A model generated the notes under the pieces. That model worked only from the letters and a program-made list of their open reading frames with translations. It was not told the DNA's origin and did not search any database. 64,000 nucleotides of DNA, taken from the NCBI RefSeq assembly GCF_007558725.1, contig NZ_VLPL01000001.1, positions 540,808 through 604,807 on the forward strand, given 5' to 3'. Both the position numbers and the translations under genes were made by a program. The stretch comes from Fluviicola chungangensis. GTDB taxonomy: Bacteria > Bacteroidota > Bacteroidia > Flavobacteriales_D > Crocinitomicaceae. Positions 1 to 64,000 of the stretch are shown here, piece by piece. Numbering within the stretch: the stretch's first letter is position 1; each line of letters starts with the position of its first letter.

Positions 1-1
1 T

Positions 2-661
2 CAACCACTGGATTCAGCTACTATCAGCAGGATCGTTGAGCGAAGTAACAAATCAGTTATCAACGCCCTGCAACCCGCTGTCAAACCTGCAACACAGGAC
101 AGCACAGTCACAAAAGCTGCAAATACCCCGTCTACTGCAGCCACGGCAGGCAGCAAAGTTGTACAGGACGTCATTACATTTTTACCGGTCGCTTTTTTCA
201 GTGTACTGATCTCAATGATCTTTTTCAAATTAAGAAAAGACGGGGTCAAACTCAGCGATATCCTGATTGACAAAGAAGCGGTAGCAGAGAAGAAAAAAGC
301 AGCGGCGGCGACAGCAGCTAAAACACTGGAGACAAAAGCAGATATTATTAAAAACAACTCACAAGCTTTTACAAGTCCGGACCAGGTTACAGCCGCTACG
401 GCCACATTGGATCAGCCGGCAAACACCACCGCAGATACAGAAGCCGATAGCCAAAAAACACAAAGCACCAGCAGGCTGATCGTATTCATTTGCGGGATCA
501 CATCCATTGCCCTGGCTTGCTGTATTTGCACATTTTATTTCTACAAGTCTTTTACCGGTACGGAAAAGGTAGACCTGGGAAATCTTACCAATGTACTTTA
601 CGGTTTGGGGCTGGGCGTATTGCCTTATGGTTTCAACAAAATAGCCGCCGCACTAAAATAG
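2..661 (+). CDS. Hypothetical multi-spanning membrane protein, 5' truncated by window edge
   Basis: The reading frame is open from base 2 with no stop, so the gene begins before the window; the internal ATG at 215 is not a credible start because it lies inside a hydrophobic segment. The visible 219 residues hold a Thr/Ala-rich stretch, a membrane segment around residues 55-75, a Lys/Ala-rich linker with coiled-coil character, a second membrane segment with several cysteines (motif CCICTFYFY, about residues 160-180) and a weak third one near the C-terminus. I do not recognise a family. An opposite-strand frame over bases 1-405 is a low-complexity shadow. Confidence 0.7.
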   Translation, partial: QPLDSATISRIVERSNKSVINALQPAVKPATQDSTVTKAANTPSTAATAGSKVVQDVITFLPVAFFSVLISMIFFKLRKDGVKLSDILIDKEAVAEKKKAAAATAAKTLETKADIIKNNSQAFTSPDQVTAATATLDQPANTTADTEADSQKTQSTSRLIVFICGITSIALACCICTFYFYKSFTGTEKVDLGNLTNVLYGLGLGVLPYGFNKIAAALK

Positions 662-712
662 TCTAACAATAACCCATTTCGCTCGATTACCTTTGAGCGT
701 TCCATAAATAAA

Positions 713-747
713 AACGGGGTTCTTCGCCAATGCGAATGAACCCCGTT
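713..747. terminator. Bidirectional intrinsic terminator
   Basis: A ten-base stem (AACGGGGTTC against GAACCCCGTT) is extended by an inner TTCGC/GCGAA stem with a one-base bulge. It lies between two convergent genes. On the minus strand it is followed by a T-rich tract, which suits the end of the PNGase F-like gene. Confidence 0.8.
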
Positions 748-765
748 CTATTTTCAGTTTAATCC

Positions 766-3700
766 TTATTGCTTAACAAACGGTGTCGTTTCGGAACCGT
801 TATCTCCGCTTACACGTACCAAATAGTATCCGTTCTGCATATCATCCACGCGGAAGTCTGCCGCATACGTTTGATTATTCCCGTTAACCGATTGGTGTTT
901 CACCACCCGGCCATTCATATCAATAATTTCTACTTTGGCGTTGTTTCCAACATTTCCAACCAACTCCACACGGATTTTATCCGCAGACGGATTCGGAAAA
1001 ACCATTAGCTCATTATCCGACACTTCTTCTTCCAGACCTAAACCAAAACCAACGGAGAAATCGTATCGGTGATATGATCCGAAATCCGAAGGGAAAATTT
1101 CGATCATGGAACCTCCTACTTTTCTTACTCTGAATCCACCGGTTGTTTCTCCTTCCACTTGTGCCGAATACCAGAACCCGATTCCATCGTCGTCGCTGTC
1201 TTCCAAAATCAACGAATAACACCCAGGTGCCAAATCGAATGTATCCTTATAATCCGTTGTATTTGTCAATGTGGTTCTCTGGAAAATAATATTCCCGTTC
1301 TGATCCACCAATCTCCATTTGTTTTCATTCGCCTTGTTATTGGTGGTCATCCACACGTAGAACGCACCGTTAATTACTTCCGGGGCAGTATATTTCGTTC
1401 TGAACTCATCGTTTTGATGGTATTCGTCGAGTGTATTGGATCCGGAAATTTCAATTACACGGGCATAAAATCCATTGGACGGATTTGCACCGAACCAAAA
1501 ATTCTGGTTGGTAATCGGGATTTCAACCATTTCTTTCTGAAGGAATCCCAGGTTCCCGGTCCAAACATAGTCGATAAAATTGCCATAGGTCACCCAAATG
1601 CGGATCTTACAGGAAGTCAGCGGGAGAGATCCGTTATTTTGCAGGATCACACGCGGATTCGAACAAGTAGGATTCCATTTACTATAGTATTCATAACTGT
1701 TTGGATTCAATACATCCAGAATAGCCGCATCGTACTGAAAGTTTGGAGCTGAATACGATACCAGGTCAATGGCCGTAATAAAATTACCTCCGGCCTGTCC
1801 CGGATCGTTTACAGGTACATCTGTAATGTCATAATCAATCGTTACGGTATCACCCGGTGTAACGTAAGATGTCAGTTCGTGATCGAAATCTGTGACCATG
1901 TCGCCCGGACACCAGCCTTCACGTGCATACGGCCAGGTTCCTCCCTGTCCGATATTCGGGTTTTCTCCACAACCATCCGTTCTCCAAATACTCCAGCTGA
2001 ACCGCTCTACTCCATCGATGATGATTTTATGTTGTTTATCCTGCCATTCGCAACATGCGCCGTTTCCAACCTGACCATGTCCGGTTAAACGTGTTCTGAT
2101 CTTAAAGTTGGCAGAAGTATCTGAAAGAACTACTTCTTTTGCCTGCAGGACTACATCATTTGCCATATCGGCATAATTATAAGATGTCCAGTTTTGCCAG
2201 ATCGGTTTGATGTCATGCACATCTCTTGCCGGAATTCCTTCAATAAATGCAAACTTCAAATCGATCAGTTCCTGGGTATTGTGAGCAGCAAGATCCACCA
2301 TGCCATGCAGGTATTTCTGATAATCGGTCACATCATAAATCCAGGTAAATCCTTGCGGTCCCAAATCAAACCCAATCCCATAAGGAGTAATGTAGCGGCC
2401 AATCTCAATATCATTCACTTCTTCAAAAGGAGGTTCGTAATAGGTAATGGTTGCATTCGTTTCAGTTATGTCAACCGGACTTGGTCCAGAACCAATTGTT
2501 GCACCGGTTGATGTCAACGTATCGATTGTCCCCAAAGCATAGGTCTTCTCATTGGAAGCCACAATGAAACTATTGTCGCTTGCAACGTAGTTGAATTTCA
2601 CAGAAACTTCCGGGAAAACTGCCGTTAAAACAGAATCCGTTTCAGGGGCGTTGTACGTCCCATTATCCAATGAAAAAACAGGAATTTCATTCAGGCTTTC
2701 CGTTCCCGCAATATAGCTGTTGTTCAAAATCATTACTGCACTCGTATTGGAAGCCATTGCTAACCGATTATGCACACTGCGGTCGATTATTCCACTTTCA
2801 CCGTCGAAATCATAGTACAGTTCCAAATCAGCATAATTCGGATGGGAATTGTTTATTTTTTTATTCATCCACGCTGCAATATCGGAGGCATTCAAAGCTG
2901 TTGACCAAATAGAAAATTCATCCAACTGGCCATTATAAAAATTCCCTTCAGCAGCATTTGCACCCAAAACAAATCGCGAGATCTTTCCTACCGGTAAATT
3001 TTTCCCGGTTCCCGAATGCCATTGTACTCCATCTTTATAGATGAACATCTGACCTGTTGAAGTTTTCTTCACAAAGGCCCAATGATGCCAAACATTATCA
3101 ATTTCCGCTGCCGTTGCCAGTTTTGAAATTCGATCGTAATTGGGTCCATTCCCCGCATCGAAGTAAATGTTGTTATCAGACCAGGGAAAATGGATGTTGA
3201 ATACACGGTGATTTAAGGAGTCAACAGCTTCCAAAACTGAAGTGTTCGTTCCTGCCACTCCATTTCCTTTTGCCCAGAAAGCCACTGTTACATCGCCACC
3301 CAAATTGACATTACTTAAATTCAAATCAGCGAAATTGCTTCCGGTTGCATGGAAAACACCTCCCCTGTTATTGTAAAACAACGATGTGCCCGAACCAAGT
3401 GTTTGCATAGCCAATCCGCTTGAAATGCTTGCAGTGTGAGCATCTTCATAAGAAATTTCGATAATCAGGTTATCTGTTCCGTTATAACTGAACGGTTGTG
3501 CAAAATGAAAAACATTTGCTCCATTCACTATATTCATGATATCATCCGCATACACGGTTGTCAGTCCACTTGTTTCCCATGCAGTCAGGGAAGCAGCTAA
3601 AGTATGCTTGAGTTTGACCGTTACATTTTCCAATTCGGAAACATCCTGGTTGAACATTAATTGCAAAGCCTGGAGATTTCCCGCAACGATTCCGTTTGCA

Positions 3701-4227
3701 GCCAAATCAGAAGCAGAAACGATCCATTGCATTTTGGCTCCGTTGGAACCTGCATTCACAAAATTGATCACCGAAGAAGCTGTTCCAGAAATGGCATGCA
3801 TATCAGAACTCTGCACGGTTCTTCTGGTAACTTGCCTGTATTGCTGATCAAAATATGCCTGGTTGGCATACGCATAAGAAGCCGGTGCAATAGTATTCAC
3901 TTTAAACTTCTTCCCGTCAAACTGGACTGAGTCCATGATTCCTGTATGTTCAAAAATGCGTGTGTAAGCCAAATAATCCCATTCTCCACAATTGTAATTG
4001 TCCCAGGTTGTCAAAGGACTGCATTTCAACTTGTAATACATCAGCACTTTCTCAAAGCGCTTTGTATCCAAACTAGCCGGAAATTGGAATTCAGCTCTAC
4101 GTGTGCTGATGGTATCAAACGTATAGGTTTGAACCCAGGTCGTATCCTGAGCAAGAGAAGTCATTGCAATTAATCCCAAGACACCGGAGAGAATCCACCG
4201 CAGCGGACTTAAAGTCAATTTTTTCAT
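766..4227 (-). CDS. Secreted PNGase F-like glycosidase with inserted LamG domain and T9SS sorting domain
   Basis: A signal peptide (about residues 1-26, ending SLAQ) is followed by a PNGase F N-terminal-type segment with the signature CGEWDYLAY (80-88). A LamG/concanavalin-A-like domain covers about 285-460. PNGase F features then resume with IEIGRYITPYG (607-617) and WIYDVTDY. The C-terminal catalytic-type domain (about 695-830) carries CCEWQDK, WRTDGCGENPN and GTWPYAREGWCPGD. By family knowledge, the Asp of GEWD and the Glu of CCEW are likely active-site residues. A type A T9SS sorting domain (FPNPSADKIRVEL) closes the protein at about 1075-1153. Predicted role: removal of N-glycans from glycoproteins at the cell surface or outside the cell. 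The Lys-rich start and signal peptide support the chosen ATG. Confidence 0.82.
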   Translation of the reverse strand: MKKLTLSPLRWILSGVLGLIAMTSLAQDTTWVQTYTFDTISTRRAEFQFPASLDTKRFEKVLMYYKLKCSPLTTWDNYNCGEWDYLAYTRIFEHTGIMDSVQFDGKKFKVNTIAPASYAYANQAYFDQQYRQVTRRTVQSSDMHAISGTASSVINFVNAGSNGAKMQWIVSASDLAANGIVAGNLQALQLMFNQDVSELENVTVKLKHTLAASLTAWETSGLTTVYADDIMNIVNGANVFHFAQPFSYNGTDNLIIEISYEDAHTASISSGLAMQTLGSGTSLFYNNRGGVFHATGSNFADLNLSNVNLGGDVTVAFWAKGNGVAGTNTSVLEAVDSLNHRVFNIHFPWSDNNIYFDAGNGPNYDRISKLATAAEIDNVWHHWAFVKKTSTGQMFIYKDGVQWHSGTGKNLPVGKISRFVLGANAAEGNFYNGQLDEFSIWSTALNASDIAAWMNKKINNSHPNYADLELYYDFDGESGIIDRSVHNRLAMASNTSAVMILNNSYIAGTESLNEIPVFSLDNGTYNAPETDSVLTAVFPEVSVKFNYVASDNSFIVASNEKTYALGTIDTLTSTGATIGSGPSPVDITETNATITYYEPPFEEVNDIEIGRYITPYGIGFDLGPQGFTWIYDVTDYQKYLHGMVDLAAHNTQELIDLKFAFIEGIPARDVHDIKPIWQNWTSYNYADMANDVVLQAKEVVLSDTSANFKIRTRLTGHGQVGNGACCEWQDKQHKIIIDGVERFSWSIWRTDGCGENPNIGQGGTWPYAREGWCPGDMVTDFDHELTSYVTPGDTVTIDYDITDVPVNDPGQAGGNFITAIDLVSYSAPNFQYDAAILDVLNPNSYEYYSKWNPTCSNPRVILQNNGSLPLTSCKIRIWVTYGNFIDYVWTGNLGFLQKEMVEIPITNQNFWFGANPSNGFYARVIEISGSNTLDEYHQNDEFRTKYTAPEVINGAFYVWMTTNNKANENKWRLVDQNGNIIFQRTTLTNTTDYKDTFDLAPGCYSLILEDSDDDGIGFWYSAQVEGETTGGFRVRKVGGSMIEIFPSDFGSYHRYDFSVGFGLGLEEEVSDNELMVFPNPSADKIRVELVGNVGNNAKVEIIDMNGRVVKHQSVNGNNQTYAADFRVDDMQNGYYLVRVSGDNGSETTPFVKQ

Positions 4228-4345
4228 GTTTTATAATCAAGTATAGAATGGTAAAGATAGTCCAAACACGTCTCTGCAACTACATCGATTTTGCGACATT
4301 TTCGGGACAAACACCCTTTTTTACACTCAACTATTGCAAAGCTGG

Positions 4346-6046
4346 TTAGTAAACTTTGTAGATTGGAAGCCGGTTAAAGGTCTTTTTTTCAAACCGTTGA
4401 CTGTTCTGATAGACAAAGAACAACTGCGCTTCAGCACTTTTGGCAAATTCCGGGTCATCGGTTTTCTTCTTTTCCAGTTCCTCACGAAGGCTTGGATTCT
4501 CTTTTAGCAACTTTGCTGCTTCATCTTCGAAAACATAGGCAGAGAAATATTCTTTTTCCTGGATATAACTGTCCAGGAAGTTCCAGACGAAATACGAATC
4601 TTCGCAACGCGGCTCCAAAACAGACAGGATAAAATTCACTTTGTCCTGGTCGCACGGAATCCATATACTTCCTTTCGGAACATTCACCTCTTCTTCATTC
4701 TCCATACTTTTCACCTTCCGGTGAAGGTAGTGTCCTTCATAGGGTTTTGCTGCCGATTCAAAATCCAATATGCGGATCGTATGCACTTTCCGGATGGACC
4801 TATCCTCTATTTCCGTGAATTGAACTCCATTGGTTTTTAACCGCTCGATCACGGCAGTTGCTTCTCCTGAAACAATGTACCCCTTTGGAATTCGCACGGA
4901 ATCATGAGACAAATAGGTTTGATAATAGGGAATGTATTTCGCATAAGGCTTCGAACGATCATAAAATAATCGCTCCTTTCCGGAAATTTCACTTGGCTTA
5001 TATCCGAACTCGTATCCTTTAAATAACAACGAGTCTTTTTTATCCGCCAATTGGTAGTTGAACCGGAAAATACCGGATGCATGCTGCTTGCTTTCAAGTT
5101 TCGCCTGCTGTCTTGCGCTTTCGATTTCCTTTGAATTTACCTGGCTCCAATGCATTAAAAAATCCAAATAATCTTTCGTAGCCTTCACCCGTTGTGGAAA
5201 AGGTTTCAGCATGTGTGTTTCAACAGTGATACTGAATGTATTGAACAGTGAACCATAACCTTGTGCATAACGAGGCAGATCATTGAAAGCCTGAATTCCC
5301 GATTCGGGAGTTTCTTCCCTTGTTTCCACATATGGTGACCAATCCCATCCCTTCTTTTTCAAAGTTTTCGTTAGATCCGGAATGTATTCCTGACTAAAAA
5401 CATGGTACATACCCGGAGTCATCCGCTCTTTCATGGAATGAATCAGCGTTAGTGTATACTGGTAATCGGCCCCGTTGGAAACGTGTGTATCTACCAATAC
5501 ATCCGGATCCAGGGCATGATATATTTTTGCAAACGTTTGCATGTTTTTCGAATCCATTTTGATAAAATCACGGTTCAGATCCAGGTTTTGGGCATTTCCT
5601 CTGAAACCATATTCTTCCGGTCCGTCTTGGTTTGCCCGGCTTGAAGCCGAACGGTTCAGCATTCCTCCGATGTTATAAGCCGGAATAATCGCAATTACAG
5701 GCAACTCTTTTGTGTTCTTCCCTTTTTTGATCCACTCTTCGATCCACAACAAACAAGCATTGACTCCATCCGGTTCCCCCGCATGAATGGCATTATTGAT
5801 TAAAACCGTCGTCTTTGTCTTTGCTTTCTCAAACGTTTGCAAAGAATCTCCTGCTCCGTTCAGAATAACCAGATAAATAGGAAATTCAGTATCGGATTTC
5901 CCCATTTGGTAAAGTTCAATTTCCGGGTGACCGACATCCCACTTTTTATAGATGTCAATTAATTCGGGATATGTCGGTGTTTTATTTCCGTCCCATTGAG
6001 TGAATCCAATTAGTGGAAAAATCAGTGCGAAAAAAGTCAGCTTCAT
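4346..6046 (-). CDS. Exported M14 family zinc carboxypeptidase
   Basis: The ATG at 6046 gives a 566-residue protein starting directly with a signal peptide (MKLTFFALIFPLIGFTQ); an in-frame TTG two codons upstream is less likely. The zinc ligands of peptidase family M14 are visible as HAGE (H88 and E91) and H188 in VDTHVSNG, and a catalytic-type Glu at 276 in the ITVETHML context. The enzyme should remove C-terminal residues from peptides in the periplasm or outside the cell. The roughly 250 residues after the catalytic domain are not recognised and may be an accessory domain. It is transcribed in the same direction as the PNGase F-like gene, 118 bases away. Confidence 0.85.
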   Translation of the reverse strand: MKLTFFALIFPLIGFTQWDGNKTPTYPELIDIYKKWDVGHPEIELYQMGKSDTEFPIYLVILNGAGDSLQTFEKAKTKTTVLINNAIHAGEPDGVNACLLWIEEWIKKGKNTKELPVIAIIPAYNIGGMLNRSASSRANQDGPEEYGFRGNAQNLDLNRDFIKMDSKNMQTFAKIYHALDPDVLVDTHVSNGADYQYTLTLIHSMKERMTPGMYHVFSQEYIPDLTKTLKKKGWDWSPYVETREETPESGIQAFNDLPRYAQGYGSLFNTFSITVETHMLKPFPQRVKATKDYLDFLMHWSQVNSKEIESARQQAKLESKQHASGIFRFNYQLADKKDSLLFKGYEFGYKPSEISGKERLFYDRSKPYAKYIPYYQTYLSHDSVRIPKGYIVSGEATAVIERLKTNGVQFTEIEDRSIRKVHTIRILDFESAAKPYEGHYLHRKVKSMENEEEVNVPKGSIWIPCDQDKVNFILSVLEPRCEDSYFVWNFLDSYIQEKEYFSAYVFEDEAAKLLKENPSLREELEKKKTDDPEFAKSAEAQLFFVYQNSQRFEKKTFNRLPIYKVY

Positions 6047-6259
6047 GCTCAAAAGTACTTCAAATGTTCAAAAAGTTAACTGGTTAAAAAAAAATGATAC
6101 CTTGGAGGATTCCAGACGAGAAACGGATCGGGGTATTTTTTACAGAATCCGTGGGTTTATTTTAATCTATTTTAAAAATGTAATAGTTTAAAAATGAACT
6201 ATTTACTTGTAAATCTGTTCGTATCTTTGGGAACACCCGAATTCTCGAATTCTGATTTT

Positions 6260-6646
6260 TTAACCGGCTATTTTTTCGGTCACTTCCTCTTCAAACAAGC
6301 CTTTCCGGTGATTGATTCCCCATTGGATCATAGTATCCATGACCTCCTGAAGTTGTCTGGCAGAACCCGTTAATTCATATTCAATGGTTACCGGGATGGA
6401 ATCATAAACCGTTCGTTTCACAATTCCGTTCAGTTCCAATTCTTTCAATTCCTTAGACAGCATTCGCGGTGTAATCTTTGGAATAGTCCGTTGGATTTCC
6501 GTAAAACGGCGCGTCTTCCCGAAAAGTAACGATCCGATAATTTGCAGCTTCCATTTCCCTGAAATAACATTCAGTGTATCATTCATTGCCAAAACAAACT
6601 GAATGGGGCATGATTTTGCCTGTTCCAATGTCATTTTATTTCCCAT
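6260..6646 (-). CDS. HxlR family winged-helix transcriptional regulator
   Basis: The 128 residues fit a typical HxlR/DUF24 regulator: an N-terminal Cys (CPIQ, residue 13), the ISGKWKLQIIGSLLFGKTRRFTEIQ core, the recognition-helix region ITPRMLSKELKELELNGIV and the wing ending VTIEYELT. This family senses redox stress, quinones or aldehydes, often through the N-terminal Cys, and usually represses a neighbouring oxidoreductase gene and itself. Here it is divergent from an NAD(P)-binding oxidoreductase, with a perfect palindrome in the shared spacer, so that gene is the likely target (inference). Confidence 0.92.
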   Translation of the reverse strand: MGNKMTLEQAKSCPIQFVLAMNDTLNVISGKWKLQIIGSLLFGKTRRFTEIQRTIPKITPRMLSKELKELELNGIVKRTVYDSIPVTIEYELTGSARQLQEVMDTMIQWGINHRKGLFEEEVTEKIAG

Positions 6647-6668
6647 AATGCAAAGTTAAGGCTTTGGA

Positions 6669-6702
6669 CTATACTAAAGTATAGCGCTATACTTTAGTAT
6701 AG
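6669..6702. promoter_or_regulatory. Double-palindrome operator between HxlR gene and oxidoreductase gene
   Basis: These 34 bases are a perfect self-complementary palindrome. They consist of CTATACTAAAGTATAG, two central bases, and its mirror CTATACTTTAGTATAG. Each half is itself a near-perfect dyad (CTATACT/AGTATAG). The site begins 22 bases upstream of the regulator start and ends 92 bases before the oxidoreductase start. It fits binding of two winged-helix dimers and autoregulation, which is inferred from position and symmetry. Confidence 0.7.
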
Positions 6703-6794
6703 CACTTCCTTTTATATACTTTACATCCATAGCTTTGTCACCCAAACCCTACTGATGGATATCGGGGCTCAATTAACAATTAAAAAAAAGACAA

Positions 6795-7652
6795 ATGATT
6801 TTAGTAACAGGTGCAACAGGAAATTTGGGAAAAGCAACCGTTGAATTTCTGGCAAAGAAGATTCCTGCAGACAACATTGCAGTTTTAGTACGTGACGAAA
6901 ATAAGGCTTCAGATCTGAAAGCCTTGGGAGTAGCAGTGAGAACCGGTGATTATAACGATAAAGACTCATTGATAAAGGCTTTTCAGGGGATTGACAAACT
7001 GCTTTTGATCTCTTCCAATGATTTCAACGATCGGTTGGGACAGCAAAAAAGAGCAGTTGATGCTGCCAAAGAAGCCGGAGTAAAACACATTTTGTACACC
7101 GGTGTTTCCATGAAAAACATTGAAAATTCAGCATTAAAACACCTGATGGAAGAACATTTTGACACGGAAAAATACATTTTGGATTCCGGATTGAATTATA
7201 CCTTTTTAAGGGATAACTTATATGCAGACGTTATTCCGATGTTTATCGGAGAGCATGTGCTTGAAACAGGTATTAACTTCCCGGCAGGAAAGGGAAAAGT
7301 TGCTTTTTCATTGCGAACAGAAATGGCAGAAGCCTTCGCAAATGTATTGAGTACGGAAGACCATGAAAACAGAACCTATGAGATTTCCAACGTAGAAAGT
7401 TATTCTTTCCAGGATGTTGCCGATGCACTTTCTGCCCATTCGGGAAAAACAGTAGCTTATCATGATCTTTCGGCGGATGAGTTTTCAAAAGCACTGGCAG
7501 AGGCTGGAGTTCCCGAAGCAATGATCGGTTTTTCAATTGGGTTCGCAACAGCAGCCAAAGACGGAGACTTCGATGTTCCGAACAATCATTTAGAGCAATT
7601 GCTGGGAAGAAAACCCCGTTCTTTGAATGAGTTTATCAAAGAACTTTATTAA
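6795..7652 (+). CDS. NmrA-like / atypical SDR NAD(P)-binding oxidoreductase
   Basis: The 285-residue protein opens with the Rossmann motif MILVTGATGNLGKATVEFL, followed by LVRDENKASDLKALGV and the NmrA/QorB-type segment LLISSNDFNDRLGQQKRAVDAAKEAGVKHI. There is no classical YxxxK catalytic pair, as in NmrA-like proteins and QorB-type quinone oxidoreductases. The divergent HxlR regulator supports a role in quinone or electrophile reduction, but the substrate is unknown. A terminator follows immediately. Confidence 0.85.
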   Translation: MILVTGATGNLGKATVEFLAKKIPADNIAVLVRDENKASDLKALGVAVRTGDYNDKDSLIKAFQGIDKLLLISSNDFNDRLGQQKRAVDAAKEAGVKHILYTGVSMKNIENSALKHLMEEHFDTEKYILDSGLNYTFLRDNLYADVIPMFIGEHVLETGINFPAGKGKVAFSLRTEMAEAFANVLSTEDHENRTYEISNVESYSFQDVADALSAHSGKTVAYHDLSADEFSKALAEAGVPEAMIGFSIGFATAAKDGDFDVPNNHLEQLLGRKPRSLNEFIKELY

Positions 7653-7674
7653 TGACCAACACTTAGCGAATTTT

Positions 7675-7706
7675 AAAAGCGATTCATGAACGGATCGCTT
7701 TTTTTA
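7675..7706 (+). terminator. Intrinsic terminator after the SDR gene
   Basis: AAGCGAT (7677-7683) pairs with ATCGCTT (7694-7700), and a run of Ts follows. Confidence 0.7.
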
Positions 7707-7738
7707 TTTTGTAACTTTCAATCTTTCAATAGTGATAT

Positions 7739-8017
7739 ATGATTATAGATTTTCTAACCGGTGTGCTGCTGGTGAACTCGCTTCCCCACTTGCTACTGGG
7801 TATTACAAAAACGCGTTTTCTCGGGATGTTCGGCTACAAGCCAAAAGCCAATATCTGGTATGCTGTTGTGCAGTTTCTACTTGCGCTGGTTTTGTTCCAT
7901 ATCAATCACGGAATCGAAACGATTTTGAAGAATGGGATCTTTTTAGGCGCAGCCTGTACTTGTTTCCTGTTCCTGATCTTCGGAAAAGCAATGATGAAAT
8001 TCTACCGGAAAAAGTAA
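7739..8017 (+). CDS. Small hypothetical membrane protein (92 aa)
   Basis: This short frame encodes about three hydrophobic segments (residues 2-22, 38-55 and 63-85) and a basic C-terminal tail (KFYRKK). The loop motif ITKTRFLGMFGYKPKANIWYA sits between the first two segments. An overlapping frame at 7732 lacks membrane character and is rejected. I cannot name the family. It follows the SDR terminator and precedes the AlkB-like gene by 88 bases. Confidence 0.7.
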   Translation: MIIDFLTGVLLVNSLPHLLLGITKTRFLGMFGYKPKANIWYAVVQFLLALVLFHINHGIETILKNGIFLGAACTCFLFLIFGKAMMKFYRKK

Positions 8018-8105
8018 ACTTTTTAATAATCAATTAGCAACTATCAATAATCTAAAGTCGTATCCACTTGGTAATTGCGTCATTGATCATTCATAATTTT
8101 AAAAA

Positions 8106-8711
8106 ATGGATTTATTCTCCTCCACAGATGAAACGACCAACCTGCTTCCGCAAGATGGCATCGTGCATTATTATGGGGTTGTTTTCCCAAAAACAGAGGC
8201 AGATCGTTTTCTCCAATACCTGTTGGAACACATCGAATGGAAAAACGACGAAGCGGTTATTTTCGGGAAGCTGATCGTTACGAAGCGAAAAGTAGCCTGG
8301 TATGGTGACCGGGCATTTGAATACACGTATTCTAATACCACCAAACGCGCGCTACCCTGGACAAAGGAATTGCTTGAACTTAAAAAAGTTGTCGAAACAA
8401 AAACGGGTGAAACCTATAATTCCTGCCTGCTCAACCTGTACCACGACGGAAGCGAAGGAATGGCCTGGCACAGTGATGCGGAAAGGGATTTGAAGAAAAA
8501 CGGAGCTATCGGGTCTCTAAGCTTCGGCAGTGAGCGCAAGTTTGCTTTCAAACATAAAAAAAGTTCGGAAACCGTTTCACTCTTATTGGAGCACGGAAGT
8601 TTACTGGTCATGAAAGGAGAAACCCAAAAGCACTGGCTGCACCGACTTCCTCCTACCAAGCTTTCCAATAAACCGCGAGTGAATTTAACGTTCAGGACAA
8701 TTGTTGAGTGA
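8106..8711 (+). CDS. AlkB-type 2-oxoglutarate/Fe(II) dioxygenase (DNA alkylation repair)
   Basis: The 201-residue length is typical of compact AlkB homologues. The iron ligands read WHSD (H122, D124) and H179 in HWLHRLP. The 2-oxoglutarate-binding arginines lie in RVNLTFR (R191, R197), the signature of ABH2/ABH3-like members. NSCLLNLYHDGSEGMAWHSD is the substrate-binding lid and ligand region. The enzyme should remove N1-methyladenine and N3-methylcytosine lesions from DNA or RNA by oxidative demethylation. It appears monocistronic or cotranscribed with the next small gene. Confidence 0.92.
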   Translation: MDLFSSTDETTNLLPQDGIVHYYGVVFPKTEADRFLQYLLEHIEWKNDEAVIFGKLIVTKRKVAWYGDRAFEYTYSNTTKRALPWTKELLELKKVVETKTGETYNSCLLNLYHDGSEGMAWHSDAERDLKKNGAIGSLSFGSERKFAFKHKKSSETVSLLLEHGSLLVMKGETQKHWLHRLPPTKLSNKPRVNLTFRTIVE

Positions 8712-8831
8712 GTATTCTCCATCGTTGTTTATGAAAAAGAACCGGAGTCAGCTGCAACACAACTTTCGATACATTCCACTTTTTCAGGTAAAAATTCCCT
8801 TTCAATTTGAGGATTATGCTTTTCTTTGAAT

Positions 8832-9371
8832 ATGAATGCAGCACAGGAGTTTTTATCCGATTTCAAATTTACCCGCAATTTCAGCGAAGTTGTCCCACTT
8901 TTGGTAAGGGATGCGGAACTTAAAACTGCCATTTTTGACGAAATTAGATCCAAAGTATATCCTTTTCCCGAATATGCATCCTGGATTGCGGTTCATTTCT
9001 TTGAAAAACATCCTGAACTGATGACCCGCGAGGAGTTTGATACGATGGTTTCTGTTTTGAGAAAGACCAAAAATCACTCTGTCCAGCGCAATTTGACCAA
9101 TGCCTTAGTGAATGCACCCTTCGATTGTTCTGAAAACGGGGAATTGCTGGACCTGTTGATTGATTTCCTGCATCAACCGGAAACGCTTCCTGCTTTGAAA
9201 CACCATGCCTTTCGCATGATCGAACAGCATTATTTACCTGCTTATCCGGAGTTGATGCGTGAATTAAGAACCTTATTTGAGGTGATTTCTTCTCATCCGA
9301 AAGCTTCCATGCAAGCCATGTCCCGAAAATTTGAAAAAAAATACCGTAAACATCCGTATTATGAGCAATAA
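8832..9371 (+). CDS. Hypothetical alpha-helical (HEAT-like) protein
   Basis: The ATG at 8832 is preferred over an in-frame TTG two codons upstream and gives 179 residues. The sequence is rich in amphipathic helices with spacing reminiscent of HEAT repeats, such as FPEYASWIAVHFFEKHPELM, SVQRNLTNALVNAP and ALKHHAFRMIEQHYLPAYPELMREL. There is no signal peptide, so it is probably cytoplasmic. The C-terminus is strongly basic (MSRKFEKKYRKH). Its last 11 bases overlap the next gene, which suggests translational coupling. The function is unknown. Confidence 0.75.
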   Translation: MNAAQEFLSDFKFTRNFSEVVPLLVRDAELKTAIFDEIRSKVYPFPEYASWIAVHFFEKHPELMTREEFDTMVSVLRKTKNHSVQRNLTNALVNAPFDCSENGELLDLLIDFLHQPETLPALKHHAFRMIEQHYLPAYPELMRELRTLFEVISSHPKASMQAMSRKFEKKYRKHPYYEQ

Positions 9372-11688
9372 ACTTCTTTTTGGTCTTATTTCTTTACTCT
9401 TCATTCACCAAGGATTTGCGCAAACCATTCGTTTGGAGGAAATCATGAAAGGGGAAGAATTTGTCGGGTTTTCGCCACAGAACATTCACTGGGCAATGGA
9501 TAATGAATCCGTCACGTTCGACTGGAATCCGAACGGGGAATTGGGAAGGAGCCTGTATGCTTATCAACTGAAACAAAAGCGCACACTTAAAGTCCCGGTT
9601 GTCGACAATCGCTTTTTCTGGACTCCTACTTTAGATAACCACGTTCACCTATCTGACAACCATTACTTTAATGACAATGGAGATTTGGCCCGCTATCATT
9701 CCAAGTCGAAATCAAAAACAACTATTTATTCGGGAAAGGAACCTATTGGAGCGGTCTTTAGAAACAACAATTCTCCATTCATCTACTTTATGTTGGAGAA
9801 CAACCTGTTTTGCTACAATGAAACGGTTGGAAGTATCGTACAGATAACCAATTTTATCCAGGGAAGTCAACCTGCCGAAAAAGCAGACACCAGCTTTCTT
9901 TACCAGCAGCAACGTGAATTATTCTCGTTTATTAAATTGCAGGATGAGAAGAAACAGTGGAATGAAAAGCAACCGAAACGACCTGTTCCGACGGGGATTT
10001 ATTATTCCAAAAATGAATATGTGAGCCGCGTGAATGTAAGTGCGGACGGGAATTATGTTTCTTTTGTTTTGGTCATGGATTCCGACGAGCCGACAACGAA
10101 TTACGAATCATATATCACTGGTGACGGATTTACACACTCCAGACAAGCGAGACCGAAGGTAAACGACAAAGAACCGAACACCCGCATGGGAATTTTTGAC
10201 ACACGAAAGGATACCGTTTATTTTGTAAACGCTTCTTCCCTGAAAGACATTCGCAAAAAACCTGCCTACCTTGCCGATTACGGAATAACCGGATCGTATT
10301 CAAAAGACCGCGATATCTGTTTTCACCAGGCGATTATGAATCCGGCCGAAAATACCGCCCTGGTTGATATCCGTTCGTATGATAATAAAGACCGCTGGAT
10401 CTGTTCGGTAGATCTTGCAACAGGTTATTTGAATGAATTGGAACACCAGCACGATGAAGCCTGGATCGGCGGACCTGGGATTTCGGAATGGAACGAGGAA
10501 GAAGGAACCCTATTCTGGATAAATACCGGCGATTTCGTTTTTCAGAGTGAAGCGAGCGGTTATTCACACCTGTACTCCATGAACGCTTCAACAAGAACGA
10601 AAAGAGCATTAACCGACGGCAACTGGGAAGTGCGAGATCCCTTCCTATCCAACGACAAAAAAACAATCTATTTCGTCGGCAATAAAGTTCATCCGGGCGT
10701 TCGAAACGGATATAAACTGGACCTGGTTTCGGGAAAAATCACGCCTCTTTTTGAAGGGAATTTCGGAATTGAATGGAGTTTATCACCGGATGAGAAAACC
10801 TGGGCAATCCGCTACTCAACAAGCACACAGCCATGGGAATTATGCATTGTTCCGAATACAACCGGCCAAAAATTAGTCCCGGTTACCAAAAGTACCCTGC
10901 CTGGATTTGAACAATTGATACTCCGAGCACCCGAAATCATTCAAATTCCATCTTCAGACGGAAAACAAATCTATTCCCGGAAATACACTCCGGAGAAATC
11001 GAACGGAGCCGCGGTATTGTTTGTTCATGGTGCCGGATATTTGCAAAATGCGCATTATTACTGGAGCTATTACCAACGTGAAATGCTGTTCCACCAATTG
11101 CTGATTTCCAAAGGATATACTGTCCTGGATTTGGATTACCGCGCCAGTGAAGGGTATGGAAGAGATTGGAGAACAGGTATTTACCGAAACATGGGAAACC
11201 GTGATCTATCTGATTATGTTGATGCCAAAAACTACCTGGTCAAAAATCACGCTATTGATTCCAACCGGGTGGGAATTTACGGCGGAAGTTACGGCGGGTT
11301 CATTACACTGATGGCCCTCCTAAAAACCCCGGACACATTCCATTGCGGAGCAGCCTTGCGCTCTGTAACGGATTGGGCGCACTACAACCACGAGTATACG
11401 AGCAACATCCTGAATTACCCTTCTACGGACCCAAAAGCATACAAAAGGAGCAGCCCGATCTATTTTGCAGAAAACCTGAAGAATCCCTTACTAATGCTTC
11501 ACGGAATGGTTGACGACAATGTGCAATTCCAGGATATTGTGCGTTTGAACCAGCGTTTTATTGAACTTGGGAAGACAAATTTCCAATTGAGCATTTTCCC
11601 CACTGAAGCGCATGGATTTACCTTTACTCCTGCATGGATTGATGAGTACAGACGGATTTTAGAACTTTTTGAAACTCATTTAAACTAA
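9361..11688 (+). CDS. S9 family prolyl oligopeptidase / dipeptidyl-peptidase IV-like protease
   Basis: The start at 9361 places a clean signal peptide at the N-terminus (MSNKLLFGLISLLFIHQGFAQ); a frame start 30 bases upstream would bury it. A DPP IV-type beta-propeller N-terminal region (about 25-520) is followed by the alpha/beta-hydrolase domain. The catalytic triad is S643 in YGGSYGGF, D718 in HGMVDDNV and H751 in EAHGF, in a 775-residue protein. The enzyme should release dipeptides or cleave short peptides after Pro or Ala in the periplasm. The start codon overlaps the end of the preceding helical-repeat gene. Confidence 0.92.
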   Translation: MSNKLLFGLISLLFIHQGFAQTIRLEEIMKGEEFVGFSPQNIHWAMDNESVTFDWNPNGELGRSLYAYQLKQKRTLKVPVVDNRFFWTPTLDNHVHLSDNHYFNDNGDLARYHSKSKSKTTIYSGKEPIGAVFRNNNSPFIYFMLENNLFCYNETVGSIVQITNFIQGSQPAEKADTSFLYQQQRELFSFIKLQDEKKQWNEKQPKRPVPTGIYYSKNEYVSRVNVSADGNYVSFVLVMDSDEPTTNYESYITGDGFTHSRQARPKVNDKEPNTRMGIFDTRKDTVYFVNASSLKDIRKKPAYLADYGITGSYSKDRDICFHQAIMNPAENTALVDIRSYDNKDRWICSVDLATGYLNELEHQHDEAWIGGPGISEWNEEEGTLFWINTGDFVFQSEASGYSHLYSMNASTRTKRALTDGNWEVRDPFLSNDKKTIYFVGNKVHPGVRNGYKLDLVSGKITPLFEGNFGIEWSLSPDEKTWAIRYSTSTQPWELCIVPNTTGQKLVPVTKSTLPGFEQLILRAPEIIQIPSSDGKQIYSRKYTPEKSNGAAVLFVHGAGYLQNAHYYWSYYQREMLFHQLLISKGYTVLDLDYRASEGYGRDWRTGIYRNMGNRDLSDYVDAKNYLVKNHAIDSNRVGIYGGSYGGFITLMALLKTPDTFHCGAALRSVTDWAHYNHEYTSNILNYPSTDPKAYKRSSPIYFAENLKNPLLMLHGMVDDNVQFQDIVRLNQRFIELGKTNFQLSIFPTEAHGFTFTPAWIDEYRRILELFETHLN

Positions 11689-11743
11689 CTTCCGTGTTCA
11701 CCAGGTATTTCTTTAGAAGAACCATTCGCAATTTTTTAAGATC

Positions 11744-12181
11744 ATGGAGATTAGAGAATTAAACACCTTAGAAGACATGTTACCTCATCTTCCGGTTCTG
11801 CAGGAAATGTATCCCAACCTGGACCTGGAAAGTTACCAAAACATGCTAACGGACATGATTCCGAACAATTATGCACAAATCGGAGTATTCATTGCTTCCG
11901 ATTGTGTGGCAATCAGCGGGTATTGGCTGGCAACAAAATTGTGGTGCGGCCGGTACCTGGAACTGGACAATGTGATCGTTCGTGAATCTGCCAGAGGAAG
12001 TGGTGTAGGAAAAGTGATCCAGCAATACCTGGAAGAAAAAGCGTTTGAGCTTCAATGCAACATCATGGTCCTGGATGCTTACACCACTAATTTTAAGGCA
12101 CACCGTTTTTATTACAACCAGGGATATGCTCCCAGGGGATTCCATTTTATCAAAATCCTGGATGAAGAAGGGTTGACCTGA
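11744..12181 (+). CDS. GNAT family N-acetyltransferase
   Basis: The 145 residues carry the acetyl-CoA binding motif VRESARGSGVGKVIQQYL (V/I-x-x-x-x-R-G-x-G-x-G) after the beta strand LELDNVIV, and the downstream NFKAHRFYYNQGYAPRGFHF segment typical of GNAT motif B. The substrate cannot be told from sequence. It is the last plus-strand gene before a convergent histidine kinase gene. Confidence 0.88.
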   Translation: MEIRELNTLEDMLPHLPVLQEMYPNLDLESYQNMLTDMIPNNYAQIGVFIASDCVAISGYWLATKLWCGRYLELDNVIVRESARGSGVGKVIQQYLEEKAFELQCNIMVLDAYTTNFKAHRFYYNQGYAPRGFHFIKILDEEGLT

Positions 12182-12198
12182 AAGCAATTATAAAACGA

Positions 12199-12230
12199 TT
12201 TTATCAAGAGATCCTTCGCCCTTGATAATT
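12199..12230. terminator. Convergent-gene hairpin, likely terminator
   Basis: TTATCAAG (12201-12208) pairs with CTTGATAA (12221-12228). It sits between convergent genes, but the T tracts are short. Confidence 0.45.
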
Positions 12231-15200
12231 AATTTGATTTGATGCGCTTCATCTGGTCGCGGATCATTTTTCCGCAGGTTTGAATCTGGTCTACAATTTT
12301 AGAAACCAGTTCTTTGGTTTCTTCTTTGCTGAGTTGGGTATCTTTTTCAAGGTTCAGCAATAATCCGGCAGTGATATTCATTCCGAACAATCTTGCCGGA
12401 CTTAAAATCTGATGCGCTTGTTTTCGCAATCCCTCCCAGTCCTCGTCTTCAAAGAAATGGATCAGGTCAATGGAATATTGCGGCATCATTTCCAGGAAGG
12501 CTCCATACATTTCCATCAGGTACTCTTCGCTTCCTTCTGCACGTTCTTCCAGGATCGAGAGATCCAGCAATTCGGGAGTTTCTTCTTCCTCCTGGTTCTT
12601 CGCTTCCGTAAACAGGATATTGTTCTGGTATCCCCATTTTACCAATAACTGATAGAGTTTTTCAGGATTGAATGGTTTTGAGATATAATCATTCATCCCG
12701 GCTTCAATGAATTTATTCTGATCCCCCACCATGGCAGAAGCAGTAATTGCAATAATCGGAACAGAGCAGGTCGGTTCGGCAAATTTTGTCCGGATAAAAC
12801 GGGTAGCTTCCATTCCATCCATTCGCGGCATGTAATAGTCCATCAGGATTACATCAAAATTCCGGTCTTTCAAAACTGTAATGGCATCAATCGCATTATC
12901 CACTGCAAGTACTTCTACGTTCCATTTATGGAGGTCATACAGGATAACACGCTGATTAATGGAATTATCCTCTACCAGGAGAACACGCAAACCCTCTAGG
13001 TTTTTCACCAAGACAATGTCTTCATTACTGATATCCTTGGTTTCCACATGCTTGTTATGAAGTTCAAAATCCAGTTCAAATGAAAGTGTTGTTCCCTGCC
13101 CTTCTTTACTGAATAAGCTGATCTGTCCCCCCATCGCTTCCACGAGCGATTTTGCAATTCCCAATCCCAAACCGGTTCCGGAAGCAGTTCTTGTGCGGTG
13201 ATCTTCCAATTGGGTGAAATTCTCAAACACGAAATCCTGTTTTTGCAGAGGAATTCCGATCCCGGTATCTTTCACTTCAAAGTAAATGCGCTCCATTCCC
13301 TTTTTTTGATGAATGCATTGTACCTTCAGGGTAATGCTGCCATCAATAGTGAATTTGATTGCATTTCCTACAATATTTAACAGGATCTGATTCAAACGAA
13401 CCGGATCACCAATCACATAATCGGGCAATTTTTCGTCCAAATCGAGTTTCAGTACCAATCCTTTCTCTTCTACCCTGTATGCTATCGAATTCACGAAATT
13501 CGACAACAAATCCTGCAACGAAAACCGCACGTATTCAAAGGACATTTTTCCAGCACGGATCTTTGAAACATCCAGCAAATCATTTACAACGTGCAACAGT
13601 CCGTTAGCTGAAACCCCCAATGTATGGACAATTTCCCGCTGTTCCCTGGACAATTTTTCGTCATTCAGCTGCCTGGTCAGACCAATGATCCCATTCATCG
13701 GTGTGCGGATCTCATGACTGACATTTGCCAGGAACAGTTCCTGTGTCTTCAATGCGTTCTCAGCCTTCCGTTTCTCGCGGATAGCCAATTCCCTCGCCTC
13801 CAGTAAATCAGTAATATCCGTGTCTACATAGACTAAGTATTTCAATTCATCGTGCTCGTCAAAAACGGGAGTCAAAGACGTTTGAATGTATTTTTGTTCC
13901 TGATTTTTCAATTCTTTAAAGGCCTGAAAAACTACCGATTCTTTGGTTTCGATTGCCTGCTCAATAAAAGCTGAGATTTCAGCGCGCGTCAGGCCACTGA
14001 GCTCGTAAATACTGTTTCCCTTTTTCTCGAAAAACTCTTCCGCCGAATTCCAACCGTATAGGCGTACAAATCCTTCATTTACCCAGGAAATAACGCCTTG
14101 TGGGTTCGTGATCTTAATCCCGTTATTCGTATTGCTGGCAACGATAGACAATCTTTCCAACTGTTTGTTCTTGGAGAGAATGACTTCGTTGGAAGAAACC
14201 CGGTCTTTATAGCGGACGTAAATAAAAATCAGCAAAGCGATCAAAAGCGCGATACTTCCTATCAGCAGGTTCAAAATAATAACTTGGTTTTCATTATTAT
14301 CGCTTTGAAGCCGTTTGTTCTTGTTCAAAATGGCAATTTCTTCATTCTTTTTATTCAGATCATACAGAAATTGCAAGCGAACCAATTCCTTTGCATTTTC
14401 TTCATCGCTGTATTCCTCCAGCTTCTCATTGTATTTGATCCGGTATTCGTAAGCTGCTTTGTAATTCCCTCTCTTGCTTTCCAGGTCCGAATAATACGCG
14501 TAATAGTCTTTATATTCCGATAAAAACTGAAACTGTTCGATGTATTTTTGATACTCACCCAGGAGTTTCTCGGCATCATTCAACCGGTTACTTTGTAAAT
14601 ACGATTTTATCAGCAACCTGCAATTGCTGTAAATGAATTCCGGCATTTTTTTACGAACATAAATCTTACGTGCAAAATCCAAGTACTTTTTCAAGCTGTC
14701 TGTTTGCCCTTCCAGTCCGTATGCTTCACCATAATTGGAATAGCCAACCGCATAGCTGACCGTATCTTTCATGGCCAACGCCCCTTCAATGCATTTTTGT
14801 GCATATTTCCGGCTGGTTGTCAAATCCTCTTTTTGCTTCCGAACCTGGTAATAGATCAGGTATAAATTCGACAGGTTGTTATTAGATGATAAAATGAAAT
14901 GATCAAACTTCTTCGTTTTTGCTTCAAACAAGGTCGACTTGTAGATTTTTTCCGCACAACCCAGGTACCAGGTATTCTTTTTCTCATGTCCATAATCAGT
15001 TAAACAATGCCCCACGTAACTTTTACATGTAAAATACTCTTCCAGATTTTTCCCTTTTCTAAATTCCGCCATTGCCCGTTCAAAGTGATTCCTGGCTTTC
15101 AAAAACACTCTCAGGTTCTTAAAAATCTGGCCGATTAATTTTTCCGTTTCAGCAATCCGTTGATGATCCTGCATCTGTTCGGCCACCGCGAGTGCCTGGT

Positions 15201-15510
15201 AAGCATAATCCGTAGCAGACTTGAGGTTACCCGTTTGCTTTTGATAAACGCTCAGGGTGTGTAAAACCTCATACTTCAGGTTCTTTTTGCTATTGGTTTC
15301 ACGCAGGCGATTCGCCTTAGACAACAGAGCGATGCTGGAATAAATGTCCGAATCCTCCATTTCCTTTGCACGACGCAGCATTTTGGTCACGGAATACGCC
15401 TTGTCCTGAATGGAATCCGCGAACACGACAGATTGATTCAGGAGAACACATAAGGTCAGTAATCCGAATCTAACACGCTTACCAGCTATTTTTCCAGGTT
15501 TGGAACTCAT
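12229..15510 (-). CDS. Hybrid sensor histidine kinase (TPR-TM-PAS-HisKA-HATPase-REC-Hpt)
   Basis: The ATG at 15510 gives 1093 residues beginning with a basic region and signal-like helix. Order of parts: a periplasmic TPR-type helical array (about 40-390), a coiled coil, a membrane segment (ILNLLIGSIALLIALLIFIYVRY, about 410-435), a PAS domain with the WVNEGFVRLYGW signature, HisKA with the phospho-accepting His in FLANVSHEIRTPMNG, a HATPase with NQILLNIVGNAIKFT, DTGIGIP and GTGLGLGIAK, a receiver with phospho-acceptor Asp in VILMDYYMP and KPFNPEKL, and a C-terminal Hpt-like helix bundle with His in KQAHQILSPARLFG. It is a self-contained phosphorelay; the stimulus and output regulator are not visible. 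A leftward extension to a TTG is possible but less likely. Confidence 0.92.
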   Translation of the reverse strand: MSSKPGKIAGKRVRFGLLTLCVLLNQSVVFADSIQDKAYSVTKMLRRAKEMEDSDIYSSIALLSKANRLRETNSKKNLKYEVLHTLSVYQKQTGNLKSATDYAYQALAVAEQMQDHQRIAETEKLIGQIFKNLRVFLKARNHFERAMAEFRKGKNLEEYFTCKSYVGHCLTDYGHEKKNTWYLGCAEKIYKSTLFEAKTKKFDHFILSSNNNLSNLYLIYYQVRKQKEDLTTSRKYAQKCIEGALAMKDTVSYAVGYSNYGEAYGLEGQTDSLKKYLDFARKIYVRKKMPEFIYSNCRLLIKSYLQSNRLNDAEKLLGEYQKYIEQFQFLSEYKDYYAYYSDLESKRGNYKAAYEYRIKYNEKLEEYSDEENAKELVRLQFLYDLNKKNEEIAILNKNKRLQSDNNENQVIILNLLIGSIALLIALLIFIYVRYKDRVSSNEVILSKNKQLERLSIVASNTNNGIKITNPQGVISWVNEGFVRLYGWNSAEEFFEKKGNSIYELSGLTRAEISAFIEQAIETKESVVFQAFKELKNQEQKYIQTSLTPVFDEHDELKYLVYVDTDITDLLEARELAIREKRKAENALKTQELFLANVSHEIRTPMNGIIGLTRQLNDEKLSREQREIVHTLGVSANGLLHVVNDLLDVSKIRAGKMSFEYVRFSLQDLLSNFVNSIAYRVEEKGLVLKLDLDEKLPDYVIGDPVRLNQILLNIVGNAIKFTIDGSITLKVQCIHQKKGMERIYFEVKDTGIGIPLQKQDFVFENFTQLEDHRTRTASGTGLGLGIAKSLVEAMGGQISLFSKEGQGTTLSFELDFELHNKHVETKDISNEDIVLVKNLEGLRVLLVEDNSINQRVILYDLHKWNVEVLAVDNAIDAITVLKDRNFDVILMDYYMPRMDGMEATRFIRTKFAEPTCSVPIIAITASAMVGDQNKFIEAGMNDYISKPFNPEKLYQLLVKWGYQNNILFTEAKNQEEEETPELLDLSILEERAEGSEEYLMEMYGAFLEMMPQYSIDLIHFFEDEDWEGLRKQAHQILSPARLFGMNITAGLLLNLEKDTQLSKEETKELVSKIVDQIQTCGKMIRDQMKRIKSN

Positions 15511-15706
15511 AAATTTGAATAACAAACATTTAACGTGAAATTAGGGATTATTTTCCAGCTTTATTTTAAACCCTCGATGAAAAGGGCTAAAAATGAATAG
15601 ATTGTGCCTTACACTAAACGGATCATGCATTTGGCTACTTGTTTTTGTGCTTTTCATGTATTTATGTCAAGTATTCCTTAAATTCGAACGCTAATAAAAC
15701 GATACT

Positions 15707-17668
15707 ATGAAAAACAACATTCTCCTCTCTCTTCTTTTCCTCCCGTTTTTTCATTTTGCGCAGGATTCAAAAGGTTCCTGTTCCTCGGTGAAGAAATACA
15801 CCAACTCAGTGCAGAAGAGCAATACATTTACCATTGCACAGATTGCACAAACAGAATTGTATGATGTTCATTATTACTTTCTGGACCTGAACATGACAAA
15901 TACTTCCACCACGTTATCCGGTTCTGCTGAAATCCATGCAAAAGCACGGACAGACCTGGATACTGCATTAGTCGAATTCTTTCAAACATTTGTGATCTCA
16001 TCCATTGAAGTTGACGGAACACCTGTGACCTATTCGCGCCAAAACAGTGCGTTGAAAGTTCCGGTAAACAAACTGCAGGGAGAAAACTTTGTGATCCATG
16101 TCAATTACAGCGGAACACCTCCCAATGCAACAACCAATCCGCTAGGCGGAGGCGGAATGACCAACGCGAGTTCTCCTTCCTGGGGAAACCAGGTAACCTG
16201 GTCTTTGTCCGAACCCTTTGCCGCGTACGAATGGTTTCCAGCCAAACAATCCTTAAAAGACAAAGCCGACAGCTGTGCTGTATGGATTACCGTACCTACC
16301 AACTGTAAAGCAGGTTCCAACGGGGTTCTTCAACAGGTAGTTGATTTAGGAAACGGGACCCACCGTTTCGAATGGAAACACAAACACCCGATCGACTATT
16401 ACCTGATTTCCGTAGCGGTTGCCAAATACGTCGAGTACAATGTCACAGCAAACCCGGTAGGTTCCGGACCGGTTCTGATCCAAAATTACATTTATGACAA
16501 TCCAGCCACACTTCCCAATTTCCAAAATGACATCGATGAAACAGTTGATTTTTTGGAATTGTATGCTGATTTATTCGGTCCGTATCCTTTCGCCGATGAA
16601 AAATATGGTCACTGCATGGCCCCGATTTCAGGAGGAATGGAACACCAAACCATGACTACACAGGGTTTTTTCAATCCGACCTTAACCTGCCACGAATTGG
16701 CACACCAATGGTTCGGGGATCACGTTACCTGCTCTTCCTGGGCTGATATTTGGGTAAACGAAGGATTCGCTTCTTATGCCGAATACATTATGCTGGAGCA
16801 TTTGTATCCGGGCGATGAGCTGCAGGACATGCTGGACCGACACGATAACATTATGACACAGACAGGTGGTTCCGTTTGGGTGTCCGATTCACTAAACGAC
16901 GGAAGTATTTTTTCTGGCAGACTGGTTTACGACAAGGGAGCCGCTATTGTGCATACCATGCGTTTCCTGGTTGACAATGACCCGGTATTTTATGCTGCAT
17001 TAAAAACTTACCAAACCAACTATGCAGACTCAGTAGCCTCAGGAATTGAACTGGTAAATGTGGTTGAAACCGAAAGCGGAAAAGACCTGACCAATTTCCT
17101 GGAAGAATGGTACTTCGGTGAAGGATATCCTACCTATTCGGTTCGATGGAACAATGTAGGAAGCGACTTACTGGTGGAAATTAATCAAACAACCTCCAAA
17201 CCAACTGTAACTCCATTATTCACCAATGACCTGGAATTGCTTTTTGACAGGAGCGGTGTTGCAGATACGACCATTCGTTTCCAGATTACCGGTGCTCAAA
17301 ACCAATTCATTATTCCCAATGCTTCCAACTATGTGAACATTACCAAAATAGATCCGAATAACTGGATTTGTAACAAATCGAACGGGATTGTCAAAGACGT
17401 CAATTTCACAGCCGGACTCGAAGACAACCCGAACAAACCACGCATTTCCGTATACCCGAATCCTTCAAACGGACCGGTCACGGTGCAAATGGGAGAATCC
17501 GGTGACTACAGCCTGGTGCTGGCAGATTCGAAAGGAAGTGCGATCACAGCTTACGATTTCAACAGCTGGACCACCCTTGATTTGAAAAATCAGGCACAGG
17601 GAACGTATATTCTCCAGGTGATTTCAAAAGCTGCCGGGGAAAAATTCAGTAAGTTGATTAAGCGCTAA
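15707..17668 (+). CDS. Secreted M1 family aminopeptidase with T9SS sorting domain
   Basis: A signal peptide (1-19) precedes the M1 N-terminal beta domain. The exopeptidase motif is GGMEHQ (309-314), a variant of GAMEN. The zinc site is HELAH (H329, E330, H333) with the third ligand E352 in NEGFASYAEY. The C-terminal 75 residues (VYPNPSNGPVTVQ to FSKLIKR) form a type A T9SS sorting domain, so the enzyme is exported across the outer membrane. Expected role: removing N-terminal residues from extracellular peptides. It is followed by a strong terminator. Confidence 0.93.
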   Translation: MKNNILLSLLFLPFFHFAQDSKGSCSSVKKYTNSVQKSNTFTIAQIAQTELYDVHYYFLDLNMTNTSTTLSGSAEIHAKARTDLDTALVEFFQTFVISSIEVDGTPVTYSRQNSALKVPVNKLQGENFVIHVNYSGTPPNATTNPLGGGGMTNASSPSWGNQVTWSLSEPFAAYEWFPAKQSLKDKADSCAVWITVPTNCKAGSNGVLQQVVDLGNGTHRFEWKHKHPIDYYLISVAVAKYVEYNVTANPVGSGPVLIQNYIYDNPATLPNFQNDIDETVDFLELYADLFGPYPFADEKYGHCMAPISGGMEHQTMTTQGFFNPTLTCHELAHQWFGDHVTCSSWADIWVNEGFASYAEYIMLEHLYPGDELQDMLDRHDNIMTQTGGSVWVSDSLNDGSIFSGRLVYDKGAAIVHTMRFLVDNDPVFYAALKTYQTNYADSVASGIELVNVVETESGKDLTNFLEEWYFGEGYPTYSVRWNNVGSDLLVEINQTTSKPTVTPLFTNDLELLFDRSGVADTTIRFQITGAQNQFIIPNASNYVNITKIDPNNWICNKSNGIVKDVNFTAGLEDNPNKPRISVYPNPSNGPVTVQMGESGDYSLVLADSKGSAITAYDFNSWTTLDLKNQAQGTYILQVISKAAGEKFSKLIKR

Positions 17669-17687
17669 TTCATCCCTCTCACTTCAT

Positions 17688-17716
17688 AAGTCGCTGCGAA
17701 CACAGCGACTTTTTTG
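17688..17716 (+). terminator. Intrinsic terminator after the M1 aminopeptidase
   Basis: AAGTCGCTG (17688-17696) pairs perfectly with CAGCGACTT (17703-17711) around the loop CGAACA, followed by a T run. Confidence 0.88.
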
Positions 17717-17868
17717 TTTTCCATTTATTTAGACTGATTTCATTTAGAGAGTTCTTCAGCCGGCGAGGACTTAAATTATTGTTATTTATCATTTCAGTCC
17801 GAAAATCCTCCCTAATTTTACGGAACTAAAAACCTCCGGCGATAACATGTCGGGATTTAAAAAATACA

Positions 17869-18315
17869 ATGATGAAAAAGATCGCTTTATTACTATTAGT
17901 AGGATTTGGATTTGCGGCACTTGCAAACCATGCTTCAGCACAAAGCAAACAAGAATGGCCGGAACTGAAAGAGTTCCACAAGGTGATGGCACAAACATTT
18001 CACCCGAGTGAAGAAGGAAATTTGGAACCGATCAAAACACGTATCGGGGAAATGGTAGAAAAGGCAAAAGCGCTTCAGGCATCGAAGTTTCCGTCTGATT
18101 ACAACAATGAAAAAATGAAAAAAGCGGTTGATCAATTGGTTGCTGACAGTGAAAAGCTGCAAACAGCAATTAAGGACGGTGCAAGCGACAAGAAGATTAC
18201 CAAATCTCTTTCAGGCCTGCACGATGTGTTCCATCAGATCCAAGGACTTTGTTCCACTACTGAAGGTCATGACCACGAGCACGAGCACAAGGAAGGTGAA
18301 GGTCACAGCCATTAA
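17869..18315 (+). CDS. Exported helical protein with His/Glu-rich metal-binding-like tail
   Basis: The signal peptide MMKKIALLLLVGFGFAALANHASA is followed by about 100 residues of amphipathic helices (WPELKEFHKVMAQTFHPSEEGNLEPIKTR and so on) that look like a four-helix bundle. There is no CxxCH haem motif, so it is not a c-type cytochrome. The tail alternates His with Asp, Glu and Gly (HDHEHEHKEGEGHSH). Metal binding in the periplasm (Zn, Ni or Cu) is a reasonable inference, but no family name is certain. An ATG one codon downstream is an equally good start. Confidence 0.75.
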   Translation: MMKKIALLLLVGFGFAALANHASAQSKQEWPELKEFHKVMAQTFHPSEEGNLEPIKTRIGEMVEKAKALQASKFPSDYNNEKMKKAVDQLVADSEKLQTAIKDGASDKKITKSLSGLHDVFHQIQGLCSTTEGHDHEHEHKEGEGHSH

Positions 18316-18335
18316 GAAATTCATTCACGAATAAT

Positions 18336-18372
18336 AAATCCCCGGTTCTATAATTAAAGAAGCCGGGGATTT
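18336..18372. terminator. Bidirectional intrinsic terminator
   Basis: AAATCCCCGG (18336-18345) pairs with CCGGGGATTT (18363-18372), extended by two further pairs, between convergent genes. Confidence 0.85.
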
Positions 18373-18394
18373 CTTATTTATGCCTTCACCTTTT

Positions 18395-19405
18395 CTAAAA
18401 ACCGTTTACCCCGTTGACGGTTGTATATTTCAGGATATTCTTCTTATCCGGATGGATGCGTGCAAATGCTGATTGAACAGCCAGGGTTCCCTCATGGAAA
18501 CCACACAAGATCAACTTCAATTTATTTTCGTAGGTATTGACATCTCCGATTGCGTAAATTCCCGGAATATTGGTGGAATAATCCAGTGTATTCACCCGGA
18601 TGGCTCCTTTCTCAATTTCCAGTCCCCAATCTGCGATCGGGCCAAGAGAAGGTTTCAGACCGAACAAGGGAATAAAATGATCCGCTTTTGTGATAATCTC
18701 CCCGTTTTTCGAATGACTGATCACCACTTCTTCCAGTACTCTCCCTCCTTTTAAATCCGTTACTTCGGCTTCCGTAATGAGCATAATTTTTCCGGAATCC
18801 GCCAGATCAATTACTTTTTGAACAGAATCCAGGTGACCTCGGAACGAAGCACTTCTATGCACCAGCGTTACTTCCGAAGCGATGTTATTTTCCGCCAGGT
18901 AAATCGACCAGTCCAGGGCTGAGTCACCACCTCCGGCGATTACACATTTTTTCCCCCGGAAGACTTCCGGGTCTTTGATCATATAATCCACTCCTTTTTC
19001 TTCGAAAAGCCCGATACTGTCAATCGGTGGTTTTCGCGGTTCGAAAACACCCAATCCTCCTGCGATCATGACAACCGGAGCTTTGTGTTCCGTTCCCTTC
19101 ACAGTTGTTACAACGAACGTTCCGTCGGCTTGTTTTTCAATTGTTGATGCTGCTTCTCCCAATGTAAAACCAGGTTTAAACGGAGCGCTCTGCAACACCA
19201 GGTTATTAATTAAATCTCCTGCCAGCACCGATGGAAAACCGGGAATATCATAAATCGGTTTTTTCGGGTAAATCTCCGAACATTGTCCGCCAGGCTGAGG
19301 AAGTGAGTCAATTAAGTGACAACGCAACTTTAACAATCCGGCTTCAAAAACTGTAAACAGGCCCACAGGCCCAGCACCGATAATAAGGATATCTGTTTCG
19401 ATCAT
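18395..19405 (-). CDS. Thioredoxin-reductase-like ferredoxin/flavodoxin-NADP+ reductase (type 2)
   Basis: The start at 19405 (MIETDILIIGAGPVGLFTVF) puts the FAD-binding GxGxxG at the N-terminus as in this family; the upstream in-frame extension to 19474 lacks family features. The 336 residues include the second dinucleotide motif CVIAGGGDSALDW and the C-terminal FAD contact GIYAIGDVNTY. The CxxC pair of true thioredoxin reductases is absent, which points to the YumC-type ferredoxin-NADP+ reductase. As the last gene of the sulfur operon it probably reduces the ferredoxin that feeds sulfite and APS reductases, since no flavoprotein CysJ is present. Confidence 0.85.
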   Translation of the reverse strand: MIETDILIIGAGPVGLFTVFEAGLLKLRCHLIDSLPQPGGQCSEIYPKKPIYDIPGFPSVLAGDLINNLVLQSAPFKPGFTLGEAASTIEKQADGTFVVTTVKGTEHKAPVVMIAGGLGVFEPRKPPIDSIGLFEEKGVDYMIKDPEVFRGKKCVIAGGGDSALDWSIYLAENNIASEVTLVHRSASFRGHLDSVQKVIDLADSGKIMLITEAEVTDLKGGRVLEEVVISHSKNGEIITKADHFIPLFGLKPSLGPIADWGLEIEKGAIRVNTLDYSTNIPGIYAIGDVNTYENKLKLILCGFHEGTLAVQSAFARIHPDKKNILKYTTVNGVNGF

Positions 19406-19474
19406 GATTTTTGTTTTTAATTGATACTGGAAACATGTAAAAGTCTTTTCAATTATCACTTTTACATGTTCCAT

Positions 19475-20716
19475 TTAAATGACTCCCGCCGCGACTGTTT
19501 GATGGGTGTTTTCATTGATTAAGATAAAGGAGCCTGTTTTCGCCAATCGTTTAAATGCATCGTAACTCACTGCTTCAGCCGTTTTGATGGAGACTTTAGC
19601 CAATTCATTCAGAGCGAGTGTTCCGTCACTTTCCAAATCCCGGAAACTGTGAATATCAATCTTTGAATGAATTTCCTTTATTGCTGCTTTGGTGCGAAAA
19701 CTGTTTTGCTGCAAAATGAATTTTTGTCCTGAATTAAATGCCTTACTATCCATCCAGCAGATGGTGGCTTCCAGAGATTTTTCAGAAAGAGGTAAAGCTC
19801 CGGTCGGAACAATTGTGTTTCCACGGCTGATATCCAGGTCATCTTCCAGATGCAGCACGATGGGTTGATTCTTTTCCGCACGCGCAACTTCCTTCAAATT
19901 GTATTCAATTGCGGAAATTCTGCTTGTCAGTCCGGAAGGCAGAACGGTTACCTCATCGCCTACCCGGAAAGTTCCGTTCAGGACACTGCCGGCATATCCC
20001 CGGTAATCGTGCAACGCTTCCGTTTGAGGACGAATCACATATTGCACCTGAAAACGGGCTTCTTCCGAGACGTCTGAAGCTGTTATTTCAATATTTTCCA
20101 GGTACTGAAGTAAGGACGGACCCGGAAACCAGTTCATTCGTTTGCTTTTGTGAACCACATTCTCTCCTACCAGAGCAGAAGTCGGAATATAATCCACTTG
20201 CTTCAATCCTATTTTCTTTGAAAAATCGGTGTATTCCGAAACAATTTCTTCAAAGCGCTGTTCGCTGTAATCGACCAGGTCCATTTTATTAATGCAAAGT
20301 AAAACCTGCGGCATGTCAAGGACAGCAGCAATGATACTGTGACGCTTGGTTTGATCGGTAATTCCGTTCCGTGCATCAATCAGAATAATTGCCAATTGTG
20401 CCGTTGATGCCCCAGTGAACATGTTCCGTGTATACTGCGCATGTCCGGGAGTATCCGCGATGATAAATTTGCGTTTACCCGTCGAAAAGTACTTGTAAGC
20501 CACATCAATGGTAATTCCCTGTTCGCGTTCAGCACGCAAACCATCGGTTAACAAAGCCAGGTCAATTTCTGTATTGTCAGCGGTTGTTTTACTCTGGCGT
20601 GTCAGTGTTTCTATAATATCTGTGGAAATTGACTCGCTGTCGTATAACAAACGACCTATCAGGGTACTTTTCCCGTCATCCACATTTCCTGCCGTAAAAA
20701 ATCGTAATAAATCCAT
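19475..20716 (-). CDS. cysN: Sulfate adenylyltransferase subunit 1 (GTPase)
   Basis: The 413-residue protein opens with the GTPase P-loop AGNVDDGKSTLIGRLLYDS, followed by EREQGITIDVAY (switch I/G2), DTPGHAQYTRNM (G3) and NKMDLVDY (G4), then EF-Tu-like beta-barrel domains. CysN couples GTP hydrolysis to the CysD reaction, ATP + sulfate giving APS + PPi. There is no fused APS kinase domain at the C-terminus. It lies 96 bases downstream of cysD, with a GC-rich inverted repeat in between. Confidence 0.95.
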   Translation of the reverse strand: MDLLRFFTAGNVDDGKSTLIGRLLYDSESISTDIIETLTRQSKTTADNTEIDLALLTDGLRAEREQGITIDVAYKYFSTGKRKFIIADTPGHAQYTRNMFTGASTAQLAIILIDARNGITDQTKRHSIIAAVLDMPQVLLCINKMDLVDYSEQRFEEIVSEYTDFSKKIGLKQVDYIPTSALVGENVVHKSKRMNWFPGPSLLQYLENIEITASDVSEEARFQVQYVIRPQTEALHDYRGYAGSVLNGTFRVGDEVTVLPSGLTSRISAIEYNLKEVARAEKNQPIVLHLEDDLDISRGNTIVPTGALPLSEKSLEATICWMDSKAFNSGQKFILQQNSFRTKAAIKEIHSKIDIHSFRDLESDGTLALNELAKVSIKTAEAVSYDAFKRLAKTGSFILINENTHQTVAAGVI

Positions 20717-20725
20717 TTTTTTTTA

Positions 20726-20807
20726 AATTGTTTGCCCCTCTCCCCTTGAGGGGAGATTAAGAGGGGTGGCCATCCCCCTTAATCCCCCTTCAAAGGGGGA
20801 AACAATT
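20726..20807. repeat. GC-rich inverted repeat (REP-like) between cysD and cysN
   Basis: Two related arms of roughly 40 bases face each other around a GGCC centre at 20768-20771. Each arm has the pattern AATTGTTT, a C-rich run, a short CCCCTT..GAGGGG-type hairpin, ATTAAG and a G-rich run. The same unit occurs once more at 50386-50416. It can form a large hairpin in the cysD-cysN mRNA. Confidence 0.75.
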
Positions 20808-20812
20808 GATAA

Positions 20813-21712
20813 TTAAAAATACCCCCCCTTCTTCCGGTCTTCCATCGCCGCTTCCGAAATGCGGTCATCCATGCGCGTAGCACCTCGTTCAGAGATCTTG
20901 GCTTCTTTCAGTTCTGAAATAATATCATCGACCGAATAAGCTTCACTTTCAATGGCTGCAGTACATGTCATATCCCCGACAGTCCGGTAGCGGACGTTTT
21001 TGATAACGATCCGGTCATTTTCATCCAGGTTCAGGAATTCATTATTCGCCATCAATTGGCCTTGTTCCGTTAGTACACATTCCCTTTCGTGGGTAAAATA
21101 AATTTCAGGCAGGCGAATGTTTTCACGTTTGATGTAATTCCACACATCCAGCTCTGTCCAATTACTAATCGGAAACACCCGTACATTTTCGCCTTTGTCA
21201 ATTTTCCCATTATAGATGCTCCACAATTCCGGCCGTTGCAACTTTGGGTTCCACTGTCCGAATTCATCCCGCACAGAAAAAACACGTTCCTTTGCCCTTG
21301 CTTTCTCCTCATCTCTTCTCGCACCACCGATGCAGGCATCAAATTCAAATTCTTCGATCACATCCAATAATGTAAACGTTTGCAATGCATTCCTACTCGG
21401 AAACTTTCCCTTTGCATCCTGCAATTTCTTTTTGGCAATCGTATCCTCCACCTTCCGAACAATCAGCTGCTCTTCCAATTCGGCTGCCAGTGCATCCCGA
21501 AAATCGAGCGCCTCCCTGAAATTGTGTCCTGTATCTACATGAACCAGCGGGAACGGGAATTTACCCGGCCGGAAAGCCTTCAAGGCCAAATGTACCAGGC
21601 AAATACTGTCCTTTCCTCCTGAAAACAGCAAGGCAGGCCGATCAAACTGTCCGGCAACTTCCCTCAGGATATAAATTGCTTCTGCTTCCAATTCGTCTAA
21701 ATAATCTTTCAT
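20813..21712 (-). CDS. cysD: Sulfate adenylyltransferase subunit 2 (ATP sulfurylase)
   Basis: The 299 residues match CysD. The PP-loop is LLFSGGKDSICLVHLALKAF (about 27-46), followed by FPLVHVDTGHNFREALDFRD, and the family block GGARRDEEKARAKERVFSVRDEFGQWNPK is intact. The C-terminus ends RKKGGYF as in most CysD proteins. It catalyses adenylation of sulfate to APS together with CysN, in the cytoplasm. It starts 13 bases after cysH. Confidence 0.96.
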   Translation of the reverse strand: MKDYLDELEAEAIYILREVAGQFDRPALLFSGGKDSICLVHLALKAFRPGKFPFPLVHVDTGHNFREALDFRDALAAELEEQLIVRKVEDTIAKKKLQDAKGKFPSRNALQTFTLLDVIEEFEFDACIGGARRDEEKARAKERVFSVRDEFGQWNPKLQRPELWSIYNGKIDKGENVRVFPISNWTELDVWNYIKRENIRLPEIYFTHERECVLTEQGQLMANNEFLNLDENDRIVIKNVRYRTVGDMTCTAAIESEAYSVDDIISELKEAKISERGATRMDDRISEAAMEDRKKGGYF

Positions 21713-21725
21713 TTAATTCCTCTAA

Positions 21726-22412
21726 TTAACTATGTAATCCGCATTCTTTTTTTGAACTATCTTCCCACCACCATCTCCCCGAGCGGAAGGATTCTCCCTC
21801 TTTAACAACGCGTGTACAAGGCTGACAGCCTAAACTGATGAATCCCCTGTCCTGCAACACGTTGTAAGGAATATTGTACTGTTTAATGTATGCTTTCACC
21901 TCTTCCAAACTCCAGTTTGCCAAAGGATTTACTTTTATTATCCGACGTTGTTCGTCCCATTCTACCAACTCCAAACCGGCCCGGTTTTCCGAATGTTCCG
22001 CACGAAGTCCGGTAACCCACACATCTACATTTTCGAGTGCACGGTTCAAGGGTTCTACTTTGCGAACAAAGCAACATTCCTTCCTGTTTTCAAGCGATTC
22101 ATAAAAGCTAAGCGGACCTTTTTGAGTTACCAGTTGTTCTACGGCCTGATAATCCGGGAAATACACCTTCAGCTCTTTGTTGTATCGCTGACGCGTGGAT
22201 TCCATTACACTGTAAGTTTCCGGGAATAAACGCCCCGTATCAAGTGTAAATACACGAATCGGCAAATCCTGCGAATAAATGGCATGTGTCAATACCTGAT
22301 CTTCCCAGCTCAAACTGGAAGAAAAAGCGAGTCTTAATCCTTCCAAAGAAGCTATTCGAAACAAATAATCCTCCAGACCGGTATAGGTTATTTCTTTTAT
22401 TTTCTCAATCAT
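21726..22412 (-). CDS. cysH: Assimilatory APS reductase, iron-sulfur type
   Basis: The 228-residue protein belongs to the PAPS/APS reductase family: FSSSLSWEDQVLTHAI is the PP-loop region and VFTLDTGRLFPETY the nucleotide site. It has both Cys pairs that ligate a [4Fe-4S] cluster in APS reductases, KECCFV and LGCQPCTR, and the catalytic C-terminal Cys in KKECGLHS. By family knowledge the two pairs indicate reduction of APS rather than PAPS to sulfite. This matters because it makes PAPS unnecessary for assimilation here. Confidence 0.94.
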   Translation of the reverse strand: MIEKIKEITYTGLEDYLFRIASLEGLRLAFSSSLSWEDQVLTHAIYSQDLPIRVFTLDTGRLFPETYSVMESTRQRYNKELKVYFPDYQAVEQLVTQKGPLSFYESLENRKECCFVRKVEPLNRALENVDVWVTGLRAEHSENRAGLELVEWDEQRRIIKVNPLANWSLEEVKAYIKQYNIPYNVLQDRGFISLGCQPCTRVVKEGESFRSGRWWWEDSSKKECGLHS

Positions 22413-22418
22413 TTCTTC

Positions 22419-23900
22419 TTAAAATAATACCGTTAAAAAATTGCGCAAACTAACAATCACCACGACGATCCCGACAAATAACATCATCGCTTTCATATTC
22501 AATTTGGAAGTTAAATACGCTGCGATTGGTGCCGCACAAATCCCCCCTAAAACCAAGCCTAAAACAGGTTGCCATACATTGTTTGTTCCGATCACGGTAA
22601 AGAAGGTAAAAGAACTCGCCAAAGAAACGAAAAACTCCGCTAAATTAACAGATCCGACGATCATTCTCGGGTGTTTTCCACGTGCAATTAATGTAGATGA
22701 AACGACCGGTCCCCAGCCTCCTCCGCCGATTGAATCCAGGAATCCTCCCAAAAGTCCCAGCCATCCGACTTTTGTTACTTTTTTCCGGACTTGTCTTTTC
22801 CGAACCACTTTATAGACAATCAACCCTCCCAAAACCAAGGTGTATAAACTCACTACCGGTTTTATGATGTAATTGAACGCTTCAAATTCCGACAGTATGT
22901 ATGCCCCGATAATCGCACCTAAAACTCCCGGAAGTAAAATAGACTTGAACAAACGGGTATTTACATTTCCAAAGCGCAGGTGCATAATTCCGGAAACTCC
23001 GCTGGTGAAGATTTCGGATGCATGGACAGACATGCTGGAAACCGCAGGTGAAATCCCATACGACAACAAAAACGTAGTTGCACTTACTCCATAAGCCATT
23101 CCCAGTGCTCCGTCAATCATTTGTGCGATGAAACCTGCTAGCATAAAATAAACAAAATCAATCGTCAGCGAATCGATCATGGTTGTTGCGGAGTCCCAGA
23201 TATTCCCAGGTGGAATCAGTGTAAAGATCAAATGCCCGGTTATCATGATCACCAAAACCCCAGCTAAATAAGCACTTAATTTCCATGGAGAAAAGAAATA
23301 CCAGGGCCTTTCCGATTTACTGATCAAATAAGCTGTTGCCCGGTTCATTTTCTTCACTTTATTGGTAAAATCTCCTTTCAGGAAGTTTCGGAATTTATTT
23401 AAATGGATTGCCGAATCATGGAGCTCATCGGGTAAATGCTCCTCCAATAATTCCTTTAGCCGTTTTGCCAGGGTCGGGGATTTTCCATTGGTTGAAATCC
23501 CAATTTTTAAATGGCCTTTCTTCACAACTGATCCGAGGTAAAAGGTACATAATTCGGGTTTGTCCGCCGCATTATATAAAATCCCTGCATCACTCGCCAG
23601 ATTCATTATTTGTTCCGAGATTTCCAAATCATTTAATGCTGTTATGATCAATTGTTTGTTTTCGATATCGCTGCTTTCAAAATCACGCACTTCCAAATAA
23701 ACCGTTTCATGTCGTTCGGCAAAATCAATGAATGCATCCGAATATTCCCTTGCAACAACTGTGACCGTGGTTTCGGGTGAGTTCAAAAGCAGTGCACGCA
23801 ATTTTTCCAAAGCAACCGTTCCTCCACCGACGAGTAACACCTGCAGCTCCTGTGTTTTCAGAAACACCGGAAATAATTCATTGGAGTCCGATTCTCTCAT
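22419..23900 (-). CDS. Fusion: precorrin-2 dehydrogenase/sirohydrochlorin ferrochelatase (Met8) + TSUP sulfite/sulfate exporter-like permease
   Basis: Residues 1-190 are a CysG N-terminal/Met8-type domain: Rossmann motif VLLVGGGTVALEKL (21-34), NAADKPELCTFYLGSVV containing the Asp equivalent to the CysG catalytic Asp, and STNGKSPTLAKRLKELLEE. Residues 205-493 hold about eight membrane segments of the TauE/SafE (TSUP) family, including GALGMAYGVSATTFLL and FLDSIGGGGWGPVVSSTLI. The first part would make siroheme for the sulfite reductase. The second may move sulfite, sulfate or organosulfonates. The reading frame is continuous with no frameshift. The gene overlaps cobA by 4 bases. Confidence 0.9.
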   Translation of the reverse strand: MRESDSNELFPVFLKTQELQVLLVGGGTVALEKLRALLLNSPETTVTVVAREYSDAFIDFAERHETVYLEVRDFESSDIENKQLIITALNDLEISEQIMNLASDAGILYNAADKPELCTFYLGSVVKKGHLKIGISTNGKSPTLAKRLKELLEEHLPDELHDSAIHLNKFRNFLKGDFTNKVKKMNRATAYLISKSERPWYFFSPWKLSAYLAGVLVIMITGHLIFTLIPPGNIWDSATTMIDSLTIDFVYFMLAGFIAQMIDGALGMAYGVSATTFLLSYGISPAVSSMSVHASEIFTSGVSGIMHLRFGNVNTRLFKSILLPGVLGAIIGAYILSEFEAFNYIIKPVVSLYTLVLGGLIVYKVVRKRQVRKKVTKVGWLGLLGGFLDSIGGGGWGPVVSSTLIARGKHPRMIVGSVNLAEFFVSLASSFTFFTVIGTNNVWQPVLGLVLGGICAAPIAAYLTSKLNMKAMMLFVGIVVVIVSLRNFLTVLF

Positions 23901-24661
23901 GAAATACAGCCTGATTCCGTTAATACTCCGCAGAATTCATTTGCAAACGCAACGACTTCCCCGATCACAATGACTCCCGGACCGCTAATCCGGGCTTCCC
24001 GGTACAAACCGGAGATCGTTGCAACTGTTCCTGTCAGCACCTCCTGATCTGGCAAGGAGCCATTACAAACAATCGCTGCAGGAAGTTCCGGTTTGAAATT
24101 TTCCAAAAACACCTCCATAATCTTTTCAATCTGGCTTAATCCCATCAAAATTATAATAGTCGCATTCAATGAAACTACTTCCTTCAATTCAGGATTCAAT
24201 GAACCGTCGGCCAAGGTAGCTGATATCACCAAAAACGAGTTACTCAATCCACGGTGTGTAACCGGAATATTTGCCAATGCCGGAACCGAAATCGAACTTG
24301 AAATTCCGGGTATGACCTCCACCGGAATACCGTGTAGCTGCACAAACCCGACTTCCTCCATTCCTCTTCCGAAGACAAAGGGGTCTCCTCCTTTCAGGCG
24401 CACTACATAGCCGAATTCATTCGCCGAATTTACCAACAACTGATTGATTTGATCCTGCTCATAAGCCTTAAATCCCAAACGTTTACCAACAAAGATTTTT
24501 TTCGCTGTTGGCGCAAAGGTGAGTAATTCTTCATTCACAAGGGCATCATATAGCACCACGTTGGCTTTTTTCAATCGGTTCAATCCTTTTACAGAAATCA
24601 ACTCAATATCTCCGGGGCCCGCACCAACAAGTGAAACCCATGGTGTTTGATTCTTATTCAT
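23897..24661 (-). CDS. cobA: Uroporphyrinogen-III C-methyltransferase (SUMT)
   Basis: The 254 residues show the SAM-dependent tetrapyrrole methylase signatures: VSLVGAGPGDIELISVKGLNRLKKANVVLYDALVN, the glycine-rich VVRLKGGDPFVFGRGMEEV, and GIPVEVIPGISSSISVPALANIPVTHRG. It methylates uroporphyrinogen III to precorrin-2, the first step of siroheme synthesis, which the neighbouring Met8 domain completes. Its start overlaps the end of the sulfite reductase gene by 8 bases and its stop overlaps the next start (ATGA), so translation is probably coupled. Confidence 0.95.
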   Translation of the reverse strand: MNKNQTPWVSLVGAGPGDIELISVKGLNRLKKANVVLYDALVNEELLTFAPTAKKIFVGKRLGFKAYEQDQINQLLVNSANEFGYVVRLKGGDPFVFGRGMEEVGFVQLHGIPVEVIPGISSSISVPALANIPVTHRGLSNSFLVISATLADGSLNPELKEVVSLNATIIILMGLSQIEKIMEVFLENFKPELPAAIVCNGSLPDQEVLTGTVATISGLYREARISGPGVIVIGEVVAFANEFCGVLTESGCIS

Positions 24662-26762
24662 GTTTTTTCTTCAGTTTCGTAAGTACTTCATTTACTTCGT
24701 TGAGATATGCTTTTGCAACTGTTTCAGAAGCTTTCTCTTTGTTTATCCGAAGGATCAGCTCACTGAAACGATTCATTTCAGAAAATCCGAAATCAGCACC
24801 AAGATGTGTATCAAAATCCATCAGGATTCCCTGCTGGGTATTACAACGAATCCCTTTTTCAATCAATTTGGCTTTTGCTGCATGAATCCCGGCCGAATAA
24901 GCATAATAAACTGCATCCGCGAAACGCCCTTGCAGAAAAGCTTGTGTTGCAGCCTCCCATTTCTCTTCGGCATCTGAGAACAGGGTTGCCACTAAATCAA
25001 TGATCACACCGGCACATTCCCCGACCCCGATTGCAGTTGCAAAACGTTCATTTTGTCCCCAATCCAGGTATTCCTCCGGGATAGCATTCTCCACATCTGC
25101 CAGCGGTTTCAGTAAACTGTAGAAATACCCGTTTTGCCGCCGGTCGAAGTAATCGTTAAACGTTTCTTCATTCTCATGGAATTCCAGGAAATCATCCAAC
25201 AGCAATTGGACCACCTTCAAAATACGTTTGCTCGGGACTTTAATCACTTTTTCTGCCATTCTGCCTGCCCCGGATCCCGTCTTTCCACCGCCAAGTAATA
25301 CCTGTAAGGCAGGCAAAGTACCCTCTTTTGTTTTGATCGAACTTCCGTGAAACCCGATTTGTGCCAGACCATGCTGTCCGCAGGAGTTCATACAGCCACT
25401 GATCTTAACCGAAATACCGGTTTCTTCAATCAGTTTCGGATAATTTGTTCGAATAAACGATTCCAGTTCCAGCGCGACATGAGTACTGTTCGCAATTCCC
25501 AGGTTACAGGTATCTGTCCCTGGACAGGCCGTGATGTCCGATAAACCACCGTAGCCAGACTCAATCAGGTTCAATACAGAAAGTTGCGCATATACCTGTT
25601 GCAATTGTTCCGGTTTTATCCCGCGTAACTGAATATTCTGATTGATGGTAAAACGCAATTCAGTGAGTTGTAAACTATCCAGTAAATACGCGAGTGAGCG
25701 TGCCTGATCCGTATAAAAATCTCCCAGTGGAACTTTCACATAAACGGCCAGATATCCTTGCTGCTTTTGTGGAAACACATTGGTTTTCACCCATTGATTA
25801 TAAACCGGATCATTTGTAAACAATTGATTGATATCAACCGGATCAAGCTCCTGATAATCAAAATTATTCACTTCGATCAACGGATTCTTTTCCGGATCAA
25901 ACTGAACAGCTGCTCTCTCCTGGTCGACCAACTCCAAAAACACTTCCAACCCAAGTTTTGAAACTAAGTATTTCATGCGGGCTTTGTTCCGGCTGTTCCG
26001 TTCACCGTACCGGTCAAAAATGCGTACCGAAGCTTCAATAAAAGGAATGATCTCCGTTGCGGGTAGAAATTCACAGGCAACCTGTGCGAGGAATGGCTGT
26101 GCACCAAGACCTCCGCCAACCAGGACTTTGAATCCCTTTACTTCCTGACTGTTTTGAATTTCCATGCGTGGAATAAATCCAAAATCGTGGATAAAAGTAA
26201 AAGCGTCATCCCGATCGTCCGAGCTGAAGGCAATTTTAATCTTGCGTCCCAGTTCCTGTCCGAAAGGTTTTCGCAGGAAATACTGAAATACCTGTTCCGC
26301 ATAAGGCGTCACGTCAAATAACTCATCCGGATTGATCCCTGCATTGTCGCTTGCCGTGACGTTTCTAACCGTATTTCCGCAAGCTTCCCGCAGAGTTACA
26401 TCGTCTTTTTCCAGGTCTGCCCACAGTTGTGGAGTACGGTCCAGTGAGACGAAATGAATCTGAATATCCTGGCGCGTTGTTATGTGCAGACGCCCGGTAC
26501 TATATTCCTCACTGACCTGAGCAATTCTGCGCAGCTGCCGGGAAGTTACTTTTCCATAAGGCAACTTGATCCGGATCATCTGAACTCCCAGCTGACGTTG
26601 ACCATAAACACCGCGCGCCAAACGCAAGGACCGGAATTTATCATCGGAGATTTTTCCGTCTTTAAAGGCCGCAATTTTTTCACCCAGTTCCAAAACATCC
26701 TTTTCAACCAGTAATTTCCTGCTTCCGACCTGTTTTTCGTATGGTGTTCTAAAGCTTTCCAT
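24654..26762 (-). CDS. Siroheme/[4Fe-4S] sulfite (nitrite) reductase with C-terminal HEPN domain
   Basis: The start at 26762 (MESFRTPYEK) leaves a 2-base gap to the upstream gene; an earlier start at 26795 would overlap it by 31 bases. The 702 residues contain the ferredoxin-like repeat regions RLARGVYGQRQLGVQMIRIKLP and TGRLHITTRQDIQIH. The siroheme-[4Fe-4S] cysteines lie in TACPGTDTCNLG and KISGCMNSCGQHGLAQIGFHG. The last 130 or so residues resemble a HEPN domain (WEAATQAFLQGRFADAVYYAYSAGIHAAKAKL) without the RxxxxH motif of HEPN ribonucleases. Context argues for sulfite reduction to sulfide with ferredoxin as donor; nitrite reduction cannot be excluded by sequence alone. Confidence 0.93.
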   Translation of the reverse strand: MESFRTPYEKQVGSRKLLVEKDVLELGEKIAAFKDGKISDDKFRSLRLARGVYGQRQLGVQMIRIKLPYGKVTSRQLRRIAQVSEEYSTGRLHITTRQDIQIHFVSLDRTPQLWADLEKDDVTLREACGNTVRNVTASDNAGINPDELFDVTPYAEQVFQYFLRKPFGQELGRKIKIAFSSDDRDDAFTFIHDFGFIPRMEIQNSQEVKGFKVLVGGGLGAQPFLAQVACEFLPATEIIPFIEASVRIFDRYGERNSRNKARMKYLVSKLGLEVFLELVDQERAAVQFDPEKNPLIEVNNFDYQELDPVDINQLFTNDPVYNQWVKTNVFPQKQQGYLAVYVKVPLGDFYTDQARSLAYLLDSLQLTELRFTINQNIQLRGIKPEQLQQVYAQLSVLNLIESGYGGLSDITACPGTDTCNLGIANSTHVALELESFIRTNYPKLIEETGISVKISGCMNSCGQHGLAQIGFHGSSIKTKEGTLPALQVLLGGGKTGSGAGRMAEKVIKVPSKRILKVVQLLLDDFLEFHENEETFNDYFDRRQNGYFYSLLKPLADVENAIPEEYLDWGQNERFATAIGVGECAGVIIDLVATLFSDAEEKWEAATQAFLQGRFADAVYYAYSAGIHAAKAKLIEKGIRCNTQQGILMDFDTHLGADFGFSEMNRFSELILRINKEKASETVAKAYLNEVNEVLTKLKKKHE

Positions 26763-26764
26763 GA

Positions 26765-27643
26765 CTACTTTGTGGCGTTGTAGAGGTAATACCATTCTTC
26801 CCGTGTAAGCTCAAAAGAATGAGCGGTTGCCGCGTTTTGGATCCGGCGTTTTTCCTTGCTTCCGATAATGGGTAAAGCTCCCAGTTTATGCAGCCATGCA
26901 ACAGCAACCTGCTCCACATTCGCTTCGTATTTCTTACCGATCTCAATCAAGGCAAGGCGTAATTTTACCGCCTGTGCATCTTCTCCAAGCAAAATGCGTC
27001 CGTCAGCCAAAGGAGAAAATGCCAGTGCCCTGCTGTGCTGTTCACGGATAAAGTCGAAACGTCCGTCATGAAGTGCCTCCGTTTGCAATAAATTCAGTTC
27101 CAGCTGATTGGTAATAATGGGTTGCGAAAGCGATGAAGACAGGAGTCTTTGCTGGAAAACATTGAAATTCGAAACACCGATGTAAGCGATTTTTCCGCTC
27201 CGTTGTAATTTCAATAAAGCCGATGCGGTTTCTTCAAAATTCGAGAGGAAATCGAAGTTTTCAAGGATCAGGATATCGATCTTTTCGCATTTTAACCGGA
27301 TCAACGATTGCTCCACGCTTTTGGTCAGATACTGCGAACTCAAATCGTAATAAATGCCGCTTCCATGCGAACCGGAATACTCACGTAAACCGACTTTTTT
27401 TGACAAGATCAATTCCGAGGGATTGATCACTTTTGATTCGATCAGCTTCCCGAACTGCGTTTCCAATTCCCCTGTTCCTTTTCCCGGGCTCAAATCATAG
27501 GTATCGATTCCCAATTCCCGTGTAAACAATACGACCTCTTCGAATTTCCGGGAATCGAGAAGATCTTCTTCCGTCCAGCGCCAGAAACCATAAACCGCTG
27601 CTGAAACCCTCGGACCGTATTCATTGATATATACTTTTTTCAT
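26765..27643 (-). CDS. Aldo/keto reductase-like protein with altered catalytic tetrad
   Basis: The fold-defining segments of the YdhF-like AKR family are present: AAVYGFWRW, SVEQSLIRLKCEKIDIL, GKIAYIGVSNFNVFQQRLL, TNQLELNLLQ, LAFSPLADGRIL and LPIIGSKEKRRIQNA. In my alignment from memory with E. coli YdhF, the catalytic Asp (DLSPGKG) and Lys (ILSKKVG) are kept, but the catalytic Tyr is Lys and the His (IHRPD in YdhF) is Glu (ILENFD). Normal carbonyl reduction is therefore doubtful. It is the first gene of the sulfur operon, directly behind the attenuator-like leader, so a role tied to sulfur metabolism is likely but unknown. Confidence 0.82.
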   Translation of the reverse strand: MKKVYINEYGPRVSAAVYGFWRWTEEDLLDSRKFEEVVLFTRELGIDTYDLSPGKGTGELETQFGKLIESKVINPSELILSKKVGLREYSGSHGSGIYYDLSSQYLTKSVEQSLIRLKCEKIDILILENFDFLSNFEETASALLKLQRSGKIAYIGVSNFNVFQQRLLSSSLSQPIITNQLELNLLQTEALHDGRFDFIREQHSRALAFSPLADGRILLGEDAQAVKLRLALIEIGKKYEANVEQVAVAWLHKLGALPIIGSKEKRRIQNAATAHSFELTREEWYYLYNATK

Positions 27644-27663
27644 TTTTTAATTTCTGATTGCAC

Positions 27664-27698
27664 TAAAAAACCCTTCTCTGTCGAATGCGGAGAAGGGC
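27664..27698 (-). terminator. Leader intrinsic terminator (attenuator) of the sulfur operon
   Basis: Read on the minus strand, CCCTTCTC pairs with GAGAAGGG (27690-27697 against 27671-27678), extended by two pairs, and is followed directly by six Ts. It lies between the leader peptide stop and the first operon gene, so it would stop transcription before the operon unless prevented. Confidence 0.85.
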
Positions 27699-27722
27699 TG
27701 TAACTCAATTGTTCATTTATAG

Positions 27723-27800
27723 TTATACCTTCCGCTGTCCCTTAAGGGACATACAACATAGCTGCATGGACATGTTACGCATGAAGTTTTTTCGCATCAT
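27723..27800 (-). CDS. Met/Cys-rich 25-residue leader peptide of the sulfate assimilation operon
   Basis: On the minus strand an ATG at 27800 (or the adjacent ATG at 27797) opens a short frame that stops with TAA at 27725-27723. The peptide begins MMRKNFMRNMSM and continues QLCCMSLKGQRKV. It holds six Met and two adjacent Cys among 25 residues, a strong bias toward the two sulfur amino acids that the operon ultimately supplies. The stop lies 25 bases before an intrinsic terminator. A perfect dyad, TGTCCCTTAAGGGACA (27736-27751), overlaps the codons just after the Cys pair. A promoter-like element sits just upstream. I interpret it as an attenuator-type leader peptide; translation is inferred, not shown. 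Confidence 0.72.
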   Translation of the reverse strand: MMRKNFMRNMSMQLCCMSLKGQRKV

Positions 27801-27821
27801 TGTTTTCTGTAATTGATGGTG

Positions 27822-27852
27822 CAAAGTAAATGGCTCTTCCCTAAAAGTGCAA
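27822..27852 (-). promoter_or_regulatory. Promoter-like element of the sulfur operon leader
   Basis: On the minus strand TTG (27852-27850) is followed after 20 bases by TTACTTTG (27829-27822), one mismatch from the Bacteroidota -7 consensus TAnnTTTG. Transcription would begin about 10-15 bases before the leader peptide start. Confidence 0.5.
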
Positions 27853-27917
27853 GGAAAAGTAAAATTATTTTCCATTTCTCCTATCGAATAAGTAGGAAAT
27901 AAATTTCAAAAAAATGA

Positions 27918-28373
27918 CTATTTACGCTTGTTTTCAGATTTTCGCAGCAATTTTTTTTCTCTCAAAATTAAATCCGCCAAACTGGTTTTAGAAAGAATAT
28001 GAATACTTGCTTCACGTACTTCGAGCATGACATCATGCAATCCGCAGAGTTCTTCGTGCGGACACTCTGTGCATTCTTCGTAGAAATTCAGACTCACACA
28101 AGGCAGTAAAGCAATTGGTCCGCCGGTTGCGCGAATAATGCTGCTGAGTACAATCTCATCCGGATGCTTCACCAAGAAATATCCCCCGGTTGCACCCATT
28201 TTACTTCCGACCATTCCACCATTCCTGAGCTGAAGCAGGATTGTTTCCAGGAACTTCCTGGGAATATTTTCTTCTTCGGCGATCGTTGCGATGGACAAGT
28301 GCTTCTTTTCACGGTAAACTTTCGCTAAACACTTTAACGCCTGAATTGCGTATTTGGATCTCTTTGGTATCAT
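27918..28373 (-). CDS. Rrf2 family transcriptional regulator
   Basis: The 151 residues begin with the Rrf2 winged helix (KRSKYAIQALKCLAKVY, IATIAEEENIPRKFLETILLQLRNGGMV, MGATGGYFLVKHPDEI). The C-terminal part has cysteines at 92, 101, 104 and 110 and Glu at 43; IscR ligates its [2Fe-2S] cluster through Cys92, Cys98, Cys104 and a His, so a cluster or redox sensor is plausible. Rrf2 members also include CymR, the cysteine-metabolism repressor. Its position directly upstream of the sulfur operon in the same direction suggests it regulates that operon. The wing sequence GATGGY is typical for DNA binding. Confidence 0.9.
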   Translation of the reverse strand: MIPKRSKYAIQALKCLAKVYREKKHLSIATIAEEENIPRKFLETILLQLRNGGMVGSKMGATGGYFLVKHPDEIVLSSIIRATGGPIALLPCVSLNFYEECTECPHEELCGLHDVMLEVREASIHILSKTSLADLILREKKLLRKSENKRK

Positions 28374-28446
28374 GAAACAAATATACTACTAATTTAATAG
28401 GAATTAAACAGCGTTTCCATTTCAGAGGATGATTAAAACCAGCCTT

Positions 28447-29220
28447 CTATTCCGCCAATTCCTTTGTCACTAACCGGTATTTCCTTTTCACAATTGCTCT
28501 TGGAAAAGCATTGAAGTGCCACCATTCAGTCGGGATATTGGAAAAACCCTGACTTTTCAAAGTTCGCCGCAGTAATTTCCGGTTATCAATTTGCTTTTGG
28601 GTGATTTCACCACTTTCCAGGAATTCGGATTCGAGGGAAGGATAGGCCACCTTCCGCATGTCGTCATACCCTGCTCCCATGTCCAGGGGGTTTCGTTTTG
28701 AATCGCAAATGGTCAGGTCAACCGCAGCCCCGTAATTATGAACACTTCCGTTTTTAGGATTACTCACAAATTTAATGCGTTCCAAGAAAGGGATGCTATC
28801 CAGGCCATTCCACATTTCCCATTGTACACTCAAAGGTCGAAGTCCATCGTAGACCAATAAATGATATTCCGGATTTCTGCCGGTTAAATATTCCTGGGAC
28901 CTTGCCAACCGTCTCGCTACCTCTATTTGTACATAAGCTCTTTCCAAGGTATCGTATAAAATACGTCGCATAAAATTGTCTTTCGACGCATACTTCAACT
29001 CCCACCAAATATTTTTATTGAAATGATCCACACTCACCAAAGTATCCCCTTTATGGAAGATAAAGCCTTTATTCGGCACAAGCGCTTTTTCCTCTGTTTC
29101 TTCCACCGAATCGGCTTCTTTAGTAGCAAGTGGTTTTTTAAATGAATTTTCAGATTCCGCGGATTCCGAGCATGCGCCTGCCAATAACCCGCTTAGAAGT
29201 AAAACACCTATTTTTTTCAT
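28447..29220 (-). CDS. VanX-like D-alanyl-D-alanine dipeptidase (M15D), lipoprotein
   Basis: The start at 29220 gives a lipoprotein-like signal (MKKIGVLLLSGLLAGAC) in a 257-residue protein; nine extra N-terminal residues from an earlier start would weaken it. The zinc motifs of the family are clear: SVHNYGAAVDLTI (SxHxxGxAxD) and PTEWWHF (ExxWH). It should hydrolyse D-Ala-D-Ala in the cell envelope during peptidoglycan turnover rather than confer resistance, because no vanH or vanA neighbours exist. It is divergent from the aminotransferase gene. Confidence 0.9.
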   Translation of the reverse strand: MKKIGVLLLSGLLAGACSESAESENSFKKPLATKEADSVEETEEKALVPNKGFIFHKGDTLVSVDHFNKNIWWELKYASKDNFMRRILYDTLERAYVQIEVARRLARSQEYLTGRNPEYHLLVYDGLRPLSVQWEMWNGLDSIPFLERIKFVSNPKNGSVHNYGAAVDLTICDSKRNPLDMGAGYDDMRKVAYPSLESEFLESGEITQKQIDNRKLLRRTLKSQGFSNIPTEWWHFNAFPRAIVKRKYRLVTKELAE

Positions 29221-29263
29221 GACGTAAAAATCAGGTTTTTTATGCATATGTCAACATTTCCTG

Positions 29264-29271
29264 TACTTTTG
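29264..29271 (+). promoter_or_regulatory. -7 promoter element TACTTTTG for the aminotransferase gene
   Basis: TACTTTTG matches TAnnTTTG exactly and lies 25 bases before the start codon. No clear TTG is seen at the -33 position. Confidence 0.45.
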
Positions 29272-29296
29272 TTCTCTTCAAAATAAAGAAAAAGAA

Positions 29297-30496
29297 ATGC
29301 CAAAAATTGCCCAAAAAGCCATTGACATGCCAGCATCGCCGATTCGTAAATTGGTACCTTATGCTGAAAAAGCCAAAAAAGCCGGTAAAACTGTTTACCA
29401 TTTGAATATCGGTCAGCCGGATATCGAAACACCCCAGGTAGCTTTAGACGCTATTCGCAATTTTGATCACAAAGTCATTGAATACAGCCATTCAGCAGGA
29501 TTTGAATCTTACAGAACCAAATTGGCTGAAACATATCGAAAAGGCGGTCTTCCCGTAAACACGGAGGATATCCTTATTACAACGGGTGGATCTGAAGCGT
29601 TGATTTTCGGGTTCATGACAACGTGTAACCCGGGAGATGAAATCATTATTCCGGAACCTTTTTATGCAAACTACAATGGCTTTGCGGTAACCGCAGGGTT
29701 AACCGTTGTTCCGGTTACTTCAAGTATCGAAACAGGATTTGCTTTACCTCCGGTTTCCGAAATCGAAGCAAAAATCACTTCCAAAACAAAAGCAATTGTT
29801 ATTTGCAACCCCGGAAATCCTACCGGTTATTTGTACAGCAAAGAAGAATTGGAACAACTGCGCGATATCGTTCAGAAACACGACTTGTTTTTATTTGCTG
29901 ACGAGGTTTACCGAGAATTCTGTTACGACGGTGCGCAACCTTTTTCTGTTTTGAATTTGGAGGGAATCGAAAACAATGTGATTATGATCGATTCGGTTTC
30001 CAAACGTTACTCTATGTGCGGGGCGCGTATCGGAGCATTGGTTTCCAAAAACAAGGAAGTGATGACTGCAGCACTGAAGTTCGGTCAAGCCCGGCTTTCC
30101 CCTCCTACTGTTGACCAGGTTGCTTCGGAAGCAGCTTTGAATACGCCTCAGTCTTATTTCGATGATGTTGTTTCCGAGTATGTACAACGCAGAAACATCA
30201 TGGTTGACGGATTGAACAGTATTCCGGGAGTTTTCTGCCCGAAACCCAGCGGAGCATTTTACTGCGTGGCTAAATTCCCTGTTGATAATGCAGAAAAGTT
30301 CTGTCAGTGGTTACTGGAAGAATTTGAATACGAAGGTCAAACCGTGATGATGGCACCGGCAAACGGATTCTACTCTACACCTGGTGCAGGGTTGCAGGAA
30401 GCACGTATTGCTTATGTGTTAAACCAGGATTCGTTGAAGAAAGCAGTTGTTTGTTTGGAAAAAGCGTTGGAAATTTATCCAGGAACGATCAGATAA
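29297..30496 (+). CDS. PLP-dependent class I aminotransferase (aspartate aminotransferase family)
   Basis: The 399-residue protein shows the fold type I signature: HLNIGQPDIETP, TTGGSEALIFGFMTTCNPGDEIIIPEPFYANYNGF, ICNPGNPTGYLYS, FADEVYREF, the PLP lysine in SVSKRYSMCGARIGALV, and a C-terminal RIAYVLN with the carboxylate-binding Arg. The likely reaction is transfer of an amino group between aspartate or another amino acid and 2-oxoglutarate in the cytoplasm. The specificity is not decided by sequence. The next gene starts directly after its stop codon, so they form an operon. Confidence 0.92.
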   Translation: MPKIAQKAIDMPASPIRKLVPYAEKAKKAGKTVYHLNIGQPDIETPQVALDAIRNFDHKVIEYSHSAGFESYRTKLAETYRKGGLPVNTEDILITTGGSEALIFGFMTTCNPGDEIIIPEPFYANYNGFAVTAGLTVVPVTSSIETGFALPPVSEIEAKITSKTKAIVICNPGNPTGYLYSKEELEQLRDIVQKHDLFLFADEVYREFCYDGAQPFSVLNLEGIENNVIMIDSVSKRYSMCGARIGALVSKNKEVMTAALKFGQARLSPPTVDQVASEAALNTPQSYFDDVVSEYVQRRNIMVDGLNSIPGVFCPKPSGAFYCVAKFPVDNAEKFCQWLLEEFEYEGQTVMMAPANGFYSTPGAGLQEARIAYVLNQDSLKKAVVCLEKALEIYPGTIR

Positions 30497-31777
30497 ATGG
30501 AACTACTCATAATCCTCTTTTTAATAATCCTGAACGGGGTTTTCTCCATGGCTGAGATCGCTACGGTTTCTGCCCGAAAATCCAAATTGGATGTAGCCGC
30601 AAAAAGAGGCGACAAAAGTGCTAAGCTGGTTCTTGAAACCATGAATTCACCCAACAAATTCCTTTCGACGGTACAAATTGGTATCACCCTGATCGGAATT
30701 TTAACGGGTATTTTCTCCGGAGAAAAAATGACTTCGGATATCCAGGGATTTTTCCAGGGTTTTGCGGCATTGAAACCCTATGCTCATTTTTTGGCTGTAA
30801 CCTCCGTAGTAGTCATCATTACTTTTTTCTCCCTTGTTTTAGGAGAATTGGTTCCTAAACGCATCGGTCTGACCAATCCGGAGGCAATTGCAAAAACGAT
30901 GGCCAGACCGATGCTGATTATCTCTAAAATCACGGCACCGTTTGTTTGGTTGCTAACGGTTACTTCCGATCTTTTACTCAAAGTACTTCGCATCAAACAG
31001 TCTTCGGAAGGAAAAGTAACGGAAGAGGAAATCAAAGCAATCATCCAGGAAGGTACGGAAGGTGGCGAAGTGCAGGAAATCGAACAAGATATCGTGGAAC
31101 GTGTTTTCCACCTCGGTGACCGGAACATCAGCTCCTTGATGACGCATCGAAACGACGTGATCTTTATTGACATTAATGACACGAAGGATGAAGTCCGCGA
31201 ACAGGTAGAAAAGGAAATGCACTCGGTTTACCCCGTTTTTGATGACGAACGGGAACACGTATTGGGAGTTGTGCTGTTGAAGGATTTGTTTCGAACGATC
31301 AATCACGCTGATTTCAGCTTGAAGGACCTGATGCTGAAACCACAATTCCTCTTGGAGAACATCTCGGCTTATGAAGCCTTGGTTCATTTTAAGGATACAA
31401 AAACACATTACGGGATCATCACCGACGAATTCGGTCAGGTTCAGGGAATTGTCACCTTGAACGATTTATTGCAGGCGCTTGTAGGCGATTTCAATGATTT
31501 CTATTCAGAGGAATTTGAATTCATTCAGCGCGAGGACGGATCGTGGTTAATTGACGGTCAGTACCCGATCGCTGAATTCTTCCGCCAGTTCGGTCTGGAA
31601 GACAATTCTTCCGATTTAAATTTCACCACCATCGGAGGATTGGTTTTGAATGAATCGAGGAGTGTTCCCTCTACGGGTCAGAAATTCCATTGGCTGAATT
31701 TTGAGATTGAAGTGGTTGATATGGATGGTGCGCGGATTGATAAACTGATTATTCGGGAGATTCCGATTGAGGATTAA
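30497..31777 (+). CDS. CNNM/CorC-HlyC family membrane protein with CBS domains
   Basis: Residues 1-190 form a DUF21 (CNNM) membrane domain with four hydrophobic helices, including the conserved ISARKSKLD-type region (VSARKSKLDVAAKRG) and LGELVPKRIGLTNPEAIA. Two CBS domains follow (about 205-330; THRNDVIFIDIND, YGIITDEFGQVQGIVTLNDLLQALVGD), then a CorC_HlyC domain (about 345-426). The family handles Mg2+ or Co2+ homeostasis; older annotations as hemolysin are misleading. The start follows the aminotransferase stop with no gap. Confidence 0.92.
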   Translation: MELLIILFLIILNGVFSMAEIATVSARKSKLDVAAKRGDKSAKLVLETMNSPNKFLSTVQIGITLIGILTGIFSGEKMTSDIQGFFQGFAALKPYAHFLAVTSVVVIITFFSLVLGELVPKRIGLTNPEAIAKTMARPMLIISKITAPFVWLLTVTSDLLLKVLRIKQSSEGKVTEEEIKAIIQEGTEGGEVQEIEQDIVERVFHLGDRNISSLMTHRNDVIFIDINDTKDEVREQVEKEMHSVYPVFDDEREHVLGVVLLKDLFRTINHADFSLKDLMLKPQFLLENISAYEALVHFKDTKTHYGIITDEFGQVQGIVTLNDLLQALVGDFNDFYSEEFEFIQREDGSWLIDGQYPIAEFFRQFGLEDNSSDLNFTTIGGLVLNESRSVPSTGQKFHWLNFEIEVVDMDGARIDKLIIREIPIED

Positions 31778-31781
31778 AGCG

Positions 31782-31950
31782 ATTAGCAAGTTTACTAACT
31801 CACTTACAACCCCATTCTAAACTGTTCATAATCAACATTTTAATATAAAACAATTAGCATGTTAGCTAACTTACTTACAACCCGATTTAAACTATTCATA
31901 ATCAATGTTTTAACTTAAAATAATTAGCATGTTAGTTAACTTACTTACAG
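31782..31950. repeat. 71-bp degenerate tandem repeat, about 2.4 copies
   Basis: Copies begin ATTAGCAAG at 31782 and ATTAGCATG at 31853 and 31923, giving periods of 71 and 70 bases. Each carries a dyad such as GTTAGCTAAC followed by TTACTTACA, then CATAATCAA and TTTTAA. The third copy is cut after TTACTTACAG. No reading frame crosses it. The 31778-32134 spacer otherwise holds only the hairpins listed separately. Confidence 0.85.
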
Positions 31951-32009
31951 ACTAGCGGTTAATGATAAAATTCTTCCGTTACTTTTCATAAATCCTGCAT
32001 TTCATTAAC

Positions 32010-32084
32010 GTGTAAAGGGAAATATACACCAAACAATGTTGTAGGAATACGACAGAGCTCCCGGCGGCAACCGGGGGCTTTTTA
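32010..32084 (+). ncRNA. Candidate structured RNA: three consecutive hairpins ending in a terminator
   Basis: Hairpin 1 pairs GTGTA (32010-32014) with TACAC (32025-32029). Hairpin 2 pairs GTTGTA with TACGAC (32038-32053, one G-U) around a GGAA tetraloop. Hairpin 3 is a nine-pair terminator. The block sits 50 bases upstream of a three-gene unit. It could be a small RNA or a cis-regulatory leader. No family is recognised. Confidence 0.4.
32056..32084 (+). terminator. Intrinsic terminator upstream of the HKSH-protein operon
   Basis: AGCTCCCGG (32056-32064) pairs with CCGGGGGCT (32071-32079), one G-U, with loop CGGCAA, followed by TTTTT. It could end transcription from the CNNM gene 280 bases upstream or end the candidate structured RNA. 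Confidence 0.8.
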
Positions 32085-32134
32085 TTTTGAACCAATTCAA
32101 TTCCCGGTTGTATTCCCTTCCAAACAACAACAAT

Positions 32135-32668
32135 ATGTATCAAGTTCTTACAGCTATTTTTGCCGGATCTGCACTCCTGACAACTGCCCAAACACCCTTA
32201 ATTTTCCATAAGAGCCATGCAGGAACAGCAATCAATTACGTTGTTAATCCAATGAGTAATTTCGGAGCAATTAAAACAGATTTTGACCGCCCAGCACCGG
32301 AATTAAAATCATACCCTGCAAAACATTTCAGGTCTATGAATGATTCTGCGATTATCCTGGAAGTAACAGATTTCAACCAAAAAATCATCGAAACCGATAC
32401 ACTATCAAACAAACAGCGGTATTCCGAAACGGTATTCCGTGCCAGGTATTTGGACTCCATTCAAAAAGAAGAGCAAATGCAACACTACCAGGAGGAGTTG
32501 AAGCAAGCGGAAGAATCACAAATGCAGCTTGAACTAAAGCAAAAGCAGCTGGATACCCCCAAAAAAAAGAAAGAAAAGAAATCCTACTTGCTTTTTCTGT
32601 TTGGAATTACCGGAGGCGGAATGCTAATCCTGAAAGTATTCGGTCAATCAAAGCCTTCAATTTCTTAA
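32135..32668 (+). CDS. Hypothetical exported protein, paralogue A (HKSH motif, C-terminal membrane anchor)
   Basis: The start at 32135 gives a signal peptide (MYQVLTAIFAGSALLTTAQT); a longer N-terminus from 32087 would bury it. The mature protein begins with IFHKSHAGTAINYVVNPMSNFG, has a Gln/Glu-rich coiled coil (about 105-140), a Lys cluster and a hydrophobic C-terminal segment SYLLFLFGITGGGMLIL. The next gene encodes the same architecture, so the two are duplicates. I recognise no family. It is probably periplasmic and anchored by its C-terminal helix. Confidence 0.8.
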   Translation: MYQVLTAIFAGSALLTTAQTPLIFHKSHAGTAINYVVNPMSNFGAIKTDFDRPAPELKSYPAKHFRSMNDSAIILEVTDFNQKIIETDTLSNKQRYSETVFRARYLDSIQKEEQMQHYQEELKQAEESQMQLELKQKQLDTPKKKKEKKSYLLFLFGITGGGMLILKVFGQSKPSIS

Positions 32669-32671
32669 GTT

Positions 32672-33220
32672 ATGAAAACAATATTCACTCTTTGCATTTG
32701 TTTGGCGGCTTCGTTATCCCAGTCACAAACCTCCATTATTGCTCACAAAAGCCATTCGGGGACAGCTATAGACTTTTTTGTTGATCCAAACTCCAATTTT
32801 GGAGAGCCTGGTCCTAGATTGATCCAAATTGTACGTTTGAATGACTCAACCTATATTGAAGTTTACTCTGAATTTTCAGGAATGATCTATCACGACACTA
32901 TTCGTAAAAACAGAAAAATCAGTACTTACAATGAAGATATTGACTCTATTTATCAACAGGAATATTATAAACACATCGAATATATCAATCTTAAGCATAC
33001 AGCAGATACCGGACGTGTCAAAGCTCCAAGTATGCAATTACAACAGCTGATCAAAGACACCGAATTAAGCCCGCAAGAATCAGATTACAAACCTGTTCAA
33101 GAGCCCAATCCCAAAAAGAAAAAGAAGTCTTATCTCCTGTTCCTTTTCGGAATAACAGGCGGCGGACTATTGATACTCCGAATCCTTAAGCAGGCATTTT
33201 CTCCTCAAATTGCTTCATGA
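32672..33220 (+). CDS. Hypothetical exported protein, paralogue B (HKSH motif, C-terminal membrane anchor)
   Basis: A signal peptide (MKTIFTLCICLAASLSQSQT) leads to IIAHKSHSGTAIDFFVDPNSNFG, closely matching paralogue A, then a divergent middle. The C-terminal KKKKKSYLLFLFGITGGGLLIL is nearly identical to the one in A. The middle regions share only sparse residues (DSI..EYYKH against DSI..EQMQH). It starts 3 bases after A and its stop overlaps the DoxX-like gene start by 4 bases, so the three genes are one operon. The function is unknown. Confidence 0.82.
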   Translation: MKTIFTLCICLAASLSQSQTSIIAHKSHSGTAIDFFVDPNSNFGEPGPRLIQIVRLNDSTYIEVYSEFSGMIYHDTIRKNRKISTYNEDIDSIYQQEYYKHIEYINLKHTADTGRVKAPSMQLQQLIKDTELSPQESDYKPVQEPNPKKKKKSYLLFLFGITGGGLLILRILKQAFSPQIAS

Positions 33221-34305
33221 AAGAACACCTGAAACTGAATTTTATCGGAATAACCCTTTGGTGGATTCTTCTGCTTCCATTCGATTATTCTCTCTTTGAC
33301 CGGATCTTCAAGACGATACAAAAACCTTTCACTGGTTTACTAAAAACCCTTGATGAAGCGTTGATCTTCGAAACAGACACTTACGGAACCTATATACTGA
33401 TTTCTTTGAGTATCCTGTTTGGAGCCCTTTTTTCCCCGGTAATCAGTCAGGCTTGTGCGAAGTTGAAGTGGAATCCCACTCAGGTGCTTAAAACATCCCT
33501 TGCCGCAATCCTGTTTTTCTTCCTGTTTAAATACGGATGGGATAAAATCACAAAGAGCCAGTTTTACCTACCCGAACCAAATACCGCTTACACTCCTTTC
33601 GGGAAATTGTCCAAAGACATCGCCTATTGGTCGCTGGTTGGAAGCTCCTATTCCTACACGGTCACTTTAGGCATCATTGAAGTATTCACTGCACTGCTCC
33701 TTCTGTTCAAGCGCACTCAATTCCTCGCCTCCCTGCTGGCGATCGCAGTATTCACACAAGTGGTCCTGGTGAATTTCTCCTTTGATATTTCCGTCAAGCT
33801 GTTATCCTGTTCCCTGCTTTTATTCAGCATCGTCTACAGCTCCTGTTTTGCTGAGAACTGGAAAAGTATTTTCGGATTTCAAACAAATCCCATCTTTCCC
33901 GTTCATTCCAAAGGACACCTGATGCTCCGATTCTGCTTTGCTTTTTTGGTTATTGCCGAATGCATCTTTCCTACCATTTCCAGCAGGAACTTCAATGATG
34001 ACCGGTTCCCGCGTTTGGCACACCATGGTGCATATCGCGTATACGGAAGCAGCCAAATCAAGCACCTCTTCGTTCACCGTCAGCACTACCTGATCCTGCA
34101 ATCTCATCAGGACGAATTCAAGGATTATAATATGGAAATTCAATCGCACGACCGGTATGTTTCAAATGACGGTACCATAACTTGCAACTGGCAGGAGAAC
34201 CTGGTAAATATTTCCGGGGATACGTTCCGGATAACAAAAATTCCATACAGAAAACTACCACTTTTGCAGGAAAGTTTTCACACATTTTCGGATGAATTTC
34301 ATTGA
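33217..34305 (+). CDS. DoxX-like integral membrane protein
   Basis: The 362 residues hold about seven hydrophobic segments. The block from FKYGWDKITKSQFYLPEPN through TPFGKLSKDIAYWSLVGSSYSYTVTLGIIEVFTALLLLFKRTQFLASLLAIAVFTQVVLVNFSFDISVKLLS resembles the DoxX-related proteins common in Bacteroidota. A soluble C-terminal part of about 90 residues follows and is not recognised. It is translationally coupled (ATGA) to the HKSH pair, which suggests a joint membrane function that cannot be named. Confidence 0.75.
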   Translation: MKEHLKLNFIGITLWWILLLPFDYSLFDRIFKTIQKPFTGLLKTLDEALIFETDTYGTYILISLSILFGALFSPVISQACAKLKWNPTQVLKTSLAAILFFFLFKYGWDKITKSQFYLPEPNTAYTPFGKLSKDIAYWSLVGSSYSYTVTLGIIEVFTALLLLFKRTQFLASLLAIAVFTQVVLVNFSFDISVKLLSCSLLLFSIVYSSCFAENWKSIFGFQTNPIFPVHSKGHLMLRFCFAFLVIAECIFPTISSRNFNDDRFPRLAHHGAYRVYGSSQIKHLFVHRQHYLILQSHQDEFKDYNMEIQSHDRYVSNDGTITCNWQENLVNISGDTFRITKIPYRKLPLLQESFHTFSDEFH

Positions 34306-34362
34306 GAATTCAACAAGTAAAAGTTTTATAAGGATAAAGTTTTCATGGTAGCATTTTTTCCT

Positions 34363-34370
34363 TACTTTTG
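34363..34370 (+). promoter_or_regulatory. -7 promoter element TACTTTTG for the response regulator gene
   Basis: Exact TAnnTTTG match 24 bases before the start codon at 34395. Confidence 0.45.
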
Positions 34371-34394
34371 TCTTGTTTAAAATTAATCTAAATA

Positions 34395-35075
34395 ATGAAG
34401 CTCATTTTAGCCGACAGTAATGAAATCATACGTATTGGATTGCGTACACTGTTGTCTACAGAGCGAAACATCCAGATTGTGGGGGAAGCTCGGAATAACG
34501 AAGAACTCATTGCCCTGAACAAAGCATTTGATGCGAACATTATTTTGGTTGATTATACATCAAAAGGGTTCTCCATTGATGTAATTCCCCAAATTCTTCA
34601 AAAAAAACCGGATCTGAGCGTGGTAGCAATTACGCCGGAGCAATCCGCTCAGACATTGGTCAATGCCTTGCGTTCAGGAGTAAAAAGCTACATCAAAAAA
34701 GATTGTGACAGTTCAGAGATCATCGATTCTATCCGGGAGACATGGAGAGGAAATAAATTCTTTTGCGGACAAATCCTGGAAACGATTCGTGACGCCTCCA
34801 TTGATGTGAATGATATCGATTTTGATTCGTTCAGCTGCGAACCCATCACCCTGAGTGAGCGTGAAACCGAAATCATTACCATGATCGCTGAAGGATTAAC
34901 GAATGTAATGATTGCAGATTCTCTGTGCCTGAGTAATCACACGATCAATACACACCGTAAGAACATCATGGCGAAACTTGGGGTAAAGAATACGGCCGGA
35001 ATCGTTATCTATGCTGTAAAAACAAACCTGGTGTCCCCAAACAAATTCTTGTTTGCAGCGGATCCTAATTCCTAG
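34395..35075 (+). CDS. NarL/LuxR-type response regulator
   Basis: A receiver domain (1-120) has the acidic residue D7, phospho-acceptor D53 in IILVDYTSKGF and the conserved Lys in SYIKKDCDSSEI. A LuxR-type helix-turn-helix follows (about 152-215) with LSERETEIITMIAEGLTNVMIADSLCLSNHTINTHRKNIMAKLGVKNTAGIVIYA. It should activate or repress promoters when phosphorylated. No histidine kinase gene is adjacent; the nearest is 19 kb away and already carries its own receiver. Confidence 0.92.
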   Translation: MKLILADSNEIIRIGLRTLLSTERNIQIVGEARNNEELIALNKAFDANIILVDYTSKGFSIDVIPQILQKKPDLSVVAITPEQSAQTLVNALRSGVKSYIKKDCDSSEIIDSIRETWRGNKFFCGQILETIRDASIDVNDIDFDSFSCEPITLSERETEIITMIAEGLTNVMIADSLCLSNHTINTHRKNIMAKLGVKNTAGIVIYAVKTNLVSPNKFLFAADPNS

Positions 35076-35142
35076 GAAATTTTTTTCTTTCATTTTTTGA
35101 ACCTAATTTTAATCTGATTGTACTACAGATAAAAATTGCTTT

Positions 35143-36330
35143 ATGCACCGATACATATTTCTTGTTTTGTTCATTCTTACAGCTGCTTATAGCAGTGCAC
35201 AAAACAATGTATATCAAAACAATTCCAATAAAAACGAACCCCTTCAACAGGATACCACAAGAGTTCCAGCACCGCAACTGGAGGAAATCCAGGTTGCAAC
35301 AAAGAAAAGCAAAGCTTACCGAACAGTTTCCAATCCAAAATTTGCGGAAGAGTCTGCCGATAAGGATTCCAATGCAAGCATTCAACAATTAAAAAGCGCG
35401 AAGTATCAATTCGAAAGCAATTATGCCGATTCGAAACATCAATTAACCCGGAGAAGTGCCAGTGCGGAAGAAATTCTGAATATGAAGCAAAGTGCACAGA
35501 TCTATGCGAACATGCTGCCCGGAAGCTTTGAAAAACACTTTTACACCTATCTGTTAAGCAAATACGATCCGAAACAATTCCCCGAATTGCTGCAAGCCGC
35601 TAAATTGGAACCGACCAAAACGGAAGTTCAGCAAGAACTGGCAGCATACGGAGTAGCCGTGAATGACCAGGAACTGGCAGACAGTGTCGCGCTTCAAATG
35701 ATCGCTCAAAACAAGATTAGTGCAGGTTTGTTGAGTTATGCCACTGATATGGTGAATTCAGTTCCGAGTAACGGAACACTTCTTTTACATGGGTATACCG
35801 AATTAATTCCTGTAAACTATGAAAAAAACACGCTGGGAAGAGCTGATCTTCAGCTGATCTCAGTGGATTTGATGCAAAGCCCGGAATATCAGGCAAGTTT
35901 GAGTTCTCGCGGATATATCCTCCCGAATTCAACGTATGTTGACACCACCTTCGTGCAAAATTTCTGCGCACTCAATGTTTCAAAAAACCTGTATCTTTCC
36001 ATGTCTTTCCCGAAGGAGTATTTCCAGGGAATGAGTTCGGCCCTGAATCCGGTTGGTCTGACCTTTGCATATGATCAATCAGCTTCTTTGGATTACAATG
36101 CCTGGAACATTTCCCTGGTCGAAACAAAATGGAAAAAATACGAACTGGGTATTGGGAAGGATCAGCAATCGGATGCTCTCTCGGCAAATTACCTGCCTGC
36201 ACTCCTGAGCGTTTCGAGATTATATGAAGAATACAATAAAACAGAAGACGTTAAGGAAATCAACCACATCATCATGAGCGTAGCCACGAGGGCTCACAAA
36301 ACCGGTCAACTTTCAAAAATTAAGCGCTGA
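35143..36330 (+). CDS. Hypothetical exported protein upstream of an ECF sigma factor
   Basis: The 395 residues begin with a signal peptide (MHRYIFLVLFILTAAYSSAQ). After a low-complexity Asn/Gln-rich stretch the protein is mostly helical (QSAQIYANMLPGSFEKHFYTYLLSKY), then mixed alpha/beta (TLLLHGYTELIPVNYEK, FVQNFCALNVSKNLYLSMSFPKEYF). No domain is recognised. Its stop codon overlaps the sigma factor start by one base (TGATG), so it is cotranslated with the sigma and anti-sigma-like genes and may belong to their signalling pathway. Confidence 0.78.
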   Translation: MHRYIFLVLFILTAAYSSAQNNVYQNNSNKNEPLQQDTTRVPAPQLEEIQVATKKSKAYRTVSNPKFAEESADKDSNASIQQLKSAKYQFESNYADSKHQLTRRSASAEEILNMKQSAQIYANMLPGSFEKHFYTYLLSKYDPKQFPELLQAAKLEPTKTEVQQELAAYGVAVNDQELADSVALQMIAQNKISAGLLSYATDMVNSVPSNGTLLLHGYTELIPVNYEKNTLGRADLQLISVDLMQSPEYQASLSSRGYILPNSTYVDTTFVQNFCALNVSKNLYLSMSFPKEYFQGMSSALNPVGLTFAYDQSASLDYNAWNISLVETKWKKYELGIGKDQQSDALSANYLPALLSVSRLYEEYNKTEDVKEINHIIMSVATRAHKTGQLSKIKR

Positions 36331-36926
36331 TGCGAATGATTAAAAAGGAATACGACCAGATGACCGATGAACAATTGGTTATTGCGATGGCAGGAGGTGA
36401 TCAGCGAGCTTTTGACAAACTTTATGGCCGTTATTCATCTGCCCTGCTCTCGTATTTCATACGCATGCTGTGGCGTGACCGCGAAAAATCAGAAGACTTT
36501 GTACACGATTTTTTTACCAAGTTGATTCACCGGCCCGAGCTGTTTGATACTACCCGTTCCTTTAAAACGTGGATGTATTCGGTAGCAAACAACATGTGCA
36601 AAAACGAATATAAAAAACAAGAAATCAGAAAAAACACAACGAACGGATTAGACCACACGTATGCTGTTAGTGATGTAAATAAAAATACCGAGAACCAAGT
36701 ACATCATGCGCTTTTTAAGGAAGCTTATAATTATCAGGTCACGCAACTGGAAGATAAACATCGGGAAGTATTTGAAATGCGCCATTTCGATGGATTATCG
36801 ATTAAAGAGATAGCCGAAGCTTTGGAGATTAGTGAGGGCACGATCAAATCGCGTTTATTCTATGCTACCAAATACCTGGCACAAGGATTAAAAGAATACC
36901 AACCGGAACATACAAAATTACCATGA
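36330..36926 (+). CDS. ECF RNA polymerase sigma factor
   Basis: The 198 residues contain sigma region 2 (DQRAFDKLYGRYSSALLSYFIRMLWRDREKSEDFVHDFFTKLI, then TWMYSVANNMCKNEYKK) and region 4 (LEDKHREVFEMRHFDGLSIKEIAEALEISEGTIKSRLFYATKYL). It directs RNA polymerase to a specific promoter set, typically for envelope or secreted functions in Bacteroidota. It overlaps the preceding gene by 1 base and the next by 4 bases (ATGA), which is typical for a sigma/anti-sigma pair. Confidence 0.93.
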   Translation: MRMIKKEYDQMTDEQLVIAMAGGDQRAFDKLYGRYSSALLSYFIRMLWRDREKSEDFVHDFFTKLIHRPELFDTTRSFKTWMYSVANNMCKNEYKKQEIRKNTTNGLDHTYAVSDVNKNTENQVHHALFKEAYNYQVTQLEDKHREVFEMRHFDGLSIKEIAEALEISEGTIKSRLFYATKYLAQGLKEYQPEHTKLP

Positions 36927-37771
36927 ATACATTTGATGAAATCATACAAACAAAAGCGTACAGTGAATTAAGCTCCAACGAACTGGAAATCATTCAGGAA
37001 TTGGTTTCTTCAGAAGAAGAATACAATGAAATGAAATCCTTTTACGCGGAGATTGATCAGTTGGCTATTTCAAACAGAGAGGAAGTTTCTGCTTCCGTGA
37101 AAACAAGCCTGAACACTGTTTTCCAGGCCAAACATCCCGGAATCAGTCAAAACTGGAATGCACCTGCCGAAGTAACTGAAAAGAAAATCGTCCCCTTATA
37201 CAATCGTACGATATTTCGTGTAGCGGCTGTTCTGTTGTTATCTGCTAGCGCGACAACCCTTTGGTTCTCACTTCCTGAAGAACAATTGGAAAAAAGCCAT
37301 GCAGCCAAAATAACGGCAAGCACAGATTCTGTTTCTCCTGAAACAGTCAATATTGAGCAAAAGAAGAAATTCCCGCTTAATGAAGAGACCAAAAAAGAAT
37401 TTACTGCAGCATCTGCCGTTCCGGAAGATAAAAATGTATCCCAAGATGTTTCCATTTACAGTAATGGGACAACTTCAGCAAGCTATACATTGAGCGACAA
37501 AGCTTCTGCTCCACCAGTTGTTGCAGGCGCACCATATAAAGTAAACCGTCCAGATGGAAGCAGGGTCACTTCTTCAAGTGGCCGAGCCGATGATCAAAGC
37601 AAATCGACTGGAGCGGAAAAAGCAGATGGAAAAAAAGATCTGAACATTCTAACTAAAGCAGGCTTGGATGCCGATTTAAATCCGGGAGGTTTTTATGCCT
37701 CATCCGCAAAAGATTATAAGCCAAGTATTCAAACCAGTGATTATTTAATGCTGATAGAACCGAGCTTTTAG
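36923..37771 (+). CDS. Putative membrane anti-sigma factor
   Basis: The 282-residue protein has a cytoplasmic helical N-terminus (MNTFDEIIQTKAYSELSSNELEIIQELV), one membrane segment (IFRVAAVLLLSASATTLWFSL, about 92-112) and a long Ser/Lys/Ala-rich low-complexity periplasmic tail ending TSDYLMLIEPSF. The layout and the 4-base overlap with the sigma gene indicate an anti-sigma role, although the zinc-binding HxxxCxxC motif of ZAS anti-sigma factors is absent. The sensing part is not recognisable. Confidence 0.7.
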   Translation: MNTFDEIIQTKAYSELSSNELEIIQELVSSEEEYNEMKSFYAEIDQLAISNREEVSASVKTSLNTVFQAKHPGISQNWNAPAEVTEKKIVPLYNRTIFRVAAVLLLSASATTLWFSLPEEQLEKSHAAKITASTDSVSPETVNIEQKKKFPLNEETKKEFTAASAVPEDKNVSQDVSIYSNGTTSASYTLSDKASAPPVVAGAPYKVNRPDGSRVTSSSGRADDQSKSTGAEKADGKKDLNILTKAGLDADLNPGGFYASSAKDYKPSIQTSDYLMLIEPSF

Positions 37772-37810
37772 TGAATTATTAAGGGGTTTGAATTTTGCAA
37801 TTTGAATTGT

Positions 37811-39517
37811 TTAAACTCGCTGGTTCTGCAGTTCTGTCAAAGCGATCTTTAATTCCCCCAAACGGTTCATTTTTCCCTTTTGGCGAATATTCATTGCCGT
37901 AATGGTATAAAATTGATGCGTCTCTCCTAAAAACTGAATCTGCATCCGGATCCAATCTTCTTCCGACAATTCCATTCCAAAAGCGATCATTTCGTCTTTT
38001 AGTTTAGATGCAACTACATAATAATCCGCTCTTCCCAAATAGTCATGATCCGCATCGCACAGAATTTCCTGGAGCAGTCCCACCGGTTCAATATCCAGGG
38101 AAGTGGCCAGGATCATTTCACGGATTTGATAAATTTGATCCTGGTTGAATCCGTATTTCGGAAGCATTTGTTCCATAAGCCTTACAGCATGTAATTCATT
38201 CTTGTGATAGGTAAAAATGAACCCGGTATCATGAAATAACGCTGCAGTTCTCAACAATAGCATTTCATCGTCATGCAAGCCTTCCAGTTTTCCCAGTCGA
38301 ATCGCTGCCTTTTCCACATTTAAGGTATGTCCCAAATCGTGATAAACAACTTCATCCGGAAGCATGGATTTCAATTTATTCAGGATATCACTTCGCATAT
38401 GTTCGAAATCTACCGTAGCAATTTCACATAAGATTCGTAATTCAACGGAAGGGACTTTCCCATTGGCATACAGGCTAAATTCCTGTTTCAAAGATTCCAG
38501 TTCAAATGTTTCCATCGTTCCGCCACGTTTTTTGATCGGAACGTTCCCCAGGTCTTTGGTGTCAAAATACGCGTGACATTCATCATAAATCGCCTGGGTA
38601 ATCGTAATCTGATCGATTCCCGAAAACTGCTGTGCTCTTGCGGCAATATTAACCGTGTCGCCCCATACGTCGAACGAATATCTTTTGGATCCGATGATCC
38701 CTGCAACTAATGGTCCGGCATGAACACCGATCCGGATTTCCCAATAATCCTTTTTCATAGCTTTCGCCAGTTCCTTTTCGTTGCGGATAAAATTGCGCAT
38801 TTCCAGCGCAGCCATGCAGGCTCTCAATATCGGTTGGGCATTGTCTTCATTTACCCCCGCAATTGCCATGTAAGCATCCCCAATCGTTTTAATTTTCTCA
38901 AGCTTATACCGCTCAACGATCTCATCAAATGCCGTAAAATAATATTCCAGGCGCTTAACGAGTTTGATCGGTTTGATGGATTTGGATTTCATAGAGAAGT
39001 CCACAAAATCGGTAAACAGGACCACTCCCTTGTCGACCCTTTTCGGAGAGAATTTACCGAACTGGTTTAAATCGTCGAGCACATTTTCAGGAAGAATATT
39101 TCCCAATAGCTGGGCAATGCGCTGATCTTTATAATACAAGGATTTGTATACATCCAGTTTTGCCTGGATCAATAAAGGATTGAACGGTTTGGTAATAAAA
39201 TCCACTGCACCCGAATTAAACCCTTTCAACAGCTTGGATCCCGTTCGTGTATTTTCAGTGATAATAATTGAATAATGCGTATTGGAAGCATGGACGTGCA
39301 ACAATTCCTTGAAATCTTCCATCGATGAAAAATGCGGACTGTCTACATTGATTAAAATAATCCCTACTTCTCTTCTTTTCAGAATATCGTGTGCCTCATC
39401 AATGGAATCACAAAATAACAGGATATTCCCACCTCCGCCAAGAATTTCTTTTAAGGCCAGCTGGTCCGAATCCTTTTCATCAATAATCAAAATGTTAATC
39501 AGTCGCTCCATAAACAT
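37811..39517 (-). CDS. Receiver-like + class III adenylate cyclase + HD domain protein
   Basis: Three parts in 568 residues. Residues 1-125 are receiver-like, with D12/E13 and K110 (TKPFNP), but the usual phospho-acceptor Asp is N57 (ILINVDSP) with an Asp two positions on. Residues 160-340 are a class III nucleotidyl cyclase: D170 (FTDFVDF) and D214 (IGDAYMA) bind metal; K208 (EKIKTIGD) and D283 (FDVWGD) are the pair that selects adenine; N290 and R294 complete the site. Residues 390-530 are an HD domain with H397 and H429-D430 (LFHDTGF). It should make cAMP and may also hydrolyse a phosphoester. No signal peptide. Confidence 0.88.
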   Translation of the reverse strand: MFMERLINILIIDEKDSDQLALKEILGGGGNILLFCDSIDEAHDILKRREVGIILINVDSPHFSSMEDFKELLHVHASNTHYSIIITENTRTGSKLLKGFNSGAVDFITKPFNPLLIQAKLDVYKSLYYKDQRIAQLLGNILPENVLDDLNQFGKFSPKRVDKGVVLFTDFVDFSMKSKSIKPIKLVKRLEYYFTAFDEIVERYKLEKIKTIGDAYMAIAGVNEDNAQPILRACMAALEMRNFIRNEKELAKAMKKDYWEIRIGVHAGPLVAGIIGSKRYSFDVWGDTVNIAARAQQFSGIDQITITQAIYDECHAYFDTKDLGNVPIKKRGGTMETFELESLKQEFSLYANGKVPSVELRILCEIATVDFEHMRSDILNKLKSMLPDEVVYHDLGHTLNVEKAAIRLGKLEGLHDDEMLLLRTAALFHDTGFIFTYHKNELHAVRLMEQMLPKYGFNQDQIYQIREMILATSLDIEPVGLLQEILCDADHDYLGRADYYVVASKLKDEMIAFGMELSEEDWIRMQIQFLGETHQFYTITAMNIRQKGKMNRLGELKIALTELQNQRV

Positions 39518-39716
39518 CTACAAACTAAAAATGAAGATAATAATTAATTCCAATCCGTGATGAAGGAAATAACTTTACAAGAACTGATAAAAAAAGAATC
39601 AATTATTTAACTTATCAAAAACATTCTTTTAATAAAAAAAATAATAGAGAAAGTGAGTTGTAGAAAAAAAACGAGTATATTCGTTACCAAAATATTTTAT
39701 TTAAAACTATTACGGT

Positions 39717-40565
39717 ATGAATAAATCATTACTTAAAGAAAAATTGAAGTCTTATTCAGCTTTGGCTTCTGCGGTATTTGGAACTGCAGCTGCAGCTGAT
39801 GCACAAATCGTTTATACAGACGTTAACCCGGATGTAACATTGAATGTAATCAACGATTCATTAAACGCTTACGAAGTTGATTTCGACAGTGATGGAAATG
39901 CTGATATGATTGTTGGTTCTTATGGATTCGTTCACCCGACAGCAGGTCAAATTAACTTGTCAATGAACCTTATCCAGCCGAACGATGTTGCTGCATTAAT
40001 GGGTTATGATGATGCAGGATATCCATACACAGCTGCATTAGCTTCAGGAGTGCTTGTTGATCCGGCTGCAACAAACTGGTATGATACAACTGCTTTCGGT
40101 GGGTCACAAGCTTCAAACGCAGTAGATATTGCTACAATCGGTGCTTACGGACAATTCAATACAGGAGCAGATCTTTATATCGGAGCTCGTTTCGTATTGA
40201 CTACAGGTACTCACTATGGATGGGTTCGCATCCAGGTTCCTACAGATGTTAGTTCAACAATGATCAAGGATTACGCTTACCGTGTGACTCCTGATATGGG
40301 ACTTACTACAGGTGAAACAGGATTGGGAATTGCTGAAATGCCTGCGGATGTTTGGTTCACTTCCGTAAACGGTAAAAATGTTACTATTACTTCTAAGCAA
40401 CAAGGTAACCTAACTGTGATTGATATGACAGGAAAAACAGTTGCTACAGGAAAAATGGAAAACGGTTCTGCTGTTATGGACCTTAGCCATGCTACTTCCG
40501 GAATGTACATCGTTCAGTTTGAGGACAATGGCGTAATGGGAACAAAAAAAGTGATTCTTAACTAA
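39717..40565 (+). CDS. Secreted protein with T9SS C-terminal sorting domain
   Basis: The 282 residues start with a cleavable signal (ending AAADAQ, about residue 30). The mature part is about 170 residues of beta-rich sequence with DFDSDGNADMIVG and YIGARFVLTTGTHYGWVRIQVP, a pattern seen in surface proteins of Bacteroidota. The last 75 residues (VWFTSVNGKNVTITSKQQG to GTKKVILN) form a T9SS sorting domain ending in a basic strand. Codon use is unusually even and the gene is framed by its own terminator, which suggests strong expression. The function is unknown. Confidence 0.82.
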   Translation: MNKSLLKEKLKSYSALASAVFGTAAAADAQIVYTDVNPDVTLNVINDSLNAYEVDFDSDGNADMIVGSYGFVHPTAGQINLSMNLIQPNDVAALMGYDDAGYPYTAALASGVLVDPAATNWYDTTAFGGSQASNAVDIATIGAYGQFNTGADLYIGARFVLTTGTHYGWVRIQVPTDVSSTMIKDYAYRVTPDMGLTTGETGLGIAEMPADVWFTSVNGKNVTITSKQQGNLTVIDMTGKTVATGKMENGSAVMDLSHATSGMYIVQFEDNGVMGTKKVILN

Positions 40566-40582
40566 GAATTAATTTATATTTG

Positions 40583-40618
40583 AACCTCCATTAGTTGTAA
40601 AACTTTTGGAGGTTTTTT
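40583..40618 (+). terminator. Intrinsic terminator after the small T9SS protein
   Basis: AACCTCCA (40583-40590) pairs with TGGAGGTT (40607-40614), with an inner AGTT/AACT stem, followed by six Ts. Confidence 0.85.
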
Positions 40619-40630
40619 ATTTTAAGAACA

Positions 40631-40798
40631 GTGGACTCCAAATCAAATAAAACAACAGACGAAACGATTGACATCTATAAAATGACCATTTCGGAAAATG
40701 GATCATTAGGCTTGCTGGCATTAGGTTCTTTAGGATTAAGAGCTTGGCGGGCAGCTAAAGCCGAAGCAAAAAAGTCTCAATCAAAAAAGAAAAAATAA
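40631..40798 (+). CDS. Small basic hypothetical protein (55 aa), GTG start, upstream of the sulfotransferase fusion
   Basis: A GTG at 40631 opens a 55-codon frame that stops one base before the next gene's ATG. It reads VDSKSNKTTDETIDIYKMTI, then SENGSLGLLALGSLGLRAWR, and ends with a Lys/Ala/Ser-rich tail (KKSQSKKKK). The hydrophobic Gly/Leu block followed by the basic tail looks like a short membrane-associating helix. An internal ATG at 40682 (MTISENG) is an alternative start. The tight spacing suggests cotranslation with the large fusion protein, so it may assist that enzyme at the membrane. No family is recognised. Confidence 0.62.
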   Translation: MDSKSNKTTDETIDIYKMTISENGSLGLLALGSLGLRAWRAAKAEAKKSQSKKKK

Positions 40799-40799
40799 G

Positions 40800-43373
40800 A
40801 TGTCAGGTACCAAGAATCAAAAAAAAGTTCTCCTTTTGGGATGGGATGCTGCCGATTGGAAATTTATTAATCCATTATTAGACCAAGGAGAAATGCCGGC
40901 TCTGGCAACACTTGTTGAAAAGGGAGTAATGGGGAATATTCAGACATTGGACCCTCCATTATCTCCTATTTTATGGACTTCCATCGCGACTGGCAAATAC
41001 GGTGACGAACACGGGATCTTATCTTTTCAGGAACCTCATCCGACAACCGGTGAACGCAGGCCCATTTCATCCCATTCCCGTAACTGTAGAGCAATTTGGA
41101 ATATCCTGCACCATGAGGGCTTGAAAACACATGTGTGTGGTTGGTGGCCAAGCTATCCATGTGAACCGATCAATGGGATTATGGTATCAAATCATTTTAC
41201 GGATTTCACAAAAGAGGATAACGAAAGTAATTGGGCGTTAAATGAAATCCATGTGAACCCAAAATCCGAGCTGGAAAATTTAAAAGACCTTAGGATTCAT
41301 CCTTCTGAATTAACCTGGGCTCATTTAGGACCTTTTTTACCCAAAGCAACACAGGAACAGCTGGACAATCCCAAATATGAGAATTTATTAAAACAAATTC
41401 CGTTATTACTCGCACGTTGCAGCTCCTTTCATAATGTTGCTACAGAGATCTTAGAAAAAAAAGAATGGAACTTTTTAGGTTTGTACCTGGATGCCATTGA
41501 CCGCGCCTCCCACGAATTCATGAAATACCATCCTCCCAGACAAGCCCATGTCGCTGAAGACGAATATGAACTCTTCAGCGAAGTAATGAAAGGATTTTAC
41601 AGGTATCATGATATGATGCTGGATAGATTGCTTCATTTAGTTGATGAGGATACATATATTATTCTTTTATCCGATCATGGATTCTATTCAGACCACAGAC
41701 GTCTTCTGCAACTTCCGAAAGATTCTATGGCTCCGGCATATGAACATTCACCTTTTGGTATTGTTTGTTTATCCGGTCCGGGAATAAAAAAAGACGAGCA
41801 AATCTATGGCTCCGGGTTACTGGATATCACACCGACGATCCTGCATTTATTCGGACTTCCGGTGGCTCGGGATATGTCTGGGAAAGTATTGGTCCAGGCA
41901 TTTGAGAAACCGCAGGAAATCAAATACATTGATAGTTACGAAACTGATCGTGAAGGAGACTGGGGAGAATTGGACCCGAATGACAAAGACGATGTCTGGG
42001 CTGCCCAGGAATCACTGGAACAGCTCATCGCCTTAGGATACGTTGAACCGCTTGGTGAAAATGCAGACTTACAAAAGAGACAAATGCAGTTTGAGTTCAA
42101 ATACCATTCTGCGCGCATCAAATACTCCAAGGGAGCTCTTCAGGAAGCAATTGTGTTATTTAACGAATTATTGGAATTGACTCCAAGAAACGGGAAGATT
42201 CTTATTCGTTTGCTGAACACCTATGTTTCCCTGAAAGAAATAGAAGGAGCAAAATCGATTCTTAAAAGAATGCGCGAAATTTTTGGTTACAAAAACACCC
42301 CTTATATCAATATACTGGAAAGCAAGATTCACATGCTGGACCTGAATCCAAAAAAGGCGCTTGAATTATTGAATAGTTTGAACGATAGCGAAATGGAAAC
42401 CCCTGAAGCTTATGTTCTCCAGGGAAAAACATATTTGATGCTGAGAGAATGGAAAAAGGCCAATAAAAGTTTTAACAAAGCGGTACAGCTCAACAACGAA
42501 GATGCTGACGCTTACCATGGTCTTTGCCTTACCTATCTTAGGATGAAATCTTATCAAAAAGCTATAGAAAGCGGTATTTCTGCTATCGGGATCAAGTTCT
42601 GGTTCCCTGTTGCTCATTATCATTTAGGAGAGGCCTTACTTGCTGCCAAGGAATATGAACACGCTGCCAACGCGTTTGAAATGGCACTTCAACAGGAACC
42701 GGGATACAGCATTGCCCGCAAACACCTGGTACAGATTTATACCAATTATTTGAATAAACCTGAACTTGCCAAGAGACATCAGGAAATATTAAACAAAAAC
42801 ATGAAACCGAAAATAACCATTGTTTCAGGATTGCCCCGTTCGGGTACATCCATGATGATGCAGATGCTGAAAGCAGGGGGAGCAGATATTCTTACCGACA
42901 ACATCCGTCAGAGTGATGAAAACAACCCGAAAGGATACCTGGAATACGAACCTGTTAAAAGCCTTCTGAAAGACAATTCCTGGTTAAAGGACCAAAATGG
43001 CAAAACAATCAAAGTGATTATGCAATTACTCGGAAACCTGGATTTGAACTGTGACTATAAAATTATTTTCATGGAAAGAGACCTGGATGAAGTCATGCAG
43101 TCACAGCAAAAGATGTTGGGTAAACCGGTTGATACTTACAATGCAAAGCTTAAAACTACTTTCGAACAGCAAAAGGAGAAAAACAGGGCATGGTTGGAAG
43201 CTCAACCACACATGGATGTATTATTTGTGAATTACTCTGATGTAATTGAAAATCCATCAGCAGAGGCTGAACGGGTCAATATATTTCTTGAAAACAAGCT
43301 GGATGTAGCTCAAATGGTAGCATCCGTTGATTCCGAACTATACAGAAACAGAAAAGATAAAGCAATCAGTTAG
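40800..43373 (+). CDS. Trimodular protein: alkaline-phosphatase-superfamily phosphodiesterase + TPR + sulfotransferase
   Basis: Residues 1-400 are an alkaline phosphatase/type I phosphodiesterase superfamily domain: metal ligand region VLLLGWDAADW (D16), nucleophile T60 in PPLSPILWTSIATGKYGDEHGI, and metal-binding LSDHGFYSDHRR. Residues about 440-660 are TPR repeats (ALQEAIVLFNELLELTPRNGKIL, WKKANKSFNKAVQLNNEDADAYHGL). Residues 669-857 are a sulfotransferase domain with the PAPS-binding loop SGLPRSGTSMMMQML (679-684 PRSGTS) and the second PAPS motif ERDLDEVMQSQ. No signal peptide, so it is cytoplasmic unless membrane-associated. The adjacent convergent APS kinase would make its PAPS. The substrate is unknown. 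Confidence 0.85.
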   Translation: MSGTKNQKKVLLLGWDAADWKFINPLLDQGEMPALATLVEKGVMGNIQTLDPPLSPILWTSIATGKYGDEHGILSFQEPHPTTGERRPISSHSRNCRAIWNILHHEGLKTHVCGWWPSYPCEPINGIMVSNHFTDFTKEDNESNWALNEIHVNPKSELENLKDLRIHPSELTWAHLGPFLPKATQEQLDNPKYENLLKQIPLLLARCSSFHNVATEILEKKEWNFLGLYLDAIDRASHEFMKYHPPRQAHVAEDEYELFSEVMKGFYRYHDMMLDRLLHLVDEDTYIILLSDHGFYSDHRRLLQLPKDSMAPAYEHSPFGIVCLSGPGIKKDEQIYGSGLLDITPTILHLFGLPVARDMSGKVLVQAFEKPQEIKYIDSYETDREGDWGELDPNDKDDVWAAQESLEQLIALGYVEPLGENADLQKRQMQFEFKYHSARIKYSKGALQEAIVLFNELLELTPRNGKILIRLLNTYVSLKEIEGAKSILKRMREIFGYKNTPYINILESKIHMLDLNPKKALELLNSLNDSEMETPEAYVLQGKTYLMLREWKKANKSFNKAVQLNNEDADAYHGLCLTYLRMKSYQKAIESGISAIGIKFWFPVAHYHLGEALLAAKEYEHAANAFEMALQQEPGYSIARKHLVQIYTNYLNKPELAKRHQEILNKNMKPKITIVSGLPRSGTSMMMQMLKAGGADILTDNIRQSDENNPKGYLEYEPVKSLLKDNSWLKDQNGKTIKVIMQLLGNLDLNCDYKIIFMERDLDEVMQSQQKMLGKPVDTYNAKLKTTFEQQKEKNRAWLEAQPHMDVLFVNYSDVIENPSAEAERVNIFLENKLDVAQMVASVDSELYRNRKDKAIS

Positions 43374-43897
43374 TTATTTGCTTTTGACTGAATAAATTGA
43401 GCTAAACGCTGCGTGGATTCATGCAGCGTTTCTTTATTTGTTTCAATGGTTAAATGACATACCTGCGGAACTTCAAACGGATCGTTTACCCCGGTTAAAT
43501 TGTAAATTTTATCCTGGTGCCCATCCGGGAGCATCGCTTTGTGATACAATCCCTTCGTATCCCTTTGCGTAAGCGTTTCCAAATCACACTGAACGTAAAC
43601 CGTATACATCTCCGAATACTTTTCAAGCAATTCGTTGCGAATGGCATCATAAGGATTAATGGCACAAATAATGGCCACAATTCCCTGCTGACTAAACTTG
43701 TTCGCTACAAATGCCAGTCTTCTGATATTGTCGTTCCGGTCCTCTTTTGTATAACCCAATTCTTTGAATACATTTTGCCTGTAATCGTCCGCATCCAGTA
43801 CTTCGACTTTAATTCCTTTTTCCTGCAATACTTTTTTTGTAGAAATTGAAAGTGAAGTCTTTCCGGCACCAGACATTCCTGTTAATTGAATTATCAT
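43370..43897 (-). CDS. cysC: Adenylylsulfate (APS) kinase
   Basis: The 175 residues carry the Walker A motif GMSGAGKTS (8-15), the family block DADDYRQNVFKELGYTKEDRNDNIRR (a variant of the usual DGDxxR), INPYDAIRNELLEKY, and the substrate lid RDTKGLYHKAM. It phosphorylates APS at the 3' position to give PAPS, the universal sulfo donor. It is convergent with the sulfotransferase fusion and their ends overlap by 4 bases. Sulfate reduction here appears to use APS directly, so this kinase probably serves sulfation. It is not fused to CysN. Confidence 0.92.
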   Translation of the reverse strand: MIIQLTGMSGAGKTSLSISTKKVLQEKGIKVEVLDADDYRQNVFKELGYTKEDRNDNIRRLAFVANKFSQQGIVAIICAINPYDAIRNELLEKYSEMYTVYVQCDLETLTQRDTKGLYHKAMLPDGHQDKIYNLTGVNDPFEVPQVCHLTIETNKETLHESTQRLAQFIQSKANN

Positions 43898-43916
43898 AAA
43901 TACGTAAGGTTTATCG

Positions 43917-43924
43917 CAAATTTA
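43917..43924 (-). promoter_or_regulatory. -7 promoter element for the APS kinase gene
   Basis: On the minus strand TAAATTTG matches TAnnTTTG and lies 20 bases before the start codon. No clear -33 TTG is visible. Confidence 0.4.
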
Positions 43925-43952
43925 ATTAATTTCGTATACTAAGTATTACCTC

Positions 43953-44219
43953 ATGAACTCTGAGCTAGAAGTTTTAATTCGTTTCAATACAAACTACAAT
44001 CAAGAAGATCCCCACTCCAAAGAATGGAGAGTTATTGTCAACGGTGTAGAAAAATTATGCAACACCATTGATATTGTGTGCTCCAGCAAAACCAGTAAAA
44101 ATTTTATTGAAGGGGTGGGTTTCAAATGGCACATCCAATGCAATGCCAGTGAATTAATTTTTGAAAAGGACTCTCATTATGACGATGAAACTCATTTTCA
44201 AAAAATTACAATCTGCTAA
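43953..44219 (+). CDS. Small hypothetical protein (88 aa) divergent from cysC
   Basis: A compact beta-rich frame with no signal peptide. The region WRVIVNGVEKLCNTIDIVCSS, followed by GFKWHIQCNASELIFEKD, has an alternating hydrophobic pattern and three cysteines. It reads away from cysC and its last 4 bases overlap the end of ispH on the other strand. The position suggests a link to the sulfation locus, but no domain is recognised. Coding status rests on a plausible amino acid pattern and tight packing. Confidence 0.6.
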   Translation: MNSELEVLIRFNTNYNQEDPHSKEWRVIVNGVEKLCNTIDIVCSSKTSKNFIEGVGFKWHIQCNASELIFEKDSHYDDETHFQKITIC

Positions 44220-45427
44220 TTTAAGTCATTGATTACTTCATCAATTGACCTCTGACCGTTCGCCAATCGCAGTACCTTGGTAATTACAAGATCGATGATT
44301 GAATCCGGGCAAGAGGCACCTGAAGTAATTCCCACTTTTCCACCTCTCATCCAATTTTTAATGGTTTCTACCTCGTGGGTATGCCTATTGAAGCTGCGAA
44401 TTGTTTCCATATCCACGATTTCCGTTTCGTCTTTTATGAAATATACGGGACAACCTTGCTCCAGTAATTCCACCAAATGGGAGGTATTTGAACTGTTATA
44501 TCCGCCTACTACGATGGCATAATCCAGTGGTTCGTTCATCAAGGCTTCCGTAGCACTTTGATTATCACTGGTTGCGTAACACAAAGTATCACGCGTATCG
44601 GCAACTGTTTTATTTACTTTCGAACGTGCAGCGAACTCTTCCGTAACGGTTTTCAGGAATTCGGCTATTTTCTGCGTTTCACTTGCAAGCATGGTTGTCT
44701 GATTGATCACTCCTATTTTGCTTAAGTGGATTTCAGGATCGAAATTTAGTGTGTGTTTTCCCTTGAAAAAGTGGTAAAATTCTTCCTTTGAAGCTTCACC
44801 GGTAATGCATTTAGCCAAGAAAGCAGCCTCTTCCATATTTTTTACAATTACTGCTTCCGCATTCAAAGCCGCATGCGAAAATGTGGCCCGTGTTTCTTCA
44901 TGATCGTACTTTCCATGAATGACCAATGTATGATTTTCAGTACCCAATTTCTCTGCCCTGTTCCAAACCTTTTCCACGAATGGACAGGTCGTATCGTATT
45001 TTTCGGTCGAAACTCCCCGATTGGTTAATATTTGTTCAATTTCCAATGTTGTTCCGAATGCAGGAATAATAACCATGTCATCCGGATTCAATTCTTCCCA
45101 GGGGATCAACTGTTTTCCCGAAGTGTCCTGAATAAACCGAATACCGTGTTGTGTGAGGTCTGCATTCACTGTCGGATTATGGATCATCTGGCTCAAAAGA
45201 AAAATGCGTTTTCCGGCGTTTTCCTCCACAGCGCGATAAGCAATTTCTATCGCATTCTCAACACCATAGCAAAAGCCAAAATGCCGCGCAATAAATAACT
45301 GAACATTTCCAAAATCCAACACCGTCGGCGAGAAATCCTTCTTCCTCGGATCCTGACTCTTCCGAAATGCCTTCACTTTTGAAATGATCGGCGAGCGAAA
45401 TATGGATGGAATATCGAATTGTTTCAT
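44216..45427 (-). CDS. ispH: 4-hydroxy-3-methylbut-2-enyl diphosphate reductase
   Basis: The ATG at 45427 gives 403 residues; a longer frame begins only at a TTG. The three cluster cysteines are in RHFGFCYGVENAIEIAYRA, YDTTCPFVEKVWNRA and TSGASCPDSIIDLVI. HGKYDHEETRAT carries a conserved substrate His. The protein is about 80 residues longer than E. coli IspH, like the longer form of many Bacteroidota and cyanobacteria. It makes IPP and DMAPP in the last step of the MEP isoprenoid pathway, using ferredoxin-type electrons. Confidence 0.93.
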   Translation of the reverse strand: MKQFDIPSIFRSPIISKVKAFRKSQDPRKKDFSPTVLDFGNVQLFIARHFGFCYGVENAIEIAYRAVEENAGKRIFLLSQMIHNPTVNADLTQHGIRFIQDTSGKQLIPWEELNPDDMVIIPAFGTTLEIEQILTNRGVSTEKYDTTCPFVEKVWNRAEKLGTENHTLVIHGKYDHEETRATFSHAALNAEAVIVKNMEEAAFLAKCITGEASKEEFYHFFKGKHTLNFDPEIHLSKIGVINQTTMLASETQKIAEFLKTVTEEFAARSKVNKTVADTRDTLCYATSDNQSATEALMNEPLDYAIVVGGYNSSNTSHLVELLEQGCPVYFIKDETEIVDMETIRSFNRHTHEVETIKNWMRGGKVGITSGASCPDSIIDLVITKVLRLANGQRSIDEVINDLN

Positions 45428-45581
45428 TTGTTTAACAAAGTTACGGAATAGTTGCAATTATTAAATAATCACCTTTCTCCAAAGAACTTAAATTAAATAC
45501 CATGGTAAATGGTGGATAAGCTTGCACTTATCCCAAGCATCGTTTTTTTTTCTAAAACTTCGTAAAGAGTTTATGATACAA

Positions 45582-45608
45582 AAACCCGATCCTGAATCAG
45601 AACCGGGT
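45582..45608 (-). terminator. Terminator of the glutamine synthetase gene
   Basis: AACCCG pairs with CGGGTT around an inner CTG/CAG stem. On the minus strand the stem is followed by a T run. Confidence 0.65.
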
Positions 45609-45641
45609 TGAATTTTACTTTTCCGAAAGCGATGCTTTCTC

Positions 45642-47828
45642 TTATCTGGTAAATAACATTTCTCTGAATTTTGGCAACGGCCATAACTCATCGTCTACCA
45701 ATAACTCCAATTTATCTGCATGGTAACGGATTTCGTCAAAATAAACTTTTACTTTATCACAATATGCCACTGCTTTCTCTTCCGCATGCTCAATTTTGTT
45801 GGCGTCTTTGCGTGCCTGGAGCATCGTATCACACGTTGCTTTCATCTTATTCAAATGCATGGAAATCTTAGTAACCAACTCTATTTGAGCTGCCGCAGCC
45901 TCTTTCCCTGCTTTTTCACCCAAAGCAGACATGATTCCCTGGATATTGGACAACAATCTGTTCTGGTATTCCACTACTGCAGGAATAATGTGTGTCTGAA
46001 CCAAATCTCCCATCAAACGGGCTTCGATCTGGATCTTTAAAATATAGCTTTCAAACTCGATTTCCTGACGTGCTTCCAGCTCACGTGGTGTCAATACATT
46101 CATTTCATCGAACAACTTCACGAATTTCTTGTCTCCCCAAGCTTTCAATGCGCGCGGAGTGTCTTTGAAGTTGTTTAATCCTCTTTTTTCAGCTTCTTTC
46201 ACCCATTCCTCACCGTATCCGTTTCCTTCAAAACGAATTTTCTTGGAATCCTTGATCAGGATTTGAAGCTCTTTCAGAATTGCCTCATCTTTCGATTCTC
46301 CTTTTTCGATGCGTGCATCTACACTCACTTTGAACAATTGCAATTGTTTCGCCATAATAGTATTCAAAACAATCATAGCAGAAGCACAGTTTGCAGAAGA
46401 ACCAACCGCACGGAACTCAAACTTATTTCCTGTAAACGCGAACGGGGAAGTTCTGTTTCTGTCCGTATTGTCTAGCATGATCTGAGGAATTTTACCGATA
46501 TTCAGTTTCAATTCCGTTTTATCCTGCGGGGACATTTTTCCCGCTTTCACACTTTTTTCCAACTCATCCAGCGCTTCCGATAACTGGGAACCGATGAATG
46601 TGGAGATAATTGCCGGAGGAGCTTCGTTTGCGCCCAAACGGTGATCGTTACTTGCGGAAGCAATACATGCACGCAACAAATCTGCGTTATCATGAATCGC
46701 TTTAATGGTATTCACAAAGAACGTCAGGAACTGAAGATTTGTTTTCGGGTTTTTTCCCGGTTGAAGCAAATTCACTCCTGTATTCGTTCCTAAGGACCAA
46801 TTGTTGTGTTTCCCGGAACCATTTACTCCTGCGAATGGTTTTTCATGTAGTAATACACGGAAATCATGCTTACGTGCAACTTTTTCCAATAAATCCATCA
46901 ACAACAAGTTGTGGTCGTTTGCCAGGTTACATTCTTCAAAGATCGGAGCACATTCAAACTGGTTCGGAGCAACTTCATTATGGCGTGTTGTTACCGGGAT
47001 TCCCAATAAGATGGCTTCATTTTCAAACTCACGCATGAATGCAGTTACACGTTCAGGAATCGACCCGAAATAATGATCATCCAATTGCTGTCCTTTTGCA
47101 GGAGCGTGACCGAACAATGCGCGGCCTGTCATCATCAAATCCGGGCGACAGTTGAACAATGCCTGGTCAACCAGGAAATATTCCTGTTCCCAACCCAATG
47201 TTGCGTTTACTTTCGTTACATTTTTATCGAAATACTGGCATACTTCCGTGGCAATGCTATCCACAGCGTGCAATGCTTTCAATAAAGGCATTTTATAATC
47301 CAGTGATTCACCTGTATAGGAAATAAAGATGGTCGGGATACACAATGTTTTCCCGATCACAAATGCCGGCGAAGACGGATCCCACGCCGTATAACCTCTT
47401 GCTTCAAAGGTATTCCGGATTCCCCCGTTCGGGAAAGAAGAAGCATCCGGTTCCTGCTGAACCAACAATTCTCCGTCAAAACGCTCAATTGCACGTCCTG
47501 GTCCGACCGGTTTGAAAAATGCATCGTGCTTTTCAGCAGTTGCACCGGTAAGCGGTTGGAACCAGTGTGTATAATGTGTTGCTCCTTTTGTGATAGCCCA
47601 GTCTTTCATAGCGGAGGCAACCTGATCGGCCATTTTACGATCCAGGCGGGTTCCATTCTGAATGGATTCCATCATGGATTTGTATGCATCCGACGGAAGG
47701 TACTCACGCATCACTTCTGCATGAAATACATTTTTCCCGAACAGTTCGGAAACTTTCCCATCGTAATCGATGTGTTTTGGTGTACGATTGAGTACATCCT
47801 GATACGCCTGTAATCGCTTTGTTGCCAT
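45642..47828 (-). CDS. glnN: Type III glutamine synthetase
   Basis: The start at 47828 (MATKRLQAYQDVLNRTP) gives 728 residues, the usual size of GSIII; 25 further upstream codons lack family features. Typical segments are GWEQEYFLVDQALF, VTTRHNEVAPNQFECAPIFEECNLANDHN, LLHEKPFAGVNGSGKHNNWSLGTN and RNRTSPFAFTGNKFEFRAVGSSANCA, covering the glutamate, ammonium and metal sites. It condenses glutamate and ammonia with ATP to give glutamine. It is the main ammonium-assimilating enzyme in many Bacteroidota and is not controlled by adenylylation. Confidence 0.96.
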   Translation of the reverse strand: MATKRLQAYQDVLNRTPKHIDYDGKVSELFGKNVFHAEVMREYLPSDAYKSMMESIQNGTRLDRKMADQVASAMKDWAITKGATHYTHWFQPLTGATAEKHDAFFKPVGPGRAIERFDGELLVQQEPDASSFPNGGIRNTFEARGYTAWDPSSPAFVIGKTLCIPTIFISYTGESLDYKMPLLKALHAVDSIATEVCQYFDKNVTKVNATLGWEQEYFLVDQALFNCRPDLMMTGRALFGHAPAKGQQLDDHYFGSIPERVTAFMREFENEAILLGIPVTTRHNEVAPNQFECAPIFEECNLANDHNLLLMDLLEKVARKHDFRVLLHEKPFAGVNGSGKHNNWSLGTNTGVNLLQPGKNPKTNLQFLTFFVNTIKAIHDNADLLRACIASASNDHRLGANEAPPAIISTFIGSQLSEALDELEKSVKAGKMSPQDKTELKLNIGKIPQIMLDNTDRNRTSPFAFTGNKFEFRAVGSSANCASAMIVLNTIMAKQLQLFKVSVDARIEKGESKDEAILKELQILIKDSKKIRFEGNGYGEEWVKEAEKRGLNNFKDTPRALKAWGDKKFVKLFDEMNVLTPRELEARQEIEFESYILKIQIEARLMGDLVQTHIIPAVVEYQNRLLSNIQGIMSALGEKAGKEAAAAQIELVTKISMHLNKMKATCDTMLQARKDANKIEHAEEKAVAYCDKVKVYFDEIRYHADKLELLVDDELWPLPKFREMLFTR

Positions 47829-47845
47829 AAATTCAAAATTTTTGA

Positions 47846-47877
47846 CAAAAATACATTTTTCAAAGGGGGTATTCCAA
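47846..47877 (-). promoter_or_regulatory. Promoter of the glutamine synthetase gene
   Basis: On the minus strand TTG (47877-47875), 21 bases, then TATTTTTG (47853-47846), which fits TAnnTTTG. The expected start of transcription lies about 10 bases before the ATG. Confidence 0.5.
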
Positions 47878-48092
47878 GAAAAAGTGCAAAATTTTATAAA
47901 CACCCCCTGTTAATTCAAAGGGGTCTTTCTAAAAATAACCAAAATAAACCCTACTCACATCTTTTATTGAATTCACACTTCCTGTTTTAAAAGACGGCTC
48001 CCCAAGGAATCAGAGTAGTGTTAAATAAATCATCCGGCCTTGAATTTTCATTTTTTTTATCTAACTTACTTCTTAATTGAAAGACACTTAAA

Positions 48093-48488
48093 ATGAACTT
48101 GTTTGGTTTTTTTCAACGGAAGAAAAAGAAAGCAACCAACGAAAATATCACGCATATGGACGAAAATCATTTGGTTGTTATTCAATTCTTCTATGGAATT
48201 GAGGATTTAAATGAATTGCATGAGCTGGAAAAGCAATTGGATTCTAACATTAAAGACAGTGAGTTGGGGAAATATGAAGGTCACGATATCTCAATGGATT
48301 TCGGTGACGGTTACCTTTATTTTAACGGGAAAAATGCAGACCAGATCTTTCAGTCAATCAAACCGATCCTGGAACAGCATTACTTCATGGACAAATCGGT
48401 TGCAACACTCCGTTTCGGTTCTTTTGAAAATCCGGCAGCCGAAGAACGCGATTTCCTGATCCGTTTTTCCAAATTACAAGAGAATTAA
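48093..48488 (+). CDS. Hypothetical cytoplasmic protein (131 aa)
   Basis: A basic N-terminus (NLFGFFQRKKKKATNEN) is followed by an alpha/beta domain: HLVVIQFFYGIEDLNELHELEKQLDSNI, SMDFGDGYLYFNGKNADQIFQSIKPILEQHYFM and SVATLRFGSFENPAAEERDFLIRF. There is no signal peptide or membrane segment. The beta-alpha pattern could be a small ferredoxin-like fold, but no family is recognised. It is 264 bases from the divergent glnN start; that spacer holds the glnN promoter and nothing else I can name. Confidence 0.72.
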   Translation: MNLFGFFQRKKKKATNENITHMDENHLVVIQFFYGIEDLNELHELEKQLDSNIKDSELGKYEGHDISMDFGDGYLYFNGKNADQIFQSIKPILEQHYFMDKSVATLRFGSFENPAAEERDFLIRFSKLQEN

Positions 48489-48497
48489 TTCGCCTCT

Positions 48498-48525
48498 TTG
48501 AATTTCGACAATTTCGATAACTTTG
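48498..48525 (+). promoter_or_regulatory. Promoter of the 48543 gene
   Basis: TTG (48498-48500), 17 bases, then TAACTTTG (48518-48525), an exact TAnnTTTG, 17 bases before the ATG. It argues for the start at 48543. Confidence 0.6.
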
Positions 48526-48542
48526 TGTTCAAAACCTTGAAC

Positions 48543-49226
48543 ATGAAAAATATACTCTGCTTCATTATCCTGACGTTTTCAGTTTCTTCCTTTGCACAAC
48601 AAAAATTAGCGCTGAAGGATGTTGATCAAAACAAACTCCTGAAAGATATTGTTTACACCAATACATCAAACGAGGAGATCACCATCCTCTACTGGTTCCC
48701 GGAAATTTACTGGGAAGTGCTTTCTGCAAAGGACCCGAAGGCATTTGGTCCGGAAGTGATCACCCAGTTAAAACAAATGCTCGGCAACAAATCCATTTTT
48801 ATTGCCATCTCCGGGAAAGTAAGTTCGGCATCACGGACCTTCGAATCAAAAGAAGCCTCCTACCTGCGTAATAACATTTCTGCAACATTCAACGGTAAAA
48901 ACTACAAACCCATTCCGGAATCCAAATTATCGGAAGAATTGCTGATGCTGAATGATTACCTAAAACCGATGTTCGCTCAAATGCTTGGCGATATGGGAGC
49001 CGGAATGTCGGTGTTTTATTTTGAAGTCACCGATAATGTGGGAGATAATTTATTGAATCCGTATGGAAATACCGATTTTAATCTCAGCCTGGCTTCCACA
49101 AAAGCTACTTTTCACCTTCCCCTTCCAAGTTTATACAAAGATGCAAAGTGCACGAATGACGGAGAATTATTCCCTGCGAACTATGAGTTTTGCCCCTATC
49201 ATGGATCCAAATTGGTTACGCAGTAA
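48543..49226 (+). CDS. Hypothetical exported protein (227 aa)
   Basis: The start at 48543 gives a signal peptide (MKNILCFIILTFSVSSFAQ) and follows a good promoter; a longer frame from 48498 would overlap that promoter. The mature protein is alpha/beta with YTNTSNEEITILYWFPEIYWEVL, IFIAISGKVSSASRTFESKEASYLRNNI and MGAGMSVFYFEVTDNVGDNLLNPYG. Two C-terminal cysteines occur in KCTNDGELFPANYEFCPYHG, a pattern like a zinc-ribbon half. No family is recognised; the likely location is the periplasm. Confidence 0.75.
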   Translation: MKNILCFIILTFSVSSFAQQKLALKDVDQNKLLKDIVYTNTSNEEITILYWFPEIYWEVLSAKDPKAFGPEVITQLKQMLGNKSIFIAISGKVSSASRTFESKEASYLRNNISATFNGKNYKPIPESKLSEELLMLNDYLKPMFAQMLGDMGAGMSVFYFEVTDNVGDNLLNPYGNTDFNLSLASTKATFHLPLPSLYKDAKCTNDGELFPANYEFCPYHGSKLVTQ

Positions 49227-49293
49227 TCTTCCGGCGTTCTCTCTTCGAAATTGAACGAAATCATTACTTTTACAGTCTAAAAAAACAAAATAA

Positions 49294-50376
49294 ATGAAAA
49301 ACACTGCTCTTACCCAGGTCCACGAGGCTTTGGGTGCCAAAATGGTTCCATTTGCGGGATTCAATATGCCAGTACAATATGAAGGTGTAATTGCTGAACA
49401 CGAAACAGTTCGGAATGCTGTTGGTGTATTTGACGTTTCTCACATGGGAGAGTTTTTGTTATCCGGTCCGGATGCCTTGGATTTGATTCAGCGGGTTACC
49501 ACCAATGATGCTTCGACATTAACTATCGGGCGCGCTCAGTATTCGTGTCTTCCAAACGGAAAAGGCGGAATTGTGGACGATTTAATTGTATACCGGATCA
49601 AAGAAGAGGAATACCTGCTGGTAGTGAACGCTTCGAATATCGAAAAGGATTGGAACTGGATTACTTCTCACAATACCAAAAATGTATCGATGAGAAACCT
49701 TTCAGACGATTATTCTTTGTTGGCCATTCAAGGACCAAAAGCCGTTGAAGCAATGCAATCACTGACGTCTGTTGATCTTTCTGCGATCAAATACTACCAT
49801 TTTGAAGTGGGGCCGTTTGCAGGGATTGATCATGTAATTATTTCCGCAACAGGATATACCGGTTCGGGAGGTTTTGAGATCTACTGCAAAAACTCGGAAG
49901 TGAAGCAAGTATGGGACAAAGTCTTTGAAGCAGGCGCTCCATTCGGGATCAAACCGATTGGTTTGGCAGCTCGCGATACCTTGCGTCTGGAAATGGGATT
50001 CTGTTTATACGGGAACGACATCGACGATACGACTTCTCCGTTGGAAGCGGGATTGGGATGGATCACGAAATTCACGAAAGATTTCGTGGATTCTGAGAAG
50101 TTAAAAGCGCAAAAAGAAGCAGGTGTAAGCCGAAAACTGATTGGATTTGAACTGATCGACCGGGGAATTCCACGTCACGATTACCGCATTTTGGATGCAA
50201 ACGGAAACGTGATCGGGAAAGTCACTTCCGGAACACAAGGACCAAGCGTGAAGAAAGCAATTGGAATGGGTTATGTAAATACCGAATTTGCTGCTCCGGA
50301 CAGCGAGATCTTTATCGAGATCCGCGACAAAGGAGTTTTGGCAAAAGTGGTGAAGATGCCTTTTTATCAGAAGTAG
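49294..50376 (+). CDS. gcvT: Aminomethyltransferase (glycine cleavage system T protein)
   Basis: The 360 residues match Gcv[93 protein letters not shown] (including the catalytic Asp region for folate binding) and [20 protein letters not shown]. It transfers the methylene group of the lipoyl-bound intermediate to tetrahydrofolate, releasing ammonia. The other glycine cleavage genes are not in the window. Confidence 0.96.
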
Positions 50377-50385
50377 AGAATCTAT

Positions 50386-50416
50386 CTCCCCCTTTGGAGG
50401 GGGATTAAGGGGGAGG
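50386..50416. repeat. GC-rich palindromic repeat unit (same family as 20726-20807)
   Basis: The unit has the pattern CCCCCTTTGGAGGGGG, then ATTAAGGGGGAGG, directly after gcvT. It matches one arm of the inverted repeat between cysD and cysN almost base for base. Confidence 0.7.
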
Positions 50417-50449
50417 AAGGACAACTATTAATTCTTCCTTATAATACTC

Positions 50450-50482
50450 AAGTGGGATTGTGAAAGCAGTTCCACTTTTTTA
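50450..50482 (+). terminator. Terminator-like hairpin on the left of parDE
   Basis: AAGTGGGA pairs with TTCCACTT and is followed by Ts. The 28 bases 50450-50477 match the reverse complement of 51138-51165 at 23 positions, so the parDE pair lies between two copies in opposite orientation. Confidence 0.65.
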
Positions 50483-50501
50483 TGACATAAAAATCAAACA
50501 C

Positions 50502-50532
50502 TTGGATAAAGTACCAATTTTTGGTAACTTTA
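50502..50532 (+). promoter_or_regulatory. parDE promoter with overlapping dyad operator
   Basis: TTG (50502-50504), 20 bases, then TAACTTTA (50525-50532), one mismatch from TAnnTTTG. The imperfect palindrome AAAGTACCAA..TTGGTAACTTT (50508-50531) overlaps the promoter, as expected for autorepression by a ParD-type antitoxin. Confidence 0.45.
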
Positions 50533-50547
50533 AGAAAAATTTCGATC

Positions 50548-50787
50548 ATGAAAAATACATCTGTGTCACTTGGTAATTATTTCGATGAATTTGTAAGTCA
50601 ACAAATTTCAGCCGGAAGGTATAAAAATGTGAGTGAGGTTATTCGCGCCGGGCTTCGACTTTTGGAGAATGAAGAAAGTAAATTAATTGCTTTAAAAAGT
50701 GCTATCCAGGAAGGACTAAATAGTCCAAGAGTTGAGAATTTTGACTTTGATGAACATTTAACCAACTTAAAATCTGAAAAGAAGTAG
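50548..50787 (+). CDS. parD: ParD-type antitoxin
   Basis: The start at 50548 gives 79 residues beginning MKNTSVSLGNYFDEFVSQQI, with the ribbon-helix-helix pattern and the family block SAGRYKNVSEVIRAGLRLLENEE. An earlier in-frame start would run into the promoter dyad. The C-terminal part (about 50-79) should wrap the toxin. The dimer should bind the palindrome upstream and repress its own operon. It is followed by the toxin gene after 2 bases. Confidence 0.92.
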   Translation: MKNTSVSLGNYFDEFVSQQISAGRYKNVSEVIRAGLRLLENEESKLIALKSAIQEGLNSPRVENFDFDEHLTNLKSEKK

Positions 50788-50789
50788 AA

Positions 50790-51089
50790 ATGCCTAAAGT
50801 TATCTTAAGACAAGAGGCAATAAACGACTTAACTGACATTTGGCAGTATACCTTACATAAGTGGTCAGAAAAACAAGCGGACAAGTATTATCAAGCAATT
50901 CAATCGGCCTGCAAAGAAATTGGAAACGATCCAACACTTGGAAAAGTTTACATAGAAGTAAACCCGAATTTATTAGGATTCAAGTCGGGAAAACACATTT
51001 TGTTTTATCACCTGGTCTCAGAAAATGAAATAGAGATTATACGGATATTGCACGAAAGAATGGATTTGGAAAACCAGACAAACGACTAA
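50790..51089 (+). CDS. parE: ParE/RelE-fold toxin
   Basis: The 99 residues fit the ParE family: VILRQEAINDLTDIWQYTLHKWSEKQADKYYQAIQSACKEIGNDPTLGK, then GFKSGKHILFYHLVSENEIEIIRILHERMDL with the typical YR-type strand and terminal helix. ParE toxins inhibit DNA gyrase; the fold is shared with RelE ribonucleases, so the target is not certain. Forms a two-gene toxin-antitoxin operon with the preceding antitoxin. Confidence 0.92.
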   Translation: MPKVILRQEAINDLTDIWQYTLHKWSEKQADKYYQAIQSACKEIGNDPTLGKVYIEVNPNLLGFKSGKHILFYHLVSENEIEIIRILHERMDLENQTND

Positions 51090-51137
51090 GAGTCAAGGGT
51101 CAGGACTGTTAGAATTAAGACTTTTAACTAATTATAG

Positions 51138-51170
51138 TAGTGGAATCGTTTTCACAATTCCACTTTTTTT
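51138..51170 (+). terminator. Terminator-like hairpin on the right of parDE
   Basis: AGTGGAAT (51139-51146) pairs with ATTCCACT (51157-51164), followed by seven or more Ts. It is the inverted counterpart of the hairpin at 50450. Confidence 0.8.
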
Positions 51171-51359
51171 GTAACCAATTTATCTAACTATCACTTTCGT
51201 TTCGATTTTTTAAGTAGTATTGGAAGAGCGAAACGCGCAAATGCACTATTTACTGAAACCACATTCACGATTTTCTGTTGATTTTCAGGCTTAAATCTTG
51301 ATGAAAAATGAATTTAGTATTTATACATCCCTAGTTAAAATGATTAATTATTATTAAAG

Positions 51360-53114
51360 ATGAGTATTACTCCTAGAGGTATGAGCTTGCAAGAAGCTTA
51401 TAGAAATTATTCGGAAGGAAAGTTCCTAGTAAACAGAAAGTACCAGAGAAAACTTGTCTGGACGGTTGATGAAAAAGAATATCTGATTGATAGTATCATA
51501 AATGATTTACCAATTCCCTTGATTCTTTTAGCTCAGACGGATGACGGTAAACTTGAAATTATAGACGGTCTCCAGCGCATGAACGCTATAATTTCCTTTG
51601 TAGAAAATCGATTTTCAATCCATGGAAAATATTTTGACACAAAACAATCATCAAGAGCAAAGCAATCTGCAGAAGAAGGTATTTTTGTTCCAATAACAGA
51701 TGATACTCAATTGTTAGACGCTAAAGTTTGTGCTAATTTTCTAGATTATCAATTAGCAATTACTATTTATCCAACCGACAACGAAGCTGAGATTACAGAT
51801 ATTTTTGGGAGAATAAATTCTGGAGGGAAACAACTAAGTCCTCAAGAAAAAAGGCAGGCAGGAATGCTCGATGTACTTTCTGACACAGTTAGAAAGGTTT
51901 CTTCAGAAATAAGAGGAGATTCTTCTAAGGATATATTGGATTTAGCAGAAATGCCTGAAATTAGTATTGATTCCAATCGAGAAAATATAGGATATGGACT
52001 TATCGCCGAAGATATATTTTGGTGTAAGAACGGAATTATATGGAAAAAACAACTTAGAGATAGCGAAGATGAAGAAATGATTCTAGATATCATTGCAAGT
52101 ATTGTAAAAGATGAGCCTTTAGCAAAAAGTCGTGAGCTATTCAACAAAATATACAATATTGAGAATAATGAACATAAGGAGTTCAATTCTCTTTTAGTAA
52201 AATATGGAGTTGATAGAATAATGCACGAGATCAAAGTTACTTTTTCACTAATTGAAGGGGTATTTGAAGATCAAAATACAAGTATCATTAATGTCGTCAA
52301 CCCGAAATCCAGAAATCCAGTTAAGGAATCCTTTTATTCTATCTTCATGTCTTTTTTTCATTTAATTGTTAAGGAAGAAAAATCTCCTGCCGACAGCGCA
52401 GAAATAGTAAAAGCACTTCACGGATTGCAAAAAAAGATGACTTCAACAGCAAATTATTCTGTTACTCCAGATAGAGAAAAAAATATCAATCTTACAACAG
52501 GATTGATTCAAAAATATTTTGTCAAAAAAGATCCTCCAGTACTAAGACACGGAGCAGGTTTGGCATTAGATTTTGAAAATTCAATTCGACGAGCCAAAAT
52601 AGAGTCGAATAGGTATGAATGCAAACAAGGATTCTATGATCTTTCAAACACACGAGATTTAAATGAAAATCTTTATGATGAAATTATTGAAACAATATGT
52701 GGTATCGCAAATATTGGACCTGAAGAAGATGGATTTCTATTCATCGGTGTTGCTGATAAGGAGGCCGATGCAAAACGAATTCAGGTTTTAGATAGAATCG
52801 ATTATAAAACAATTAATCAAAGACACATTGTTGGGATAGACCGTGAATTAGAATTACAAAAAGGCTCTCTTGATGATTACATTAACAGACTTTTAAATAA
52901 AATTTCAAAATCAAACTTATCAGAACCTTTAAAAAGCCAGGTATTAAGTCAACTTGATGTCATAGATTATAAGGGATTAACCGTATTAAGACTTAGAGTA
53001 CCACGTCAAAAAGAACTTTCTTTTGTAGATAAAAAAAGTTTCGTAAGGGAAAACTCAAATACTATTGAACTTGATGGTCCGAAACTAGTCGCGATAAGCA
53101 AATTATTTAATTAA
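51360..53114 (+). CDS. DUF262 (ParB/GmrS-like) + AlbA_2/Schlafen-like two-domain protein
   Basis: Residues 1-180 match the DUF262 fold: LVNRKYQRKLVWTVDEKEYLIDSIINDLPIPLILL, the central IIDGLQRMNAIISF (a variant of the DGQQR motif) and IFGRINSGGKQLSPQEKRQAGM. A helical middle of about 220 residues follows. Residues about 425-584 resemble an AlbA_2/Schlafen-type domain (ESNRYECKQGFYDL, IIETICGIANIGPEEDGFLFIGVADK, GLTVLRLRVP, FVRENSNTIEL). DUF262 proteins often take part in defence (GmrSD, Dnd-associated), and AlbA_2 domains occur in nucleic-acid-targeting proteins. The HNH module usual in GmrSD is absent. The gene is visibly more AT-rich than its neighbours and sits beside a toxin-antitoxin pair, pointing to an acquired accessory gene. 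Confidence 0.75.
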   Translation: MSITPRGMSLQEAYRNYSEGKFLVNRKYQRKLVWTVDEKEYLIDSIINDLPIPLILLAQTDDGKLEIIDGLQRMNAIISFVENRFSIHGKYFDTKQSSRAKQSAEEGIFVPITDDTQLLDAKVCANFLDYQLAITIYPTDNEAEITDIFGRINSGGKQLSPQEKRQAGMLDVLSDTVRKVSSEIRGDSSKDILDLAEMPEISIDSNRENIGYGLIAEDIFWCKNGIIWKKQLRDSEDEEMILDIIASIVKDEPLAKSRELFNKIYNIENNEHKEFNSLLVKYGVDRIMHEIKVTFSLIEGVFEDQNTSIINVVNPKSRNPVKESFYSIFMSFFHLIVKEEKSPADSAEIVKALHGLQKKMTSTANYSVTPDREKNINLTTGLIQKYFVKKDPPVLRHGAGLALDFENSIRRAKIESNRYECKQGFYDLSNTRDLNENLYDEIIETICGIANIGPEEDGFLFIGVADKEADAKRIQVLDRIDYKTINQRHIVGIDRELELQKGSLDDYINRLLNKISKSNLSEPLKSQVLSQLDVIDYKGLTVLRLRVPRQKELSFVDKKSFVRENSNTIELDGPKLVAISKLFN

Positions 53115-53248
53115 GGTTCTATTTATTTAAACTAAAATCTTCAAAACTTGTCTATTCTTTCCTTTTCCTTACTTCTTAACATCGCTTAACATCCTGCATT
53201 TTTCATTGTTGGAAGAAGCGTGTATTTTGACCTCCTAAACTTATGAGT

Positions 53249-53698
53249 ATGAAAAAGATCACAATCCTTGGATTGATCCTGATCGGAAGTGGAGTTGCTA
53301 TGGCTCAAACCGAAAAAGATCCAAAAACGGAAAAGAAAGAAGTTCGCAAAGAAGTGAAAATGGAAGTGGTTGACGGTGAAAAAACATTGACCATCAATAC
53401 CACGAACGGTAGCAAAACTTCCAGCGAAGTATACAAAGGTGCTGAAGCAGACCAAAAGCTCCGGGAAATAGAAGGAGGAATGAAATCTGACCGGGTAACG
53501 GAAGACGTCAAAGTAACCGATGAGAACGGTGAGAAAGTGGTTCGAATCATCCGCAATGAAAACGGGAAAACAACAGAAGAAGTCTACAAAGGTGCTGAAG
53601 CAGATAAGAAATTGAAAGAACTGGAAATGAATGATTCGAAATCCATGCACAAAGAAGAACAACGCATCGAGATCAAAAAAGAAATTCGCGAAAAATAA
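53249..53698 (+). CDS. Exported charged repeat protein
   Basis: The signal peptide MKKITILGLILIGSGVAMAQ starts at 53249; an ATG two codons upstream (53243) is possible. The mature part is very Lys/Glu-rich and contains two copies of the module SSEVYKGAEADQKLREIE and TEEVYKGAEADKKLKELE, each preceded by a strand pattern such as TLTINTTNGSK or KVVRIIRNENGK. The protein is about 130 residues after cleavage. No known domain; the role is unknown and probably periplasmic. Confidence 0.75.
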   Translation: MKKITILGLILIGSGVAMAQTEKDPKTEKKEVRKEVKMEVVDGEKTLTINTTNGSKTSSEVYKGAEADQKLREIEGGMKSDRVTEDVKVTDENGEKVVRIIRNENGKTTEEVYKGAEADKKLKELEMNDSKSMHKEEQRIEIKKEIREK

Positions 53699-53712
53699 AA
53701 CTCATTAGCATA

Positions 53713-53747
53713 AGAAAAGCCCTGACGATACATGTCAGGGCTTTTCT
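53713..53747. terminator. Strong bidirectional intrinsic terminator
   Basis: AGAAAAGCCCTGAC pairs perfectly with GTCAGGGCTTTTCT (14 pairs) around the loop GATACAT, between convergent genes. Confidence 0.92.
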
Positions 53748-53764
53748 GTTCTTATTGATTTTGG

Positions 53765-55891
53765 TTACTTCACCAACTTCATCTCATTAATCAAATTCGC
53801 AGCACCGTAGCACTTGTCGATCAACCAAAGCGTGTAACGCACGTCCAAAGAGATCGTACGCTGAATGTTCGGCTCGAAATAGATGTCACCGGACATGGCT
53901 TCCCAGTTACCGTCAAATGCAGTTCCGATCAATTCTCCGTTTGCATTGATTACCGGTGAACCGGAGTTACCTCCTGTGATGTCGTTATTGGAAAGGAAGT
54001 TTACTGGCAATTTCCCGTTTACTCCGTACTGACCGTAATCCTTTTTCATCCACAACTCCTTGATGCGTGGATCCACCACGAATTCCGGGTTAGAAGGATC
54101 TTCTTTCTGCATCACTCCATCCAACGTAGTGAAGTAGTCGTAATGAACAGCATCACGCGGATCGTAAGCCAATACATTTCCGTAGGTCAAACGCATCGTT
54201 GAGTTTGCATTCGGATAGAATTTCTTGTTCGGCTGCATTTCACGTACACCTTTTACAAATGCGCGATTTGCTGCAGTCAACTTGGCATTCGCCGATTTCA
54301 CCGCATCCTGTGCCATGGCAGCCTGGTATGCGTTATCCAAGTCTTTGATCAGGATAAACAACGGATCCTGACTCATTTTTTCAACATCGAAGTTCTTCAT
54401 GAATTCTTCGTAACGCTCTTTTGAAGCAAAAATGGAATTCGTTTTCACGCGGCTCATGAACGCATCTACCCCGTCCATACCAATGGAACGTGTAATACCA
54501 ACCTGTTGTTCCATCGGGACGTCGCGAATGTACATTTTCAATACTTCTTCCAGAGTCTCCAATTCAATGTCCATGGAACGTTCAGCATAGATCTCTTCTG
54601 CTGTTGCTTTTGCAACATCCAGGATCATATTGTAACGTTCTTCATTTCCTGACTTTTTCGCATCAAAAGCCAGTTTGTAATAATACACCAACGAGTTAAT
54701 GTCTACCTGGCGCACAAACTCACTGTTGTACACCTTGATGTAAATGATATCATTCGTTGCTTTAAAAGCCGATTCGATGTCCGAAAGCACGTTGTCGTAT
54801 TCCGCTTTACCGGCAGCGTATTTCGTAAATTCCTCTTCTATTTTTCTTTTCTTATCCGCCACATGGTTTCCTTTCAACTGTTTTGTCTGACCGATGAAGT
54901 ATTTCCAGTAATTTGCCACCTGTGCGTATTTGGATGAATAATGTAGACGGACTGTCACATCTTTATCCATGTACTTTTTCATGATCTCCAGTTTCTTCGC
55001 ACGGATATCCACAATTTTCGGCTGTTCCAAGGAAATAGCCTGTTCCACACCGTAAGAAGTCAAATAACGATTTGTTCTTCCCGGGAATCCCATGATCATG
55101 GCGTAATCACCTTGTTTTACGCCTTTCAATGAGATTGGCAGGGAATGTTTGGGTTTCAACGGAACGTTTGCATCACTGAAATCAGCCGGTTTGTTGTCTG
55201 CTCCGGCATAAACACGGAACATGGAGAAATCCGCTGTATGACGCGGCCATTCCCAGTTGTCTGTATCTCCACCGAATTTTCCGGCAGATTGCGGAGGTGT
55301 TCCTACCAAGCGCACATCTTTAAATGTCTCTTTTACGAACAGGTAAAACTCATTTCCATCATAAAAATCACGAACAAATGCCTCGTAGTGCGTACCGGCT
55401 GTAGCATCCTTTACAAGGATATCCGTTACTTCTTTGATTTTCTTTGCACGTTCTTCCGGTGACATTTTTGCATTCAATTCTTTCGCCACTTGAGCAGTTA
55501 CATCTTCCATACGGATCATGAACGTAGCTGTCAGTCCTTTCACAGCGATCTCTTCCTTGAAATTTTTAGCCCAAAAGCCATTGTCCAGGTAATTGTGTTC
55601 CTCGGTTGAAGCTCCTGCAATTGCATCATAACCACAGTGATGATTTGTCAGGATCAATCCCTGGTTGGAAATGATCTCTCCGGTACAGAACCCCCCGAAC
55701 GAGATAACCGCGTCCTTCAAAGAAGATTTGTTAATGGAATAAATTTGCTCCTGAGTTAATTTCAAGCCATGCTTTTTCATGTCCTCATAGTTTCTTCCGA
55801 TCAAAAACGGAAGCCACATTCCCTCATCTGCGCGAGCAATGTTACCCATGGTGTAGGTCAGTAAGACCAAAGCGAATACTATTTTTTTCAT
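53765..55891 (-). CDS. S46 family dipeptidyl-peptidase (DPP7-like)
   Basis: The 708 residues start with a signal peptide (ending NIARAD). The catalytic triad of peptidase family S46 is visible: H85 in LTNHHCGYDA, Asp in GDTDNWEWPRHTADF and S643 in GGNSGSP. Eighteen residues after the Ser the sequence reads FDGNWEAMSGD; Gly at that position is found in DPP7 (hydrophobic P1), whereas DPP11 has Arg (acidic P1). It should release dipeptides from the N-termini of peptides in the periplasm. Nearby envelope peptidases in the window suggest peptide-based growth. Confidence 0.93.
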   Translation of the reverse strand: MKKIVFALVLLTYTMGNIARADEGMWLPFLIGRNYEDMKKHGLKLTQEQIYSINKSSLKDAVISFGGFCTGEIISNQGLILTNHHCGYDAIAGASTEEHNYLDNGFWAKNFKEEIAVKGLTATFMIRMEDVTAQVAKELNAKMSPEERAKKIKEVTDILVKDATAGTHYEAFVRDFYDGNEFYLFVKETFKDVRLVGTPPQSAGKFGGDTDNWEWPRHTADFSMFRVYAGADNKPADFSDANVPLKPKHSLPISLKGVKQGDYAMIMGFPGRTNRYLTSYGVEQAISLEQPKIVDIRAKKLEIMKKYMDKDVTVRLHYSSKYAQVANYWKYFIGQTKQLKGNHVADKKRKIEEEFTKYAAGKAEYDNVLSDIESAFKATNDIIYIKVYNSEFVRQVDINSLVYYYKLAFDAKKSGNEERYNMILDVAKATAEEIYAERSMDIELETLEEVLKMYIRDVPMEQQVGITRSIGMDGVDAFMSRVKTNSIFASKERYEEFMKNFDVEKMSQDPLFILIKDLDNAYQAAMAQDAVKSANAKLTAANRAFVKGVREMQPNKKFYPNANSTMRLTYGNVLAYDPRDAVHYDYFTTLDGVMQKEDPSNPEFVVDPRIKELWMKKDYGQYGVNGKLPVNFLSNNDITGGNSGSPVINANGELIGTAFDGNWEAMSGDIYFEPNIQRTISLDVRYTLWLIDKCYGAANLINEMKLVK

Positions 55892-55991
55892 TCTTTAAGT
55901 TTAGTTTAAAAGAGCGCTAAAGTTAACAACTTTTAAGAGGAAACCTTAACCGTTTATGTATTTTCAGTTGAAAATTGATAAGTACATTCAA

Positions 55992-56033
55992 TAAAAAAGG
56001 TGACTTTCCCTCTTATTGGGAGCCACCTCTTTT
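55992..56033 (-). terminator. Probable terminator after the GH92 gene
   Basis: AGGTG pairs with CACCT with a partly wobble-paired extension. On the minus strand Ts follow. The stem is imperfect. Confidence 0.5.
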
Positions 56034-56052
56034 CCATGATACATTTCAATTC

Positions 56053-59022
56053 TCACTTAACAATTATTTCATCCAGGAACAACCAGGTCGGATTTCCCTT
56101 TCCCAGGTGCCAATCCGGACATGATCCGTAATTTTCAACGCTGAAACGGATAAACTTGCAAGAAGTCGGAGCGATTTCAACACTCAACTCTCCTACCTTC
56201 AAAGTTTCACCTTCTTTTACCGGAACTCCCGCAACTTTGCCTAATTTCCGGTAAATTACTCCGTCTGTTGAAACTTCGATGCTCACACTTTTCGGAGGGA
56301 AGATCCACGATTTCTGATCCTGTAAATACGAGAACTGGATCAGGGAGATCTCTCTTTGTTCATTCAGTTCAATGACTCCCTGAACATTTTTCCCGAAGGA
56401 ACCCTGCCATTCCGTTCCGCGGTATTCTTCGGTTCCTTTTTGACCATCAACCAATGCCTGCGAACCACCACCTGAATATTGGTTTGCATATTCCGTGGCA
56501 AGCGTAATCTTTTTATCCCGGACGTATTTTGTAAATAAAGTCTTGATGACTTTGCTTTCCGAACCATCGTCACGCACTACTTTTGCATAGACCTGTGTTG
56601 TTTCATTCAGGTGAATATTTTTCCCTCCTTGCTTATAAAACGGCTGGTACTTTTCCCCGTCAAAACTGTAATACACTTTCCCTTTTTCAAAGAAAAGTAC
56701 GTCGATCCCCAATTCCATACTTGTTTCAAACATCGTTTGAGAAGTGGTGAAAAAGGGAACAGGAACAAAAGCCGGACTGATTTCATGTCGCAGATCCAAT
56801 TCATAATTTGCCAGCTGCTTATTCGGTTTCGCGCCCATTGAAATTTCCAAAACACCCCCTTCTCTGATCATGTCGTGGGTAATAAATAATTTCTGGTATG
56901 CTTTTCCATTCCAGGAAATAGATTGAACATACTTATTCTCCTCTGAATTATTCACTACATTGATCTCAAAAGAAGTTGTTTCGCCCTGGATCAGCACATG
57001 GTCCATCATCGGCCGACCGATTGTATACGTCGGACTGCCCGGGGAAACCGGGTAAAAGCCCATCGAACTCAGGACGTACCATGCAGACATTTGCCCGCAA
57101 TCTTCGTTTCCTGAAAGACCATCCGGCGCATTGACGTAAAACGTTTTTAGAATCGTATCGATCAAAGCCTGCGTTTTTTCCGGAGCACCGCAATAGTTGT
57201 AGGTATACGCCATGTGATGCGAAGGCTCGTTTCCATGTGCGTATTGCCCGATCAAGCCTGTAATATCTGCCTGCTCACGCCCCGACATGGAGGAAGAACC
57301 CAGGAACATCGTGTCCAGGAAATTGATCATTCCTTCATTTCCTCCGTGCATATCAATCAAAGCCTGGATGTGTTGCGGAGCAGCCAGGGAATATTGCCAT
57401 CCGTTTGCTTCCGTAAAGTGGTGGTTTACTTCATTCGGTTTGAAAAAAGGAAGGAAGATCCCGTCTTTTCTCGGTTGAAAAAAGCGCGACTCCGGGTGCA
57501 ATAAATTCATCCAATTGGCTGAGCGTACCTGGTACTTCTTTGCAATATCTGTTTTCCCCAGTTTCTCTGCAAATCTCGAAATACACCAATCGTCGTATGC
57601 ATATTCCAATGTTTTTGAAACCGATTCGGCCTGGGTATTGGCAGAAATGAACCCGATTTCCTCGTATTGTTTCTTTCCCCATTGATCTGCCGTGCTTGAA
57701 GCAATCATCGCTTCCAGCAATCCTTCCGGATTTTCAAGTGGAATTCCTTTCAAATAAGCATCTGTAATTACCGAAACGGAATGATACCCGATCATGCAAT
57801 TCGTTTCATTATTGGATAAGGTCCACACCGGAAGCAATCCCGTATTTTGGTATTGCTTATAAAAGGAACTGACGAAATCAGAAACTTTTTGTGGCTGAAC
57901 AATGGTGTAAAGCGGATTCGCTCCGCGATACGTATCCCACAAGGAAAAAACAGAATACAAGGAATTTTCTGAGGTTTGGATCTGATCGTTATAGTCGCGG
58001 TATCTCCCGTCCACATCCGTCCAAAGTGAAGGATGAATAAACGAATGGTAAAGTGCTGTATAAAAGTTATTTAGAACGTCCTTTTGAGAAGATTTCACTT
58101 TGATCTTTCCCAATTCCAGGTCCCAGGCTGCAAGCGCACGTGAGCGGACAATATCAAAATCAAAACTGGTTAGTTCCGCTTTCAAATTGGCAGTTGCACC
58201 CGCCTGGTCCGTTCCGGAAATTCCAACACGCACTGCAATTTCCCTTACACCTTCCGGGAATTCCAATACAAACAAATACGTCCCTTCTTTTTTATCTTCA
58301 ATCCATTTGGTCTTGGTAAAGGGAATGGATGTCTCCAAACTAAACGCCAGGTGCTGATGTGTCGCCCAAGCCTCGGAAACACGTTTTCCTACAACCGAAG
58401 TCGAAGACGTTTTCATCGCCTCCACTTCCAATACGCGATCGCGGTATCCTAAATCAATAACGATGTAGCGTTTTCCCTTCGGGTTTGAGAATTGGTACCG
58501 GTGCAGGGCACAACGCAAAGTAGCCGTCAAATCTGCTGTAATCCCGTTTTCCATTTCTACATGGTAATAACCCGGAAGCGCCTTTTCTTTGGAATGTTTG
58601 AAAACGGAACCAAATCCCCCTGCTTTTTTATATCCCGGAACGGTATTCAGTTTTCCCTGTTGCGGAACCAGCAGCACATCCGAATAATCCGGAATTCCTG
58701 TTCCGCTCAAATGCGTGTGACTGAATCCGTAAATCACGGAATCCGAATAATGATAACCACCGCAACCGTCCCATCCTTCATACCGCGTGTCAGGTCCCAC
58801 TTGAACCATTCCAAAAGGAAGTACCGGCCCCGGAAAAGTATGTCCGTGCCCTCCTGTCCCTACAAATGTATTGACGTAGCGTGACGGACTTGGTATCGCT
58901 TTGGATAATTTATCTGAGTACACTTTATCTCTTGCCATGTCCGAATTGGTTTTCAATTCCTGGATTTGAGAAAAGCCCGAAAAAGAACAAATTAGCGTAA
59001 GTAGAAATATCCTGTTTTTCAT
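56053..59022 (-). CDS. GH92 family alpha-mannosidase, exported
   Basis: A signal peptide (1-19) precedes the GH92 N-terminal beta-sandwich (YVNTFVGTGGHGHTFPGPVLPFGMVQVGPDTRYEGWDGCGGYHYSDSVIYGFSHTHLSGTG), one of the most conserved family regions. The catalytic (alpha/alpha)6 part carries MAYTYNYCGAPEKTQALID and GNEDCGQMSAWYVLSSMGFYPVSPG. After about residue 740 come a chitobiase-like C-terminal segment and an F5/8-type discoidin-like domain (QALVDGQKGTEEYRGTEWQG, about 860-989). It should remove alpha-linked mannose from N-glycans using a calcium ion. The ROK kinase gene lies just upstream in the same direction. Confidence 0.93.
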   Translation of the reverse strand: MKNRIFLLTLICSFSGFSQIQELKTNSDMARDKVYSDKLSKAIPSPSRYVNTFVGTGGHGHTFPGPVLPFGMVQVGPDTRYEGWDGCGGYHYSDSVIYGFSHTHLSGTGIPDYSDVLLVPQQGKLNTVPGYKKAGGFGSVFKHSKEKALPGYYHVEMENGITADLTATLRCALHRYQFSNPKGKRYIVIDLGYRDRVLEVEAMKTSSTSVVGKRVSEAWATHQHLAFSLETSIPFTKTKWIEDKKEGTYLFVLEFPEGVREIAVRVGISGTDQAGATANLKAELTSFDFDIVRSRALAAWDLELGKIKVKSSQKDVLNNFYTALYHSFIHPSLWTDVDGRYRDYNDQIQTSENSLYSVFSLWDTYRGANPLYTIVQPQKVSDFVSSFYKQYQNTGLLPVWTLSNNETNCMIGYHSVSVITDAYLKGIPLENPEGLLEAMIASSTADQWGKKQYEEIGFISANTQAESVSKTLEYAYDDWCISRFAEKLGKTDIAKKYQVRSANWMNLLHPESRFFQPRKDGIFLPFFKPNEVNHHFTEANGWQYSLAAPQHIQALIDMHGGNEGMINFLDTMFLGSSSMSGREQADITGLIGQYAHGNEPSHHMAYTYNYCGAPEKTQALIDTILKTFYVNAPDGLSGNEDCGQMSAWYVLSSMGFYPVSPGSPTYTIGRPMMDHVLIQGETTSFEINVVNNSEENKYVQSISWNGKAYQKLFITHDMIREGGVLEISMGAKPNKQLANYELDLRHEISPAFVPVPFFTTSQTMFETSMELGIDVLFFEKGKVYYSFDGEKYQPFYKQGGKNIHLNETTQVYAKVVRDDGSESKVIKTLFTKYVRDKKITLATEYANQYSGGGSQALVDGQKGTEEYRGTEWQGSFGKNVQGVIELNEQREISLIQFSYLQDQKSWIFPPKSVSIEVSTDGVIYRKLGKVAGVPVKEGETLKVGELSVEIAPTSCKFIRFSVENYGSCPDWHLGKGNPTWLFLDEIIVK

Positions 59023-59110
59023 ATGGTTAAATTTTAATCACTTGTCTCCGCCGGTTTATTTTGTGTGACTGCGCTAACGCTTGTCTTTTAGTCGAAAGTA
59101 ATGCTTTCTC

Positions 59111-60058
59111 TTATTTTTTGATTGCTTTCCAGAACATAGAAGCTGCCGTACCCAATACAGCTGCGTTCATATCATGAAGAGCTGAATTTCGAATTTCGAT
59201 ATGTCCCTGGTAGATCTGAAGCAGATTCTCCTCCATGTGTTTTTTTACTTTTTCAGAAAAATAGGGACCACTCTGCGCCAATCCTCCAAAAAGAATGTAA
59301 GCCTTCGGATTAGAGAACGCAGCAAAATCAGCTAAGGCAATCCCGAGCATTTCTGCTGTATAATCTACGATTTCACAAGCAAATTGATCTCCGGCTACTG
59401 CCAACTGAAAAACATCCTTTGCGGTAATTTTCGAGAGTCCGTTCAATTTGGAATCCGCTTTACAGGTACTACTCAATTCTTCCACACTACGTACGACACC
59501 TGTGCTTGAAACATAAGTTTCCAGGCAACCTTTTCTTCCACATCCGCACAAACGTCCGTTATGAACGACCCGAATATGACCGTATTCACCGGCAAAACCC
59601 TGGGAACCTACAATCAATTCGCCATTGATAAAAATTCCTGAACCAAGCCCTGTTCCAAGCGTAATCAAAACAAAATCGTTCAGATCTTTTGCATTTCCGA
59701 AAAGATGCTCACCGATCGCTGCTGCATTTGCGTCATTCGCTAACAAAGTGGGCCTGTGAAATTTCTGTTCAAACAATTCGGCAATCGGGATTACTCCTTT
59801 CCATTTTAAGTTCGGAGCAAATTCAATATTTCCGGTAAATGCATTCCCGTTTGGAGCCCCAACACCCAAACCGAGTAAATTATCCAAGAACCCCTTGTTT
59901 TTTACATCCTGGTAAATCTTTTCTACTAAATCTTCGGGATCAGAATAATCTGTTGTCGTAACGGATTCTTCGAATAACACCTCTCCATTTCGGTTCACCA
60001 AACCATAAGCAGTGTTGGTTCCACCGATATCTATGCCTAATGCAACATGTTCAATCAT
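59111..60058 (-). CDS. ROK family sugar kinase
   Basis: The 315 residues open with the ATP phosphate-binding motif LGIDIGGTNTAYGLV. They hold LLANDANAAAIGEHLFG with the catalytic Asp, LGTGLGSGIFINGELI, and the zinc-binding cysteine motif CGCGRKGCLETY preceded by EYGHIRV. This is typical of ROK glucokinases and related hexose kinases. Its location directly upstream of the GH92 gene suggests it phosphorylates a hexose released from glycans, such as glucose or mannose; the substrate is not proven by sequence. Confidence 0.9.
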   Translation of the reverse strand: MIEHVALGIDIGGTNTAYGLVNRNGEVLFEESVTTTDYSDPEDLVEKIYQDVKNKGFLDNLLGLGVGAPNGNAFTGNIEFAPNLKWKGVIPIAELFEQKFHRPTLLANDANAAAIGEHLFGNAKDLNDFVLITLGTGLGSGIFINGELIVGSQGFAGEYGHIRVVHNGRLCGCGRKGCLETYVSSTGVVRSVEELSSTCKADSKLNGLSKITAKDVFQLAVAGDQFACEIVDYTAEMLGIALADFAAFSNPKAYILFGGLAQSGPYFSEKVKKHMEENLLQIYQGHIEIRNSALHDMNAAVLGTAASMFWKAIKK

Positions 60059-60120
60059 GCCGTAAAAATGGGATTTTTTTTCGAGAATTAACTTTTAGTA
60101 AATTGATTTAGCCGATCGAT

Positions 60121-60780
60121 TCATTTGAATTTAACATTCCATTCTTTCAGAAAATCAGCTACAAAAGCGGCCATTATTTGATGTCTTTCTTCCCCGATCT
60201 TTTGTGCGGTTTTGGTTCTCAAACGATCCTTTATCAATAATAATTTCTCATAAAAATGATTCAGGGTATGTGACTTATCAGAAGAATAGCTTTCAAAATC
60301 CGAATGAAGAGACGGTCCCAAATCAGGCTCATAGAAAGAGCGGTTATTTTTTCCTCCGTAATGAAATGCACGTGCAATCCCAATTGCCCCGATCGCATCC
60401 AGGCGGTCAGCGTCTCGCACAATATCCAGTTCCAGGCTTCCCACTTCATCTTCTACTCCGGCTCCTTTAAAGGAAACCTTATCCACAATGGAACACACCC
60501 GGTCAATCAGTTCCTTCTCCGCATTCAGTTTCGTGAGTATTTCTCTCGAAACTCTTCCACAGTCATTTTTTACGCCACCATTCAGTTTGTGATCGGAAAT
60601 ATCGTGTAATAAGGCCGCCAGCCGGACAACCAACAAATCCCCACCTTCCTGATCCTGAATATGTTCAGCCAATTTCAATACCCGTTCGATGTGGTACCAA
60701 TCGTGGTCTGCGCTTTCCTTTCTAAATTTTTGTTCCACGATAGTTTTCACTTCTTCGAACAAATACGTGTTATTTTTCAT
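60121..60780 (-). CDS. HD domain phosphohydrolase (YedJ-like)
   Basis: The 219 residues show the metal-binding H...HD...D pattern: HDWYHIERVLKLAEHIQ, LAALLHDISDHKLNGG, and RDADRLDAIGAIGIARAFHYGG. These match the YedJ/YpgQ-type HD hydrolases, some of which act on nucleotides. The enzyme is soluble with no signal peptide. It starts 62 bases upstream of the ROK gene in the same direction, so cotranscription is likely. The substrate is unknown. Confidence 0.9.
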   Translation of the reverse strand: MKNNTYLFEEVKTIVEQKFRKESADHDWYHIERVLKLAEHIQDQEGGDLLVVRLAALLHDISDHKLNGGVKNDCGRVSREILTKLNAEKELIDRVCSIVDKVSFKGAGVEDEVGSLELDIVRDADRLDAIGAIGIARAFHYGGKNNRSFYEPDLGPSLHSDFESYSSDKSHTLNHFYEKLLLIKDRLRTKTAQKIGEERHQIMAAFVADFLKEWNVKFK

Positions 60781-60843
60781 GATATTATGCTTGCATAAAT
60801 AACTAAAAGATTCTACATTGCAAAAAAATCTAAAATCTCTCTT

Positions 60844-61677
60844 ATGAAAAAATTAATTCTACCTGTATTGGCTGTAATGGCTTTCGGAACAGCATCCGCA
60901 CAATTCAATCTGGGCGTTTCGGTTGGTTATGGTCTTGGTTCACCAGGGCAGTTTCTGGGAACTGACGAACAACATGATGCCGGCGGCCTTACCAACTCAA
61001 AAGCTATTTACGGGACATTGGGAAATGGGCTTCAGGCAAACCTGACACCCGGCTACATGTTCGGAGAGCATTTCGGGATTGAATTAGGTTTGAACGGCTT
61101 CTTTGGTTCGGAGACTACTACCCATAAAGAAAACCATCCCAGCGGTACACTTACGGAGACCATGAAGTCAAGTCAGTTCCGTATTGCTCCGGCTTTCTAT
61201 ATCAAATCGGGAGGAGAAAAAATGTCTGTATACGCCCGTACGGGATTACTCATTCCCCTTTTAGGCTCTGTTAAATATGAATCAAATGATAACTCTTCTC
61301 CCGGGGTAAGTGTCGTGCAAGCATCCACCACAAGCGGAAAAGTGGCATTGGGATATACCGGGGCATTCGGTCTGAATGTTCATTTCGGGAAGAAATTCGG
61401 TTTCTTTGCTGAAGTGGGAGCCAACAGTTTACGCGTAAAATCAAAAGAAACAGAAGTAACAAAATACAGTATCAACGGGAACGATTTTCTTGGAAGCGTT
61501 CCGGCATACAACAAAGACATCAAGTATGTAGATGAACTGAATTCCTCTTCCAACAATTTCTCTACGAATCCAACCGGATCAACCTTAACATCTCCAAGTG
61601 AAGAATTAAGACAAATTGCAAACTTCAGCAACTTCTTTGTTCAAGTGGGTATCAAATTAACTTTTGGAGAAGACTAA
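60844..61677 (+). CDS. Outer membrane beta-barrel protein
   Basis: The signal peptide MKKLILPVLAVMAFGTASA precedes alternating amphipathic strands (FNLGVSVGYGLGSPG, GLQANLTPGYMFGEHFGIELGLNGFFGS, FRIAPAFYIKSGGEKMSVYARTGLLIPLLG, TSGKVALGYTGAFGLNVHFGKKFGFFAEVGAN). The last residues (NFFVQVGIKLTFGED) form a terminal strand. The 277-residue length fits a small 8-stranded porin-like or PorT/OmpW-type barrel in the outer membrane. The role is unknown. Confidence 0.83.
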   Translation: MKKLILPVLAVMAFGTASAQFNLGVSVGYGLGSPGQFLGTDEQHDAGGLTNSKAIYGTLGNGLQANLTPGYMFGEHFGIELGLNGFFGSETTTHKENHPSGTLTETMKSSQFRIAPAFYIKSGGEKMSVYARTGLLIPLLGSVKYESNDNSSPGVSVVQASTTSGKVALGYTGAFGLNVHFGKKFGFFAEVGANSLRVKSKETEVTKYSINGNDFLGSVPAYNKDIKYVDELNSSSNNFSTNPTGSTLTSPSEELRQIANFSNFFVQVGIKLTFGED

Positions 61678-61707
61678 TCGGAAATCTTAACGAAATTTAT
61701 TGGTTCT

Positions 61708-61737
61708 GGGTACGGTAGAAATATCGTACCCTTTTTA
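61708..61737 (+). terminator. Intrinsic terminator before the rpsP promoter
   Basis: GGGTACG (61708-61714) pairs with CGTACCC (61725-61731), followed by five Ts. Confidence 0.85.
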
Positions 61738-61738
61738 T

Positions 61739-61768
61739 TTGCAGATTGGGAAGCTTTTGCTATCTTTG
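61739..61768 (+). promoter_or_regulatory. rpsP promoter
   Basis: TTG (61739-61741), 19 bases, then TATCTTTG (61761-61768), a perfect TAnnTTTG. It is the clearest promoter in the window and lies 73 bases before the rpsP start. Confidence 0.72.
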
Positions 61769-61771
61769 CAC

Positions 61772-61827
61772 CCTGTTTATTCGCTAAGCAGGAGTTAATA
61801 TTCATTTTAATCGAGGTTTCGTACCTC
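61772..61827 (+). promoter_or_regulatory. rpsP 5' leader with two hairpins
   Basis: CCTG (61772-61775) can pair with CAGG (61789-61792), and GAGGT (61813-61817) pairs with ACCTC (61823-61827). The second stem ends 14 bases before the ATG. It might be a binding site for feedback control; this is a guess from position. Confidence 0.3.
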
Positions 61828-61841
61828 AAACAATTAACATT

Positions 61842-62435
61842 ATGGCAACACGTATTCGTTTGCAAAGACACGGTAAAAAAGGAAAAGCAATTTTCCATTT
61901 AGTAGTAGCTGATTCCCGCGCTAAGCGTGATGGTAAGTTCATTGAGAAGTTGGGGGTTTACAATCCGAACACGAACCCGGCAACAATTGACATCAATTTT
62001 GAATCAACTTTAAAATGGGTTGGTACAGGAGCTGAAATGTCTGATACTGCACGTGCAATTCTTTCTTACAAAGGAATTTTGTACAAAAATCACTTATTGA
62101 AAGGTGTAACAAAAGGAGCTTTGACTGCTGAGCAGGTAGAAACTAAATTTGCTGCTTGGGAAGCTGAAAAAGCATCTAAAATCCAAGGGAAAATTGAAGG
62201 TCTTGGAAAAGACGCTGTTGCTGATAAAGCAGCACGTTTGAAAGCTGAAGCTGATGCAAATGAAGCAAAAGCAAAAGCGATTGAAGCTAAAAACACGCCT
62301 GTTGAAGAAGCTCCTGTAGTGGAAGAGGTTGCCGAAGAAGCAGAAACTGCAACTCCGGAAGCTGCTGCCGAAGAGGCTACTGAAGCTCCTGCAGAGGATG
62401 CTCCGGCTGCTGAAGAAGGAGAAGCTGAGGCTTAA
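61842..62435 (+). CDS. rpsP: 30S ribosomal protein S16 with long acidic C-terminal extension
   Basis: Residues 1-85 are S16: MATRIRLQRHGKKGKAIFHLVVADSRAKRDGKFIEKLGVYNPN, then WVGTGAEMSDTARAILSYKGILYKNHLLKG. Typical bacterial S16 is 80-90 residues; here about 110 more follow, first Lys/Ala-rich helical (AEKASKIQGKIEGLGKDAVADKAARLKAEADANEAKAKA), then Glu/Ala/Pro-rich. Such extensions are common in Bacteroidota. S16 helps assemble the 30S subunit. It is followed by rimM, which matures the same subunit. Confidence 0.96.
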   Translation: MATRIRLQRHGKKGKAIFHLVVADSRAKRDGKFIEKLGVYNPNTNPATIDINFESTLKWVGTGAEMSDTARAILSYKGILYKNHLLKGVTKGALTAEQVETKFAAWEAEKASKIQGKIEGLGKDAVADKAARLKAEADANEAKAKAIEAKNTPVEEAPVVEEVAEEAETATPEAAAEEATEAPAEDAPAAEEGEAEA

Positions 62436-62453
62436 TTCATTAAAAGTTGATCT

Positions 62454-62984
62454 ATGCAACATGCTGATTGCTTTCAACTTGGTTATATTGCGAAACTTCA
62501 CGGATACAAAGGTGAAGTTTCGCTATTTTTAGACGTAACCAATCCGGAAGATTACAAAACTCTGGATGCCTTTTTCATCGACATCAACGGCCAACTAACC
62601 CCTTTCTTTGTTCAATCCTTTCAATTAAAACATAAAGGGTTTGCAGCAATCAAACTGGAAGGTGTTGATTCTGAAAACGATGCTAAAATAATCCTGCGCA
62701 AAAACTGCTACCTTCCTTTGTCTGTTCTCCCGGAATTAGATGACAAGCATTTTTACGATCACGAAATCGTCGGTTTCAAATTAGTGGACACACGTTACGG
62801 AGAAACCGGGATCATTGAACAAGTAGTCGATAACAGCGTAAATCCATTGATCGTTGTCATGAACGGCGAAAAAGAGATCCTCATCCCATTCATTGAAGGA
62901 CTTGTTCAAAAGGTCGACCGTAAATCCAAAACATTGCATGTCACGTCTCCCGAAGGACTGATTGAAATGTACATGGGTGAATAA
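62454..62984 (+). CDS. rimM: 16S rRNA processing protein RimM
   Basis: The 176 residues hold the RimM N-terminal barrel (CFQLGYIAKLHGYKGEVSLFLDVTNPEDY) and the PRC-like C-terminal barrel (FYDHEIVGFKLVDTRYGETGIIEQVVDNSVNPLIVVMNGEKEILIPFIEGLVQKVD). RimM binds S19 and helps mature the 30S head. It starts 18 bases after rpsP and its stop overlaps the next start by one base (TAATG). Together with S16 this forms the conserved rpsP-rimM unit; trmD is not next, unlike in many bacteria. Confidence 0.95.
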   Translation: MQHADCFQLGYIAKLHGYKGEVSLFLDVTNPEDYKTLDAFFIDINGQLTPFFVQSFQLKHKGFAAIKLEGVDSENDAKIILRKNCYLPLSVLPELDDKHFYDHEIVGFKLVDTRYGETGIIEQVVDNSVNPLIVVMNGEKEILIPFIEGLVQKVDRKSKTLHVTSPEGLIEMYMGE

Positions 62985-63685
62985 TGAGTGTTTTTCAATT
63001 CAAACACTTCCAGGTACAGCAAAAACATGCCGCTTTAAAAGTCGGGACCGATTCGATGATTCTCGGATCTGTCTGTCATTGGGAAAATCCTAAACGCTTA
63101 TTGGACATAGGCACCGGAACCGGAATTCTTTCGCTCATGTGTGCACAACGTTTCAATTTTCATGAAATAATCGGACTCGAGATTTCAGAATATGCGGTTT
63201 TGGACGCTCATTTCAATGCACAAAACAGTCCGTTCCAATCCCCGATTTCGATCATAAACCAACCCATCCAGCAATATTTTCCCAAAGAACCATTCGATGC
63301 GATTATCAGCAATCCGCCATTCTTTGAGAACAGTCAGAAAAACCCGGATGAGCATAAATCATTGGCTCGCCACACGGAAAGTCTGTCATTTCCGGATTTG
63401 ATTCGTTCTATTTCCAGGTTACTTACAAAAACAGGTAAAGCCTGGATCATTATTCCGTTCGAAAGTACAGAAAGCATCCAACGATTGGCAGAAGAAAACA
63501 ATTTGTTTATTTCGGAACTCATCACCCTTTTCGGGAAACCCGACAAGCCTGTGCGCATGATCGTTTCGCTGATCAAATACCCCCTCGAAGCCCAATTTTC
63601 GTCTTTGCACATCCGAACGGAAAATGGCAGTTACACGGAAGAATACAAGGCTTTGACACGTGAATTTCACGACCGTGTCTTATAA
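62984..63685 (+). CDS. trmN6: tRNA1(Val) (adenine(37)-N6)-methyltransferase-like, YfiC/TrmN6 family
   Basis: The 233 residues contain the SAM motif LLDIGTGTGILSLMCAQR, acidic EISEYAVLDA and the N6-adenine catalytic motif IISNPPFF (NPPF). The N-terminal FQFKHFQVQQKHAALKVGTDSMILGS is the signature of the YfiC subgroup. It should methylate adenine 37 of tRNA-Val in the cytoplasm. Its start overlaps the rimM stop. A convergent thioredoxin-like gene overlaps its end by 6 bases. Confidence 0.9.
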   Translation: MSVFQFKHFQVQQKHAALKVGTDSMILGSVCHWENPKRLLDIGTGTGILSLMCAQRFNFHEIIGLEISEYAVLDAHFNAQNSPFQSPISIINQPIQQYFPKEPFDAIISNPPFFENSQKNPDEHKSLARHTESLSFPDLIRSISRLLTKTGKAWIIIPFESTESIQRLAEENNLFISELITLFGKPDKPVRMIVSLIKYPLEAQFSSLHIRTENGSYTEEYKALTREFHDRVL

Positions 63686-64000
63686 CAAGGCCACTACTTC
63701 TTCCTGGATCTCCACTCCGTGATGTTCGTTATACCAATTCTGAAGTTTGATTTTCACCTCTTCAAAAGGAGCTTTGCTCTCATGTAATTCCTGGTAAAGA
63801 ACCTGGCATTCAACCGGTCTTGGTCCCCAGGTTGCTTGATCCTCACCCGCGGCATTTTTAATTACCAGTTTCGGAATAGCCTTGGAGCCGTTTGTAAGGT
63901 ATTGCTCAATACGATGCGGTTCGGAATCACGCAATTCGTAGTCCACATGGATTAACGGATTCAATTCCGCCATCATATGGATAAACGGTACAATGTGTGA
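63680..64000 (-). CDS. Thioredoxin-like family protein, 5' truncated by window edge
   Basis: The frame is open to the last base of the window, so the N-terminus is missing; the internal ATG at 63976 is not the start. The 106 visible residues read IVPFIHMMAELNPLIHVDYELRDSEPHRIEQYLTNGSKAIPKLVIKNAAGEDQATWGPRP, with the cis-Pro in SKAIPKL, and end VEIQEEVVALL. This matches the C-terminal half of the thioredoxin-like proteins whose CxxC-type motif would lie just outside the window. The role is probably redox, but the active-site residues cannot be seen. Confidence 0.8.
   Translation of the reverse strand, partial: SHIVPFIHMMAELNPLIHVDYELRDSEPHRIEQYLTNGSKAIPKLVIKNAAGEDQATWGPRPVECQVLYQELHESKAPFEEVKIKLQNWYNEHHGVEIQEEVVALL

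Follow-up and report, generated by a model that had tools for sequence, protein, structure and literature searches.

The window analyzed here (the whole stretch of 64,000 nucleotides of Fluviicola chungangensis DNA) harbors on its forward strand an intact open reading frame (ORF) of 584 amino acids at positions 51360 to 53114 (ATG at 51360, stop codon at 53112 to 53114), which joins a DUF262 module and a Schlafen-type AlbA_2 domain on one chain. We think it fairly probable that this fusion gene is a single-gene, horizontally mobile system against phages and other invaders, in which a DUF262 sensor would be coupled to a Schlafen/SAMD9-type RNase. DUF262 modules are thought to gate DNA nucleases upon encountering modified phage DNA, and the Schlafen domains of animals act as antiviral RNases. 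Both components have been described before, each in connection with defense. No description of a DUF262-Schlafen fusion was found among the passages returned by full-text literature searches; one paper, PMC3710099, contains both DUF262 and Schlafen but describes no fusion in the passages seen.

Domain architecture and putative active site

A preliminary description of this DNA had proposed a DUF262-AlbA_2 fusion lacking an HNH nuclease, and the ORF list, Pfam and an alignment of 32 homologs bore this out to the exact coordinates. In the window protein, Pfam (to E 0.1) matched only GmrSD_N (E 1.4e-23; 84.5 bits against a cutoff of 33.2) and, at residues 415 to 570, SLFN_AlbA_2 (E 1.4e-7; 32.5 bits against a cutoff of 25.3), with no DUF1524 or HNH match. 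Together with the alignments and structural models, three parts can be delimited on the forward strand: a DUF262/GmrSD_N (ParB/Srx-like) module at residues 12 to 167 (positions 51393 to 51860), a mostly helical middle region at residues 168 to 390 (51861 to 52529), seen in the AlphaFold model and the alignment to BrxU, and an AlbA_2/Schlafen-type RNase-like domain at residues 391 to 584 (52530 to 53111), placed by Pfam, a model of the domain and its structure matches. GmrSD_N was present in all 32 homologs (window protein included) and the SLFN_AlbA_2 profile was reached by 30; DUF1524 was not among the three Pfam families listed for this set at E 0.001. Two more DUF262 proteins are encoded in the same genome, G000 (L001, C14:223809-224399; L003, C1:482208-482978), one above the Pfam cutoff and the other below it.

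NCBIfam gave no match to the window protein. The PADLOC profiles NsnA (residues 2 to 358, E 1.9e-31) and PD-T4-2_A (residues 13 to 166, E 2.2e-19) match its front only and not the Schlafen domain, and no paper found in the literature on NsnA appeared to concern a DUF262-Schlafen-type protein. The match to phrog_26759 spans the full length (residues 3 to 568, E 9.7e-114), and we take this PHROG, the function of which PHROGs lists as unknown, to represent the same family. DUF262 proteins that lack DUF1524 have been described before, namely, PD-T4-2, Menshen and Dazbog in the passages seen of PMC10952713 and PtuX in those of PMC11980606.

The motif DGLQR (residues 69 to 73; 51564 to 51578), which had been singled out as a variant, is no chance variant, as DG[LM]QR was kept in all 32 aligned homologs (window included). 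D69, G70, Q72 and R73 were invariant, and residue 71 was L (26 homologs) or M (6 homologs), never Q; one further relative (L088) has V at this position (DGVQR). The (I/V)DGQQR motif given for the GmrSD/BrxU family in passages of PMC10952713 was thus absent from all of these 32 proteins. The motifs NRxYQRKLVW and RIN were also invariant in the alignments of the DUF262/GmrSD_N module. The larger alignment (A3) took in 9 of 13 genome-contig loci and 22 of 33 viral loci, leaving out seven partial sequences, five interrupted ones and three near-duplicates of L101, and some of its rows begin at the search match instead of the start codon; a second alignment (A2) comprised 18 chosen full-length proteins, including that of the window.

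A putative active site is conserved in the C-terminal domain. The first putative catalytic acid, E415 (52602 to 52604), was E in all 32 homologs, the second, E420 (52617 to 52619), was E in 28 and D in 4, and K422, which follows it, was invariant (32/32). A candidate third acid, D466 (52755 to 52757), was D in 30 and E in 2. The E-x4-E-x-K arrangement is widespread among AlbA_2 domains. The spacing of E415 and E420 is the same as that of E205 and E210 of SLFN13, which passages of PMC5862951 list with D248 as catalytic residues; D466 may be the counterpart of D248. Estimates of dN/dS (NG86) bore signs of purifying selection: the value was approximately 0.03 for the window gene against L020 and L021, a rough figure given saturated dS, and approximately 0.03 to 0.05 in four of six gene pairs. 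In the pairs that include the window gene dS was saturated, and for two pairs no value could be computed.

The full-chain AlphaFold model (mean pLDDT 84.6, pTM 0.63) had BrxU as its top Foldseek match (E 1.8e-4). With VIA-align, residues 3 to 385 aligned to BrxU residues 1 to 420 (Z 8.2; 282 residues aligned, at a loose rmsd of 12.2), the front approximately 158 residues matched SspE (Z 7.3 to 7.4) and ParB/Noc CTPases (Z about 6 to 7), and residues 391 to 584 matched the SAMD9 tRNase domain (Z 10.4) and Schlafens. Modeled alone (pLDDT 91.1, pTM 0.86), the C-terminal domain matched 3lmm (Z 11.0), SAMD9 (Z 10.3 to 10.5), 2kyy (Z 8.6) and Schlafens (Z 6.5 to 8.1), with the next rows at Z 4.8; a SAMD9 domain with DNA (7ksp) was among its matches. 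Sequence identity to SAMD9 and Schlafens in these structural alignments was only 12 to 26%. A single-protein sequence search of solved structures gave no usable match, and a profile search gave three matches, the best of which was a histone (E 0.075), with BrxU at E 0.18 over the motifs QR-VW and F-R-N-S-G-G-LS.

Neither 3lmm nor 2kyy is known to be a nuclease. As these structures share the fold and E-x4-E-x-K is common in AlbA_2 domains, fold and motif do not prove catalysis, and the RNase step is putative. The preliminary description had suggested an NTP-dependent or nucleic-acid-sensing effector, an idea that can now be made more precise: the front part matches BrxU, SspE and ParB, and the C terminus, the model of which matches the SAMD9 tRNase and Schlafens, would more probably serve as an RNase effector than as a sensor.

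Among known systems, the type IV restriction enzymes GmrSD and BrxU share the DUF262 front module, the helical region, the single polypeptide and a defense setting; however, they carry DUF1524/HNH and DGQQR where the fusion protein has a Schlafen-type domain and DG[LM]QR. The phosphorothioate-sensing SspE shares the front module by fold but differs in that the fusion protein has no DUF1524 match and no ssp or dnd modification genes were among the annotated neighbors on the six plasmids inspected. SAMD9 and human Schlafens share the C-terminal fold, with the E-x4-E pair as in SLFN13, but are animal proteins of low sequence identity and carry other sensor, helicase or STAND parts. Bacterial Schlafens, which reportedly act in defense (going by the title of a 2025 preprint, bioRxiv 10.1101/2025.07.24.666596), have in common with the fusion protein an AlbA_2/Schlafen RNase-like domain and a defense setting.

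Insertion site and upstream leader

Comparison with congeners placed the fusion gene in a variable interval (50377 to 53764) between gcvT and an S46 peptidase gene. Both flanking genes were identified in all 14 genomes of the genus, on one contig and within about 20 kb of each other in 13. The interval is near-empty in G004 (165 bp), G006 (273 bp) and G012 (206 bp) and holds other cargo in the remaining congeners apart from G009, where it is split over two contigs; the fusion gene occupies it in the window's genome alone. Vertical inheritance at a fixed site was therefore rejected, as the gene is at the site in 1 of 14 genus genomes and its nearest relatives lie in other families and phyla, beside other neighbors. 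Acquisition, which had been proposed from the sequence, is supported by these empty or differently filled intervals and with relatives of 69 to 85% identity in other Bacteroidota, Psychrobacter and an Acidobacteriota metagenome-assembled genome (MAG).

The AT-rich patch noted in the preliminary description was confirmed, with a GC content of 0.32 to 0.34 in the five composition windows spanning the fusion gene and its immediate upstream DNA and 0.37 to 0.46 in the others between 40 and 64 kb. Of 15 cellular loci, all but L032 had a fusion gene lower in GC than the locus itself, and the same was true of all 30 viral loci printed, of 33. AT-richness thus goes with the DUF262-Schlafen family.

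Among the cargo ORFs scanned in the congener intervals were AbiGi in G002, a gene for a SIR2/STAND protein in G007 and one for an Mrr_cat_2 protein in G008. The G013 interval encodes a PIN_8/LOTUS protein and, with a kinase downstream, an AIPR protein that PADLOC matches to AbiU (E 9.2e-168); G013 also carries nondefense cargo there. Judged by these profile matches, the gcvT-S46 interval is a defense hotspot in some members of the genus. In the window, a parDE toxin-antitoxin pair (50521 to 51089, forward strand) adjoins the fusion gene, as had been described, with parD at 50521 to 50787 and parE at 50790 to 51089 in the ORF list and Pfam. An 82 to 86% identical parDE occurs at the same hotspot in G007 without the fusion gene; parDE was accordingly rejected as a partner and is not part of the proposed system. 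The DNA separating the fusion gene from the S46 gene contains an ORF (53243 to 53698) for a Lys/Glu-rich, apparently secreted protein of 151 amino acids, with no Pfam match and no tblastn match in 15 congener hotspot stretches.

Upstream of the fusion gene is a genus-specific leader of approximately 130 bp (51195 to 51330, forward strand), the core of which (51216 to 51241) is AGTATTGGAANAGCGAAACGCGCAAA, with an imperfect inverted repeat around GCGAAACGC in the alignment fold. It is single copy in the window's genome, and eight copies were identified in 5 of the 14 genus genomes (the window, L055, L060, L061, three in L067, and L069). Seven of these are at the gcvT-S46 hotspot; the eighth lies between genes that by eye are dapD- and aconitase-like, directly upstream of a congener's DUF262-Schlafen gene. 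In seven of the eight copies, an ORF starts 91 to 172 bp past the first base of TAGTATTG; these ORFs encode DUF262-Schlafen (twice), AbiGi, SIR2-STAND, PIN-LOTUS and AbiU proteins and a 254-amino-acid protein that had no matches and is followed by an Mrr-type gene. The one other copy is about 500 bp from the next ORF, for a cNMP-binding protein. The leader was not found in G001, G003, G005, G010 or G011, which have cargo at the site, and the eight cargo proteins scanned from these genomes gave no convincing defense match (best PADLOC E 0.002); G009 was omitted from this comparison, as its interval spans two contigs. The association of leader and defense genes is a pattern, not a test, because the copies share ancestry and lie mostly at one site.

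The leader had no match in Rfam, where three matches below the gathering score fall upstream of parDE, and a search of 200 genomes of the family beyond the genus gave three matches of 29 to 40 bases only, which are probably due to chance. We read TAGTATTG as resembling the Bacteroidota -7 box, TAnnTTTG. The simplest reading of the element is a shared promoter or leader, with a recombination site as the alternative.

Relatives in cellular genomes, plasmids, phages and satellites

Full-length relatives with 69 to 85% identity were identified in Hyunsoonleella, Formosa, a Flavobacteriaceae MAG, Chryseobacterium, Hymenobacter, Psychrobacter and an Acidobacteriota MAG; the 13 genome-contig loci of relatives include partial ones and three with identities of close to 50%. 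The fusion gene is rare among the sampled genomes, with a full-length match in 4 of 59 relatives' genomes and matches at E 1e-20 in 4 of 395 genomes of a phylum survey, one of them interrupted (the window's own genome is included in both counts). In 5,426 Escherichia coli genomes, three nucleotide queries matched 26, 27 and 28 genomes, the first two sets overlapping, as each of these queries also finds the other's gene. One matching record (NZ_CP026085.1, H41) may be mislabeled: it bears the name E. coli DH5alpha, yet it has a length of 4.83 Mb and contains a gene 100% identical to that of the E. coli W prophage.

In a tree of the fusion proteins, in which 16 of 27 inner branches were well supported, the window protein and proteins from Flavobacteriaceae, Psychrobacter and Acidobacteriota made up a supported group of six. 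The copy in the congener G013 is 40% identical to the window protein and branches far from it, which makes two separate acquisitions likely. Among the eight full-length relatives from other genera that are closest to the window gene, DNA similarity spanned the ORF from start to end, and no further, in six; it ended earlier in L024 and L027. No neighboring ORF family (ORFs of at least 80 amino acids within 5 kb) was common to at least 3 of 23 nonviral loci; the fusion gene thus stands alone, and with similarity confined to the ORF, the gene itself is the moving unit. Two Psychrobacter loci share one insertion site.

Related genes, GH92-like by eye, lie about 2.7 to 2.9 kb downstream of the fusion gene in the window (56053 to 59022) and in an uncultured Flavobacteriaceae genome (L022, 14482 to 17406), with different intervening genes at the two loci. 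An apparent two-gene split form in G242 was rejected as a natural variant: in this Bacteroidota homolog (L132; G242 C44), a short stretch with inverted repeats at its ends, probably a miniature inverted-repeat transposable element (MITE), breaks the gene in the interdomain linker. Of the 30 viral copies printed, 5 (L105, L106, L116, L118 and L121) were broken over at least two frames, which suggests decay.

Plasmid records matching the family numbered 1,462, of which 144 had at least 80% query coverage. Six plasmids were inspected, and on two of them the homologs adjoin restriction-modification genes; a relative on an E. coli plasmid is next to PemIK, and a Polaromonas relative is next to HigA. 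On a Citrobacter freundii IncC plasmid (L087), a 43% identical homolog has IS21 genes on one side and, on the other, a class 1 integron-like block with resistance genes.

Searched with an alignment, viral contigs yielded 33 loci; the window sequence alone found none, and an E. coli plasmid homolog found one partial locus. Among isolate-phage records, the window protein had no match, and a P2-type homolog matched 76 of 50,697 records, none covering more than 80% of the query. The distance from the fusion gene to gpQ is at most 660 bp in 12 of the 33 viral loci, with gpA on the opposite side in 10 of the 12, and the neighbors in L095, L101 and L110 were named with PHROGs; placement of one of the 12 (L105) is unsure because a gpS match also lies 281 bp away. 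Eighteen of the 33 had none of the tested P2 markers. In E. coli W, WP_000818977.1 is encoded between replication endonuclease and portal genes (P2 gpA-gpQ), beside three small ORFs. In E. coli 11899A and 23CRST010, WP_063081156.1 (62% identical to the P2-type L101 protein and 40% to the window protein) is encoded by the only annotated gene between psu (polarity suppression) and the integrase gene. A third type lies in a P2-like prophage between gpV and a virion-morphogenesis gene taken as gpS, which is the position of the P2 gene fun/Z. The P2 gpA-gpQ and P4 psu-int loci are antiviral hotspots according to the passages seen of Rousset et al. (PMC9122126). The check that had been put forward, a search for homologs near defense genes, placed homologs beside plasmid restriction-modification genes and, as the most telling result, in these hotspots.

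Proposed function and alternatives

Passages of PMC10952713 describe DUF262 enzymes as NTP-driven switches that control a nuclease, and the C terminus of the fusion protein fits the SAMD9/Schlafen fold with its E-x4-E pair; we therefore propose that the switch was kept and the DNase was exchanged for an RNase. Residues 1 to about 385 would form a GmrSD/BrxU/SspE-like NTP-dependent sensor, the signal for which would most likely be modified or otherwise foreign phage DNA, and residues 391 to 584 would be a Schlafen/SAMD9-type RNase standing where GmrSD family members have their DUF1524 HNH nuclease. Infection would make the sensor change state and release the RNase, which would cleave tRNA (or rRNA, tRNA being the most likely target) and stop translation, so that the phage fails; the infected cell may fail as well. 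Schlafen RNases are named as defense effectors in passages of PMC12839542.

The strongest support for defense is that relatives sit in the P2 gpA-gpQ and P4 psu-int hotspots. Support comes from these phage and satellite hotspots since, by eye and from translations, chromosomal copies of the closest relatives appear among housekeeping genes, with no defense islands apparent. These housekeeping neighbors were counted against the proposal, as were the 18 viral loci without P2 markers, the lack of a full-length copy among isolate phages, the loose BrxU superposition, the five interrupted viral copies and the small ORFs in the E. coli W locus.

Defense could also act through DNA, with the protein a type IV-like restriction factor whose AlbA_2 domain binds or cuts DNA and not RNA. 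In its favor, the front part resembles BrxU and SspE throughout, these enzymes act on DNA according to the passages seen of PMC10952713, and AlbA_2-fold proteins include the DNA-bound SAMD9 structure. However, neither the window protein nor the 32 homologs had a Pfam match to DUF1524 or HNH, and of the nucleases studied, those closest to the C-terminal fold (the SAMD9 tRNase and SLFN13) cut RNA; we regard action on DNA as unlikely. A role in plasmid or prophage competition or in regulation, in which a ParB-like NTP switch with a DNA-binding AlbA_2 domain would be directed at other mobile elements or at transcription and not at phages, we consider more doubtful still. Plasmids are rich in homologs (the 144 of 1,462 records above), and presumed regulators such as 3lmm and 2kyy contain AlbA_2, but the acidic pair and K422 are near-invariant, no neighbor is constant in chromosomes or plasmids, and homologs are present in the P2 and P4 defense hotspots. 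It is very improbable that the fusion gene is the toxin of a larger unit with parDE: the pair is adjacent and on the same strand, and plasmid relatives lie beside PemIK and HigA, yet G007 has the same parDE without the fusion gene, and no neighbor family recurred in at least three of the 23 loci.

Within the preferred reading of a DUF262-controlled RNase, we tentatively suggest an effector swap, which we hold to be possible though somewhat less probable than defense itself, whereby a type IV sensor became an infection-triggered tRNase used by P2, P4 and plasmids against competitors, with the leader as a promoter or landing site. With its DUF262 and Schlafen domains on a single chain, the fusion protein is a compact setting for the question of whether a DUF262 switch can drive an RNase. 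The RefSeq label "GmrSD restriction endonuclease domain-containing protein," borne by relatives, need not mean that the GmrSD nuclease is present. If the effector swap is true, the defense genes between gcvT and the S46 gene would be interchangeable and would share the leader as their promoter or landing site, and the fusion protein would be a bacterial DNA-sensing counterpart of animal SLFN/SAMD9 immunity.
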